NCBI GenBank assembly: GCA_000993535.1
Contig: LBWG01000006.1
Location: 1 to 44,817 of the forward strand
Source: Candidatus Uhrbacteria bacterium GW2011_GWF2_39_13
Lineage (GTDB): Bacteria > Patescibacteriota > Patescibacteriia > UBA9934 > GWF2-40-263
Reading direction: 5' to 3'
Length of the DNA: 44,817 nucleotides
Shown here: one piece after another, positions 1-44,817 of the stretch
Layout: every line of letters begins with the position of its first letter
Position numbering within the stretch: position 1 is the stretch's first letter
Position numbers and translations under genes: made by a program
Notes under the pieces: model-generated
Told to the model about the DNA's origin: nothing
Databases searched by the model: none
The model's input: only the letters and a program-made list of their open reading frames with translations

Positions 1-11
1 AGTGAAAGAAA

Positions 12-68
12 GGTTAAAGGAAAGAAAAAGCACTACCCAAACGGTAATACTTTTTCTTTCCTTTAACC
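12..68 (-). terminator. Long hairpin terminator at left edge
   Basis: Positions 12-30 and 50-68 are perfect 19-nt inverted arms, and the inner bases (about 31-49) extend the pairing with few mismatches. The arms are rich in A on one side and T on the other, so the hairpin could end transcripts from either direction. It lies just downstream of the 17-codon ORF on the minus strand. Its inner core shares the 15 bases AGAAAAAGCACTACC with the hairpin at 664-702 of the 13-kb region (13664-13702). Confidence 0.7.
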
Positions 69-81
69 AGAGTGTCCCCAG

Positions 82-135
82 CTAAATTGCGCTTGATCCA
101 AAACTACCCACAGCGTAAAAATCTCTTCCTTTCAT
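82..135 (-). CDS. Possible 17-residue peptide ORF (or 5' remnant of a gene)
   Basis: The ORF would encode MKGRDFYAVGSFGSSAI. It is too short to judge by composition, but its setting is unusually complete. A consensus AGGAGG (143-148) lies 7 nt before the ATG, and a TTGACA promoter and a 5' hairpin lie upstream. A strong terminator hairpin follows. I know no family for it. Two readings are possible. It may be a genuine small-peptide gene, or it may be the first codons of a longer gene cut off by an element whose end lies near position 98, because 76-98 resembles the end of the insertion at 13719-13740. I cannot choose between them from sequence alone. Confidence 0.4.
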   Translation of the reverse strand: MKGRDFYAVGSFGSSAI

Positions 136-163
136 GTTCCTTCCTCCTGCATATGTTCTTTCA

Positions 164-187
164 TTCAAACGGACCGAATCGTTTGAA
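164..187 (-). promoter_or_regulatory. 5' leader hairpin of the small transcript
   Basis: TTCAAACG (164-171) and CGTTTGAA (180-187) form a perfect 8-bp stem with an 8-nt loop. The transcript start predicted from the promoter is about position 188, so this hairpin would sit at the extreme 5' end of the RNA, where such stems commonly protect an mRNA. Confidence 0.45.
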
Positions 188-194
188 GTCATCC

Positions 195-222
195 ACACTA
201 CAAGAAAATTCAACATTGTCAA
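195..222 (-). promoter_or_regulatory. Promoter for the small minus-strand unit
   Basis: On the minus strand a perfect -35 TTGACA (217-222) is followed after 16 nt by TAGTGT (195-200) as -10. It lies directly after the terminator of the 431-residue gene, which suggests an independent unit. Confidence 0.5.
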
Positions 223-223
223 T

Positions 224-246
224 AAAAAAGACCCGGAAATGGGTCA
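224..246 (-). terminator. Terminator of the 431-residue gene
   Basis: GACCC (230-234) pairs with GGGTC (241-245) around a 6-nt loop, followed on the minus strand by six T. The stem overlaps the stop codon of the upstream gene. Confidence 0.6.
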
Positions 247-1539
247 GATAGGATCGCAGGCAATCTTTAACTCTTTATAAACACCTGTGAGATCAGGGAG
301 GTCTTGCATCAAAGACTTATCTGCCAGTTGAATATGAGGGACGACCCGCTGCAAAACGGGACGTTTGAAACCGTGTTCCAGATGTTTACCTGTGAGAGGT
401 TCCATGCCTGTGAGTTGGCGATACACGGATTGAAGAGTGCGATGCCAAATTCGTTGTTGCAAAGCGGACACGAATTGTTTACTCTCGCGAAGAATCGAGA
501 CCTCAAACAACACTTCTTCCAAACGCCAATGACATTCTAATTCCTTCATGGCTCTGTATACTTGACCAATCTTTTCCTTTGCTTGAGAAATCGGTTCGCT
601 TCGCCTATTATTTGCCGCCTCTTGAAGAAGTGCAGCTGCTGCTTCCAAATCAACCGCACAACGATTGAACGAACGAGCAAAAGGTCGAGTCACCATTTGT
701 CGCAGACGTCTTGCTTCTTGAATCAATCGATCGGCTTCCTGTCTTACCTGTCTTGGAGTTCTATCCGGAGATTGAGCGAACCATCCAGAGCGTAAGCGAT
801 ATTCTTGTGATCGACAGACACCTGTACAAATATTTCGTAACGCATCAATCATCTGTTCCAGTACCACTTCCCTGAAACTCATCTTGCGCCCGATACCACG
901 AACGATTTGAGTCCGTTTGCGCAACTTCTTTTCGCCAGCAAAACAAATCAACGGAATCCGGCCTGAATTAAATCTCCCATGGGAATCCTCAAGCGTCCCC
1001 GCCTGAACGGTTCGTTCACGAGCTGAAACCTTATGAGAGTCAATCACGCGCCCATGTTCGATAGCCGCATGTGCGGACATGGACACAAGCGCCTGCCGGG
1101 CTTCTTGGTTTGATTTTTCCAACCCCCAAGAGGAACGCGTTAAAGAATCTAACGTTGCAGACCATCTGCGCAAGTCAGGAATTTCTGTAGAAACATATCG
1201 CCGTTCTATATGACTCAATCCCCGCCGAGCTTTGTAGACGCCATCGTAAGAGATAAAACACTGCTCCATCTCCTCTTCAACAGATCCTCCATACATCTCC
1301 TCACTTATTTTCAGATTGCGTGAAAGAATTCGCCCTGGCCGCAATTCGGGAATTGCACCGGCTTGCTCATGCGCGGATTCGGGAACTTCATACAGACAAT
1401 ACGGAATCAATTCCCTCAGTTTCACTCCTGTGAGCTTTACTGAAATTTTCTTTTTCCCTTTTCTAAGAATCGTTAAATCCCGAGTAACAATATTCGGACA
1501 TTCCAGATCCGGCCACGAGAATCGATATCGCTCATACAC
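244..1539 (-). CDS. Hypothetical 431-residue protein
   Basis: I do not recognise this protein. It is basic and rich in Arg and Glu, with no signal peptide and no membrane segment. Residues about 265-345 (from the TPRQVRQEADRLIQEARRL stretch on) look strongly helical and possibly coiled coil. The start is a GTG at 1539, chosen because a near-consensus AAAGGAGG lies 6 nt upstream; no in-frame ATG fits as well. The coding sequence seems richer in GC and CGN arginine codons than the neighbouring genes, a possible sign of transfer. A weak promoter candidate, TTGACG (1616-1621) with TAAGTT 17 nt downstream, lies upstream. It has its own terminator, so it is probably monocistronic. Confidence 0.75.
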   Translation of the reverse strand: MYERYRFSWPDLECPNIVTRDLTILRKGKKKISVKLTGVKLRELIPYCLYEVPESAHEQAGAIPELRPGRILSRNLKISEEMYGGSVEEEMEQCFISYDGVYKARRGLSHIERRYVSTEIPDLRRWSATLDSLTRSSWGLEKSNQEARQALVSMSAHAAIEHGRVIDSHKVSARERTVQAGTLEDSHGRFNSGRIPLICFAGEKKLRKRTQIVRGIGRKMSFREVVLEQMIDALRNICTGVCRSQEYRLRSGWFAQSPDRTPRQVRQEADRLIQEARRLRQMVTRPFARSFNRCAVDLEAAAALLQEAANNRRSEPISQAKEKIGQVYRAMKELECHWRLEEVLFEVSILRESKQFVSALQQRIWHRTLQSVYRQLTGMEPLTGKHLEHGFKRPVLQRVVPHIQLADKSLMQDLPDLTGVYKELKIACDPI

Positions 1540-1635
1540 GAATGACCTCCTTTGTGTAAAAGAACCTTCTTTCTCAAAAATCTGAGAATATCAACTTAAT
1601 CAAAAAAGCTCTCTACGTCAATAAATTTAAGAATA

Positions 1636-2658
1636 TTATTTCAAATACCGATACTTATTCGCGACGTGCTCATCAAACGTCTTGCTATAAATAACCTCTC
1701 CTTCTGAAGTCGTAAGAAAATAAAGATACTCTGAATCCACTGGATGAAGTGCCGCTAAAATCGCATTCATTCCTGGGTTGCTAATTGGACCTGGTGGAAG
1801 TCCTAAATTCTGATAGGTATTGTAAGATGATTCAATAGAAGTATCCTCGAGAGTAACAGAAGGGGTTGTTTTACCTGTAATGTAATTAACCGTTGAGTCA
1901 GCTTGCAAAGCCATGCCAATTTTGAGCCTTGTATAAAAAATTCCCGCAACAATTTTCATGTCTTCCGGATCCCTGACTTCCCGTTCCACAATAGAAGCCA
2001 AGGTAAGTATTTCGTGAAACGTTAATCCCCCTTCAAAAATCAAATTTCGAGGAATCGTAATATCGTTTTCTGCAAGCCGACGCTTCAGAGTCAAAATCAT
2101 TGTTTGTGCTACGATCATTGCATCAGCATCCTCTCGGAATCGATACGTATCAGGAAACAAATATCCTTCCAATCCCTGATCTTGTGGAATACCCGTGAGA
2201 ATATCGTCTACCGCTATTGCCTCATTTCCATTCTTCTTTATGACTTCTTCCCATTGTTGGCTTGAAATTCCAGGTAAAGCCGCTGTGACAACCTCTCCAA
2301 TTTCTGAGGCAGAATACCCTTCTGGAATGGTTATTTTTACCTCGCGTGCTTTGGCAAAACTCAGTTCTGAAACCAAGGCACGCAGACTCATTCCTGGAGT
2401 CAATTGAAACTCTCCAGCCTGAGGCGTGGCTTTTGAAAAACGAATATACGCTTTAAAAAAAAGTTTGCTTGTGATCAACCCTTCTTCTTCAAGACGACGA
2501 GCAATGGTATCAACAGAGCTTCCTTCTTCGATAGAAAACGCGATAGCTTGTGTCCCCTCGTCTGGTTTAGTCAAATAAGCATCAAAAAGATACGAACCAG
2601 ACATAACCACTCCTACAATAATGGCTATTCCTAAAATAATTCCAATGAATCGTAACAT
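1636..2658 (-). CDS. mltG: Endolytic murein transglycosylase MltG (YceG-like)
   Basis: The product is a membrane-anchored lytic transglycosylase that cleaves nascent glycan strands and ends peptidoglycan polymerisation. Residues 4-26 form one N-terminal membrane segment, and a LysM-like region follows (about 40-110). The catalytic domain carries GLEGYLFPDTY (162-172) and ASIVEREV (221-228), in which Glu225 matches the family's catalytic glutamate. The later LPPGPISNPG (287-296) is also typical. At 340 residues it is full length. The unknown gene at 2713-3927 lies upstream on the same strand with a 54-nt gap, so the two may be cotranscribed. Confidence 0.95.
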   Translation of the reverse strand: MLRFIGIILGIAIIVGVVMSGSYLFDAYLTKPDEGTQAIAFSIEEGSSVDTIARRLEEEGLITSKLFFKAYIRFSKATPQAGEFQLTPGMSLRALVSELSFAKAREVKITIPEGYSASEIGEVVTAALPGISSQQWEEVIKKNGNEAIAVDDILTGIPQDQGLEGYLFPDTYRFREDADAMIVAQTMILTLKRRLAENDITIPRNLIFEGGLTFHEILTLASIVEREVRDPEDMKIVAGIFYTRLKIGMALQADSTVNYITGKTTPSVTLEDTSIESSYNTYQNLGLPPGPISNPGMNAILAALHPVDSEYLYFLTTSEGEVIYSKTFDEHVANKYRYLK

Positions 2659-2712
2659 ATTAAAAACTGATCAATGCTTAAATCCTGAAAAAACTTCTCA
2701 AGAATTCACTCC

Positions 2713-3927
2713 TTACTGCAGTAATGTTTTCCAGATCTCTTTGGGATCCACTTCTTCCTGTAATGCAATGCTATTCACTGCCCTACCATAGTTAGATAAT
2801 ACCTGAGATGCTTCAAGAGAAATGAAAGACGCATGAGGACAATGCTGTGTCATCCATTCCTTCAATTCGTTTTCGTGTTTTTTCAAACCGTAAACGACAG
2901 TCACAGATTCAAGAGGAACGATATGACCGATCAGATACCCTTCGCTACCGTAATCATAGGATAAGTCTCCTTCGTCTTCTTCTGTATATTTGTTATATCT
3001 AAAATCCGTTGTTTGTAAAAATGCTTCCTGACGAGCTTTATCAATTCCAAAGGTCACAAAATATTCATCAAACCAATTGAGGGTATTGTACCCAAAACGA
3101 GGAGATCCCAAATCGACATAGACAGAATCAAGAATAACTAAGCATCCTCTATCTTTCTTTAGTCGACCGTAAGACTTGTTGGTTTTTGTCACATATTCCC
3201 CCGTTTTAATCTTCTGATCTCTTTGAAGACTTTCTTTCATGCTTAAAATAGCTTTTTGTTGCGCAATTCCTGGGAGAGCCGCTGAACCTGTGGCATGAGA
3301 ATAATCAGGTCTCTGATAACCAGATTCAAGAAGAACCAAAATTTCCTGAAGAACAGAAGCATCAACAAATTCATATCCGCTTTCTGAATCATACCAACCC
3401 TCTGAATGAGGCATCACGACCCATGTCCCATCGCCTTCATATACCTTTCGTCGCCCATCGATCGCTTTCCAATGCGGATGCCATGTACCTACTTTAATCA
3501 CACGCCTTGTGTTGACTAACATCTCAGACATGTACTGACATACCTTAGAGATCATGGATTGAGCGTATTCGCTGGCATCTGGACAATAACGAGTCAAAAA
3601 TTCTTCAAGAGAAGAAGCGTTGCCTCGTCTGTATAAAACATACAGCATTTCGGCAAATGCAACATCTTCATCATCTGTATACTGATCTTTCGTTTCAAGC
3701 TGTTTTATCCAGGTGTTAATCCGTTTGAAAATATGTTCTTCAAAGGAAGAAATCTCAACCCCTTCTTGAAGGGCTAATTCCTCAATAGTTGGCAAATGTT
3801 TTGATTCTATGATTGGAGCTTTTTTTCTCCATTCATTCCAAAGATCTAAAATTCTAGGTTCTGTTTTTTCTTTTTCCTTCTCCTGTTCAAATTCACTTTC
3901 AGATCTATATTCTGATTTTTTTTGCAT
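2713..3927 (-). CDS. Hypothetical protein, possible ADP-ribosyltransferase-like fold
   Basis: I recognise no family with certainty. The N-terminus is charged (Glu/Lys rich, 1-25) and residues 45-140 look helical. The second half has three segments whose order recalls the ADP-ribosyltransferase fold. These are SHATGSAALPGI (210-221), similar to the HxT...L..I motif; an aromatic stretch LGSPRFGY (273-280); and GHIVPLESVTVVYG (334-347), with Glu340 in a late strand. That similarity is by eye and weak. There is no signal peptide. It lies upstream of mltG on the same strand and behind a small hairpin repeat. Confidence 0.75.
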   Translation of the reverse strand: MQKKSEYRSESEFEQEKEKEKTEPRILDLWNEWRKKAPIIESKHLPTIEELALQEGVEISSFEEHIFKRINTWIKQLETKDQYTDDEDVAFAEMLYVLYRRGNASSLEEFLTRYCPDASEYAQSMISKVCQYMSEMLVNTRRVIKVGTWHPHWKAIDGRRKVYEGDGTWVVMPHSEGWYDSESGYEFVDASVLQEILVLLESGYQRPDYSHATGSAALPGIAQQKAILSMKESLQRDQKIKTGEYVTKTNKSYGRLKKDRGCLVILDSVYVDLGSPRFGYNTLNWFDEYFVTFGIDKARQEAFLQTTDFRYNKYTEEDEGDLSYDYGSEGYLIGHIVPLESVTVVYGLKKHENELKEWMTQHCPHASFISLEASQVLSNYGRAVNSIALQEEVDPKEIWKTLLQ

Positions 3928-3946
3928 ATAACTTATCTATTAAATA

Positions 3947-3980
3947 CCCCTTCGACTCGTCGAGGACTTCTCACTCAGGG
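3947..3980. repeat. REP-like hairpin between genes
   Basis: CTTCGA (3950-3955) pairs with TCGAGG (3960-3965) around a 4-nt loop, followed by ACTTCTCACTCAGGG. This style of short GC-rich stem ending in CACTCAGGG resembles dispersed intergenic repeats of CPR genomes. No second copy is visible in the window. Confidence 0.35.
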
Positions 3981-4014
3981 AATATGAGGAGGAAACTCGC
4001 CATGGGTTCATATT

Positions 4015-4497
4015 CTATTTTCCATGACACTCAATGTATTTAAATCCAGAATGGCAAAAACAGTCGCGCTGTTCTCGATCGATGGCGGTTAACCAGGAAC
4101 TCGATTGCACTTTTCCTCCATGACCGATGTTAAAAATGGTCTCAATCCCGAGTTCGCGGGCAAGAACGGCTTCAGGAATATTATCGGCAAAACGATCTCC
4201 TCCGTTGGCAAACACGTCAGGTTTAATCTCTCGCAACGCATCGCAGACGCTCATGTCTGTACAGTCTGGTTGATGATTGGTGAGCACGACCGCACAAACT
4301 CCGGCAATCGCCTCAATAATTTCTTTACGTTGATCCTGCGGCATAAAGATGTACCCTTTTTTCTTCATGAGCCAATGATCATTATTTAGGATTACGACGA
4401 GTTGATCTCCAAGAGCGGCGGCTTCTTGAATCATCCGAATATGACCTACATGAATGGGATCAAACCCTCCTGAGACGGCAATGATTTTTTTACTCAT
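4015..4497 (-). CDS. Cytidylyltransferase-like nucleotidyltransferase
   Basis: This is a 160-residue member of the HxGH nucleotidyltransferase superfamily. GGFDPIHVGH near residues 10-19 is the nucleotide-binding motif. The length and the GGDRFADNIPE segment recall the C-terminal domain of HldE/RfaE and glycerol-3-phosphate cytidylyltransferases. The expected reaction joins a nucleoside monophosphate to a phosphorylated sugar or alcohol with release of pyrophosphate. The substrate cannot be read from sequence, but the PAP2 phosphatase gene 4 nt upstream suggests envelope precursor metabolism. It is the last gene of the glycolysis operon. Confidence 0.8.
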   Translation of the reverse strand: MSKKIIAVSGGFDPIHVGHIRMIQEAAALGDQLVVILNNDHWLMKKKGYIFMPQDQRKEIIEAIAGVCAVVLTNHQPDCTDMSVCDALREIKPDVFANGGDRFADNIPEAVLARELGIETIFNIGHGGKVQSSSWLTAIDREQRDCFCHSGFKYIECHGK

Positions 4498-4501
4498 AAT
4501 G

Positions 4502-5053
4502 TTAAAACCAATGTGAAACGAAAAGAAGCCATAATAATCCTTTCAGTGAGACGCTGCCGATCATCAAACCAACAAAAGCGCCAAATAGAATATCCGTAAA
4601 ATAATGAACACCAACAGCCACGCGACCTACCGCCACCGCTGTTGCAACAAGAAAGAGCCACGGACCAAACAAATCTGCGTAAAAGTAGAAACCGACAATC
4701 GCCGTGGCAAAAGCCACAGAAGCATGAGCGGAAGGAAATGACGGCTCAATCCAAACCATTTTTATGAGCGGTTCGCCTCTTCCTTGCTCAAACGGTCGTG
4801 CACGCTTCACTAATTTTTGTAAAACGAAGGTCACAAACCAGGTGACAAATAATGGGATGCCGAGAAAAAACGTATTCCCATAAATACGCGTCCAAAAACC
4901 CCCTACACAATCCGCTGAGGAACAGCTAAATACGAGAGCTGTTACCATCACGAACAAAAGCGTTGTCGCACAAAAAATAGCCAGAGGACGTAATATGCAG
5001 GAATCCTTCGTGATGCGATAAAGGTTGGTACTTAATGTTTGATCAACAGACAT
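4502..5053 (-). CDS. PAP2-family membrane phosphatase
   Basis: This integral membrane phosphatase has the three signatures of the type-2 phosphatidic acid phosphatase superfamily: a KxxxxxxRP-type segment (KLVKRARPF), PSAHAS in place of PSGH, and GRVAVGVHYFTD with the catalytic His. Five to six hydrophobic segments are visible. Members dephosphorylate lipid phosphates, often undecaprenyl diphosphate, at the outer face of the membrane. It starts 5 nt after gpmI stops, so it is almost certainly in the same operon. The exact lipid substrate is unknown. Confidence 0.85.
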   Translation of the reverse strand: MSVDQTLSTNLYRITKDSCILRPLAIFCATTLLFVMVTALVFSCSSADCVGGFWTRIYGNTFFLGIPLFVTWFVTFVLQKLVKRARPFEQGRGEPLIKMVWIEPSFPSAHASVAFATAIVGFYFYADLFGPWLFLVATAVAVGRVAVGVHYFTDILFGAFVGLMIGSVSLKGLLWLLFVSHWF

Positions 5054-5058
5054 AAATA

Positions 5059-6639
5059 TTATAAAAGTGACTGACCTGTCATCTCAGGAGGTTGTTTAAT
5101 TCCCATCACGGCTAAAATAGTTGGTGCCACATCCGCCAACATGCCAACAGGAGACATGAGGGAAAGATTGCTCTCTGGCACTTCGCCTGCAATAGATATT
5201 TGACCCTCATACGCATTTCCGATGATGACAAAAGGAACGGGATTCGTCGCATGCTCTTTATCCATTTCTCCCGTGCGCAAATTGCGCATCTCTTCAGCAT
5301 TTCCGTGATCTGCTGTGATAAAAACATGCCCATCACGTGAAAGTGTTTCCTCAACAATCTTTCCCAAACATTCATCCACGACCGCCATCGCTTTAATGGT
5401 CGCTTCCAAGTCTCCCGTGTGCCCAACCATATCCGGATTGGCAAAATTCATGACCATAAAATCAAAGGTATTCTCCCGCATTTCTTTGATGACACACTCA
5501 GTAATCTTACGAGCGCTCATGTCAGGTGCTTCGTTATAAGCGGCAACGCTCGGTGAAGGAATAATGACACGCTCCTCACCAGGAAACGAATCCTCTTTTG
5601 TTCCATTTAAAAAAAATGTGACGTGAGCATATTTTTCTGTTTCCGCAATATGAAGTTGTGTCATCCCTGCTTCAGAGAGTACTTGCGCCAAACACTTATC
5701 TATCTGTTCTGAAGCAAATGCAATCTCGACAGGGAGACCTTTTTCATATTCGACAAAAGTCACAGGAAAAAGATTTTGAAGAACCTTGCGAGGAAATTCA
5801 TCAAAGGATGGAAGAACAAATGCTTTGACCAATTCACGCATACGGTCAGGTCTAAAGTTAAAAAAGATCACGGCATCGTTATCCTGAACCAAACCAACAG
5901 GTTGACCATTTTTAACAATAACCGTGGGAACAAACTCCTCATCATAAATCTCTTTTTGATAAGAAGCCTTGATCGCTAAAAGAGGATCCTGTGTCTGTTC
6001 CCCTTCACCCAAAACCATGGTGTTATAGGCTTTATTGATACGATCCCAACGTGTATCGCGATCCATGGCATAATAACGTCCAGACACAGAAGCTATTTTC
6101 CCAATACCAAGTTCCTGAATTTTTTCTTGAAGACTTGCGACAAAATCAATTCCAACATTATAAAGAGTGTCACGTCCATCTAAGATAGCCTGAATAAAAA
6201 CTTCCTTCACCCCAGCTTCTTTTGCCGCCTGCAAAAGAGCATGACAATGCAGATCCATAGAATGAACTCTGCCTTGCGATACCATTCCGATCAGATGCAA
6301 ACGACTATTGTGTTGTTTGACGTGTTCAAAAGCATGAACAAACGTCTCGTTAGTCGAAAACTCACCCGCATCCATAGCGCGATTAATTCTTGGAAACGTT
6401 TGATAGTAAACACGTCCCGCGCCGATCGTTAAATGTCCCACCTCTGAATTTCCCATTTCTCCCCAAGAAAGTCCTACTTCTTCTCCTGAGGCACGTAGGG
6501 TCATCGTCGGATAGGTACGAATAAAACGATCAAAATTTGGCGTCTGTGATTGAGTAATGGCATTCCCCTCTCCATCGGGCGCAACGCCAAATCCATCAAC
6601 AATAATGAGAACATTAGGTTTTTTTATTTTGTCTGACAT
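5059..6639 (-). CDS. gpmI: 2,3-bisphosphoglycerate-independent phosphoglycerate mutase
   Basis: This cytoplasmic enzyme interconverts 3- and 2-phosphoglycerate. IVDGFG near the N-terminus provides the first metal ligand. GNSEVGH carries the phosphorylated serine. The later TADHGNAEEM and HATNPVPFV segments are the other metal-site motifs. It has 526 residues, the normal length. The ATG at 6639 is chosen because GAGGAG lies about 10 nt upstream; an earlier in-frame codon would lack this. It overlaps the end of eno by 26 nt, so the two are translationally linked, and it is part of the gap-pgk-eno-gpmI operon. Confidence 0.96.
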   Translation of the reverse strand: MSDKIKKPNVLIIVDGFGVAPDGEGNAITQSQTPNFDRFIRTYPTMTLRASGEEVGLSWGEMGNSEVGHLTIGAGRVYYQTFPRINRAMDAGEFSTNETFVHAFEHVKQHNSRLHLIGMVSQGRVHSMDLHCHALLQAAKEAGVKEVFIQAILDGRDTLYNVGIDFVASLQEKIQELGIGKIASVSGRYYAMDRDTRWDRINKAYNTMVLGEGEQTQDPLLAIKASYQKEIYDEEFVPTVIVKNGQPVGLVQDNDAVIFFNFRPDRMRELVKAFVLPSFDEFPRKVLQNLFPVTFVEYEKGLPVEIAFASEQIDKCLAQVLSEAGMTQLHIAETEKYAHVTFFLNGTKEDSFPGEERVIIPSPSVAAYNEAPDMSARKITECVIKEMRENTFDFMVMNFANPDMVGHTGDLEATIKAMAVVDECLGKIVEETLSRDGHVFITADHGNAEEMRNLRTGEMDKEHATNPVPFVIIGNAYEGQISIAGEVPESNLSLMSPVGMLADVAPTILAVMGIKQPPEMTGQSLL

Positions 6640-7894
6640 AGGTAAAAATCTCCTCTTCAATTTCCATGAGTCGATTATATTTTTCTAAACGTTCAGAACG
6701 AGAAAGCGAACCTGTTTTAATGTAATCCGCGTTTACTGCAACGGCTAAATCTGCGATAGTTGTATCAGCTGTCTCTCCTGAACGATTCGAGACGCTCACC
6801 TTGTAACCATACTGTTTAGCTAACAGGATAGCGTCAATCGTTTCTGATAGGGTTCCTATCTGATTGACTTTAATCAAAATAGCGTTTCCTGCTTTACGCT
6901 CAATCGCTTGTGTCAGACGTTCTACATTGGTCACCAAAAAATCATCTCCTACCAAAATCGTTTTCTTTCCCAGTTTTTTTGTCATTTCCACCCATCCATC
7001 CCAATCATCCTGATCTAATCCGTCTTCTAAAGAAATGATAGGATATTTTTTAATCCAACGTTCCCACATAGCAATCAGCTGTGTGCTGGTAAGAGATTTT
7101 CCTTCAATTTTAAGTTTGTACTGTTTGGTCTTCTTATCATAAAGCTCAGAAACAGCTGGATCCATGGCCAAAAAAATATTTTTTCCTGGTTGGTATCCAG
7201 CATTCTTAATCGCTTGCATAATCACCTTAAAGGCTTCTTCATTGTTTTTGAGAGAAACAGCATATCCTCCTTCATCTCCTTTCAAGGTTGAAAAACCTTT
7301 TTTCTTTAAGAGAGCTCCGAGCTCATGAAAAATTTCTGACCCAGCCCTCACCCGTTCACGAAAGGTTGATTGTTTTGGAACAATCATAAATTCTTGAAAA
7401 TCCAAAATCCATCCTGCGTGAGCTCCACCATTTAAGACGTTCATGGTAGGAACAGGCATCCGATACGTTTCAAGAGGGAGTTGATAGATATGACGAATAT
7501 AGGCATATAAAGGCATCTGCTTTGCTCGAGCTGCTGCATGAGCACAAGCAAGAGAGACACCTAAAATAGCATTAGCTCCAAGGTTGGATTTATTTGGTGT
7601 TGCATCCAATGTATTCATGGCCGAGTCAATATCACGTTGACGCACAACAGACATCCCTACTAAAAGAGGAGCTATTTTTTTCTGTACGTTGGCAACCGCT
7701 TTTAAAACACCTTTACCATGGTAGCGCTTAGGATCTCCATCGCGTAATTCAAGAGCTTCATGAATCCCTGTGGAAGCTCCGCTTGGAACCGAGGCATTTC
7801 CAGAAAGACCATTTTCTAAAAGCACAGTCACATTTAGTGTCGGATTGCCACGAGAATCAAGAATCTCATGGGCGTGGATAGATTCAATGTTCAT
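6614..7894 (-). CDS. eno: Enolase
   Basis: Enolase converts 2-phosphoglycerate to phosphoenolpyruvate. The protein starts MNIESIHAHEILDSRGNPT, the standard N-terminus, so the start is set at 7894. Diagnostic segments are KGDEGGYA, SLEDGLDQDDWDGW, VGDDFLVTN, IKVNQIGTLSE with the catalytic lysine, and SNRSGETADTTIADLAV. At 426 residues it is full length. It lies 55 nt after pgk and overlaps gpmI, consistent with coexpression of lower glycolysis. Confidence 0.97.
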   Translation of the reverse strand: MNIESIHAHEILDSRGNPTLNVTVLLENGLSGNASVPSGASTGIHEALELRDGDPKRYHGKGVLKAVANVQKKIAPLLVGMSVVRQRDIDSAMNTLDATPNKSNLGANAILGVSLACAHAAARAKQMPLYAYIRHIYQLPLETYRMPVPTMNVLNGGAHAGWILDFQEFMIVPKQSTFRERVRAGSEIFHELGALLKKKGFSTLKGDEGGYAVSLKNNEEAFKVIMQAIKNAGYQPGKNIFLAMDPAVSELYDKKTKQYKLKIEGKSLTSTQLIAMWERWIKKYPIISLEDGLDQDDWDGWVEMTKKLGKKTILVGDDFLVTNVERLTQAIERKAGNAILIKVNQIGTLSETIDAILLAKQYGYKVSVSNRSGETADTTIADLAVAVNADYIKTGSLSRSERLEKYNRLMEIEEEIFTYVRQNKKT

Positions 7895-7949
7895 ATTTAT
7901 GATGTAAAACTTTCTCAATTGGATGTCAGATGTGCCAAGTAAAAAAATC

Positions 7950-9146
7950 CTATGATATTTTAAGAGCGTCAATTCCGGGAAGTGCTTCCCCTGAGAGAAA
8001 TTGAAGAAGAGCTGCGCCTCCAGTTGAAAGAAGGGTAAATTTATCAGCTAAATGAAAGGACTCAATCACAGGAAGCGTATCTCCACCTCCTACAATCGTT
8101 GTAGCATGTTCTGTTTGGCGAGCAATCACGTTTGCTATTTGTTGAGTTCCTTGTGCAAAGGCAGAAATTTCACAGTATCCAAGAGGACCATTCCACACAA
8201 TGGTTTTCGCTTGTTGAAGAATCTGATGAAATTGTTTTTGTGTTTGAGGACCGATATCGACAATACGGTCTTTTTCGTTAATCTGGTTGATAGAACAAAC
8301 CGTCTTCTTTGCGTCTTTACGTAACGAACGGGCACAGACAACATCCACAGGAAGAATAATCTTTTCCCCATAGGTGTTGAGTAGTAATTTTGCCTCTTCA
8401 AGAACTCCTTCTTCAAAAATAGATTTTCCAACAGATAACCCTTGTGCCACCAAAAAAATATTTGCTAAAGCCCCTCCTATGAGCACGGTGTCCAGCTGAT
8501 CAATAAATCTTTTAATGATCGGGAGTTTGGTACTCATCTTTAATCCCCCCAACACTAAAACAAACGGATGTTTTGCTTTCTGTTCCAAACGACTCAATAC
8601 GGAAATTTCTTGGGCAAGAAGTGGTCCAGCATAGGAAGGAAGATTAGACGCAATAGCGTCAATAGATGCATGAGCTCTATGCGAAACAGAAAATGCATCA
8701 TTGACATACAGATCGCCAAACTTCGCAAGAGCTTCAGCAAATGAAGGAGCATTTTCTTCTTCTCTTGAATCAAACCGAAGATTCTCTAATAAGAGGATGT
8801 CCCCTTCTTGCATAGCAGCGACAGATTTCTCCACATCTTTACCCACAACAGAGCGTGTGAGTTTAATTTTACTTCCCAATAAACCAGACAAACGCTTGGC
8901 AACAGGTTTAAGCGAATAAGCAGACACACGTCTTCCTTTTGGTCTACCAAGATGAGCCATAATAATCACTTTAGCTCCACGTTGTGCCAACCAATTAATA
9001 TCAACCGCACAACGCGCAATACGTCCATGAGGTCCGTCTTGTACACGGCCTCCGACAACAGGAACGTTGGCATCAATCCGTATCAGGACTCGTTTGCCTT
9101 TTAAATTTATTGTATTTCCAAGTTTACGTAATTTCATAACGGACAT
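7950..9146 (-). CDS. pgk: Phosphoglycerate kinase
   Basis: The enzyme transfers phosphate from 1,3-bisphosphoglycerate to ADP. Residues around RIDANVPV, AHLGRPKG and NDAFSVSHRAHAS form the N-terminal substrate domain. GGLKMSTKLP, NGPLGYCE and GGGDTLPVIE belong to the nucleotide domain. It has 398 residues, the usual length. The start may be the ATG at 9146 or the one at 9137; neither has a clear ribosome site. It lies between the DoxX-type gene and eno in the glycolysis operon. Confidence 0.96.
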   Translation of the reverse strand: MSVMKLRKLGNTINLKGKRVLIRIDANVPVVGGRVQDGPHGRIARCAVDINWLAQRGAKVIIMAHLGRPKGRRVSAYSLKPVAKRLSGLLGSKIKLTRSVVGKDVEKSVAAMQEGDILLLENLRFDSREEENAPSFAEALAKFGDLYVNDAFSVSHRAHASIDAIASNLPSYAGPLLAQEISVLSRLEQKAKHPFVLVLGGLKMSTKLPIIKRFIDQLDTVLIGGALANIFLVAQGLSVGKSIFEEGVLEEAKLLLNTYGEKIILPVDVVCARSLRKDAKKTVCSINQINEKDRIVDIGPQTQKQFHQILQQAKTIVWNGPLGYCEISAFAQGTQQIANVIARQTEHATTIVGGGDTLPVIESFHLADKFTLLSTGGAALLQFLSGEALPGIDALKIS

Positions 9147-9170
9147 GCAGTAATTTCATCTAAAGGTCTC

Positions 9171-9674
9171 TTAACCAAAAAATACTCGGATCCATTTGTG
9201 TCTTTGATCCAATCGCCTTTCGATCAAACCGTCTATTCCAAAAATATGACCAAATCCACCAACAAAAAACAAAAAAAGAACCGCTGCATAGACGATATGT
9301 TTATCAATCAGTCCGTAAGCTGTGTTGCCTACAAAATCAGAAAAATAATAGAGCAGCATAATCAAGATTCCAAAAAATGCCGCCGGACGTATGAATAGAC
9401 CGAAAAAAAGAGATAAACCAATCAACAATAATCCCCAAATATTTAATTGATTCACAACAACATTCCCTGCCAAGGATTGAAACCACGAAGCAAAAGGACC
9501 GGTTGCTTGTTGAAGATAGCCGGCAGCACTCCATCCATCATCAATCATCAGTTTTGACCAACCTGCAACAAAAAAAAGAATTCCCATCACAAGACGAAGA
9601 ATGATAAGAGCCCAAGAAATACCTCCTAAATAGGATCCCTTTATAAAAACATCAAGCGACGTGGATTTCCTCAT
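9171..9674 (-). CDS. DoxX-family membrane protein
   Basis: A 167-residue membrane protein with four hydrophobic segments, beginning with an ILRLVMGILFFVAGWSKL-type segment that is typical of the DoxX/SURF4 superfamily. WGLLLIGLSLFFGLFIRPAA is the second characteristic stretch. DoxX proteins are linked to quinol/thiol redox or membrane functions, but the role here is unknown. It sits between gap and pgk, 9 nt after gap and 24 nt before pgk, which is an odd place for it and ties its expression to glycolysis. Confidence 0.85.
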   Translation of the reverse strand: MRKSTSLDVFIKGSYLGGISWALIILRLVMGILFFVAGWSKLMIDDGWSAAGYLQQATGPFASWFQSLAGNVVVNQLNIWGLLLIGLSLFFGLFIRPAAFFGILIMLLYYFSDFVGNTAYGLIDKHIVYAAVLFLFFVGGFGHIFGIDGLIERRLDQRHKWIRVFFG

Positions 9675-9683
9675 ATCTGTTTG

Positions 9684-10694
9684 TCAGGAAAGTTTACCAA
9701 CGTAAGTGACTAAATCTAATAAACGCTGGGTGTATCCCCACTCATTGTCATACCAAGCCAATACTTTCAACAGATCGCCATCCACAACTCTTGTCATTCC
9801 CAAATCAACAATGGCGCCATAAGAATTGCCGATAAAATCTGTAGAAACCAATGGTTCATCTGTTACACCAAGAATTCCTTTCCAACGTTTGCTTTTAGCT
9901 GCATTCTTAAACAGCATGTTGACTTCATCAACAGATGTTTTCTTTTTAAGAACAAAAGTAAAATCTGTTAAAGACACATCAATCGTTGGGACACGTACGG
10001 CAATTCCATCAAATTTATTTTTCAAACTTGTTACCACTTCCGTCGTTGCCTTAGCGGCTCCTGTGGATGTGGGAACGATATTGATAAGAGCTGAGCGAGC
10101 GCGTCGCAAATCTGGTTTGAGTTTGGGAGGTAAACTATCAACGATATTTTGCTCTGCTGTCACAGAATGAATCGTTGTCATCATGGCCTTTTTGACGCCA
10201 ATAGTTTCTGAAAGAATCTGTGCAATCGGTGCAACGGAGTTTGTGGTACAGGAAGCATTGTTGACGACATTATCGGTTTTTTTACAAAGAGTATGATTAA
10301 CCCCCATTAAAAATGTGGGTGCTTCGTCCGATGGGGCAGAAATAACGACTTTCTTTGCTCCTGCTTCCAGATGTTTTTGAGCATCGACAAGTTTAGTGAA
10401 TCGTCCAGTGGACTCCACAACCACATCAACCCCTTGAGAACCCCAAGGAATCAGTGTTGGATCCGTCCGATTAAAAACAGGGATCTGTTGACCATTTATT
10501 TTCAGATGATCTTTTCCTGCCTGTATATCCAAATTCCATGTCCGAAACACGGAATCATACTTAAGCAAATGAGCCAGTGTGCTAGGTTGTGTAAGATCGT
10601 TAATCGCCACAAAAGAAAGTTCTTTTCGTTCCCAACCTGCACGCAACGTCGTTCGACCAATACGACCGAACCCATTGATACCAATTCGCAACAT
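9684..10694 (-). CDS. gap: Glyceraldehyde-3-phosphate dehydrogenase
   Basis: This NAD-linked enzyme oxidises glyceraldehyde 3-phosphate to 1,3-bisphosphoglycerate. INGFGRIGR (6-14) is the dinucleotide motif, and Asp33 in IND is typical of NAD preference. NNASCTTN contains the catalytic Cys149. The C-terminal WYDNEWGYTQRL is also canonical. Starting at the ATG at 10694 gives 336 residues and the family N-terminus; a longer reading would add 16 residues unlike the family. It is the first gene of the lower-glycolysis operon, behind a good promoter at 10718-10746. Confidence 0.97.
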   Translation of the reverse strand: MLRIGINGFGRIGRTTLRAGWERKELSFVAINDLTQPSTLAHLLKYDSVFRTWNLDIQAGKDHLKINGQQIPVFNRTDPTLIPWGSQGVDVVVESTGRFTKLVDAQKHLEAGAKKVVISAPSDEAPTFLMGVNHTLCKKTDNVVNNASCTTNSVAPIAQILSETIGVKKAMMTTIHSVTAEQNIVDSLPPKLKPDLRRARSALINIVPTSTGAAKATTEVVTSLKNKFDGIAVRVPTIDVSLTDFTFVLKKKTSVDEVNMLFKNAAKSKRWKGILGVTDEPLVSTDFIGNSYGAIVDLGMTRVVDGDLLKVLAWYDNEWGYTQRLLDLVTYVGKLS

Positions 10695-10717
10695 AGAAAA
10701 AATAAAATATTTCTTCC

Positions 10718-10746
10718 ATTTTAACATTTTTTGAGATAACAACCAA
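10718..10746 (-). promoter_or_regulatory. Promoter of the glycolysis operon
   Basis: On the minus strand TTGGTT (10741-10746) is followed after 17 nt by TAAAAT (10718-10723), preceded by TGT as an extended -10. The -35 touches the terminator hairpin at 10746-10769. The predicted leader before gap is about 17 nt. Confidence 0.5.
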
Positions 10747-10769
10747 AAACAGAGCCGAAGCCCTGTTTT
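10746..10769 (-). terminator. UUCG terminator, ancestral end of rpsB-tsf
   Basis: On the minus strand AAAACAGGGC, a TTCG tetraloop and GCTCTGTTTT form a GC-rich stem followed by T. It abuts the left copy of the 30-bp repeat. In the arrangement without the insertion it would come directly after the tsf stop codon, so it is probably the original tsf terminator, now about 3 kb from tsf. Confidence 0.7.
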
Positions 10770-10792
10770 TTAAATAACGAATCTTGAAAAAC
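10763..10792. repeat. Left 30-bp direct repeat (attachment-site-like)
   Basis: These 30 bases are identical to 13740-13769. They run from the arm of the tsf terminator through TTTTTTAAATAACGAATC to TTGAAAAAC. This copy is a duplicate of the last codons and stop of tsf, without the rest of the gene. Confidence 0.85.
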
Positions 10793-10858
10793 CCTTGAAA
10801 TCTAGTGAAGAAGAGTCAGAACTTTAACAACGAGAAGAATGCCTCATATTTAGTTCAT

Positions 10859-11962
10859 CTATTTTCCCGATTTTCGTCTATTACATTCTTTACATAACAT
10901 CTGACAATTTTCTGCGGTCGTTTTTCCCCCTTCGTGCCACGGATCAATATGATCTGCTTCCATTTCTGAAACTGAGAACCCTTTTTTACATGCAGAACAA
11001 ATACCATTTTGTCGTTCGTATGCTTCCCGTTTCATGTTTGGTGTAAATGCTCGAATAGAAAGGTATTTTTCTTTTCGAGTTAGAACGTAAGGATAAATAC
11101 CAGACTTCTTTGTTACATCTTCGTCTTGCATTAATTCTTTTATTTCTTTTTCTAACTTATCGGCATTGAATTTCTGATTTTCAAATTCATTATAAAGCTC
11201 GCCCCAGTTCACATCAGACATTTCTTTTCGATAAGTAGTAAAAGTTTTTCTTACCCATGCAATTACATTTTGAAAAAAAATCCACAATTCATCCGCATTT
11301 TTATCATGCTGGTACTTTGCCATGTATGCTTCAATCTCTCCGTTATTTATCCAAGAAATTGCAGCCTCTAAATACTCTTGCCTGATAGGAGAACCTGTTA
11401 CCAATTGTCCTCCGTCATTCGCAAGTAAATATGCCGCACAATTTGTTTTACTAAATTTCAATTTTGCATCAGAAAGCCAAGGTCCAGTGTAGACAGCATT
11501 TCGTAATTCTTGAGGAAATAATTTCTCACCAGCGATATTAATAATTTTAAACCAATCGAGTTTTTCCTTATCAGTTCCTTCACAGTGATAAATCATAAGA
11601 TCATAATTCATAATCTGTTCCTGCTCTTCTTTGGTTAGATTATGAAACATTGCCGTTCTACCATTGAATTCAATTGAAAAATCTCCATTTACGAATTGGG
11701 CAAGACTGATTGTCCGTTGCTGTCCATCAAGCACTTCAAAATTTCCATCTTCTTTTTTTACCCAGTACATCACATTCAAAGGAAAACCATTTTTGATCGT
11801 TCTGATTACTTCATCTCGTTGTTTTCCACTGTATACAAACTCTCTTTGGTATTTCGGACGAATATCCAATTTACCGCCATATGCACTAACACCTTCTTCG
11901 GCACTATCTTTATAGTCTTTTACGACTTCCGCAATTTTAATTTTGTGTAAATCTATTTTCAT
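10859..11962 (-). CDS. DUF262 and HNH endonuclease domain protein
   Basis: The N-terminal domain (about 1-130) is DUF262, a ParB-like fold with DGQQR at 79-83, seen in GmrSD-type and other DNA-targeting defence proteins. The C-terminal domain (about 322-367) is a zinc-bound HNH nuclease with CSAC, ADHIDPWHEGG, AEN and CKEC. It is the likely restriction or effector component paired with the methylase upstream; that pairing is inferred from context. The ATG at 11962 overlaps the TGA of an alternate-frame tail of the preceding gene (ATGA), which argues for translational coupling. It is the last gene of the inserted island. Confidence 0.88.
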   Translation of the reverse strand: MKIDLHKIKIAEVVKDYKDSAEEGVSAYGGKLDIRPKYQREFVYSGKQRDEVIRTIKNGFPLNVMYWVKKEDGNFEVLDGQQRTISLAQFVNGDFSIEFNGRTAMFHNLTKEEQEQIMNYDLMIYHCEGTDKEKLDWFKIINIAGEKLFPQELRNAVYTGPWLSDAKLKFSKTNCAAYLLANDGGQLVTGSPIRQEYLEAAISWINNGEIEAYMAKYQHDKNADELWIFFQNVIAWVRKTFTTYRKEMSDVNWGELYNEFENQKFNADKLEKEIKELMQDEDVTKKSGIYPYVLTRKEKYLSIRAFTPNMKREAYERQNGICSACKKGFSVSEMEADHIDPWHEGGKTTAENCQMLCKECNRRKSGK

Positions 11963-12493
11963 ACTATTTTTTTATTATCTTTTTCAACTTTTTCCTCAAC
12001 CTGTTTCTGAATACCTTTAATTTTTTCGACGGTATAACATCTTTTCACTGGAGCGAATATCACGAATACGAGCCAAAAGTTTTTTGAAGTACACCCCACC
12101 GCCATTATTTTTCAAAAATTCATCATTCACGGTGAATCCTTGAACAAGATATTCATGAAGTCGGGCAGTCGCCCATTGACGAAAACGAGTCCCTTGAATA
12201 GAGCTTACACGGTATCCAACTGATATAATTACGTCCAGATTATAGTAATTTGTTGGTTTGGTAGAAAAATCGGAATTTCCGATTTTTCTCATAGTATCTT
12301 GTTCTGCAAGCTCATTTTCTATATAAACATTCAAAATATGTTCATTTATAGTAGAACGACTTTTATCAAACATTTCTGCCATTTGGTCAATGGTCAACCA
12401 CACAGTTTCATTTTCAACACGCACCTCAATAGCAGGCTTTCCGTTATCGCCCTCGTAAATGAGCATTCTATTATTAGGTTCGTGATTTTTCAT
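11959..12493 (-). pseudogene. RhuM-like gene, truncated or frameshifted
   Basis: The reading frame from 12493 to 12017 gives 158 residues. It contains the RhuM/virulence-protein domain: a WLTIDQMAEMFDKSRSTINEHI helix-turn-helix-like start, YYNLDVIISVGYRV and RFRQWATARLHEYLVQGF. It then stops soon after RIRDIRSSEK, where family members usually continue for over 100 residues. The +1 frame is open from about 12040 to the TGA at 11959 and gives a Lys/Glu-rich tail (VEKIKGIQKQVEEKVEK...) ending in ATGA overlap with the next gene. This suggests a frameshift or internal deletion in a once longer gene. The start one base after the methylase stop indicates coupling. The function of RhuM proteins is unclear, but they often lie in restriction-modification loci. 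Confidence 0.75.
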
Positions 12494-12494
12494 A

Positions 12495-13634
12495 TTATTT
12501 TTGTGGCTTTTTGTTTTTAATAAGTATTCTTGCATAAGGAACTTCAACAATTCCATTTTTAATCATATATAAATCCCCATCAACAGCGCCTCTTTTCTGG
12601 ACTTCTTTTCTATATATTTTATGCTCTTTTTCATATGGTTTAACCCCAATATCTAAGCCTGAGTTAGAAATTCCCAAACCAAGAATTTTGAATTGATCTG
12701 GATTGTACTTATCAACAAAAGTGATTGGCACGCCCATACCACCCTCATAATCCATTGGTATTTCCTGAACTTTTGAGACTTCTATACCTTCATAATTAGC
12801 ATACTGCGGATAATTTTCTGAATTATATTTTTTATAAAGGACAATATCTTGTTTATGTTTTTCTACCTCAAGATTTGTAAACCAACATGAAGTTGAAACC
12901 CGAGCAATCTTTTTCCCTTTTTCGTCTATATGATGAAAAAGTTTCCAGTCTTCAGGAACCTCAAAAAACATTCCTACATTAAAATTGGTATATCCTGTAC
13001 GAAAATGATCATCTTTAATTAATTTAAAAACTTCTTTATAGGTTATTGCATTTGTGTTTCCAATAATCAAAAACTTTTTATTGTATTTTGTAAGTTGGGC
13101 AATATATTCTCTAAAAAGCGAAAAGGGTGGATTTGATACAATTATATCTGCTTCTTTAAGTAGTTCGACACTTTCTGAACTTCTAAAGTCTCCGTCATCT
13201 TCTAGTGGTGCCCATTCATTGTTTTTATTAGCTTTGAGTTGTTCGGCAATATCACGTAAATCAAATGCCCCGTCATCATCAAGATCACTGACCTCATTGA
13301 TAATGAATTTGTTTGCTGTTGCTTTTGGGCGACCTTTTGTTGTAGTGATTGTTTTATTGTCGCCAAATAATCCTAGTTGAGTATTGGCAATTGGCGATGG
13401 TTTGTAACTCGTAGCGATAAGCCTTTTTAAACCAAGGGCATTAAAATTACCCGCAAAATATTTGAAAAAGTTGCTTTCAAACGGATCATCACAATTGCAA
13501 TAAACAACCTTACTCCGAAACTGATCTTTATAGTGCTTCAGTTCTTTTTCAATATCAATAAGTTGAGTATAAAACTCATCTTTTTTTGCCTTGTTGGCTT
13601 TATGTAAATTATTGTTTAATGATTTTTTTGCCAT
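12495..13634 (-). CDS. EcoRI-family adenine-specific DNA methyltransferase
   Basis: The 379-residue protein matches the EcoRI modification methylase family. KDEFYTQ (18-24) lies near the N-terminus, YCNCDDP (45-51) in the AdoMet-binding part, and NPPF (168-171) is the catalytic motif of N6-adenine methylases. It would transfer a methyl group from AdoMet to adenine and protect the host from a partner nuclease. No EcoRI-like nuclease is present; the DUF262-HNH protein two genes downstream is the candidate partner. It is the first gene of the island, 30 nt from the hairpin at 13664-13702. The recognition sequence cannot be predicted. Confidence 0.9.
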   Translation of the reverse strand: MAKKSLNNNLHKANKAKKDEFYTQLIDIEKELKHYKDQFRSKVVYCNCDDPFESNFFKYFAGNFNALGLKRLIATSYKPSPIANTQLGLFGDNKTITTTKGRPKATANKFIINEVSDLDDDGAFDLRDIAEQLKANKNNEWAPLEDDGDFRSSESVELLKEADIIVSNPPFSLFREYIAQLTKYNKKFLIIGNTNAITYKEVFKLIKDDHFRTGYTNFNVGMFFEVPEDWKLFHHIDEKGKKIARVSTSCWFTNLEVEKHKQDIVLYKKYNSENYPQYANYEGIEVSKVQEIPMDYEGGMGVPITFVDKYNPDQFKILGLGISNSGLDIGVKPYEKEHKIYRKEVQKRGAVDGDLYMIKNGIVEVPYARILIKNKKPQK

Positions 13635-13663
13635 AGTTTTATTTCAAAAGGAAAAAATTAAGG

Positions 13664-13702
13664 ACAGAAAAAGCACTACCAACAGCGTAGTGCTTTTTCT
13701 GT
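13664..13702 (-). terminator. Perfect 16-bp hairpin terminator at the island's right end
   Basis: Positions 13664-13679 and 13687-13702 are perfect inverted arms around a 7-nt loop, with T-runs. It stops transcription from tsf before it enters the island, replacing the displaced native terminator. It shares AGAAAAAGCACTACC with the hairpin at 12-68. Confidence 0.75.
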
Positions 13703-13739
13703 AATCAATCTAGGGAACCCCCACTGATTTGCGTATGAT

Positions 13740-13769
13740 CTGTTTTTTAAATAACGAATCTTGAAAAAC
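13740..13769. repeat. Right 30-bp direct repeat (tsf side)
   Basis: Identical to 10763-10792. It contains the last seven codons and the TAA of tsf plus the first arm of the original terminator. It marks the right junction of the insertion. Confidence 0.85.
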
Positions 13770-14334
13770 GCTTTATTTGCATGTTCTCCCCCAAAGAAGA
13801 AATTTTCTCTTTGAGATATTCCTCGATAGTCTTGTCTTCGTCTTTGATAAACGATTGTTCCATCAAGACAACGTTGGAATACCATTTGTTCAATTTTCCT
13901 TCAACGATTTTTGCAATAATATCTGCTGGTTTAGACTGATTCTCCATCTCTTTTGTGTAAATTTCTTTTTCTTTTTCGATCACGTCCGCAGGGACATCAG
14001 CTCGAGTAAGATAAAGAGGATCGACAGCGCTCACGTGCAAGGCAATATCGTTACAAAAATCAATAAAGGCTTCATTGCGTGCGACAAAATCTGTTTCACA
14101 CAATATTTCAACCATGGCTCCTAATTTTGCATTTGAATGAATGTAGCAATGCACACGACCTTCGGTGGTTTCGCGATCAGCTTTTTTTGCTGCTTTGGCC
14201 ATTCCTTTTTCTCGAAGAATTTGCACGGCTTTTTCTAAATCACCGGAGGATTCTTCTAATGCTTTTTTGGCATCCATCATTCCAGCACCTGTCATGGAAC
14301 GAAGTTCTGCAACAAGCTTTGCATCAATGTTCAT
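13747..14334 (-). CDS. tsf: Elongation factor Ts
   Basis: EF-Ts is the guanine nucleotide exchange factor for EF-Tu. The N-terminal UBA-like domain with LRSMTGAGMMDAKKAL and the conserved ETDFVARNEAF segment identify it. At 195 residues it is a short form, as in many bacteria with a single reduced core domain. The last residues, FSRFVI, are encoded inside the 30-bp repeat, so the C-terminus was rebuilt by the inserted element. It follows rpsB with a 26-nt gap. Confidence 0.95.
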   Translation of the reverse strand: MNIDAKLVAELRSMTGAGMMDAKKALEESSGDLEKAVQILREKGMAKAAKKADRETTEGRVHCYIHSNAKLGAMVEILCETDFVARNEAFIDFCNDIALHVSAVDPLYLTRADVPADVIEKEKEIYTKEMENQSKPADIIAKIVEGKLNKWYSNVVLMEQSFIKDEDKTIEEYLKEKISSLGENMQIKRFSRFVI

Positions 14335-14360
14335 ACAATTAAAGAACAGAAGTGAATAAA

Positions 14361-15131
14361 TTAAGAAGCAGTTGAAGTTTTAGAAGATCCTGTTTCGGAT
14401 GTTTTTTTGATCGTTTTGGCACGTACATCTGCAGCGACTTTTGCCGCTGAGGATTTTCCTTCTTTAACAGCATCACAGACTAATTTACAAACAAGTTCAA
14501 TAGATTTTACTGCATCATCATTTCCGGGAATGATCTTGGTCACACCTTCTGGATTCACGTTGGTGTCACACAGAGCAATCACCGGAATTCCTGTAACAAC
14601 AGCCTCTTTAAGCGCTGTTTTTTCTGTTCGTACATCGATGATGAAAATAGCATCCGGTGTGCGAGTGACATTTTGCATTCCACCAAGTTTATCTTCCATT
14701 TCTTCGATTTCTCGCGAAATCATGAGCTGTTCTTTTTTGGTGTATTTTTTGAGTTCACCCTTATCGCGTTGATCTTTCAGTGTTTTCATCTTTTTGAGAG
14801 TCTTCTTTATTTGATCAAAGTTTGTAAGAGTTCCTCCAAGCCAACGGTTAACCACGTAAGGCATCTCGCAAGCTTCTGCATATTTTTGAATGTTGGCTTT
14901 TGCTTGAAGCTTGGTTCCAACAAACAACACAATGCCTCCACGACCAGCAATACCTTTTACGGCTTCTAAAGCCTCTTGAAGATATTCTTGTGTTTTTTCT
15001 AAATCAATAATGTGAACACCTTGTCGTGATCCGAAAATAAATTTCTTCATTTTTGGATGCCAACGACTCGTTGTGTGACCAAAGTGCATGCCAGCTTTGA
15101 GCATGTCTACTAAAGAAGGAAGATTTGCCAT
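14361..15131 (-). CDS. rpsB: 30S ribosomal protein S2
   Basis: S2 is a small-subunit protein. LKAGMHFGHTTSRWHPKM and the following FIFGSRQGVHIIDLEKT are the family signatures. VVNRWLGGTLTNF and the FIIDVRTEK-A-EA segment follow. The ATG at 15131 gives MANLPSLVDML and lies behind AAGGA; an upstream ATG three codons earlier would be too close to it. It has 256 residues with a Ser/Thr/Lys-rich C-terminal tail. It is cotranscribed with tsf. Confidence 0.96.
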   Translation of the reverse strand: MANLPSLVDMLKAGMHFGHTTSRWHPKMKKFIFGSRQGVHIIDLEKTQEYLQEALEAVKGIAGRGGIVLFVGTKLQAKANIQKYAEACEMPYVVNRWLGGTLTNFDQIKKTLKKMKTLKDQRDKGELKKYTKKEQLMISREIEEMEDKLGGMQNVTRTPDAIFIIDVRTEKTALKEAVVTGIPVIALCDTNVNPEGVTKIIPGNDDAVKSIELVCKLVCDAVKEGKSSAAKVAADVRAKTIKKTSETGSSKTSTAS

Positions 15132-15266
15132 AGGGTACATTTCCTTTTAAACATCAGTGGCAATACCAGACCCGCCTAAAAAAAGGGGGAGGAACTGGTT
15201 ATTGTGAAGTCCACTTGTATAGATAAATTATGACCGGACTCTACAGAAATAAACGAAAAAGGTCAA
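15132..15266 (-). promoter_or_regulatory. rpsB promoter and leader
   Basis: On the minus strand TTGACC (15261-15266) and TAGAGT (15238-15243) are 17 nt apart. About 100 nt of leader then precede rpsB, with a C-rich and G-rich pair of segments near 15170-15195. Leaders of rpsB are often autoregulated by S2, but I cannot confirm a known fold here. Confidence 0.45.
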
Positions 15267-15280
15267 GAAATAAAGAGGCT

Positions 15281-16852
15281 TTATTCCGATCTGGATGGAA
15301 ATAACTTATTGATGATGAAACTTCGACGTACATTTGGTTCTTCAAAGGAAGTTGCTTTAGATAAAAAGCTGACTAATTCAGATGGAATAGAATCCAACTG
15401 TGCTGGATCGATCACTCTTAAACCAGCTTCTGATAATACTCTATTTAAACGTTCAAAAAGTTCTACAGCTTTTATTCCTTTTGAACCTGGCTGTGCCTTT
15501 CTTTCTTCAGCAGAATCAATACTTTGCTGAAGTTTAACTTGCAAATCACGTTGTCCAGACGCTCTTTTTTGCATTGAGGAAAGAGCAAAAACTAATTGTG
15601 GTGCAACAGAAAAACGTTTAGATCCAACAACAGAAAACTTTTTTTCTGGTATTTTTTGCTTTTCAACAGGTTTGGGACTAGCTCTCCTCGTCGAATCCCT
15701 CCTATCAGACGATTGTCCTGAATCTGAAACTCTTCTTGTTTCTGGAAGCTGTAAAACAAATTTATCTACTTCCTCTTCAGCCAAGAAGTTCACAAGCGTA
15801 TAACGCAATACTCGTTCGCGAACCTCTTTTGGCCATAAGCTATCTGGACCTCCAGGAGGTTTTCCAGCTTTTTCCCATTTTTCAAAAGCCCATCCATAAA
15901 CATGAGACGGAATGGTTACAAGCAAAATATCATCTACAACAAGATCTTCTGAAAATTGTGTCTTTGTACGGTTAATTTGATCTCTTTTCTTTTGTAATCT
16001 TTCAGCTCCTTCCGGTCTGTTTGGATCTAGTATGGTAAATTGGAATCCTAAATACTTTTGATCGACTGACCCCTCTTTTACGTCCATTCCACGATGATGG
16101 TCGTCTGAACGGATAGAAAAATCAGTTTGCTCTACGACATCTTGAAAAATATCTGCATCGAGAACTTCAACAGGCAATCCTTGATCAATAACCATTTTTT
16201 TTAATAAAGTTCTCACACCTCGTTCAGCTAAAAATCCTGCTCTTGTTTCTTCAGATTTTTCAACGAGTTTGTCATAAATTTCAACAACATGCTCTGGGAT
16301 ACGTGCTTTACCTATTCTTCCCGTCTCATTGAGAATAATCTGTTCATTCAGTAACTCGCGTAACTGAAACTTCGCTTGTTCTATGGCGAAACGTTTTTGA
16401 ATCTGACGAGGAATACTTTCAACGTCCAAAACGTACTCCACTCCCCATTCCTGATCAGTAAGCAGTTCTCCAAGCGTCACCTGGAAATCTTCTTTATCTG
16501 TACCTGTATTCCAAATGAATTTCCCTTCTTTCATTGTAATAAAACGTTGTCCTTTATGAACCTCCTGTTGTTCTTTACGTTCGATCGCTTTAAATCGTTC
16601 ATGCAAAGCCATCATGATTTCCTGTTTGTATTTTTGTGTTTCCAAAATAACTTCTTGCGTCTGTTTGTCTGTTACATTTCGACGAGCTTCTTCTTGCAAA
16701 CGCAAATCTATCATAGAAACCATACGCCCAATATCCAAAAAACCGGATTCTTTTTTGGTTTTTTCATATAGACGTGCTATTTCCACGTAACCCTCTTTTT
16801 TTCTTCCTCTTTCTTTATATCCACGCAATGACTGTTCAAAACTTCTTCGCAT
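15281..16852 (-). CDS. Hypothetical 523-residue protein, possible PD-(D/E)XK-like core
   Basis: I recognise no family. The N-terminal third (1-110) is highly charged and helical. Around residues 205-280 a run of E210 in AERGVRTLL, D257 in RGMDV and YLGFQFTI (267-274) has the spacing of a PD-(D/E)XK nuclease core, with Gln-Phe-Thr in place of Glu-x-Lys. This would suggest an inactive or altered nuclease fold, a weak by-eye inference. Residues about 385-420 are a low-complexity Ser/Arg/Pro/Lys linker. The C-terminal part is helical. It lies between queA and rpsB on the same strand, separate from both. Confidence 0.75.
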   Translation of the reverse strand: MRRSFEQSLRGYKERGRKKEGYVEIARLYEKTKKESGFLDIGRMVSMIDLRLQEEARRNVTDKQTQEVILETQKYKQEIMMALHERFKAIERKEQQEVHKGQRFITMKEGKFIWNTGTDKEDFQVTLGELLTDQEWGVEYVLDVESIPRQIQKRFAIEQAKFQLRELLNEQIILNETGRIGKARIPEHVVEIYDKLVEKSEETRAGFLAERGVRTLLKKMVIDQGLPVEVLDADIFQDVVEQTDFSIRSDDHHRGMDVKEGSVDQKYLGFQFTILDPNRPEGAERLQKKRDQINRTKTQFSEDLVVDDILLVTIPSHVYGWAFEKWEKAGKPPGGPDSLWPKEVRERVLRYTLVNFLAEEEVDKFVLQLPETRRVSDSGQSSDRRDSTRRASPKPVEKQKIPEKKFSVVGSKRFSVAPQLVFALSSMQKRASGQRDLQVKLQQSIDSAEERKAQPGSKGIKAVELFERLNRVLSEAGLRVIDPAQLDSIPSELVSFLSKATSFEEPNVRRSFIINKLFPSRSE

Positions 16853-16895
16853 ATATAACTCATTCTATAAAAATCTATTCTTTTAATAAAAAGAC

Positions 16896-17939
16896 TCATG
16901 AGATAAACATCGCATCGCCAAAAGAAAAGAAACGATATTTTTGACGAACGGCTTCTTTATAAGCAGCAAGGATATGTTCACGCCCAGCAAACGCGCTTAC
17001 TAATACAAGCAAGGTGGACTTGGGGAAATGAAAATTTGTAATGAGAGCATCGATAACACTCCAATGGAAACCTGGGGTGATGAATAAATTGATATCTCCT
17101 GAAAAACCTTCTGGTGGTAAGAGCGAAACTAAACCTTTGGTCTGTGCTGCATAAGCAGCTACTCCCTCCAGAGTTCTCACGGTCGTGGTTCCAACCGCCA
17201 CGATACGTCGTCCCTCTTTTTTTGCTTTATTTATTGTTTGAGCCGTTTGTGAAGAAATGATCACAAATTCATTGTGCATTTGATGTTCTTCAATGGTTTC
17301 ACTTTTCATAGGACGAAACGTACCTAAACCAACATGAAGAGTGACATATTGAATTTCAATTCCTTTCTCTTGAATCTTCTCTAACAATTCTTTCGTGAAA
17401 TGAAATCCTGCCGTGGGTGCTGCCACAGAACCCGTTTCTTTGGCATAAACCGTTTGATATTGATCCAGTCGCGACGGAATTTCTTCTACGTAAGGTGGAA
17501 TGGGAATCTCTCCATGTGCGTTCGCATACTCAATGACCTGCGTATCGGATTGATTAAACCGGATGCGCACGACGTCGGTCTTACTCAAAACGTCTCCCTG
17601 TATTTCTCCCAACTCAACAATATCACCTACGTTTACATATTTTCCTGGTTTCACAAGCACGTCCCACACACCGTCTTCTCGCGGACGAAGAAGAAATAAC
17701 TCAATCCCCCTTCCATGGACAACGGTTTGTAACCTGGCTCGAAACACTTTTGTGTTGTTCATCACAAGCACATCTCCCGCATGAAACTCGTTGAGAATTT
17801 CGTAAAACGCTTTATGTTGCCAACGACCAGTCTTTCGATCAATCAGCATCAAACGGGAATGATCGCGGGGTTCAACACAATGTTGTGCGATTAGCTCATT
17901 TGGAAGCTCATAATCAAAAAAAGACGTTGATGTTGGCAT
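16896..17939 (-). CDS. queA: S-adenosylmethionine:tRNA ribosyltransferase-isomerase
   Basis: QueA transfers and isomerises the ribosyl part of AdoMet to preQ1 in tRNA to make epoxyqueuosine. The sequence starts MPTSTSFFDYELPNELIAQ and contains DVLVMNNTKVFRARL, PTAGFHFT and TLHVGLGTFRPM, all family hallmarks. It has 347 residues, the usual length. The start at 17939 is preferred over earlier codons because the divergent rpmE promoter occupies 17972-18000 and the extra residues are unlike the family. Confidence 0.95.
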   Translation of the reverse strand: MPTSTSFFDYELPNELIAQHCVEPRDHSRLMLIDRKTGRWQHKAFYEILNEFHAGDVLVMNNTKVFRARLQTVVHGRGIELFLLRPREDGVWDVLVKPGKYVNVGDIVELGEIQGDVLSKTDVVRIRFNQSDTQVIEYANAHGEIPIPPYVEEIPSRLDQYQTVYAKETGSVAAPTAGFHFTKELLEKIQEKGIEIQYVTLHVGLGTFRPMKSETIEEHQMHNEFVIISSQTAQTINKAKKEGRRIVAVGTTTVRTLEGVAAYAAQTKGLVSLLPPEGFSGDINLFITPGFHWSVIDALITNFHFPKSTLLVLVSAFAGREHILAAYKEAVRQKYRFFSFGDAMFIS

Positions 17940-17971
17940 AATGGAATACATCATGCGATACTTCGCCTGGA

Positions 17972-18000
17972 TTGACAACGAGAGTATTGATTGGTATTCT
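17972..18000 (+). promoter_or_regulatory. rpmE promoter
   Basis: A perfect TTGACA (17972-17977), a 17-nt spacer and TATTCT (17995-18000). The 5' leader is about 38 nt and includes a small GCACG/CGTGC stem near 18022-18039. Confidence 0.75.
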
Positions 18001-18044
18001 CCAGCAGTCAAATTAACCAGCACGTATACAAGCGTGCCATCATT

Positions 18045-18338
18045 ATGAAAAAAGGAATCCATCCAAATTACACACCAAATGCCACCATTACATGCGCTTG
18101 TGGAGAAATCTATACCATTGGTTCAACCAATGATTCCATCCAAACAGAATTGTGCGCAAAGTGTCATCCATTCTATACAGGTAAACAAAAAATTCTTGAT
18201 ACAGCTCGTCGTGTAGAAAAATTCCAAGAACGTCTTACACAAAAAACAACCAATGCCTCAGGAAAGAAAGCGAAAGCACAAAAACGACACGCTCAAAAAG
18301 TAACGAAACGAGAAGATAAAGAAAAAATTGAAAGTTAA
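18045..18338 (+). CDS. rpmE: 50S ribosomal protein L31
   Basis: The start MKKGIHPNY and the zinc ligands CAC (residues in TCACG) and CAKC, followed by HPFYTGKQKILDTARRVEKF, are those of zinc-binding L31. The protein is 97 residues, longer than the usual 65-85, because of a Lys-rich C-terminal tail. It is the first gene before prfA-prmC, which is a common neighbourhood. Confidence 0.95.
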   Translation: MKKGIHPNYTPNATITCACGEIYTIGSTNDSIQTELCAKCHPFYTGKQKILDTARRVEKFQERLTQKTTNASGKKAKAQKRHAQKVTKREDKEKIES

Positions 18339-18345
18339 GCAAGAA

Positions 18346-18380
18346 AAAAAAGCGTTCTTCGAATTGAAGAACGCTTTTTT
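18346..18380 (+). terminator. rpmE terminator
   Basis: A 15-bp perfect stem (18346-18360 with 18366-18380), a 5-nt loop and runs of A and T on either side. Sequence overlapping its 3' arm, TTGAAG (18364-18369) and TACAGT (18387-18392), may serve as a weak promoter for prfA. Confidence 0.85.
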
Positions 18381-18401
18381 ATTAGATACAGTAATAGAGA
18401 T

Positions 18402-19475
18402 ATGAATCTGATTGAACAACTGAAGAATCATCAGGAACGATTAAAAGAACTTGAATCGAGATTATCCTCACAAGAGGTACTTTCAAGCCCTCAAAAGATT
18501 CGCGAAGTAAATGAAACATACACTCATGAAAAGGAAATCGTTGAAATTGGAGAACGTTATACGAAAGCGATACGCAATCTTGAAGGAGCCAGAGAAACCC
18601 TCGCCACAACCAAAGACGAAGATCTTGTGCTTCTGGCTGAAGAGGAATTAGGAGACCTTGAAACACATATTCCAAAACTTGAACAAGAACTCACTGCTGC
18701 TCTCATCCCTCCTGACCTCATGGACAAAAAAAATGTCATTATGGAAATTCGAGCCGGAGCCGGAGGCGATGAATCTTCTCTCTTTGCCTCAGAACTCTTG
18801 CGTTGTTATACCTTGTATGCGGAAACTCATGGATGGAAAACTGAACTTATTTCTGCTAACAGAAGCGATGTAAACGGTTTCAAAGAAGTGGTCGTACAAA
18901 TCAAAGGTCAAAATGCGTACAGCCGCCTCAAATACGAAAGCGGAGTACATCGTGTTCAACGGGTTCCTGAAACAGAAAAGCAGGGACGAGTTCATACCTC
19001 TACGGTCACAGTAGCTATCCTTCCTGAAGTAGAAGAAGTAGACATCGATATCCAACCACAAGATTTAAAAATTGAGGCAACAACCTCTACAGGAGCAGGC
19101 GGTCAAAGCGTTAATACAACGTATTCAGCTGTACGCATCACCCACATTCCTACGGGAATCATGGTGTACTGTCAGGAAGAACGTTCTCAAAAACAAAACA
19201 AAGAACGTGCACTATCCATCATACGAACGCGTGTCTATGCCGTAGAACAGGAACGAGCGCGTAAAGAACGAGAGGATGCCAGACGTGGACAGATCGGGAC
19301 TGGAGATCGGTCAGAAAAAATTAGAACCTACAATTTCCCTCAAGATCGCATCACTGATCATAGAATCAATAAAAACTTCCACAACATCCCTTCTATTATG
19401 AATGGAAATTTAGATGAACTCATCGATGATCTCAAACGAGCAGAAATAACAGAAGCTCTGTCACAAAAAGAATAA
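18402..19475 (+). CDS. prfA: Peptide chain release factor 1
   Basis: RF1 recognises UAA and UAG and hydrolyses peptidyl-tRNA. The stop-reading motif is PET, in QRVPETEKQGR. The catalytic GGQ is in TGAGGQSVNTT; the residue after it is Ser instead of the common His. ARR-GQIGTGDRSEKIRTYNFPQ is also characteristic. It has 357 residues, the normal length. It is followed 11 nt later by prmC, whose product methylates the GGQ glutamine. Confidence 0.97.
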   Translation: MNLIEQLKNHQERLKELESRLSSQEVLSSPQKIREVNETYTHEKEIVEIGERYTKAIRNLEGARETLATTKDEDLVLLAEEELGDLETHIPKLEQELTAALIPPDLMDKKNVIMEIRAGAGGDESSLFASELLRCYTLYAETHGWKTELISANRSDVNGFKEVVVQIKGQNAYSRLKYESGVHRVQRVPETEKQGRVHTSTVTVAILPEVEEVDIDIQPQDLKIEATTSTGAGGQSVNTTYSAVRITHIPTGIMVYCQEERSQKQNKERALSIIRTRVYAVEQERARKEREDARRGQIGTGDRSEKIRTYNFPQDRITDHRINKNFHNIPSIMNGNLDELIDDLKRAEITEALSQKE

Positions 19476-19486
19476 GGAGAACCTTT

Positions 19487-20404
19487 ATGACCGTCATGGA
19501 AGCTCTACAGTGGGCTAATAATAAATTACGCAAATCAAATGTTGATTCACCCATGTTAGATGCGGAGATTCTTCTTGCTTTTGTCTTGGAAATATCCAAA
19601 GCAAAGCTCTTTTCACGATTCAACGAACCTCTCAAAACCCATCATTCTGAACATTTTTGCGAACTCGTGAATCGACGAGCTCTTCGAGAACCTGTTGCTT
19701 ATCTTATAGGAAAAAAATCCTTCTATGGTCGAGAGTTTGAAGTGAATCATTCTGTTCTGATTCCACGACCAGAAACAGAAACACTCATCGAACACACACT
19801 AACAACTCTTCAAGAAAAAAAGAAAGAGAAAGAACGTACACTCATCGCTGATATTGGAACAGGTTCAGGGGTTATTGCGATCACGATAGCTGAGGAAACA
19901 CACCTACCTGTGATTGCTATTGATATTGATCCAGATGCTCTTGCGGTCGCGAAAAAAAATGCAACCAATCTAGCAGAAGAAAATGGTATTGAATTCCAAT
20001 GTGGAAATCTCTTAGAACCATTGATTAAATTATTTAAAACGATTCGATCTCAAAAAGACATTCACACTTCTGATGTCTATCCGTTTAAAACTCTTATCAT
20101 TACAGCAAACCTTCCCTATCTTGCAGAACACTGCATGGAAACGCTTCAACCAGAAATACAAAAATTTGAACCACGACTTGCCTTGGTTTCTGGAGCCGAT
20201 GGATTAGATGCTTATTGGGAACTTTTTCGACAATTAAAAATGCATCAAAATATTCTCCCCCGAGAAATTGTCCTTCTCATAGAAATAGATCCTGAACAAC
20301 GTTCTCAAATGGAAAAAATGATCTTGCATAATTTCCCAGAAGTGCAAATAAAAACATACCAAGATCTGCATAAGGATAATCGTGTCATGAGAATAGACAT
20401 TTAA
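19487..20404 (+). CDS. prmC: Release factor glutamine methyltransferase PrmC
   Basis: PrmC methylates the glutamine of the GGQ motif of release factors using AdoMet. The N-terminal helical domain (1-75) is followed by FYGREFEVNHSVLIPRPETETL. The AdoMet motif is IADIGTGSGVIAI, and the catalytic motif NPPY is replaced by NLPY in TANLPYL. That variant is notable but the Pro-Tyr end is kept. A good AAGGAGA lies 6-8 nt before the ATG. It is directly downstream of its substrate gene prfA. Confidence 0.93.
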   Translation: MTVMEALQWANNKLRKSNVDSPMLDAEILLAFVLEISKAKLFSRFNEPLKTHHSEHFCELVNRRALREPVAYLIGKKSFYGREFEVNHSVLIPRPETETLIEHTLTTLQEKKKEKERTLIADIGTGSGVIAITIAEETHLPVIAIDIDPDALAVAKKNATNLAEENGIEFQCGNLLEPLIKLFKTIRSQKDIHTSDVYPFKTLIITANLPYLAEHCMETLQPEIQKFEPRLALVSGADGLDAYWELFRQLKMHQNILPREIVLLIEIDPEQRSQMEKMILHNFPEVQIKTYQDLHKDNRVMRIDI

Positions 20405-20431
20405 AATACGACCTTAAAAAAGGTCGTATTT
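20404..20431. terminator. Bidirectional terminator between prmC and DUF3048 gene
   Basis: A 12-bp perfect stem (20404-20415 with 20420-20431) and a four-A loop sit between converging genes. A and T runs at the stem ends allow it to act in both directions. Confidence 0.8.
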
Positions 20432-20433
20432 AG

Positions 20434-21525
20434 TTACTTAATCATTAAATTGCTTGAAATCACTTCGATCCATGTCACCCCTGCATTCATGAAAATTTCT
20501 TCATTATTTTTTAAATCATAAAATGTCAGACGTTGTGTTTGCGAAGGTTTCTTCCAGAGTGCCTCTATCCTTTGTCCATCCTGAAAAACAAACGCTTGCC
20601 CCTCTCCTTGAGTGCGAATCTCAAGACGTCCAATGGAATCCATCACGTTTATCTCTGTTATTACAATGGCTACATTATCCGCTTTAATCTGTTTCCCAGA
20701 AGAAGCAAGATGTGGTTTGTGAAATTGAGAGCGTTCATACGTCTGAGTCTGGGAATCATAGACCCAATCAACAACAGAGACAGATGCTGAAAAATCAATC
20801 TGTATGGTGGATACCGTCTCTGTCAGGAATTCATGGTCTTTAAATTTCCAAAGCCCATAAAGACGCTCTGACACCTCACCTTGTTTCTCTCGAAATCCAT
20901 AATAGTCATTAAGAAGTTTCGTGGAAGTATAGACATTATGAGGAGCATATCGATCCGTTGACCGCCAGAAATAATCACCCCACCAATACTGATTTAAATC
21001 AAACGTGCCGCCAGAGGCGATTAAATCCAAAGCCGTATTAGAACCGCCAACATGAGTATAAACGGCATCTAATTCATTGGCCCAATCAAGAAAATAAGGA
21101 CGTGCGGAACGTACAGGACCAATTTTTTCAACCTCCTGTTCTTCACTAAAAAAAGCAAGCATTCGTGAAATACCGCCTTCTACAGGCGCCTCAATCACCA
21201 AAAAAGCGTCCTCCACTCCAGAAGGAGGCCAGGCATCCTCATGGTTATCAATCATGACACCAAATACTTGAGGAGACTGAACCTCTTCATAAACAGAAAT
21301 GCCTGTAAGTGGATGACGATAATGGGGTTGAGGTTCTGCTTGTATTTGTATTTGATTGGAATATTCAATCTTTGGTGATTGATAAAAAAACCGAGGCATT
21401 AAAATCAATGAAAAGACAGTCAAAACAACGGCAATAAGAAAACCGACCAACAAAAGTCGGTCAGTTTTCTTTAATCGCTGAAATAAACGATTTAAACCAA
21501 AATATTTTTTCTCAATAGGAGACAT
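20434..21525 (-). CDS. DUF3048 (YerB-like) membrane-anchored protein
   Basis: The protein begins with a short cytoplasmic part, a single membrane segment (about 23-44) and an extracellular domain. The segments VFGVMIDNHEDAWPPSG, EAPVEGGISRMLAFF and GPVRSARPYFLDWANELDA are the signature of the DUF3048 family (YerB), whose role is unknown. A second conserved block, NVYTST and the Trp-rich YWWGDYFWRS region, follows. The ATG at 21525 is preferred over 21546 because it starts just after the rplY stop. It is probably cotranscribed with rplY. Confidence 0.88.
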   Translation of the reverse strand: MSPIEKKYFGLNRLFQRLKKTDRLLLVGFLIAVVLTVFSLILMPRFFYQSPKIEYSNQIQIQAEPQPHYRHPLTGISVYEEVQSPQVFGVMIDNHEDAWPPSGVEDAFLVIEAPVEGGISRMLAFFSEEQEVEKIGPVRSARPYFLDWANELDAVYTHVGGSNTALDLIASGGTFDLNQYWWGDYFWRSTDRYAPHNVYTSTKLLNDYYGFREKQGEVSERLYGLWKFKDHEFLTETVSTIQIDFSASVSVVDWVYDSQTQTYERSQFHKPHLASSGKQIKADNVAIVITEINVMDSIGRLEIRTQGEGQAFVFQDGQRIEALWKKPSQTQRLTFYDLKNNEEIFMNAGVTWIEVISSNLMIK

Positions 21526-21526
21526 G

Positions 21527-22192
21527 TTACTTTGAAGGTTGTTCATCTACAGACTCTTCTTTCTTCTTTTCTACCGTTTCTACAGATGTAATGTTTTCTT
21601 CAACAGTAGCGTTGAGTGCTTCCAATTCAGCATCTGATCGTGGAGGCGTGACAACAACCAAAGATAGTGTTGGCTCTTCCATAATTTTTATTCCTTCGGA
21701 AACAACAAGGTCAGAAACCCGAATCACGTCGTCAAAAGTCACCAACTTACTTAAATCAACAGCAATAGAACGAACGAAATGTGAAGGTAAACAACGTATT
21801 CCAACAGATTCACGAGAGGTCACAAGAGTGCCTCCCAGCACTTTAACCGCCGGAGCTTGTCCAACAAATTCAAGATCGACTTCTGTTTCAATCTCCTTGT
21901 TCATATCAATGGAACGAAAATCGATGTGCGAAACTTCACTTCGAATTGGATCGATTTGATAATCTTGAATCAAGACATGAAGAACTTCACCTTGATCGAT
22001 TTTTAGTTCGACAATAGAGCTCTCACCTGCGGTTTGATACATTTTAACAAACTGATTCCGATCCACAGTGATCATTTGTGGCTTTGTGTTCACTCCGTAA
22101 ACAACAGCGGGAACAGATCCAACAGCCCGTAAAGTTGCTGTTTTGCGCCCTTTTTCAGAACGTATTTTTGCTTCAAGAATATTTTTACTCAT
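21527..22192 (-). CDS. rplY: 50S ribosomal protein L25 (CTC form)
   Basis: L25 binds 5S rRNA. Residues 1-90 form the L25 domain, with KGRKTATLRAVGSVPAVVYG. The C-terminal TL5/CTC domain follows, with VDLEFVGQAPAVKVLGG and a tail rich in Glu and Lys. At 221 residues it is the long form. A promoter (TTGACT-17-CACAAT) lies 50 nt upstream. Confidence 0.94.
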   Translation of the reverse strand: MSKNILEAKIRSEKGRKTATLRAVGSVPAVVYGVNTKPQMITVDRNQFVKMYQTAGESSIVELKIDQGEVLHVLIQDYQIDPIRSEVSHIDFRSIDMNKEIETEVDLEFVGQAPAVKVLGGTLVTSRESVGIRCLPSHFVRSIAVDLSKLVTFDDVIRVSDLVVSEGIKIMEEPTLSLVVVTPPRSDAELEALNATVEENITSVETVEKKKEESVDEQPSK

Positions 22193-22215
22193 AAAAATCC
22201 AATAATTTCGCCAGC

Positions 22216-22244
22216 ATTGTGCTTAATCTCTAAAAAAAAGTCAA
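22216..22244 (-). promoter_or_regulatory. rplY promoter
   Basis: Minus-strand TTGACT (22239-22244), a 17-nt spacer and CACAAT (22216-22221). The leader is about 20 nt. Confidence 0.45.
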
Positions 22245-22254
22245 GGAAGAGAAT

Positions 22255-22665
22255 TTATCGTGTGGCTTTATTTTTTTGTTCTTTTTTCTCACGCTTTTGT
22301 AAAATAGTATGAATTTTCTTTTCAGAAAAAATACCAAGCGTTTTTTCCCACTCATTCGATTTAAATAACGCATGTGTGGCAATCACATCATTAACCGTCA
22401 CTTTTTTGTTTAAACGAAATCGAAGAATGTCTTCATAAGATAAATCCGTAAGAAGACCTACAGAACTGGCTCCAATCTGATTAACCAATACAAGAACCAA
22501 AATGGAATGCTCACATTTACGACATTGTATATACAGAAGATGTGCATCAGCTTGTTTTCCGAGCATTCGTGCCTCCATGTGGTTATATCGCGTTTCACAT
22601 ACCGGACAAAAAGAGACGAGTTTGAGTCCTTCGTTCCAAGATTCTGAACCAAGAGTTGAAGACAT
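22255..22665 (-). CDS. Hypothetical zinc-ribbon protein
   Basis: A 136-residue protein with a CPVC (about 20-23) and a CRKC (about 48-51) pair, the layout of a zinc ribbon. The middle and C-terminal parts are helical, ending in a Lys-rich tail. I recognise no family. It lies between rodA and rplY on the same strand but with gaps on both sides, so cotranscription is uncertain. Confidence 0.75.
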   Translation of the reverse strand: MSSTLGSESWNEGLKLVSFCPVCETRYNHMEARMLGKQADAHLLYIQCRKCEHSILVLVLVNQIGASSVGLLTDLSYEDILRFRLNKKVTVNDVIATHALFKSNEWEKTLGIFSEKKIHTILQKREKKEQKNKATR

Positions 22666-22736
22666 AGAATGAAAATGAGAGGTAAACAGAATAAATCCTT
22701 ACAAAAACAGATGAAGAATCCCTTTCATCTTAGTAT

Positions 22737-23885
22737 TTAAGATAACACACCCACATCTGCATGACCATTATGATAATGAACCGCAACACTCTGAGCGATA
22801 GCAAATAAACTGATCATAACAATAAGTGAACTTCCTCCATAACTAACAAAAGGTAACCCAATCCCTGTAACAGGAAAAAGCCCCAAATTCATTCCAATAT
22901 TAACAAAAATCTGAAGAAAAAAAACAGTGGCAATTCCTAGTACTAAATATGCCGTAAAATCATCCCTTGACCGTGCCACCTGTCGACCTAATCGATACAG
23001 ACACAGACCAAAGGCAGATAACAAGAGAAGAACTCCAAAAAAACCTAATTCTTCAGCAATCACAGCAAAAATAAAATCCGTTTGACTTTCAGGAAGAAAC
23101 TTCAACTGACTTTGAGTACCAAATCCCAGTCCGCTACCAAACCACCCTCCGGAACCAACGGCAATAATAGCTTGAGTCACATTATATCCTTGACCCAACG
23201 GATCCAAACTTGGGTCAAAAAAAGTCATGATACGAGCTCTTTGATAATCTGCAAAAAGAAAATTCCAGCTCATAAAAAAAAGAAAACCACCGACTAAGAC
23301 CAGATAAAAAAGATATCTCCAAGGAATCCCTGCAAAAAAAAGAAAGAAAAACCAAATACCTAATAAAATAGACGCGGAACCAAAATCTGGTTGAAATAAA
23401 ACAAAAATAAAAGGAATAAGACTTATAACACCACTTTCCAAAAACATTCTTGCGCCAAATGGACGTTTTCCTTGTCGAGAAAAATAGGTTGCCAATGCAA
23501 TCACTAAACTTACTTTCATAAGTTCAACGGGTTGAAAACTCACAAACCCAATAACGAACCAACCCGTTGAACCTCGAATCGTTTCACCCAAAACCAACAC
23601 ACCGACCAAAAGCAACACACAAAAAAAATACAAAATAAGAGCGTAATTTTGTAAAAGTTTATAATTAGAAGGAGCGATCAATAAAAAAATGATGATACCT
23701 AAAAAAATAGCGATGATCTGTTTTTGTACATGAATAAATTCTGAGACTTCCTGCGAAAGCTCCACAGAATAGATAGCGGAAAGACCTACGAGAAGGAGTG
23801 AAAAAATAGCCAAAAACAAAAGCCAGTCTATTGACCTTAACTGGTAAAAAAAACGAAAAAAACGTTGTAATTCAATTTTAAACAT
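22737..23885 (-). CDS. rodA: RodA/FtsW-type peptidoglycan polymerase
   Basis: The protein is a SEDS glycosyltransferase with about ten membrane segments that polymerises lipid II. GSTGWFVIGFVSFQPVE (105-121) and FQPDFGSA (164-171) are hallmark loops; Asp167 fits the catalytic aspartate. GSGGWFGSGLGFGTQSQLKFLP and the ESQTDFIFAVIAEELG block complete the pattern. RodA rather than FtsW is favoured by the GTQSQLKFLPESQTDF form and its 382-residue length. A penicillin-binding partner is not in the window. Confidence 0.93.
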   Translation of the reverse strand: MFKIELQRFFRFFYQLRSIDWLLFLAIFSLLLVGLSAIYSVELSQEVSEFIHVQKQIIAIFLGIIIFLLIAPSNYKLLQNYALILYFFCVLLLVGVLVLGETIRGSTGWFVIGFVSFQPVELMKVSLVIALATYFSRQGKRPFGARMFLESGVISLIPFIFVLFQPDFGSASILLGIWFFFLFFAGIPWRYLFYLVLVGGFLFFMSWNFLFADYQRARIMTFFDPSLDPLGQGYNVTQAIIAVGSGGWFGSGLGFGTQSQLKFLPESQTDFIFAVIAEELGFFGVLLLLSAFGLCLYRLGRQVARSRDDFTAYLVLGIATVFFLQIFVNIGMNLGLFPVTGIGLPFVSYGGSSLIVMISLFAIAQSVAVHYHNGHADVGVLS

Positions 23886-23890
23886 GGTTT

Positions 23891-23968
23891 TAGGACTTTC
23901 TTAGTTGGATGCAGAACACCTGTCTGTCGACAGACAGGAAAAGTTACGCACCAACTGAGAAAGTCCTA
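23891..23968. repeat. Nested inverted repeat
   Basis: Outer arms 23891-23908 and 23951-23968 pair over 17 of 18 positions. Inside lies a perfect 20-bp palindrome, CCTGTCTGTCGACAGACAGG (23919-23938). It fills nearly the whole gap between rodA and the next upstream gene and could act as terminator, but there is no clear T-run. It looks like a miniature repeat element. Confidence 0.65.
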
Positions 23969-23971
23969 GCT

Positions 23972-24892
23972 TTATCTAAAGACGCGTGTACGCGTATCGC
24001 GTGTCGTTTCTCCACTTAACGATTTATATACATCTAAGTCAAACACGTTCAGCTCAGGAATAATTTCAACTTGAGTCACAGAAGGCAATGTTCCAAACCA
24101 ATTTAATGTGACATTCACTTTTTCCCCGCTCTCTATAGCAGAAAGTGTCGTTCTATTTATCCCCACAACAGATGAACCACGTTTTAAAAGAACAAATAAA
24201 CCTAAATCGTAATAACTAAAAGCTGTCTCATTTTTTAAAGAAAAAGTAGTTTGTCCATATGTTTTTCCATCCGTATAGGTTTCCTGAGAAAATTGAGCAT
24301 CAAGGGCGATAATGGCCAACCTGTCTTTTGCCCATGTTTGATAATCAGCGATTAGATGATGATCCACCCGATGCCAACGTACTGTCTCAAGAGAAAATGA
24401 GGGGGAAACAAGAGGTGTTATGGATTCTATTCCAAGAATAACAACGGGTTTTTCTTCTCCTGGAAGAATGAATCCCTGTCGAGAATCTGTTTGTTCATTG
24501 TTTGTCGTAAATGAATAGGTGAATTCTGCCCACCAATCTGTATTTGGATTTTGAAGGGTCGTGTACAAATCATAACGACCTCCTCCTGTAGAAAAAACCT
24601 GGGGGCGACCTGCAATAAGATCATGTGCTTTATGGACGCGTGTATAAGTATTCAAATCCGATTGTCCATAAGCAACCATCTGAGCGACAGCACGTTCCTC
24701 CTTCACAGAACTAATCGCAAATGCATCGAGAAAATGCCAAAAAACAAAAAGAAGTAAAAAAACATCAACCAGAATAAAAAAAAGATACCCTAACCGTTTT
24801 AAAACCGCACGATGTTCAACCCACCAAAAAGACAGACGAAAAAAACGCTTGTCTTCTTTTTTTTCTTCTAGGAGAAACCCTCCTTCATTCAT
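23972..24892 (-). CDS. Hypothetical membrane-anchored protein
   Basis: I do not recognise a family. From the ATG at 24892 the protein has 306 residues. A charged cytoplasmic N-terminus (1-35) precedes one membrane segment (about 38-62, LGYLFFILVDVFLLLFVFWHFL). The remainder should be extracellular and rich in beta structure, as in an Ig-like or adhesin-like domain. The start at 24892 is favoured because the longer reading would overlap gyrB and its promoter. A TG-extended TATACT -10 lies only about 10 nt upstream, so the mRNA may be nearly leaderless. Confidence 0.75.
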   Translation of the reverse strand: MNEGGFLLEEKKEDKRFFRLSFWWVEHRAVLKRLGYLFFILVDVFLLLFVFWHFLDAFAISSVKEERAVAQMVAYGQSDLNTYTRVHKAHDLIAGRPQVFSTGGGRYDLYTTLQNPNTDWWAEFTYSFTTNNEQTDSRQGFILPGEEKPVVILGIESITPLVSPSFSLETVRWHRVDHHLIADYQTWAKDRLAIIALDAQFSQETYTDGKTYGQTTFSLKNETAFSYYDLGLFVLLKRGSSVVGINRTTLSAIESGEKVNVTLNWFGTLPSVTQVEIIPELNVFDLDVYKSLSGETTRDTRTRVFR

Positions 24893-24901
24893 ATATCTAA
24901 A

Positions 24902-24910
24902 AGTATACCA
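24902..24910 (-). promoter_or_regulatory. Extended -10 for the hypothetical membrane protein
   Basis: Minus-strand TGGTATACT; the predicted start of transcription is within a few bases of the ATG at 24892. No good -35 is seen. Confidence 0.35.
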
Positions 24911-24938
24911 CGCAAAACGATTCAGAGATGACCCTGGC

Positions 24939-27091
<2,153 letters not shown>

Positions 27092-27133
27092 AAACAAGAA
27101 TAATCATCTTTACTTTTGCTATCTAAAGAGTCC

Positions 27134-27162
27134 TTGCAAAAAGAATAAGGTTCCACTATACT
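27134..27162 (+). promoter_or_regulatory. secE-nusG-ribosomal protein operon promoter
   Basis: TTGCAA (27134-27139), a 17-nt spacer and TATACT (27157-27162). This is one of the best sigma-70-type promoters in the window. Transcription would start near 27169. Confidence 0.7.
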
Positions 27163-27173
27163 TTTCTATAAAT

Positions 27174-27194
27174 GGCCCCCCAAGCGGGCCTTTT
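27174..27194 (+). terminator. Short hairpin plus T-run before secE
   Basis: GGCCC (27174-27178) pairs with GGGCC (27186-27190), followed by TTTT. It may terminate gyrB transcripts. Because it begins only about 5 nt after the predicted start of the secE transcript, it could also be a 5' stem of that RNA. Confidence 0.5.
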
Positions 27195-27205
27195 AAAATA
27201 CATTT

Positions 27206-27430
27206 ATGTCCTCCATCACGCAAAAGAAAAAAAATCCAATTCAATGGTTTTTCCTTTATCTCAAGGAATCAGTTGAAGAGCTGCGCAAAGTCACCTGGCC
27301 AAATAAACAAGAAACGATGAAATATTCGATCGTGGTGATCGGTTTGTGTGTTATCCTTGCTTTATTTTTAGGAGGTTTAGACATCCTGCTTTCAAAGGGT
27401 ATGGAATGGCTGATCCTTAAAACAACTTAA
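27206..27430 (+). CDS. secE: Preprotein translocase subunit SecE
   Basis: SecE is the essential small membrane subunit of the Sec translocon. The 74-residue protein has the amphipathic FLKESVEELRKVTWPNKQET-type helix followed by one membrane segment, the short SecE form. It is 4 nt upstream of nusG, the classic order. Confidence 0.93.
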   Translation: MSSITQKKKNPIQWFFLYLKESVEELRKVTWPNKQETMKYSIVVIGLCVILALFLGGLDILLSKGMEWLILKTT

Positions 27431-27434
27431 CCCT

Positions 27435-27980
27435 ATGGCAAAACAGACAGCCAATTTTGGACGACGTTGGTTTGCGATCCATACGTACTCCGGTTACGAA
27501 GAGAACGTATCAGAAAATCTCACTCAACGTATTGAAACCATGGACATGGAGGACAAAATCTTCAATGTCTTAGTTCCAAAGGAAAAAAAAATCAAAATTA
27601 AAAACGGAAAACGAAAAACCGTAGAGGAAAAAATCTTTCCTGGATATGTTCTGGTAGAAATGGTTGTAACAGACGATTCCTGGTATGTGGTGCGCAATAC
27701 TCCAAATGTAACGGGATTTATTGGAACAGGAACGACTCCAACCCCTATTGCAGAGACAGAAATGGAAGCTCTTCAAAAACGCATGGGGGTAAACGAACCA
27801 GAATATAAACTTGATGTTGAAAAAGGTTCTTCGATTACTATTACAGACGGTCCTTTCAAAGGACAGGAAGGAAAAGTTTCTGAAATTGATGAAGAGCGTG
27901 GCAAAATCAAAGTTCTCGTTAATTTGTTTGGTCGCGAGACTCCTGTAGAGCTTGATTTCTTGCAAATTAAAAAAATCTAA
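27435..27980 (+). CDS. nusG: Transcription termination/antitermination protein NusG
   Basis: NusG binds RNA polymerase and couples transcription to other machinery. The NGN domain has RWFAIHTYSGYEENV at the start and KIFPGYVLVEM in the middle. The C-terminal KOW domain contains VTDGPFKGQEGKVSEID-type sequence. At 181 residues it is the usual length. It lies between secE and rplK. Confidence 0.96.
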   Translation: MAKQTANFGRRWFAIHTYSGYEENVSENLTQRIETMDMEDKIFNVLVPKEKKIKIKNGKRKTVEEKIFPGYVLVEMVVTDDSWYVVRNTPNVTGFIGTGTTPTPIAETEMEALQKRMGVNEPEYKLDVEKGSSITITDGPFKGQEGKVSEIDEERGKIKVLVNLFGRETPVELDFLQIKKI

Positions 27981-28007
27981 CGTATAAGATCCCTATCTAA
28001 TTCTTAG

Positions 28008-28068
28008 CCGTGACACGTGGCTTGCAAGCGACGTGTCGTGGTTGCCCTCTAAACCAAAGGGAATCCAC
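28008..28068 (+). promoter_or_regulatory. Leader of rplK with two overlapping hairpins
   Basis: Stem 1 is 28008-28018 with 28031-28041 (11 pairs including two G-U). Stem 2 is 28038-28041 with 28065-28068 and an inner CCCT/AGGG stem. The two share GTGG (28038-28041) and so compete. The position, just before rplK-rplA, fits an autogenous control site for the L11 operon (known from other bacteria to be bound by L1), but I see no certain match to the known L1 site. Confidence 0.5.
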
Positions 28069-28078
28069 TATAAAAAGT

Positions 28079-28507
28079 ATGGCAAAAGTCAAAAAACTCG
28101 TCACGCAGATTAAATTACAAGTCCCAGGAGGTGCCGCAACCCCAGCCCCTCCTATTGGACCAGCGCTTGGTCAACACGGACTCGCTATCGGAGAATTTGT
28201 TAGTCGTTTCAATAACGAAACCCAAGACCGACGAGGTGAAACCGTTCCGGTCGTGATCAGTGTCTACGATGATCGCACGTTTGATTTCATTACAAAGACC
28301 GCTCCAGCTTCTGACATGATTAAAAAAGCTGCCGGTATTAAGTCAGGTTCTGCAAATCCACTGACAAACAAAGTTGGTTCCATCACAAGAGCACAACTCA
28401 AAGAAATCGCAGAAAAGAAAATGCCTGACCTGAATACTCAAAGCGTGGATGCTGCGATGAATATCATTGCTGGGACGGCACGTCAGATGGGTGTAGAGAT
28501 AAAGTAA
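28079..28507 (+). CDS. rplK: 50S ribosomal protein L11
   Basis: L11 is part of the GTPase-associated centre of the large subunit. Starting at 28079 gives [18 protein letters not shown], the family N-terminus; an earlier in-frame ATG would fall in the leader stems. [17 protein letters not shown] and the [18 protein letters not shown] block are diagnostic. It has 142 residues. It is followed by an unusual 186-nt structured gap before rplA. Confidence 0.97.
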
Positions 28508-28631
28508 AACTTATTAAAATCGTGATCTTGCGGCTTACGGGCACCCGCCGACTCCACTCTCCCTATTGTGAATAGGGTTCGCGGAGCTCGACAGTCCGTG
28601 CACCGCAATCTCATCGATTTTAATAAGTTTT
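28506..28631 (+). ncRNA. Structured RNA element between rplK and rplA
   Basis: A 17-bp perfect closing stem (28506-28522 with 28615-28631) encloses further pairing: TTGCGG (28528-28533) with CCGCAA (28603-28608), ACGG (28537-28540) with CCGT (28596-28599), CCGC (28545-28548) with GCGG (28581-28584), and a perfect CCCTATT/AATAGGG hairpin (28561-28577). The fold covers most of the rplK-rplA gap and its interior is much more GC-rich than its ends. It may be a control element for rplA or an inserted structured RNA. I recognise no known RNA family. Confidence 0.6.
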
Positions 28632-28693
28632 ACATAAAAAAATTATAAAAAATAATCGTGGGAGGTTCGTTTACACGGACCGACCGTACCACT

Positions 28694-29377
28694 ATGCCAA
28701 GTAAACGTTTTGAAGAAGCCAAAAAACTCGTTGATAAAAAGAAGTTGTACACCATTCCCGAAGCGATCGCTTTATGTAAAAAAGCAGCAACAGCTAAGTA
28801 CAACGAATCCATTGAACTCCATGTCCGATTAGGAATTGATGCCACAAAATCTGACCAACAAGTTCGTGGAACTATCGCCTTCCCTCATGGAACAGGAAAA
28901 ACCAAACGTGTTGCCGCGTTCGTTGAAGGAGACAAAGAAGCGGAAGCAAAAGCAGCAGGAGCCGATCTCATTGGAGGTGAAGAACTCATTGCTCTGATCG
29001 CACAAAAAGGAGAAATTGATTTTGATGTCGCTGTCGCTACTCCTGTCATGATGCCTAAACTCGCCAAACTCGCTCGTTTGCTTGGACCACGAGGTCTGAT
29101 GCCAAACCCAAAAACAGATACGGTGAGTCCGAACGTGAAAAAAATGGTCGAAGAACAAAAAGCTGGTAAAGAAAGCTTTAAAAATGATACGACGGGAAAT
29201 GTTCACCAAATCTTTGGTCGAAAATCATTCGACGATGTCCAACTAGAAGAAAATCTACGTGCCCTTCTAGAACAAATCAGACGGTTGAAACCACAATCTT
29301 CCAAAGGAATCTATATCCGAAACGCCACAATCACTTCAACGATTGGTCCTGGAATCAAGATTGATATAAACATTTAA
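28694..29377 (+). CDS. rplA: 50S ribosomal protein L1
   Basis: L1 forms the mobile stalk at the tRNA exit site and commonly represses its own operon. YTIPEAIALCKKAATAKYNE, LGIDATKSDQQVRGTIAFPHGTGK and GPRGLMPNPKTDTVSPN are signatures. The ATG at 28694 gives MPSKRFEEAKKL and 227 residues; a GTG at 28658 could add 12 residues that are unlike the family, though a GGGAGG lies near it. It ends the operon at a strong terminator. Confidence 0.96.
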   Translation: MPSKRFEEAKKLVDKKKLYTIPEAIALCKKAATAKYNESIELHVRLGIDATKSDQQVRGTIAFPHGTGKTKRVAAFVEGDKEAEAKAAGADLIGGEELIALIAQKGEIDFDVAVATPVMMPKLAKLARLLGPRGLMPNPKTDTVSPNVKKMVEEQKAGKESFKNDTTGNVHQIFGRKSFDDVQLEENLRALLEQIRRLKPQSSKGIYIRNATITSTIGPGIKIDINI

Positions 29378-29381
29378 TAAG

Positions 29382-29417
29382 AAAACACCTCTTAACCTAA
29401 AACGTAAGAGGTGTTTT
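29382..29417 (+). terminator. rplA terminator
   Basis: A 13-bp perfect stem (29382-29394 with 29405-29417) around a 10-nt loop, ending in T's. It closes the secE-nusG-rplK-rplA operon; rplJ-rplL and rpoBC do not follow, unlike the common order. Confidence 0.85.
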
Positions 29418-29504
29418 TCGTTTCATTATTCTTAAAAATATGTCAGGCTTCTGATATCTTCATATTAAGATTAACTGAACTATTCATTCATCACTCTCTC
29501 TTTT

Positions 29505-30161
29505 ATGTCTGTTTTAATACGACAAGAAATCCTTTCCTTCATTGAAGCGAAAACGCTTGTGTTCACTCCTGCGTTAGATCAATTTCAAGTTCAACCTCAT
29601 GCTGTTGATTTGAGGTTAGGCTATAAATTCCTAATTCCTCGCAATTGGACCGTGGATGAAAAAGGTCGTAGAGCCATCAAAGTAGCTATCGATGATATTG
29701 AAACACATCAGGAACAGTTTGATGAAGTTCAACTCCAACCAGGACAATACTTCGAACTTCTCCCAAATGAATTTGTGATTGGAACGAGTTTAGAAAAAAT
29801 TGAACTCAATGCTATGGATCTGATGGGAGTCCTCTTTCCACGCACATCGACAAACCGACGCGGTATTGATCTGTCTTTGTCAGGCATTATTGATACGGGT
29901 TATAAGGGACATCTTATTTTCCCCATGCAAAACGAAGCCGGAAACCAGGTCATCCGTATTTACCCAGGCGAACGAGTCTGCCAGATTTTATTCCAAAAAC
30001 TCAATCAGCCGTTAACCCCAATGGAAGCAAACCTCCATGGACTCACCGCCGCCAAGTACACAGAATCAGGTTCTCAAACATTTCAATTAGATAAAGAAAG
30101 CGAACGACAATTACTCATCCAAGGGAAACTCGAAGATCTCAAAAAGAACTTCCGTCTTTAG
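29505..30161 (+). CDS. dCTP deaminase/dUTPase-family protein
   Basis: The 218-residue protein belongs to the trimeric dUTPase/dCTP deaminase superfamily. PHAVDLRLGYKFLIP, PNEFVIGTS and FPRTSTNRRGI line up with the family. The GIIDTGYKGHL block (127-137) fits motif 3 with Asp130. At the place where deaminases have their catalytic glutamate (family form ...G-x-I-x-L-E) this protein has Pro140 (HLIFPMQNE). That favours pyrophosphatase (dUTP to dUMP) over deamination, but the shift is by eye. It has no close operon partner. Confidence 0.8.
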   Translation: MSVLIRQEILSFIEAKTLVFTPALDQFQVQPHAVDLRLGYKFLIPRNWTVDEKGRRAIKVAIDDIETHQEQFDEVQLQPGQYFELLPNEFVIGTSLEKIELNAMDLMGVLFPRTSTNRRGIDLSLSGIIDTGYKGHLIFPMQNEAGNQVIRIYPGERVCQILFQKLNQPLTPMEANLHGLTAAKYTESGSQTFQLDKESERQLLIQGKLEDLKKNFRL

Positions 30162-30169
30162 AGTTTTCT

Positions 30170-30985
30170 CTAAAAAGGGTGCATGATTTCGATCACATCA
30201 GAATATTCAACACGCAGTTCATACGTCGATATCATTCCGTTTTGTTCGATAGGATTATAAGTAATTCCTTTTAAATCTATACCGGTTAAATCGATCTCTT
30301 GTATATCCTCTGGATAAGATCCCGCGTCCATGGAAAAAATCCAGAGCATTTGTTGTAAATATTTTGCGGTCTGTTCGATCATTCCGTCATCCCCAAAATG
30401 GCGACCAGTTGAATTATCTGCCATGGCATCTGCAATATTGACAACAGGTTTATCCTGTGTAGAAAGAGTAGAGTCTGAAGATTTCGAAGAGGATTCTGGC
30501 TTATACTCTTGTCCAAGCTTTTCAGCACGTTGACTCAAGACATTATTCGCTACAGAATCAGAGGAGGAATGTTGATCTTCCTCTTTTTTTGTTTTTACCA
30601 ACGATTTTTTTACTTGTTCTGAAAAACCACTGGCAAGAAGAAAATCTGCATCTTCTTGAGTGGCAACGCCTGCCTGAACTTTCCGTCCTGTTTTGCATCC
30701 ACAAGTCTTACAAGAAAGATCTGGGTTTCCTCCATCAATCACATCAAGAGAAATGAGAGAAAAATCATATCGATTCTGATACAACTGAATAACCCCAGGA
30801 GCATCAACAACATCAGACTGTTGTCCTCGTTCCCAAGGAAATGAATTGCACTGCGTTTCCTCATACACAACCCAATAACGAGGCTCAGTTTGCTTATTCT
30901 CAGACATTCCATCTTCTCCATTGGAAAAACAGGACGCACCCAATAATACAAAACTCAAAGGCAAAAAAAGAATAATTCGTTTCAT
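30170..30985 (-). CDS. Hypothetical lipoprotein
   Basis: A signal peptide with a lipobox-like end (FVLLGASC, Cys19) marks it as a lipoprotein. After a Cys-rich segment CKTCGCKTGRK (about 94-104) comes a low-complexity Ser/Lys/Glu linker (about 133-175). The last 80 residues, from ADAMADNSTGRHF to the end, form a compact folded domain. I recognise no family. It stops just before a dCTP-deaminase-family gene that points toward it and starts 1 nt after the metalloprotease gene on the same strand, so those two form an operon. Confidence 0.75.
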   Translation of the reverse strand: MKRIILFLPLSFVLLGASCFSNGEDGMSENKQTEPRYWVVYEETQCNSFPWERGQQSDVVDAPGVIQLYQNRYDFSLISLDVIDGGNPDLSCKTCGCKTGRKVQAGVATQEDADFLLASGFSEQVKKSLVKTKKEEDQHSSSDSVANNVLSQRAEKLGQEYKPESSSKSSDSTLSTQDKPVVNIADAMADNSTGRHFGDDGMIEQTAKYLQQMLWIFSMDAGSYPEDIQEIDLTGIDLKGITYNPIEQNGMISTYELRVEYSDVIEIMHPF

Positions 30986-30986
30986 A

Positions 30987-32396
30987 TTATTGATCTGAGA
31001 TGGCTTCGGTATTCGTAATTTGAATCATGTAATCAAATTGTGCTCCAAACAAATCTGCAGTGGGAAAATGTTTAGCTTCACTTCCCTCTATGGCTCCATC
31101 AATGATAAATCCATCATTATAAAATTGCTGAATGAATGATTCTTCCGGTTTTGCCGGACAAGAAACCGACTTCTCTGTATGATAATTGTAGGGGGTTACC
31201 TGCAAATTTTTCCCTGTGAGAGAATACAAAATGTTGTGATGATTCACTGGATTGACCATGTCTAACGAAACCAATGATCCTGAACCACATCCGCTAATAT
31301 CCAAAATTTCTTCGTATGGTTCTTCAAGGATCCTTGGAATCAATAACAAACGTCCTCCTTTATCAAGATCTTCTTTAAAGTTATAAAAGATTTCGGAAGT
31401 ATATGTAATCTTCCCGGTATGTTCCTTCCATGAAAAAATGTTACAAGTAAAATTCGGTTCAATGTGATCATAGATGATATCGGATGGCTTTTGTGAAAAA
31501 GCAATATATCCTCGAGCCGCCGGTTCTTCCGTCAAGGAAAATTCATTATGCGCGGAAATTTTTGGAGGAAAATACGTTCCAACCGCTGTCGCATCCATTT
31601 CAATCTCGGTACGTATATCCCATTCACACATCAATTTTAATGGATCAAGCATCTGTTTAAAATAGGTTGGATACACCTGAGTTCTCACTATTGTTTTTCC
31701 ATTACTTGGACTCATCACGTTATCCTCACATCCTTCTTCATCATGAAGTACGCCGATCAAATGTCCGAATTCGTGTGTTAAGACCGTGTCAGTCAGTGTG
31801 TTTGGAAGTGTTCCCCATGTGGCCTCTTTCTGTCCGTCTACTCCAATAGGAGTAGAGTTCCAAATGTAACCCGACACTTTTCCTTTTCCTTCTTCTTGTT
31901 GCTCTTTCGTTGTATTGCTTTCGTAATAAGCTTTTGCTGTTGCATCATCCAGTTCTCCATAGGCTGTTGTTGTGGTTGCCCCTTCTTTTAAATAAAGTCC
32001 GTACTGATTATACGTATTGGCCATGTCTCCCACAGCCACCTGAGGAACCCAAATTTGATGAAACTCTGGTGTCCCATATTGAGCCTCCGGACCTTCTCGA
32101 GTTTCTGGAGAAACAATGACGATGGTATCCAATGTAACGTCATAACATTTATATTTCACATCTCCAATCTTGTTATTCCACACCTCCTCAATGGTTTTCT
32201 CCCAACGCGATGCCAGAGATGGATCATCCCAAACCCCATCTCCCCACAATTCCATACGAACGGTGATCAAAATCTTATCTCCTCCTACATAAATTTCCGT
32301 TCCAACACCAGAGGTACGATATCCTGCTGCATAAACCGGAAATGCAAAAGAACAAAAAAGAAAGATACTGATCATTTTCAGAAAGAGTCGATTCAT
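30987..32396 (-). CDS. Secreted metzincin (matrixin-like) metalloprotease
   Basis: A signal peptide (about 1-23, cut after VYAA) precedes a metzincin catalytic domain. The zinc motif HEFGHLIGVLHD (208-219) fits HExxHxxGxxH with Glu209 as base, and the Met-turn is NVMSP (Met228). This predicts an exported zinc endopeptidase. The C-terminal 230 residues are an unrecognised, probably beta-rich domain with several Cys (CEW, TCNIF, SGCGSG, VSCPAK). The activity on a host or neighbour cell protein is inference from export only. It is followed by the lipoprotein gene. Confidence 0.9.
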   Translation of the reverse strand: MNRLFLKMISIFLFCSFAFPVYAAGYRTSGVGTEIYVGGDKILITVRMELWGDGVWDDPSLASRWEKTIEEVWNNKIGDVKYKCYDVTLDTIVIVSPETREGPEAQYGTPEFHQIWVPQVAVGDMANTYNQYGLYLKEGATTTTAYGELDDATAKAYYESNTTKEQQEEGKGKVSGYIWNSTPIGVDGQKEATWGTLPNTLTDTVLTHEFGHLIGVLHDEEGCEDNVMSPSNGKTIVRTQVYPTYFKQMLDPLKLMCEWDIRTEIEMDATAVGTYFPPKISAHNEFSLTEEPAARGYIAFSQKPSDIIYDHIEPNFTCNIFSWKEHTGKITYTSEIFYNFKEDLDKGGRLLLIPRILEEPYEEILDISGCGSGSLVSLDMVNPVNHHNILYSLTGKNLQVTPYNYHTEKSVSCPAKPEESFIQQFYNDGFIIDGAIEGSEAKHFPTADLFGAQFDYMIQITNTEAISDQ

Positions 32397-32427
32397 ACGT
32401 GAAAACTTAAAAATAACTCAACAAAAT

Positions 32428-33051
32428 CTATTGATAAACTTGCTCGTCCGAATTCCATGTTAGATTTGCCCCTTCTTGCTGCCACCACTGCTGCCACTCT
32501 TGCTTTGTTTGAAACATTTGTTTGGTGTAAAACGTCAATACCTCTAAAGCAAAGTCAGCAATCTCGCGCTCTGGGTGAAGCCATTCAATTGTGCTTGTTG
32601 AATCAAGACTTTCAATCAAGACAGGAATGGTCTTAACAACTCCTTTGTTCGCCATTGTTCCAGCAGCACAAACACGTACAGCTTCAACATCGTCTTCCAA
32701 AAGAGGTTCTAGAACCTGCACCGTTTCTCTGTCACTCACACGTCCAATCACATAAACAGCGAGCCAACGATTTTTAGGATCTTTGTCATCAATAAAAGGC
32801 ACAACCTCATTAATCACCTCAGAACCCTGCATGACATACTCATCCAAGTGTTGCATACTAAGGTTGGGTTCGCCATTATAGGATTCCATCACTTTGTTTA
32901 GAGAAGGTAACCCTTCTGTGGAATCTGCGCTTTTATCACGAAAAAGAAAAAAGAGAGATAAAATCACAATCAATCCAAGAGACAAGAAAAATAAACGAGT
33001 CAGAGGAATCTGTTTTAAACGAGCTATCAATAGAGTACGATCAAACTTCAT
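32428..33051 (-). CDS. Membrane-anchored HEAT-repeat protein
   Basis: A 207-residue protein with one N-terminal membrane segment (about 20-38, LFFLSLGLIVILSLFFLFRD) and an outer domain with helical repeats. The stretch DPKNRWLAVYVIGRVSD-RETVQVLEPLLEDDVEAVRVCAAGTMA has two HEAT-type repeats. HEAT repeats bind proteins. It is near the metalloprotease gene (31-nt gap) on the same strand and may be its partner; that is context only. Confidence 0.78.
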   Translation of the reverse strand: MKFDRTLLIARLKQIPLTRLFFLSLGLIVILSLFFLFRDKSADSTEGLPSLNKVMESYNGEPNLSMQHLDEYVMQGSEVINEVVPFIDDKDPKNRWLAVYVIGRVSDRETVQVLEPLLEDDVEAVRVCAAGTMANKGVVKTIPVLIESLDSTSTIEWLHPEREIADFALEVLTFYTKQMFQTKQEWQQWWQQEGANLTWNSDEQVYQ

Positions 33052-33090
33052 AAATATTTCTTTTTAACGTTTTCTGTTTCATTACGCGTT

Positions 33091-33882
33091 ATGAAAAAAT
33101 CCTTTTTCCTCTTCACTCCCCTATTTCTGTGTTTATTTTTGTTATCAGGTTGCGGAACTCAAGAATCAAAAACTCAACCAAAACCTTCATCCAATTCCTC
33201 CTCAAATACATCATCACAAGAAACCGGATCAACAACCCAACAGGAACCTTCGTTTGAGGACAACATCACTGTTATCTCTGATAATGACGATTGGATTATT
33301 TCAGATGTAGATTTGTCAGACACCAATCAACCAGACCTGACAGGAAAAACAGTTGATCCATCTTCTATCTCACACATTCAAGGATCTGGTTCCTATACTC
33401 TGATTGAGTATTCCGATACCGAGTGCCATTACTCTAAAGAATATCACACAACACTGGACGAAGTACTCCCAAACTACGAAAATGAAATCCAACGCGGATA
33501 TAAGCACTTTCCTCTTAACCAACACATCCAAAAAGCGACGCTTCAGGCAGAGGCAACAGAATGTGCAGGAGATCAAAATAAATTTTGGGAATACACCAGT
33601 GAAATTTACAAGAGAACAAACTCCAATAACAGTTTACCAGACACAGAACTGTTTGTGATCGCAGAAGATCTCAATCTCAACACGGATAAATTCAATGATT
33701 GTCTTGCACAAGCAACCTACAACAGTCTTGTAAAAGAAAATTCACAAGAAGCCCAAGAATTAGGGGCAAACGGAACTCCGTTTTCTGTCTTAATTGATAA
33801 AGACGGAAATGTCGTCGAGATCATTGATGGAATGTATTCGGCCGCTGAATTAGAAGAAATATTTGATAGCTACATAAACTAA
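33091..33882 (+). CDS. DsbA-like thioredoxin-fold lipoprotein
   Basis: The lipobox LLSGC (Cys21) and a Ser/Thr/Gln-rich linker (22-60) place the protein outside the membrane. A DsbA-type thioredoxin domain follows: YTLIEYSDTEC (102-112) with CHYS instead of CPxC, QAEATECA and a helical insertion, and the cis-proline loop NGTPFSVLID. With only one active-site cysteine it is unlikely to be a classical dithiol oxidase; a reductase-type or monothiol role, or a binding role, is more likely. It is divergent from the HEAT gene. Confidence 0.85.
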   Translation: MKKSFFLFTPLFLCLFLLSGCGTQESKTQPKPSSNSSSNTSSQETGSTTQQEPSFEDNITVISDNDDWIISDVDLSDTNQPDLTGKTVDPSSISHIQGSGSYTLIEYSDTECHYSKEYHTTLDEVLPNYENEIQRGYKHFPLNQHIQKATLQAEATECAGDQNKFWEYTSEIYKRTNSNNSLPDTELFVIAEDLNLNTDKFNDCLAQATYNSLVKENSQEAQELGANGTPFSVLIDKDGNVVEIIDGMYSAAELEEIFDSYIN

Positions 33883-33906
33883 ATCCTGAGCGAATGCGTT
33901 CCGGAG

Positions 33907-34011
33907 ATGATCCAGCAGCATGACTGTTCACCGGAACGTAAGGACGAGCTCATGGACATGGTCTCGTTCATACAGGAGACCAACACCATGTGGAACTATC
34001 GCGGGGACTAA
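33907..34011 (+). CDS. Possible 34-residue ORF or gene remnant
   Basis: The ORF begins MIQQHDCSPERKDEL and ends NTMWNYRGD. It has no good ribosome site, and the frame stays open for several codons before the ATG, as if it were the 3' end of a longer gene. The GC-rich codons differ from its neighbours. A terminator follows at 34024-34053. Remnant is the more likely reading. Confidence 0.3.
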   Translation: MIQQHDCSPERKDELMDMVSFIQETNTMWNYRGD

Positions 34012-34023
34012 CCGTTTACGCGC

Positions 34024-34053
34024 AACACGCCTTGTCTACGGACTCGGCGTGTT
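34024..34053 (+). terminator. Terminator
   Basis: AACACGCC (34024-34031) pairs with GGCGTGTT (34046-34053), followed by more T's. It lies between converging genes and can end the plus-strand transcript. Confidence 0.8.
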
Positions 34054-34065
34054 TTTTGTGTTCAT

Positions 34066-34779
34066 TTATAGTTGTCGAAGCACATTGCGTAATTGAGCCA
34101 CTACTTGATCAGTCAAAGAAAGTGTGTAAATAAGTTCGTTATTCTTCAAAAAACACTCCACTCCATCAGAAGTCTGCACACAAAGGACATCACCCCCTTT
34201 TTGTTTTATTTCAAGCTGAAGTTCGCTCAACATTACACGTACTTGATTTAATAATTCAGAATCAAACCCCTCCAAAGAAACCGTTTTAATGCTTGGAGAT
34301 AGCGTTTCTTGGTACACTTTGTCACGAGCAAATCGCTCATGAGCATCATCGGTAACATACAGATCTCGAATACCCGCCTCAAGAAGCGCTGTCCAACACG
34401 GTTCACAGGCCCACCAATGTCCGTATAAATACGCGTCAGATCCTGTTGGATCTAATCCCAATCTTGAGGCTTCTGAAAGAACCATTCGTTCTGCATGACC
34501 TGGTGCGTCATGAAGATGGCACAGGTCATATCCTGTTCCACTTGGAACATCCAACACCACCCGAGGACACACATGAATCTGCCCTGGACCTTTATTAAAT
34601 CCATTGCCCGCACGAGCAATGACCTTCCCTTCTTTTACAAGCACACTCCCCACAGGATACAAAGAATCTCCTGCACACTCTTGTCGTGCACGTGCTGCCT
34701 CGATCATAAATGGATGATCAGCAAAAACATACTTGAGATGATGACCCGGCGGCATATAAGGGTAGTCGATATTCAACAT
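34066..34779 (-). CDS. dCMP deaminase-like zinc protein
   Basis: This is a cytidine/deoxycytidylate deaminase-fold protein. HAE (95-97) and CEPC (125-128) are the catalytic zinc ligands. A second set, CPR (71-73) and C87 in GYDLCHLHD, matches the C-R...G....C...HAE layout of dCMP deaminases with a structural zinc. That argues for dCMP to dUMP deamination over base or nucleoside deamination. With 237 residues it has about 70 extra C-terminal residues of unknown role. The start is the ATG at 34779; a perfect TATAAT lies 25 nt before it. Confidence 0.8.
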   Translation of the reverse strand: MLNIDYPYMPPGHHLKYVFADHPFMIEAARARQECAGDSLYPVGSVLVKEGKVIARAGNGFNKGPGQIHVCPRVVLDVPSGTGYDLCHLHDAPGHAERMVLSEASRLGLDPTGSDAYLYGHWWACEPCWTALLEAGIRDLYVTDDAHERFARDKVYQETLSPSIKTVSLEGFDSELLNQVRVMLSELQLEIKQKGGDVLCVQTSDGVECFLKNNELIYTLSLTDQVVAQLRNVLRQL

Positions 34780-34785
34780 ACAAAA

Positions 34786-34809
34786 TGTTATACTTGAGAA
34801 AATATTATA
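34786..34809. promoter_or_regulatory. Overlapping divergent promoters
   Basis: Plus strand: TGTTATACT (34786-34794), an extended -10 for the gene at 34817. Minus strand: a perfect TATAAT (34804-34809) for the deaminase gene. They face each other within 24 bp, so the two directions should compete for RNA polymerase. No good -35 boxes are seen. Confidence 0.45.
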
Positions 34810-34816
34810 CACGTTT

Positions 34817-35131
34817 ATGACTCAACACGAAGACATTGAAAAAGAAATCAAACAGCTGGGCGAACGTATCGCTCTGTTACTTGTAGCAAGCGATTTATCC
34901 GATGAAGTCAAAGCCGGGTTTGTCGCTATGATTCCAGAAATGACGGCAGAACAATTAGATCGTCTCATTGTGCTTTTAGAAAGCAATGTTAAAGAGACAG
35001 CGGCGTTGGAAGAACAACAGCTTGGTCGGTCTGTTCAAAAAGCTCAAAAAGCTTATGAAACCGCACACAAAGAAGAAGAAAAAAAAGCAATAAACTCTTT
35101 AAAGGCTATCGAGAATCTTTTGAATCAATAA
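34817..35131 (+). CDS. Hypothetical helical protein, first of three-gene cluster
   Basis: A 104-residue acidic, helical protein. No family is recognised. The segment VASDLSDEVKAGFVAMIPEMTAEQLDRLIVLLES looks like a helical hairpin and the rest is a charged coil. It is 4 nt before the next gene, which suggests a shared function with the two downstream genes. Confidence 0.75.
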   Translation: MTQHEDIEKEIKQLGERIALLLVASDLSDEVKAGFVAMIPEMTAEQLDRLIVLLESNVKETAALEEQQLGRSVQKAQKAYETAHKEEEKKAINSLKAIENLLNQ

Positions 35132-35135
35132 ATAT

Positions 35136-35456
35136 ATGAGTTGGTCGCGCTTTGCACACCTATTACGGACACAACCATTGGACCCTGAAACAAAGCTGAT
35201 GCTGATTAACATGCTCAACGGAATCACCGATCCGAAGTTGGAAGAGGAATTCTTCACGTTTGTGTTTGCTTGGGAAGAAGCTCAGGCTAGCACGCAAAAA
35301 AAACTGATGGATGGTATCAGCGATCTCACCAACCAATATCAACAAGCAAAAAATCAACTCAATGCAACAGAACAAAAACGGACTCTTTCCATTGCAGATG
35401 ATCTTCAAAAACAAAAACATATTCACGTATTACGAGGCTTAATCAATACTCTATGA
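35136..35456 (+). CDS. Hypothetical helical protein, second of three-gene cluster
   Basis: A 106-residue helical protein with a predicted coil in the second half (QKKLMDGISDLTNQYQQAKNQLN). Its start LDPETKLMLINMLNGI resembles the SDEVKAGFVAMIPEM part of the previous protein in style, so the two could be distant relatives. Its TGA overlaps the ATG of the next gene (ATGA), evidence for translational coupling. Confidence 0.75.
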   Translation: MSWSRFAHLLRTQPLDPETKLMLINMLNGITDPKLEEEFFTFVFAWEEAQASTQKKLMDGISDLTNQYQQAKNQLNATEQKRTLSIADDLQKQKHIHVLRGLINTL

Positions 35457-38400
35457 GTCCACTTCCACGACGAGGAGGAGAACTAGCCACTCCTCCAGAT
35501 GAACGTATTTTTGCAGAAAAAGAACATCAAACTGACAGACCTCCTGTCACACCGCAAGACGCGATAAAAATCATCTTCGCTAAAGTCCAAAAAGCAGAAA
35601 CAACAATCACTCAAAAACAGCTTGAGGAGGCATTGGATATTTCTGCAAAAAAAGCTTCTGAATTAATGAAAGAAATGGAAAAACAAGGAATTATTTCATC
35701 TTATGAACGAGGCAAGCCTCGAAATATTCTTATAACAGAAGAACCACCACCCACTCCAGAAACAGCATCTTCCGTTGAAATTCCAGTGGAACCAATAACA
35801 ACAGCAGCTCCTGAAGCTTCAGAACCCGAATCTGAATCAATTTTACCTGTTCCACCAGCAAATACAGAATCCGTGGATTCTTTTATATCAGCTTCCGCAT
35901 CACCAGAAATCACCCAAACACCTCCAGAAAGTCCAGAAAGAAACGAAATCCCTAAAACAGGAGGACGATTTGATTCGATCAAAACGACTTTACAAAGTGC
36001 CTACAAACGATTCATTTCGCGTTTCAAAGGCGAAGTACAGCCAGAAGATGAAAAGGAATATAAAAACACATGGACAGATGTGGCAAAAAAAGCTGCTACA
36101 GGATTTTTAAGTGTGGTGGCAACCTACACAGGAGCCAAACTGGTCGCAGATCTTCCACAATGGTTGTATCAAAAATATTGGACAAATCCTGCAGAACGTC
36201 AACGTATTAAAGAAGCTCTTGCGAGCAAAGAAAGAGAAACAAATGAAACAACTGAGCCAACCGTTATCGAACAAAAGAAAGCTCGTCTTGAGGAAGCGAT
36301 TCATGCATCCAAATTTTTAACGGCAGAAAAAAAACTTGAGCTCTTATCCAAACTCAAAGACACGGTTGATACTTACGAAAAAGAAGAACGAGCTTTGCGA
36401 ACAGAACGGGATCAAAAAATTGCCCAGTTACTAGACGAAGCCATCCAAACACGCATTAAAAACACCGTCGTGTTAAAAGAAGCTCTCAACTCTGCATTGA
36501 TGGTAACCGGATTAAGCGCCATGCGAGGAGTCACTTACGGTTCTGTCTCTCTGTACGAACGCTTTAAAGAAGTCTCTCAAGAACGAAAAGAAGGCAAACG
36601 CACAGGCGGACAATTTAATGAATGGATTGTCAAAGGAGTAACTGAAACCCTTTCAAAATTGGGATCTGGTATTCCTGCTATCGTGAAATCCGGTGCATAC
36701 GGATCTGTTGCCCTTTTTGAACATGTACGTACAAAGATTTCAAGCACGACTATTGAAAAACGAGATGCATACCTAGCCAAACTAAAAGCCGAAACTCCAG
36801 TAGTCTTTCGAGCTATCGAAGGAGCCACAACTGTTTTACGTGCGGCTGGATTTACTGAATTGGCCATTAGTGAATACATGGACGAAGGAGGTCCAAGCAA
36901 AATGATAGAGGCCAGTCTAAAAGCTTTTGAACAAAAAGGAATGTTAGAAGCGGCAAAAGCAAACATCGCTGCCCCAGTAGAACAAATGAAGCATGCAGCT
37001 CAATGGATGCGTGAAAAAGTAACAGAAGCTCCAAAAACGGGAGAAAGCCACAGTCGAGTGTTTATTGCTAAAAAACCACTCACAGAAACAGCAAAAATGG
37101 TTCCTCCTGGTCCAGTTGTCCCTGAAGCAAGCACAGCGATAACAGGTGTTGCCGCAAGCGAAATCGCCAAAGCCGCTCACGAGACGCTTGGTGAAACAGA
37201 ATTTTCAGAAACTCAAATCGAACTTGGGACCGTTAAACTTGGAGATGGAATTGTTGAACTTATTGAACGACAAGGTGTGAGTCTGGAGGAAACACTCAGA
37301 TCGGCTCGCGAAGCAGGCATTGTTCGAGGCGGAGGTGATACGCGTCTGTCTACAGAAGCTCTTTATCGACTATCTGTTCTTGCAAAGATGACTCCCGATG
37401 GTCATGCGATCATCAGTTTCATAGATAAAACAACGGGATCGGAACTGTCTCTTGAAGAATTGCGCGAACAAGGGTTGGTGTATGAACATGGAACCATTCC
37501 AGGAGAAATTGCCACTCATACGGAAAAAGTCCAGACAACAATGGAACGAGGTACTTCCGCCCATACAGACACAGGATCAGGTCCAGAAATGTCTCCAGGA
37601 GTTCCACACAGACTATCTGGAGGAAGATTAGAACTCTTTACAGAAAACAACCGACTAACATCAATGGACGCTGATATCGATCACTTAACTCTAGAAGAGA
37701 AAACTTTGATCAAAAACCTCTTTGAAAAGATACCCAATGAGGAAGTCGCACAATCCATAGATGTGCTTGTCTCTGAAACAGCACGTCTTACACAAGAAAC
37801 TGTTTCTTTAGAAGCTCTTTTAATCAAACTTGAAGAAAAAAGATTCGGAGATTCTATTGAGGCTCAGATAGTGAGAAGCGCTCTCTTGGAAAATCAAGAA
37901 CGTCTAGAATTGATGCCTCCTGAAATTCTTCATGAAGAAAAACTTGCTGCCATCGCAAATGAAAAAGCTCGTCTTAATACGGCTCTATTGGAAAAAGGTG
38001 TGTCTGAAGAGAATCGTATTGGAGACATCCGTATCCGTGGTCTTGGAAAGGTTGCATTCCTCTATGATGCCAATGGAAAACCCGAGCTTGATTGGAAAAA
38101 GCTGACAGAAGAAGCAGGTCGTTCCTTGCAAAAACGAGCTTCAAACCTGCTGGTACAAGGGTGGGAAGGAATGCTTCGTAATACATTCCTTGTTGAAATG
38201 AATGCGGTTGCGGAAGAACAACAACTTCAAATCGGCGGAAAACTGTTGTTGATGCATGAAGCTTTGCGTGAACTGGAAACGGGAAAACACGGAGATTCAC
38301 CAGAAGCACAATATATTCGTGAACAAATGAAAACGTTTCTCATTAGAAATGGTGCTGCACTTGATCAAGATAATATTCTTATAAAAGAAATGATCAGAGA

Positions 38401-38938
38401 ATCTGGAGCGCAGAATAAAATACCGATCGCTATAACGGCCCCAGAAACGGTAGATCGTGTTATTTCTCCTTTAATGACACAGGAAACAACAGAAATCCCA
38501 CAACAACCATTAGAAACATTCCGAAGTGATGTTGGAAAGGTAAAATTTGCCTACAATGAGGATGGTTCTGTCCAAGATGCTTATATTCCCGCTTACACAC
38601 CTCGTAAGGAAGCTATCCAAACAGCTCTCACGGATTGGGACTTGACCCAAGACCAAATTGAACAACACTTCCTCAGACGTCGAGGTGGTTCATGGGAACC
38701 AAGCGAACGCGGTCCAGGCGCATATGTTGGAACGCCACAAAGCCATCTGGATACCTCAGCCAGAGGCATGTCAGAACGCTTAATCAGTCACGCTGAACGC
38801 CTTGCCCGACAAGAAGCCACGCTCGCAGCCATGGAACAAGCAGGACTTCGAAACACGCCCGAATATCAATACTGGAGACAAGAAACGACTGAATTTCGTA
38901 AATACGTCACCAAAGAAATGAAACCGTTTATCAAGTAA
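35453..38938 (+). CDS. Hypothetical 1161-residue protein with N-terminal winged helix-like domain
   Basis: No family is recognised. A short disordered start is followed by a winged-helix-like region (about 35-92: QKQLEEALDISAKKASELMKEMEKQGII...). Next is a long Pro/Glu/Ser/Thr-rich linker (about 97-170). The middle contains moderately hydrophobic helices (e.g. 219-237, 350-375, 470-490) that may contact membrane. Short related motifs occur twice, GKVAFLYDANG and GKVKFAYNEDG, in the last third. Helical, Glu/Lys-rich parts dominate. There is no signal peptide. It is the last and largest gene of a coupled cluster, followed by a terminator. A large structural or scaffold role is a guess. Confidence 0.75.
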   Translation: MSPLPRRGGELATPPDERIFAEKEHQTDRPPVTPQDAIKIIFAKVQKAETTITQKQLEEALDISAKKASELMKEMEKQGIISSYERGKPRNILITEEPPPTPETASSVEIPVEPITTAAPEASEPESESILPVPPANTESVDSFISASASPEITQTPPESPERNEIPKTGGRFDSIKTTLQSAYKRFISRFKGEVQPEDEKEYKNTWTDVAKKAATGFLSVVATYTGAKLVADLPQWLYQKYWTNPAERQRIKEALASKERETNETTEPTVIEQKKARLEEAIHASKFLTAEKKLELLSKLKDTVDTYEKEERALRTERDQKIAQLLDEAIQTRIKNTVVLKEALNSALMVTGLSAMRGVTYGSVSLYERFKEVSQERKEGKRTGGQFNEWIVKGVTETLSKLGSGIPAIVKSGAYGSVALFEHVRTKISSTTIEKRDAYLAKLKAETPVVFRAIEGATTVLRAAGFTELAISEYMDEGGPSKMIEASLKAFEQKGMLEAAKANIAAPVEQMKHAAQWMREKVTEAPKTGESHSRVFIAKKPLTETAKMVPPGPVVPEASTAITGVAASEIAKAAHETLGETEFSETQIELGTVKLGDGIVELIERQGVSLEETLRSAREAGIVRGGGDTRLSTEALYRLSVLAKMTPDGHAIISFIDKTTGSELSLEELREQGLVYEHGTIPGEIATHTEKVQTTMERGTSAHTDTGSGPEMSPGVPHRLSGGRLELFTENNRLTSMDADIDHLTLEEKTLIKNLFEKIPNEEVAQSIDVLVSETARLTQETVSLEALLIKLEEKRFGDSIEAQIVRSALLENQERLELMPPEILHEEKLAAIANEKARLNTALLEKGVSEENRIGDIRIRGLGKVAFLYDANGKPELDWKKLTEEAGRSLQKRASNLLVQGWEGMLRNTFLVEMNAVAEEQQLQIGGKLLLMHEALRELETGKHGDSPEAQYIREQMKTFLIRNGAALDQDNILIKEMIRESGAQNKIPIAITAPETVDRVISPLMTQETTEIPQQPLETFRSDVGKVKFAYNEDGSVQDAYIPAYTPRKEAIQTALTDWDLTQDQIEQHFLRRRGGSWEPSERGPGAYVGTPQSHLDTSARGMSERLISHAERLARQEATLAAMEQAGLRNTPEYQYWRQETTEFRKYVTKEMKPFIK

Positions 38939-38941
38939 ATA

Positions 38942-38973
38942 AAAAACAAGGTCTTTTACATGACCTTGTTTTT
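38942..38973. terminator. Bidirectional terminator
   Basis: A 12-bp perfect stem (38942-38953 with 38962-38973) with A and T runs lies between converging genes. Confidence 0.85.
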
Positions 38974-38979
38974 ATCTAT

Positions 38980-39222
38980 TTACTTCTTATTTTTTCTAGC
39001 AGCTTGATAATCAGCTAACCAATCTTTGGCGTTTTGTTGTGTCCAACCCTTCAATTCTCCAATACTTTCTTTTCCTTCACTAAAATCTTGAAGCTGACGA
39101 AGAACAATTTTGGTACTAGCACTATCTTCACGCCACGTGAGAAGACCCTCTAAAAGTTCTTGATAGTCTTCTGGATAGTCTTTATTTTCTACTGGTGGAG
39201 GAGCTGATTCTCGATATTCCAT
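38980..39222 (-). CDS. Hypothetical 80-residue acidic protein
   Basis: A small acidic helical protein with a Pro-rich start (SAPPPVENKD) and a Lys-rich end. It contains the segment GWTQQNAKDWLADYQ. No family is recognised. It ends opposite the large gene at a shared terminator and lies downstream of the DHFR gene with a 53-nt gap. Confidence 0.6.
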   Translation of the reverse strand: MEYRESAPPPVENKDYPEDYQELLEGLLTWREDSASTKIVLRQLQDFSEGKESIGELKGWTQQNAKDWLADYQAARKNKK

Positions 39223-39275
39223 AATAGGAGATTAGATTATTAATAAAGACAGTATCTCAAAAAAAAATAAAAAAT

Positions 39276-39776
39276 TCAAACCTTATAATGTAACAATACG
39301 CTCTGTTCATTAAGTTTCCTCACTTCAACCAAATTCAAATTCATTCGATCAAACCCTGATGCAAAGGAAACGCCCGTCCCAAATAACACAGGTTCGATTG
39401 TTAAATAAAGATCTGTGACAAGACCTGCTTGAAGAAACTGGCTATAGATAGACGAACCTCCTGCAATGACGAATGACTCAATTCCCTCTTGGGTCAGTTT
39501 ATTTATCAACTCTACAGGAGAAAGGGTACTAAATTCTACCCCTTCCATTTGAGTCTTCATCCCCTCATGACGCGTCATCACAATCAATCGTCGACCTTTT
39601 AAAGGCTTTCCTATTGTTTCAAACGTCTTGCGTCCCATAATGACAACTCCTGCCTCCTTTGTCTTCTCAACAAAAAAACGAGTGTCTTCCTTACTTGTCC
39701 AATCCAAAGATCGCTGATCTGAAGACTCAGCAATAAATCCATTTGCCGATATAGCAGCAATAAGCCAGATCTCCAT
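39276..39776 (-). CDS. Dihydrofolate reductase family protein
   Basis: The 166-residue protein fits DHFR. AAISANGFIA starts it, LDWTSKEDTRFF corresponds to the substrate region with an acidic residue, VIMGRKTFETIGKPLKGRRLIVMTR is the classic NADPH and folate block, and FVIAGGSSIYSQFLQAGLVTDLYLT is the second NADPH segment. It reduces dihydrofolate to tetrahydrofolate. It starts 3 nt after the thymidylate-synthase-family gene, so they share an operon and a folate cycle. Confidence 0.88.
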   Translation of the reverse strand: MEIWLIAAISANGFIAESSDQRSLDWTSKEDTRFFVEKTKEAGVVIMGRKTFETIGKPLKGRRLIVMTRHEGMKTQMEGVEFSTLSPVELINKLTQEGIESFVIAGGSSIYSQFLQAGLVTDLYLTIEPVLFGTGVSFASGFDRMNLNLVEVRKLNEQSVLLHYKV

Positions 39777-39779
39777 ACA

Positions 39780-40619
39780 TCAATAAACGTTGACCGTAAT
39801 CTTTAAGTCTTTAATCGGTCCCAAAGGCTGGTACTGATTTTTGAGGTGAAAAAACAGTTCATCAACTAATTGAGTATCCCCTGTTAATGCCCGCTCATAA
39901 CTGGTGTCTGGAACGCGGCATTGGATTGGTGGATGTTCGTGTGTCCGGTTCATAATCTCACGAGCGGCATCAAAATGATTATCATAAATATGAGCATTAC
40001 TGATGGAATGAGTATAAATACCGGGTTCCACCCCAAGTTTCTGCGATAAAATACATTGCAAAAGAGCAAATCCTGCCACATCATGCGGACACCCAAGAAT
40101 CATATCATTGGAACGAATGATGTTATGCAAATGCAATCTTCCACCGGCAATATTTACGGTAAATGTATACGGACAGGGTAAATTCTTCTTTGTATCCACT
40201 GCCAATCCATCATCAGACGGGTCCCAAGCCACTACGACTGCATGTCTTGAATGCGGATTTTCAGACAAATGTTCAATGAGGGCATGTATCTGATCTCGCC
40301 CAAAATGGTGTCGCCAACGATACCCATAAGCCGCCTTGATCGTTCCATCTTCTTCCAAAAAATCATCCCAAATTTTGGTATAAGCCCGTAACCAATCCGG
40401 TTTATTCTCCCCCATCAAAAACCAAATCTGCTCGGCAATAAATAACTTCAAAGGAATCTTGCGTAACGTCAATAAAGGAAACGATTCTCCAACATCAACA
40501 CGCAATGTGAGCCCAGGAACCATTCGTGTAACGCGACCAGACCAAGGATTAGGAATATCTATCCCCTCCTCCATAATCTGTCGAAGCGCTTGCTGATATT
40601 GATGGTCAAATGACATCAT
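39780..40619 (-). CDS. Thymidylate synthase family enzyme with dCMP-type specificity residue
   Basis: The fold is thymidylate synthase: Glu63 in AEQIWFLMG, GYRWR (99-103), nucleophile Cys149 in NLPCPYTF, IRSNDMILG (168-176) and AHIYDNH (209-215). In the segment that corresponds to LGLPFNIA of E. coli ThyA this protein reads LGCPHDVA. Asp180 thus replaces the Asn (N177 in E. coli) that selects dUMP. In dCMP hydroxymethylases that position is Asp and the enzyme acts on dCMP. His next to the nucleophile and the Gln four residues later (E. coli H147, Q151) are also changed (Pro, Thr). It may therefore methylate or hydroxymethylate dCMP. The DHFR partner favours methylation, because that makes dihydrofolate. 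Confidence 0.85.
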   Translation of the reverse strand: MMSFDHQYQQALRQIMEEGIDIPNPWSGRVTRMVPGLTLRVDVGESFPLLTLRKIPLKLFIAEQIWFLMGENKPDWLRAYTKIWDDFLEEDGTIKAAYGYRWRHHFGRDQIHALIEHLSENPHSRHAVVVAWDPSDDGLAVDTKKNLPCPYTFTVNIAGGRLHLHNIIRSNDMILGCPHDVAGFALLQCILSQKLGVEPGIYTHSISNAHIYDNHFDAAREIMNRTHEHPPIQCRVPDTSYERALTGDTQLVDELFFHLKNQYQPLGPIKDLKITVNVY

Positions 40620-40687
40620 ACGTTCCTACTGTAGCAGAGACTGGAGAAAAAGTTTCCACTTTTGGTTGTGTCCTGTGTGGAAAACTT

Positions 40688-40697
40688 TTGCTATACT
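40688..40697 (+). promoter_or_regulatory. dTMP kinase gene promoter (extended -10)
   Basis: TTGC-TATACT, with TG one base before TATACT (40692-40697). No strong -35. The leader is about 20 nt with AAAGAAAGAA before the ATG at 40725. Confidence 0.45.
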
Positions 40698-40724
40698 TGA
40701 AGAAGTTTCAAAAAAGAAAGAATT

Positions 40725-41441
40725 ATGAAAAGAAACGACCGATTCATCATGATCGATGGAATTTTAGGAAGCGGAAAATCGACCATCCTGAAAACCATCC
40801 ACGAGTGGGCTCAAACCTGTGAACACAAAACATTCAGGCTTCAAGACTGGACACAGGCACAACCTCCTCGTTTTGAAGATATTTCTGAATTTGATGTTTA
40901 TTTTACCTACGAACCAACAAGAACATGGATAGGAGGAGCTATTCGTTATGAACTCTCTCGAGAAGACCAGCCTTATGCAGGAGAGGAATTAGCCCATGCG
41001 TTTGCTCTAGACCGTCAAATCATGTATAGACGATTGATTCTCCCAGCACTCAACGCAGGCAAAACAATCATTCAAGATCGTGGAGTATCAACTTCACTGG
41101 TTTATCAACCTGTCATGCCTGGTGGACTGCCTTTGGAAGCAGTCATGAACCTTCCAGGAAATCGCCTTGCTTTGAAACATGCGCCTCATGCTCTCATTCT
41201 CACACGCATTAGTGCAGAAGCAGCGCGTGAACGTATCCTCAAGCGTGATGATGAATCGAAAGGAGTTTTCGCAGACCTCGCATTTCTTAAAAAACAAGAA
41301 GAGCGATTTTCCTCTGACTGGTTCAAAGATTTATTTACCTCTCATGGAACACAGGTATTGGAACTAGATACCTCAGGATCGTTGGAAGAAACACAAAAAC
41401 AGGCAACGCAACTAATCAATCATCTTTTGACCACGTGTTAA
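40725..41441 (+). CDS. Thymidylate kinase-like deoxynucleotide kinase
   Basis: A P-loop kinase of the dTMP kinase family, 238 residues, a little longer than usual. DGILGSGKST is the P-loop, TYEPTRTWIGGAIR corresponds to the TREPGGT...IR block, and QDRGVSTSLVYQ is the DR(Y/G)..S..(A/V)YQ motif. The reaction is dTMP plus ATP to dTDP plus ADP, but the altered TREPGG loop (YEPTRTW) means the exact nucleotide is not certain. It is divergent from the thymidylate-synthase-family gene. Confidence 0.88.
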   Translation: MKRNDRFIMIDGILGSGKSTILKTIHEWAQTCEHKTFRLQDWTQAQPPRFEDISEFDVYFTYEPTRTWIGGAIRYELSREDQPYAGEELAHAFALDRQIMYRRLILPALNAGKTIIQDRGVSTSLVYQPVMPGGLPLEAVMNLPGNRLALKHAPHALILTRISAEAARERILKRDDESKGVFADLAFLKKQEERFSSDWFKDLFTSHGTQVLELDTSGSLEETQKQATQLINHLLTTC

Positions 41442-41467
41442 CCCAACGTTTCATTTTCTAAAAACAT

Positions 41468-42340
41468 ATGAAAAAACCGCTCATTTCTATTGGAGAATTG
41501 ATTGATCAATCATGGGACGTCTACCGGTTGCGATTTGTCGAACTGTTAAGTGTTTCAGGTTGGTTTATTATCACAGCGATCTTGCTAGCCGTGGCTCTCG
41601 CCTTTTACCCATCTGCCACAAAACTTCAGGTGGGTTCCGTTCTCAGCACAATGGAAACGATGGGAGTCCTTTTATTTTCTCTCACAACCCTGCTCATTAC
41701 TCCCTTGCTGAGTTTTTGGTTATATACCTCTCTGACAAAAATGCTTGGCGCTCATTTTTCTCGCAAACAAGTAGAACCCAAAATAGCTCTGCGCGAAGGA
41801 CGCAATGTTTTTATCCCAACCGCATTCACATCCATCAGAGTGATGTTCATGGTGCTGTTGGCAGTTGTCATTGGATTTGGTCCAGCAGCCATCATCGCTA
41901 CAATTGGTTCACTTACGAATATTTCGGGTTTTATTATCCTGGCAAACCTATTACTTGTAGTCGGCATTTTCGTATCTCTTTTTCTCTCTATAAAATGGAT
42001 GGTTTATTACATTTTGGCACCTCTGCTTACTATTCTTGACGGGATACGAGGCAAAGAAGCCCTTGCACAAAGTCGGTCATTGATCGAAGGACGTTTTTGG
42101 GGCGTGTTGTTTCGTATCACTATTCCTAAACTCGTTTTCGTCCTCTTTGGTGTTTTTGCTATGTCTATTGTTGGTTATCTCGTTGGAATTCTTATTGATG
42201 CCTCTGGCGGAATCAATCTAGATATTCAATTGCGTATCAGTACGATGACTCAAACGGTCGTTCCTATTCTCATTGCAACCTTTATCAATCCTCTCATCAT
42301 TATTTCAGACGTATTGCTTTTGCGATCATTAAAAGAATAG
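41468..42340 (+). CDS. Hypothetical six-segment membrane protein
   Basis: About six membrane segments in 290 residues. The conserved stretch ALAQSRSLIEGRFWGVLFRI is found again, as ALALSKSLVEGRFWKVLGRL, in the next gene, so these are paralogues. The style recalls the membrane domain seen in glycerophosphodiester phosphodiesterase-type or DUF975-like proteins, but I cannot name the family. It is 26 nt after the dTMP kinase gene and may be cotranscribed. Confidence 0.75.
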   Translation: MKKPLISIGELIDQSWDVYRLRFVELLSVSGWFIITAILLAVALAFYPSATKLQVGSVLSTMETMGVLLFSLTTLLITPLLSFWLYTSLTKMLGAHFSRKQVEPKIALREGRNVFIPTAFTSIRVMFMVLLAVVIGFGPAAIIATIGSLTNISGFIILANLLLVVGIFVSLFLSIKWMVYYILAPLLTILDGIRGKEALAQSRSLIEGRFWGVLFRITIPKLVFVLFGVFAMSIVGYLVGILIDASGGINLDIQLRISTMTQTVVPILIATFINPLIIISDVLLLRSLKE

Positions 42341-42373
42341 AAATTTTATAAAATCTGATGAGACTCTTTGTTT

Positions 42374-43144
42374 ATGCTTTCTACCCCACGAGATCTACTT
42401 ATTGCTTCATTTAGATTTTATCGTTCTCATCTTTGGATTTTTGTTGGATATACCGCTTGGATGCTTCTTCCTATGATGGGGTTTATCCTCATGGAATATA
42501 TTCTAGGAGAAACGCCTTTATTTTGGTTAGTTATTCTCATGACGGCTATTCAAGCGGTTCTTTCTCTTTGGATCACGATTTGCCTCATTCATTGCGTCAT
42601 ACAGATAAAAAAGAACCAACCGTTTAATCCCAATCAACTTTCTTTGGAAGCGCTTCGCAGGATTCAACCTTTGCTTATTGTTTCCATTTTGCAATTCCTC
42701 ATCGTTGTAGGAGGAATGCTTCTCTTGATTATTCCAGGTATTCTTTTTTGGATCCGCTATGCCTTTGCCCAGCAGGCCGTCATTATCGATAAGAAGAATC
42801 CAAAAGAGGCCCTTGCTCTAAGTAAATCTCTGGTTGAGGGACGATTCTGGAAGGTCTTAGGACGTTTGGTGCTGGGTCCGCTTGTCATTGGCTTAACCTA
42901 TGCAGTTGTCTTGGGAACAATAGTATTCATATTAGGGAGTCTTTTAGGAATAGATACTGAAACCCTTTTCTCAGACGATCCTGTCATTTGGGTTCAAATA
43001 ATTGAAAACATCGGGGATATATTCATTATTCCTTTATTGATTATTTATTCTGTATTTCTCTACGAAGAACTCAAGATATCTCCTTCTGGAAAAGACTCTT
43101 CCAAGACTCTTCCAAAACTTGAAAAGGAACCTACAGTCGCGTAA
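42374..43144 (+). CDS. Hypothetical membrane protein, paralogue of the preceding gene
   Basis: A 256-residue integral membrane protein with five to six hydrophobic segments and a hydrophilic Lys/Ser/Pro-rich C-tail. The motif ALALSKSLVEGRFW is shared with the upstream protein. The ATG at 42374 is chosen over a TTG two codons earlier. It is 12 nt before gatB, which suggests cotranscription by neighbourhood rather than shared function. Confidence 0.75.
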   Translation: MLSTPRDLLIASFRFYRSHLWIFVGYTAWMLLPMMGFILMEYILGETPLFWLVILMTAIQAVLSLWITICLIHCVIQIKKNQPFNPNQLSLEALRRIQPLLIVSILQFLIVVGGMLLLIIPGILFWIRYAFAQQAVIIDKKNPKEALALSKSLVEGRFWKVLGRLVLGPLVIGLTYAVVLGTIVFILGSLLGIDTETLFSDDPVIWVQIIENIGDIFIIPLLIIYSVFLYEELKISPSGKDSSKTLPKLEKEPTVA

Positions 43145-43156
43145 TCTCAAGCTTGT

Positions 43157-44686
43157 ATGATATATGAACCGGTCATTGGACTCGAAATTCACATTCAACT
43201 GAAAACAAAAACAAAGATGTTCTGCGGGTGTCCAACACACGACACCGCTGTCAAGCCAAATGAACATATCTGCCCCATTTGTTTAGGACATCCAGGCGTC
43301 TTGCCTGTGGTAAATGAACAAGCCATCCACTCTGGAATTTTAATGGGTTTGGCTCTTAATTGTGAAATTGCTTCTCATTCAAAATTTGATAGAAAAAACT
43401 ACTTTTATCCGGATCTTCCAAAATCCTACCAGATTTCTCAGTACGATCTTCCGATAGCAAAAAATGGATTCGTTGATATTGAAATTCCAGACGGGGCACG
43501 AAAGGTAGCGCGAATTGGGATTACCCGAGCTCACTTAGAAGAAGATGCAGCTAAAAACCTTCATAAAGAAGGTGAAAACACCTATGTCGATTTTAATCGC
43601 GGAGGGACTCCTTTGATTGAAATCGTTACCGAACCTGATTTTCGTTCTGCACAAGAGGCAAAAATCTTCCTCCAGGAACTCAGACTTATCGCTCGATACC
43701 TTGGCATCTCGGATGCGGATATGGAAAAAGGACATTTACGATGTGATGCCAATATTTCGTTGCGTCAGATCGACGACCAAGGCGGCATTGTCGGAGCTCG
43801 TTTTAATCCGAAAATGGAAATTAAAAACCTCAATTCATTCCGACATGTAGAACGCGCACTGGAACATGAAATTCAACGACAAACAAAACTTTGGGAAGCA
43901 GGAACTCCACCTTTTATTTCCATGACCAGAGGATGGAACGATGTAAAAGGCATCACCGAAGAACAACGTTCAAAAGAAGAGGCAGCCGATTACCGCTACT
44001 TTCCAGAACCAGATATTCCTCCTTTGGAACTTAGAGAACTTGCTGATGAAATACGCAGACGTCTTCCTGAACTTCCAGCAGCTCGTCGGGCTCGATTTGT
44101 CGAAGAATATGCTCTCAAAGGTAGCGATGCCCGACAGCTGTGCGAAGACCCAGCATTAGCAGAGTTTGTGGAACATGTTTTTTCAGAACTCCATGCTTGG
44201 TTTATTGCTCTTCCAGAACTTCAAGAAACAGAAGAAACAGTGCTTGATCATGAAAAAGAAAAGCTCGCCAAACTTGTCTCCGGCTGGCTTTTATCTAAAC
44301 TTGGAGGTCTCTTAAGCGAACGTGCCATCGACATACGCACAATGAAGATCAACCCTGAAAACTTTGCTGAATTCATTACTTTGATCTCCACACGAAAACT
44401 CAATAACACCGCAGGACTCAAAGTTCTCAACGCCATGTTAGACGATGGAGATGACCCAACACACATCATGGAAGAACAGCGTTTAGGTCGCATGGATGAT
44501 GAAGGAACCCTGGCAGAACTGATTTCCTCCACCATAGAAAGCTACCCTGTAGAAGTAGCACGCTATCGTGCAGGCGAGGAACAGATCCTTCAATTCCTTA
44601 TCGGAATGGTCATGAAAGCTTCAGAAGGAACAGCAGATCCAGGAATCGCCAAAAACATGCTGCTTGTGGCATTAAAAGCAGAGTAA
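43157..44686 (+). CDS. gatB: Aspartyl/glutamyl-tRNA(Asn/Gln) amidotransferase subunit B
   Basis: GatB binds misacylated tRNA and carries out the kinase step in transamidation to make Asn- or Gln-tRNA. YEPVIGLEIHIQLKTKTKMFCGC opens the protein and, with CPICLGHPGVLP, holds a zinc site. LPKSYQISQYDLPI, GGTPLIEIVTEPD and MEIKNLNSF are family blocks. The C-terminal YqeY-like domain binds tRNA. At 509 residues it is longer than the usual 475-480, with extra residues around 325-375. GatA and GatC are not in the window. Confidence 0.96.
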   Translation: MIYEPVIGLEIHIQLKTKTKMFCGCPTHDTAVKPNEHICPICLGHPGVLPVVNEQAIHSGILMGLALNCEIASHSKFDRKNYFYPDLPKSYQISQYDLPIAKNGFVDIEIPDGARKVARIGITRAHLEEDAAKNLHKEGENTYVDFNRGGTPLIEIVTEPDFRSAQEAKIFLQELRLIARYLGISDADMEKGHLRCDANISLRQIDDQGGIVGARFNPKMEIKNLNSFRHVERALEHEIQRQTKLWEAGTPPFISMTRGWNDVKGITEEQRSKEEAADYRYFPEPDIPPLELRELADEIRRRLPELPAARRARFVEEYALKGSDARQLCEDPALAEFVEHVFSELHAWFIALPELQETEETVLDHEKEKLAKLVSGWLLSKLGGLLSERAIDIRTMKINPENFAEFITLISTRKLNNTAGLKVLNAMLDDGDDPTHIMEEQRLGRMDDEGTLAELISSTIESYPVEVARYRAGEEQILQFLIGMVMKASEGTADPGIAKNMLLVALKAE

Positions 44687-44690
44687 ACGC

Positions 44691-44716
44691 AAAAACCCAC
44701 CGAATGGTGGGTTTTT
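44691..44716 (+). terminator. gatB terminator
   Basis: AAAAACCCACC (44691-44701) pairs with GGTGGGTTTTT (44706-44716) around GAAT. The 3' arm GGTGGGT can also pair with ACCCACC at 44775-44781. Confidence 0.85.
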
Positions 44717-44725
44717 GGGTAACAA

Positions 44726-44781
44726 GCTACCGGCAAAGCCGGTAGCGTCAGGAAAGCCCCTGCAAAGGGGCTAGACCCACC
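44726..44781. repeat. Tandem hairpin element after gatB
   Basis: Hairpin 1: GCTACCGGC/GCCGGTAGC (44726-44746) with an AAA loop. Hairpin 2: AGCCCCT/AGGGGCT (44755-44772) with a GCAA (GNRA) tetraloop. The sequence ACCCACC (44775-44781) then repeats the 5' arm of the terminator, so a larger branched fold enclosing both hairpins is possible. It looks like a dispersed intergenic element, but no second copy is in the window. Nothing else is identified from 44782 to the end. Confidence 0.55.
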
Positions 44782-44817
44782 TCATCTCGAGTTGATTACC
44801 TTCTTGCGTCTTATCTT

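What the first reader, a model, noticed from the sequence alone, without database searches (positions are those of the whole stretch)
39780..40619. Thymidylate-synthase homologue with Asp at the dUMP-selecting position
Asp180 replaces the conserved Asn (E. coli N177). In dCMP hydroxymethylases this position is Asp, and Asn-to-Asp mutants of thymidylate synthase are known to act on dCMP. Other active-site neighbours are also changed (Pro150, Thr154). The enzyme may make 5-methyl- or 5-hydroxymethyl-dCMP in a cellular genome.
Basis: partly seen in the sequence, partly recalled or inferred. Interest (0 to 1): 0.65.

Follow-up and report, generated by a model that had tools for sequence, protein, structure and literature searches.

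The report
Cytosine-first thymidylate synthesis in Patescibacteria
This gene in a tiny uncultured bacterium looks like an enzyme that methylates the cytosine nucleotide dCMP rather than the usual uracil nucleotide, and together with a special neighbouring deaminase it probably makes the DNA letter T in an order so far reported only for a bacterial virus.

Summary
The ORF at 39780-40619(-) is a thymidylate-synthase (TS) fold protein with Asp180 at E. coli N177 and Pro150 at H147. It is the only TS-family gene found in this 69%-complete Uhrbacteria genome, and no thyX was found. All 59 aligned Patescibacteria rows of its clade keep P147 and D177. The sister clade is TS of Bosavirus/Pamexvirus phages, the group of phage Xp12, which methylates dCMP and deaminates 5-methyl-dCTP to dTTP (literature). 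New here: the D177 TS travels with DHFR, dTMP kinase, a pyrophosphatase-like dCTP-deaminase relative without its catalytic Glu, and a distinct 'GHWW' deaminase. Among 95 related genomes the deaminase occurs in 39/43 with D177, 0/20 with N177 TS and 0/25 with ThyX. A second TS lineage that acquired D177 independently also sits beside it. Hydroxymethylase signature residues are absent. Best explanation: dCMP to 5-methyl-dCMP to dTMP, a cellular counterpart of the Xp12 route. No activity was measured. Three lineages lack the deaminase and are unexplained.

The parts
39780..40619 (-). TS-family protein, predicted folate-dependent dCMP methylase (C149 nucleophile, P150, N171, D180)
   Evidence: PF00303 192.6 bits; D180 = Ec N177; model Z 33 to ThyA
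40080..40082 (-). codon GAT of Asp180, the pyrimidine-selecting position (Ec N177, T4 gp42 D179)
40170..40175 (-). codons of Cys149 (nucleophile, Ec C146) and Pro150 (Ec H147)
39276..39776 (-). dihydrofolate reductase-like protein directly downstream of the TS gene; would recycle the dihydrofolate made by a methylating TS
   Evidence: PF00186 78.5 bits; next to the TS in most D177 loci
40725..41441 (+). thymidylate kinase-like protein, divergent from the TS gene
   Evidence: PF02223 74 bits, TIGR00041 85.7 bits over cut-off 83.25; conserved in clusters
34066..34812 (-). CDA-fold deaminase of the 'GHWW[AC]CxxCW' subfamily (likely start at 34779), predicted 5-methyl-dC nucleotide deaminase
   Evidence: PF00383 40.7 bits; zinc ligands H95, C125, C128 and E97 invariant; model pLDDT 92.7, dCMP deaminases among the top folds, Z about 11
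29505..30161 (+). dCTP-deaminase/dUTPase-fold protein whose catalytic Glu of dCTP deaminase is Pro; predicted dCTP (or dUTP) pyrophosphatase supplying dCMP
   Evidence: PF22769 88.5 bits; 'HLIFPMQN' against 'HITLELSN' of 2QXX; E to P in all Patescibacteria rows

Best explanation
The protein is a folate-dependent dCMP methylase of the TS family. Asp180 binds and protonates cytosine N3/N4, Cys149 adds to C6, methylene-THF donates the carbon, and hydride transfer gives 5-methyl-dCMP plus dihydrofolate, which the neighbouring DHFR recycles. A dedicated zinc deaminase (34066-34812) then turns the 5-methyl-dC nucleotide into a thymidine nucleotide, most simply 5-methyl-dCMP to dTMP, which the neighbouring kinase phosphorylates. 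The dCTP-deaminase-like protein without its catalytic Glu (29505-30161) probably makes dCMP from dCTP. So these Patescibacteria would make dTMP by methylating first and deaminating second, the order reported for phage Xp12. Shown here: sequence, residues, fold, tree, gene linkage, co-occurrence. Inferred: all activities, substrates and the order of steps.
For: (1) D177 with P147 in all 59 clade rows, N177 with H147 in 30 canonical rows; these are the top two positions separating cytosine-modifying TS homologues (PMC8670742), and Asn-to-Asp alone makes TS a dCMP methylase (Liu and Santi 1992, Hardy and Nalivaika 1992, as cited there). (2) The sister clade, 100/100, is D177/P147 TS of Bosavirus/Pamexvirus-type phages in TS-deaminase operons, with DHFR in several; Xp12 belongs to genus Bosavirus and makes 5-methyl-dCMP from dCMP and dTTP from 5-methyl-dCTP. 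(3) Deaminase in 39/43 D177 genomes, 0/20 N177, 0/25 ThyX. In the 4 exceptions the contig breaks at or near the TS or within the cluster. In a phylum-wide sample all 7 other genomes with a strong deaminase match carry D177/P147-type TS (G133 reads C-V at 146-147). (4) Genus g4 acquired D177 independently on a canonical TS backbone and has the same deaminase beside it. (5) Genomes with N177 TS or ThyX carry a different, FPCxxC-type deaminase, often near it. (6) The six genomes of the window's genus show no ThyX, no thymidine kinase and no separate dUTPase; five of them are 87-100% complete.
Against: No activity data exist. Kerfeldbacteria (L039), Woesebacteria (L045) and Daviesbacteria (L067, L080) have the D177 TS but no GHWW deaminase was found in their genomes. 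Many D177 clusters outside the window's genus also hold a real dUTPase, which makes dUMP. Fisher's test ignores shared ancestry. The window genome is only 69% complete. A preference for 5-methyl-dCMP over dCMP cannot be read from the deaminase sequence, and the Xp12 enzyme acts on the triphosphate.
Confidence: 0.72

Rival explanations
1. Ordinary order of steps: the deaminase makes dUMP from dCMP and the TS, despite Asp at 177, still methylates dUMP to dTMP, perhaps with relaxed specificity.
For: The gene set TS-DHFR-dCMP deaminase-dTMP kinase is the textbook one, and it is how phage AXL1 was annotated (PMC9206674). Many D177 genomes carry dUTPase. The deaminase fold is that of dCMP deaminases.
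Against: The determinant of dUMP preference is replaced in every clade member together with H147, Q165 and L143. A separate TS lineage acquired D177 beside the same deaminase. N177 and ThyX genomes use another deaminase family.
Confidence: 0.16
2. dCMP hydroxymethylase or methylase whose product goes into DNA as a modified base, as in T4 or Xp12; the deaminase only balances pools.
For: D177 is shared with T4 gp42 and MilA. The sister phage clade includes relatives of a phage with 5-methylcytosine DNA.
Against: Hydroxymethylation needs Asp (or Glu) three residues before the Cys; here it is Asn in 59 of 59 rows, and D145N abolishes 5hm-dCMP in T4. The genomes would then have no source of dTMP: no other TS or ThyX, and 28 of 43 D177 genomes show no thymidine kinase.
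Confidence: 0.08
3. A nonfunctional or repurposed TS paralogue.
For: Arg21 is Trp in the window and its closest relatives and R127 is His or Gln, weakening two phosphate contacts.
Against: Catalytic C146, E58, W80, Y94, R126, R166, D169, H207 and Y209 are conserved throughout the clade. It is the only TS in most of these genomes.
Confidence: 0.03

Closest known systems
Phage Xp12 dCMP methyltransferase and 5-methyl-dCTP deaminase ('a new thymidylate biosynthesis', Kuo et al. 1982; Wang and Ehrlich 1982) and Bosavirus/Pamexvirus homologues
   Same: TS-family enzyme with D177 and P147 (in the relatives read), operon with deaminase and in several DHFR, folate cofactor; dCMP methylation then deamination in Xp12
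   Different: There it serves a virus that replaces all C by 5mC, deamination is reported at the triphosphate level, and the relatives read here have FPCxxC-type deaminases. Here it is chromosomal, apparently the sole dTMP source, with a different deaminase subfamily. The Xp12 sequence itself could not be read.
Thymidylate synthase ThyA (EC 2.1.1.45)
   Same: Fold, nucleophile, folate residues, C-terminal tail
   Different: N177, H147, Q165 and L143 are replaced
T4 dCMP hydroxymethylase gp42
   Same: Asp at the selecting position; Asn at 168
   Different: No Asp145; TS-like tail present; DHFR-linked
MilA/BcmA CMP hydroxymethylases
   Same: Asp at the selecting position
   Different: Ribonucleotide enzymes of antibiotic pathways with Lys133 and Ala176; the Arg and Ser of deoxy-specific enzymes are kept here (R126 and S167; mapping inferred)
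dCMP deaminase (ComEB/DCTD/T4 cd)
   Same: CDA fold, zinc ligands, catalytic Glu
   Different: WW[AC]CxxCW replaces FPCxxC; the aromatic of the G[YW]N[GA] allosteric motif is Gly; many members carry a Nuc_deoxyrib_tr-like C-terminal domain

Membership tests
TS superfamily (PF00303) | TS fold and Pfam gathering score | tested here: met
   192.6 bits against 24.3; Z 33 to ThyA
TS superfamily (PF00303) | Catalytic Cys, Glu58, Tyr94, Arg166, Asp169, His207, Tyr209 | tested here: met
Thymidylate synthase sensu stricto (dUMP) | Asn at position 177 | tested here: not met
   Asp180
Thymidylate synthase sensu stricto (dUMP) | His at 147 and Gln at 165 | tested here: not met
   P150, I168
Thymidylate synthase sensu stricto (dUMP) | Activity on dUMP | not testable with these tools
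   needs assay
dCMP hydroxymethylase (T4 gp42 type) | Asp at 179/177 | tested here: met
dCMP hydroxymethylase (T4 gp42 type) | Asp/Glu three residues before the Cys (T4 D145) | tested here: not met
   Asn in 59/59 rows
dCMP hydroxymethylase (T4 gp42 type) | Ser/Thr two residues before the catalytic Tyr (T4 S94) | tested here: inconclusive
   Ala in the window, A/T/S mixed in the clade
dCMP hydroxymethylase (T4 gp42 type) | Missing C-terminal tail | tested here: not met
   model aligns to Ec residue 264
Folate-dependent dCMP methylase (Xp12 type) | TS family with cytosine-selecting Asp | tested here: met
Folate-dependent dCMP methylase (Xp12 type) | Product 5-methyl-dCMP | not testable with these tools
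   needs assay
Canonical dCMP deaminase (for 34066-34812) | NCBIfam ComEB equivalog cut-off | tested here: not met
   17.7 bits against 219.45
Canonical dCMP deaminase (for 34066-34812) | Zinc ligands and catalytic Glu of the CDA superfamily | tested here: met
dCTP deaminase (for 29505-30161) | Catalytic Glu (E in HITLELSN of 2QXX) | tested here: not met
   Pro

The most novel reading that the evidence does not exclude
Several Patescibacteria lineages make dTMP solely by methylating dCMP and then deaminating 5-methyl-dCMP, so that dUMP is not an intermediate: a cellular de novo thymidylate pathway distinct from the dUMP route of ThyA and ThyX, related by descent to phage Xp12, with a purpose-built deaminase subfamily that has been replaced in a few lineages by other proteins.
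Probability: 0.65. Interest if true: 0.85.

Novelty: new variant of a known kind. Interest (0 to 1): 0.76.

Why it matters
Textbook de novo thymidylate synthesis in cells always goes through dUMP. If these bacteria go through 5-methyl-dCMP instead, that is a further cellular route to T, shared with a phage system known since 1982. It would change the annotation of 'thymidylate synthase' and 'dCMP deaminase' in many CPR genomes and in Bosavirus/Pamexvirus phages, and it raises how such cells keep 5-methyl-dC nucleotides out of DNA. Two purified proteins can test it.

Tried and rejected
Hydroxymethylase reading: rejected on Asn at T4 D145, the C-terminal tail and the DHFR link. Phage-borne or prophage origin of the window gene: the surroundings are chromosomal (gyrB, rplA, rplK, nusG, eno, gatB). 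A complete dUMP route through dCTP deaminase: its homologue lacks the catalytic Glu, but so does the one in N177 relatives, so this does not discriminate. Long branches (T4 gp42, the CNNNN viral group) were removed from the tree because the viral group fell inside the clade on a 3.6-change branch. Attempts that failed: laying the whole genome, reading the Xp12 record MT664984, and the papers PMC50205 and PMC256042, so the 1982 and 1992 results are cited through later papers. No paper on a methylate-first pathway in Patescibacteria turned up in the searched library, which lacks most subscription journals. A solved structure related to the deaminase was not found by single-sequence search; the profile and fold searches gave dCMP deaminases.

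Full report
OBSERVATION. The ORF at 39780-40619 on the minus strand encodes 279 aa and matches Pfam thymidylate synthase over residues 6-235 at 192.6 bits. Aligned with E. coli ThyA and T4 gp42, Asp180 falls on N177 (T4 D179), Cys149 on C146 and Pro150 on H147, with no gap in this motif. The AlphaFold model from 54 homologues has mean pLDDT 92.0 and superposes on ThyA structures at Z 33, rmsd 1.7 A over 256 residues, down to the last E. coli residue.

WHERE IT IS. The window is a chromosomal contig of a Patescibacteria genome (1.16 Mb, 53 contigs, 68.6% complete) close to Candidatus Uhrbacteria: a GTDB relative carries the gene at 91% identity. Neighbouring genes include gyrB, L1, L11, NusG, enolase and GatB. 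No other PF00303 gene and no ThyX was found in the genome.

A CONSERVED CLADE. Some fifty further loci from MAGs titled Uhr-, Nomura-, Magasanik-, Jackson-, Harrison-, Kaiser-, Kerfeld-, Woese-, Davies- and Gracilibacteria carry relatives at 50-91% identity. In 59 aligned rows of this clade D177 and P147 are invariant, L143 is always Asn, W83 always Phe, Q165 always I/V/M and C168 nearly always Asn. The catalytic set C146, W80, Y94, R126, R166, D169, H207, Y209 is invariant, and E58 is kept in every row that covers it. Position 177 is the known uracil/cytosine selector, and positions 177 and 147 were the top two that separate cytosine-modifying TS homologues from others in a 433-sequence study (PMC8670742).

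METHYL OR HYDROXYMETHYL. The T4 enzyme needs Asp145, three residues before the Cys, to activate water; the paper says even D145N makes no 5hm-dCMP, and that T4 gp42 lacks the C-terminal tail with which TS seals its site (PMC6400193). Here that position is Asn and a TS-length tail is present. Hydroxymethylation leaves THF, whereas methylation makes DHF and needs DHFR; a DHFR-like gene lies directly downstream in the window and beside the TS in most loci. This favours 5-methyl-dCMP.

THE CLUSTER. Across D177 genomes the recurrent neighbours are dTMP kinase, dUTPase, DHFR, a dCTP-deaminase-like protein and a deaminase. In the window they are spread over 29.5-41.4 kb, without the dUTPase. The deaminase has PF00383 at 40.7 bits but falls far below the canonical ComEB model. 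Its family has invariant zinc ligands, the catalytic Glu and a WW[AC]CxxCW signature. Its model (pLDDT 92.7) is closest to dCMP and cytidine deaminases (Z about 11). The dCTP-deaminase-like protein has Pro in place of the catalytic Glu in every Patescibacteria row, so it is predicted to be a pyrophosphatase. That holds in N177 relatives too and does not discriminate.

CO-OCCURRENCE. Among 95 related genomes, the deaminase (E below 1e-20) is present in 39 of 43 with a D177 TS, 0 of 20 with N177 TS and 0 of 25 with ThyX (Fisher p = 8e-21, which ignores ancestry). At genus level, 22 genera with a D177 TS have it and 2 do not; 29 genera with only N177 TS or ThyX lack it. In G029 and G037 the TS lies at a contig end; in G021 the contig ends 1.1 kb beyond it; in G001 a deaminase fragment sits at the contig edge. 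In a phylum-wide sample all seven other genomes with a strong deaminase match have a D177 TS of this clade, while the N177 TS genomes read there carry FPCxxC deaminases. Genus g4 has a TS nested among canonical N177 enzymes that has itself become D177 with Y147, and the same deaminase lies next to it: two independent origins of D177 beside the same deaminase.

PHAGE PRECEDENT. Among the best phage matches are Bosavirus, Pamexvirus and Steinhofvirus TS. They read VPCP..RSSD..GLPYD (D177, P147) and lie in TS-deaminase operons, with DHFR in several. They form the sister clade of the Patescibacteria enzymes, 100/100 for the two together. Xp12 belongs to genus Bosavirus (PMC11946847). It methylates dCMP with a folate cofactor and has 100% 5-methylcytosine DNA. 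Its deaminase turns 5-methyl-dCTP into dTTP independently of the host, according to PMC12088426, which cites Wang and Ehrlich 1982 and Kuo et al. 1982, 'A new thymidylate biosynthesis'. The same paper notes that DCTD is active on 5-methyl-dCMP. The Xp12 sequence itself was not available.

BEST READING. The window's enzyme most likely makes 5-methyl-dCMP, which the dedicated deaminase converts to dTMP (or, at the triphosphate, dTTP). The window's genus shows no ThyX, thymidine kinase or separate dUTPase in six genomes, five of them 87-100% complete, so this pair would be the only visible route to dTMP. Shown: residues, fold, tree, linkage, co-occurrence. Inferred: every substrate, the order of steps and the phosphate level.

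WHAT DOES NOT FIT. Kerfeld-, Woese- and Daviesbacteria (L039, L045, L067, L080) have the D177 TS but no such deaminase was found. In Kerfeldbacteria an amidohydrolase-family protein fused to a Nuc_deoxyrib_tr domain sits in the cluster; several long deaminases carry a weak match to the same extra domain, which suggests a replacement. In the others a very divergent TS-fold protein without the catalytic Cys but with Asp at 177 follows the dCTP-deaminase-like gene, and its role is unknown. Many D177 genomes keep a dUTPase, so dUMP is made, and what happens to it is open.

NOVELTY. The enzyme is a dCMP-type TS and the pathway logic is known from phage Xp12. The variant claimed is a chromosomal, apparently sole, methylate-first thymidylate route in cells, with its own deaminase subfamily. 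No paper stating this was found in the searched library, which is incomplete.

Noticed in passing
L080:9550-10620(+), L045:9975-11066(+), L067:9464-10534(+): A very divergent TS-fold protein in the thymidylate cluster of Davies-/Woesebacteria lacks the catalytic Cys (P-V-Y) but keeps phosphate-binding arginines and Asp at position 177; function unknown.
   Followed up: partly
L039:9557-11311(+): Kerfeldbacteria: amidohydrolase-family deaminase-like protein fused to a Nuc_deoxyrib_tr/DNPH1-like domain, between DHFR and the dCTP-deaminase-like gene, where the usual deaminase is missing.
   Followed up: partly
L032:5711-6625(+), L061:13528-14442(+), L152:1507-2406(+): Several GHWW deaminases carry a C-terminal domain with a weak nucleoside 2-deoxyribosyltransferase / nucleotide N-hydrolase match; the window's shorter copy does not.
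   Followed up: partly
window 29505-30161(+): dCTP-deaminase homologue with Pro for the catalytic Glu, conserved in all Patescibacteria rows seen, including genomes with N177 TS.
   Followed up: yes
L333-L336 (Bosavirus, Steinhofvirus, Mallos, Pamexvirus phages): Phage TS annotated as ordinary thymidylate synthase have D177/P147 and sit in TS-deaminase operons; the published AXL1 annotation assumes dCMP to dUMP to dTMP.
   Followed up: yes
L310-L315: Viral contigs with deaminases similar to the GHWW family (GHWWACKSCC, GHTYCCEYCI and others) but no TS in the stretch held.
   Followed up: no
G043 C10, G048 C30, G050 C40, G078 C18: Some relatives without ThyX have only a weak PF00303 match (57-70 bits) inside a 460-530 aa frame.
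   Followed up: no
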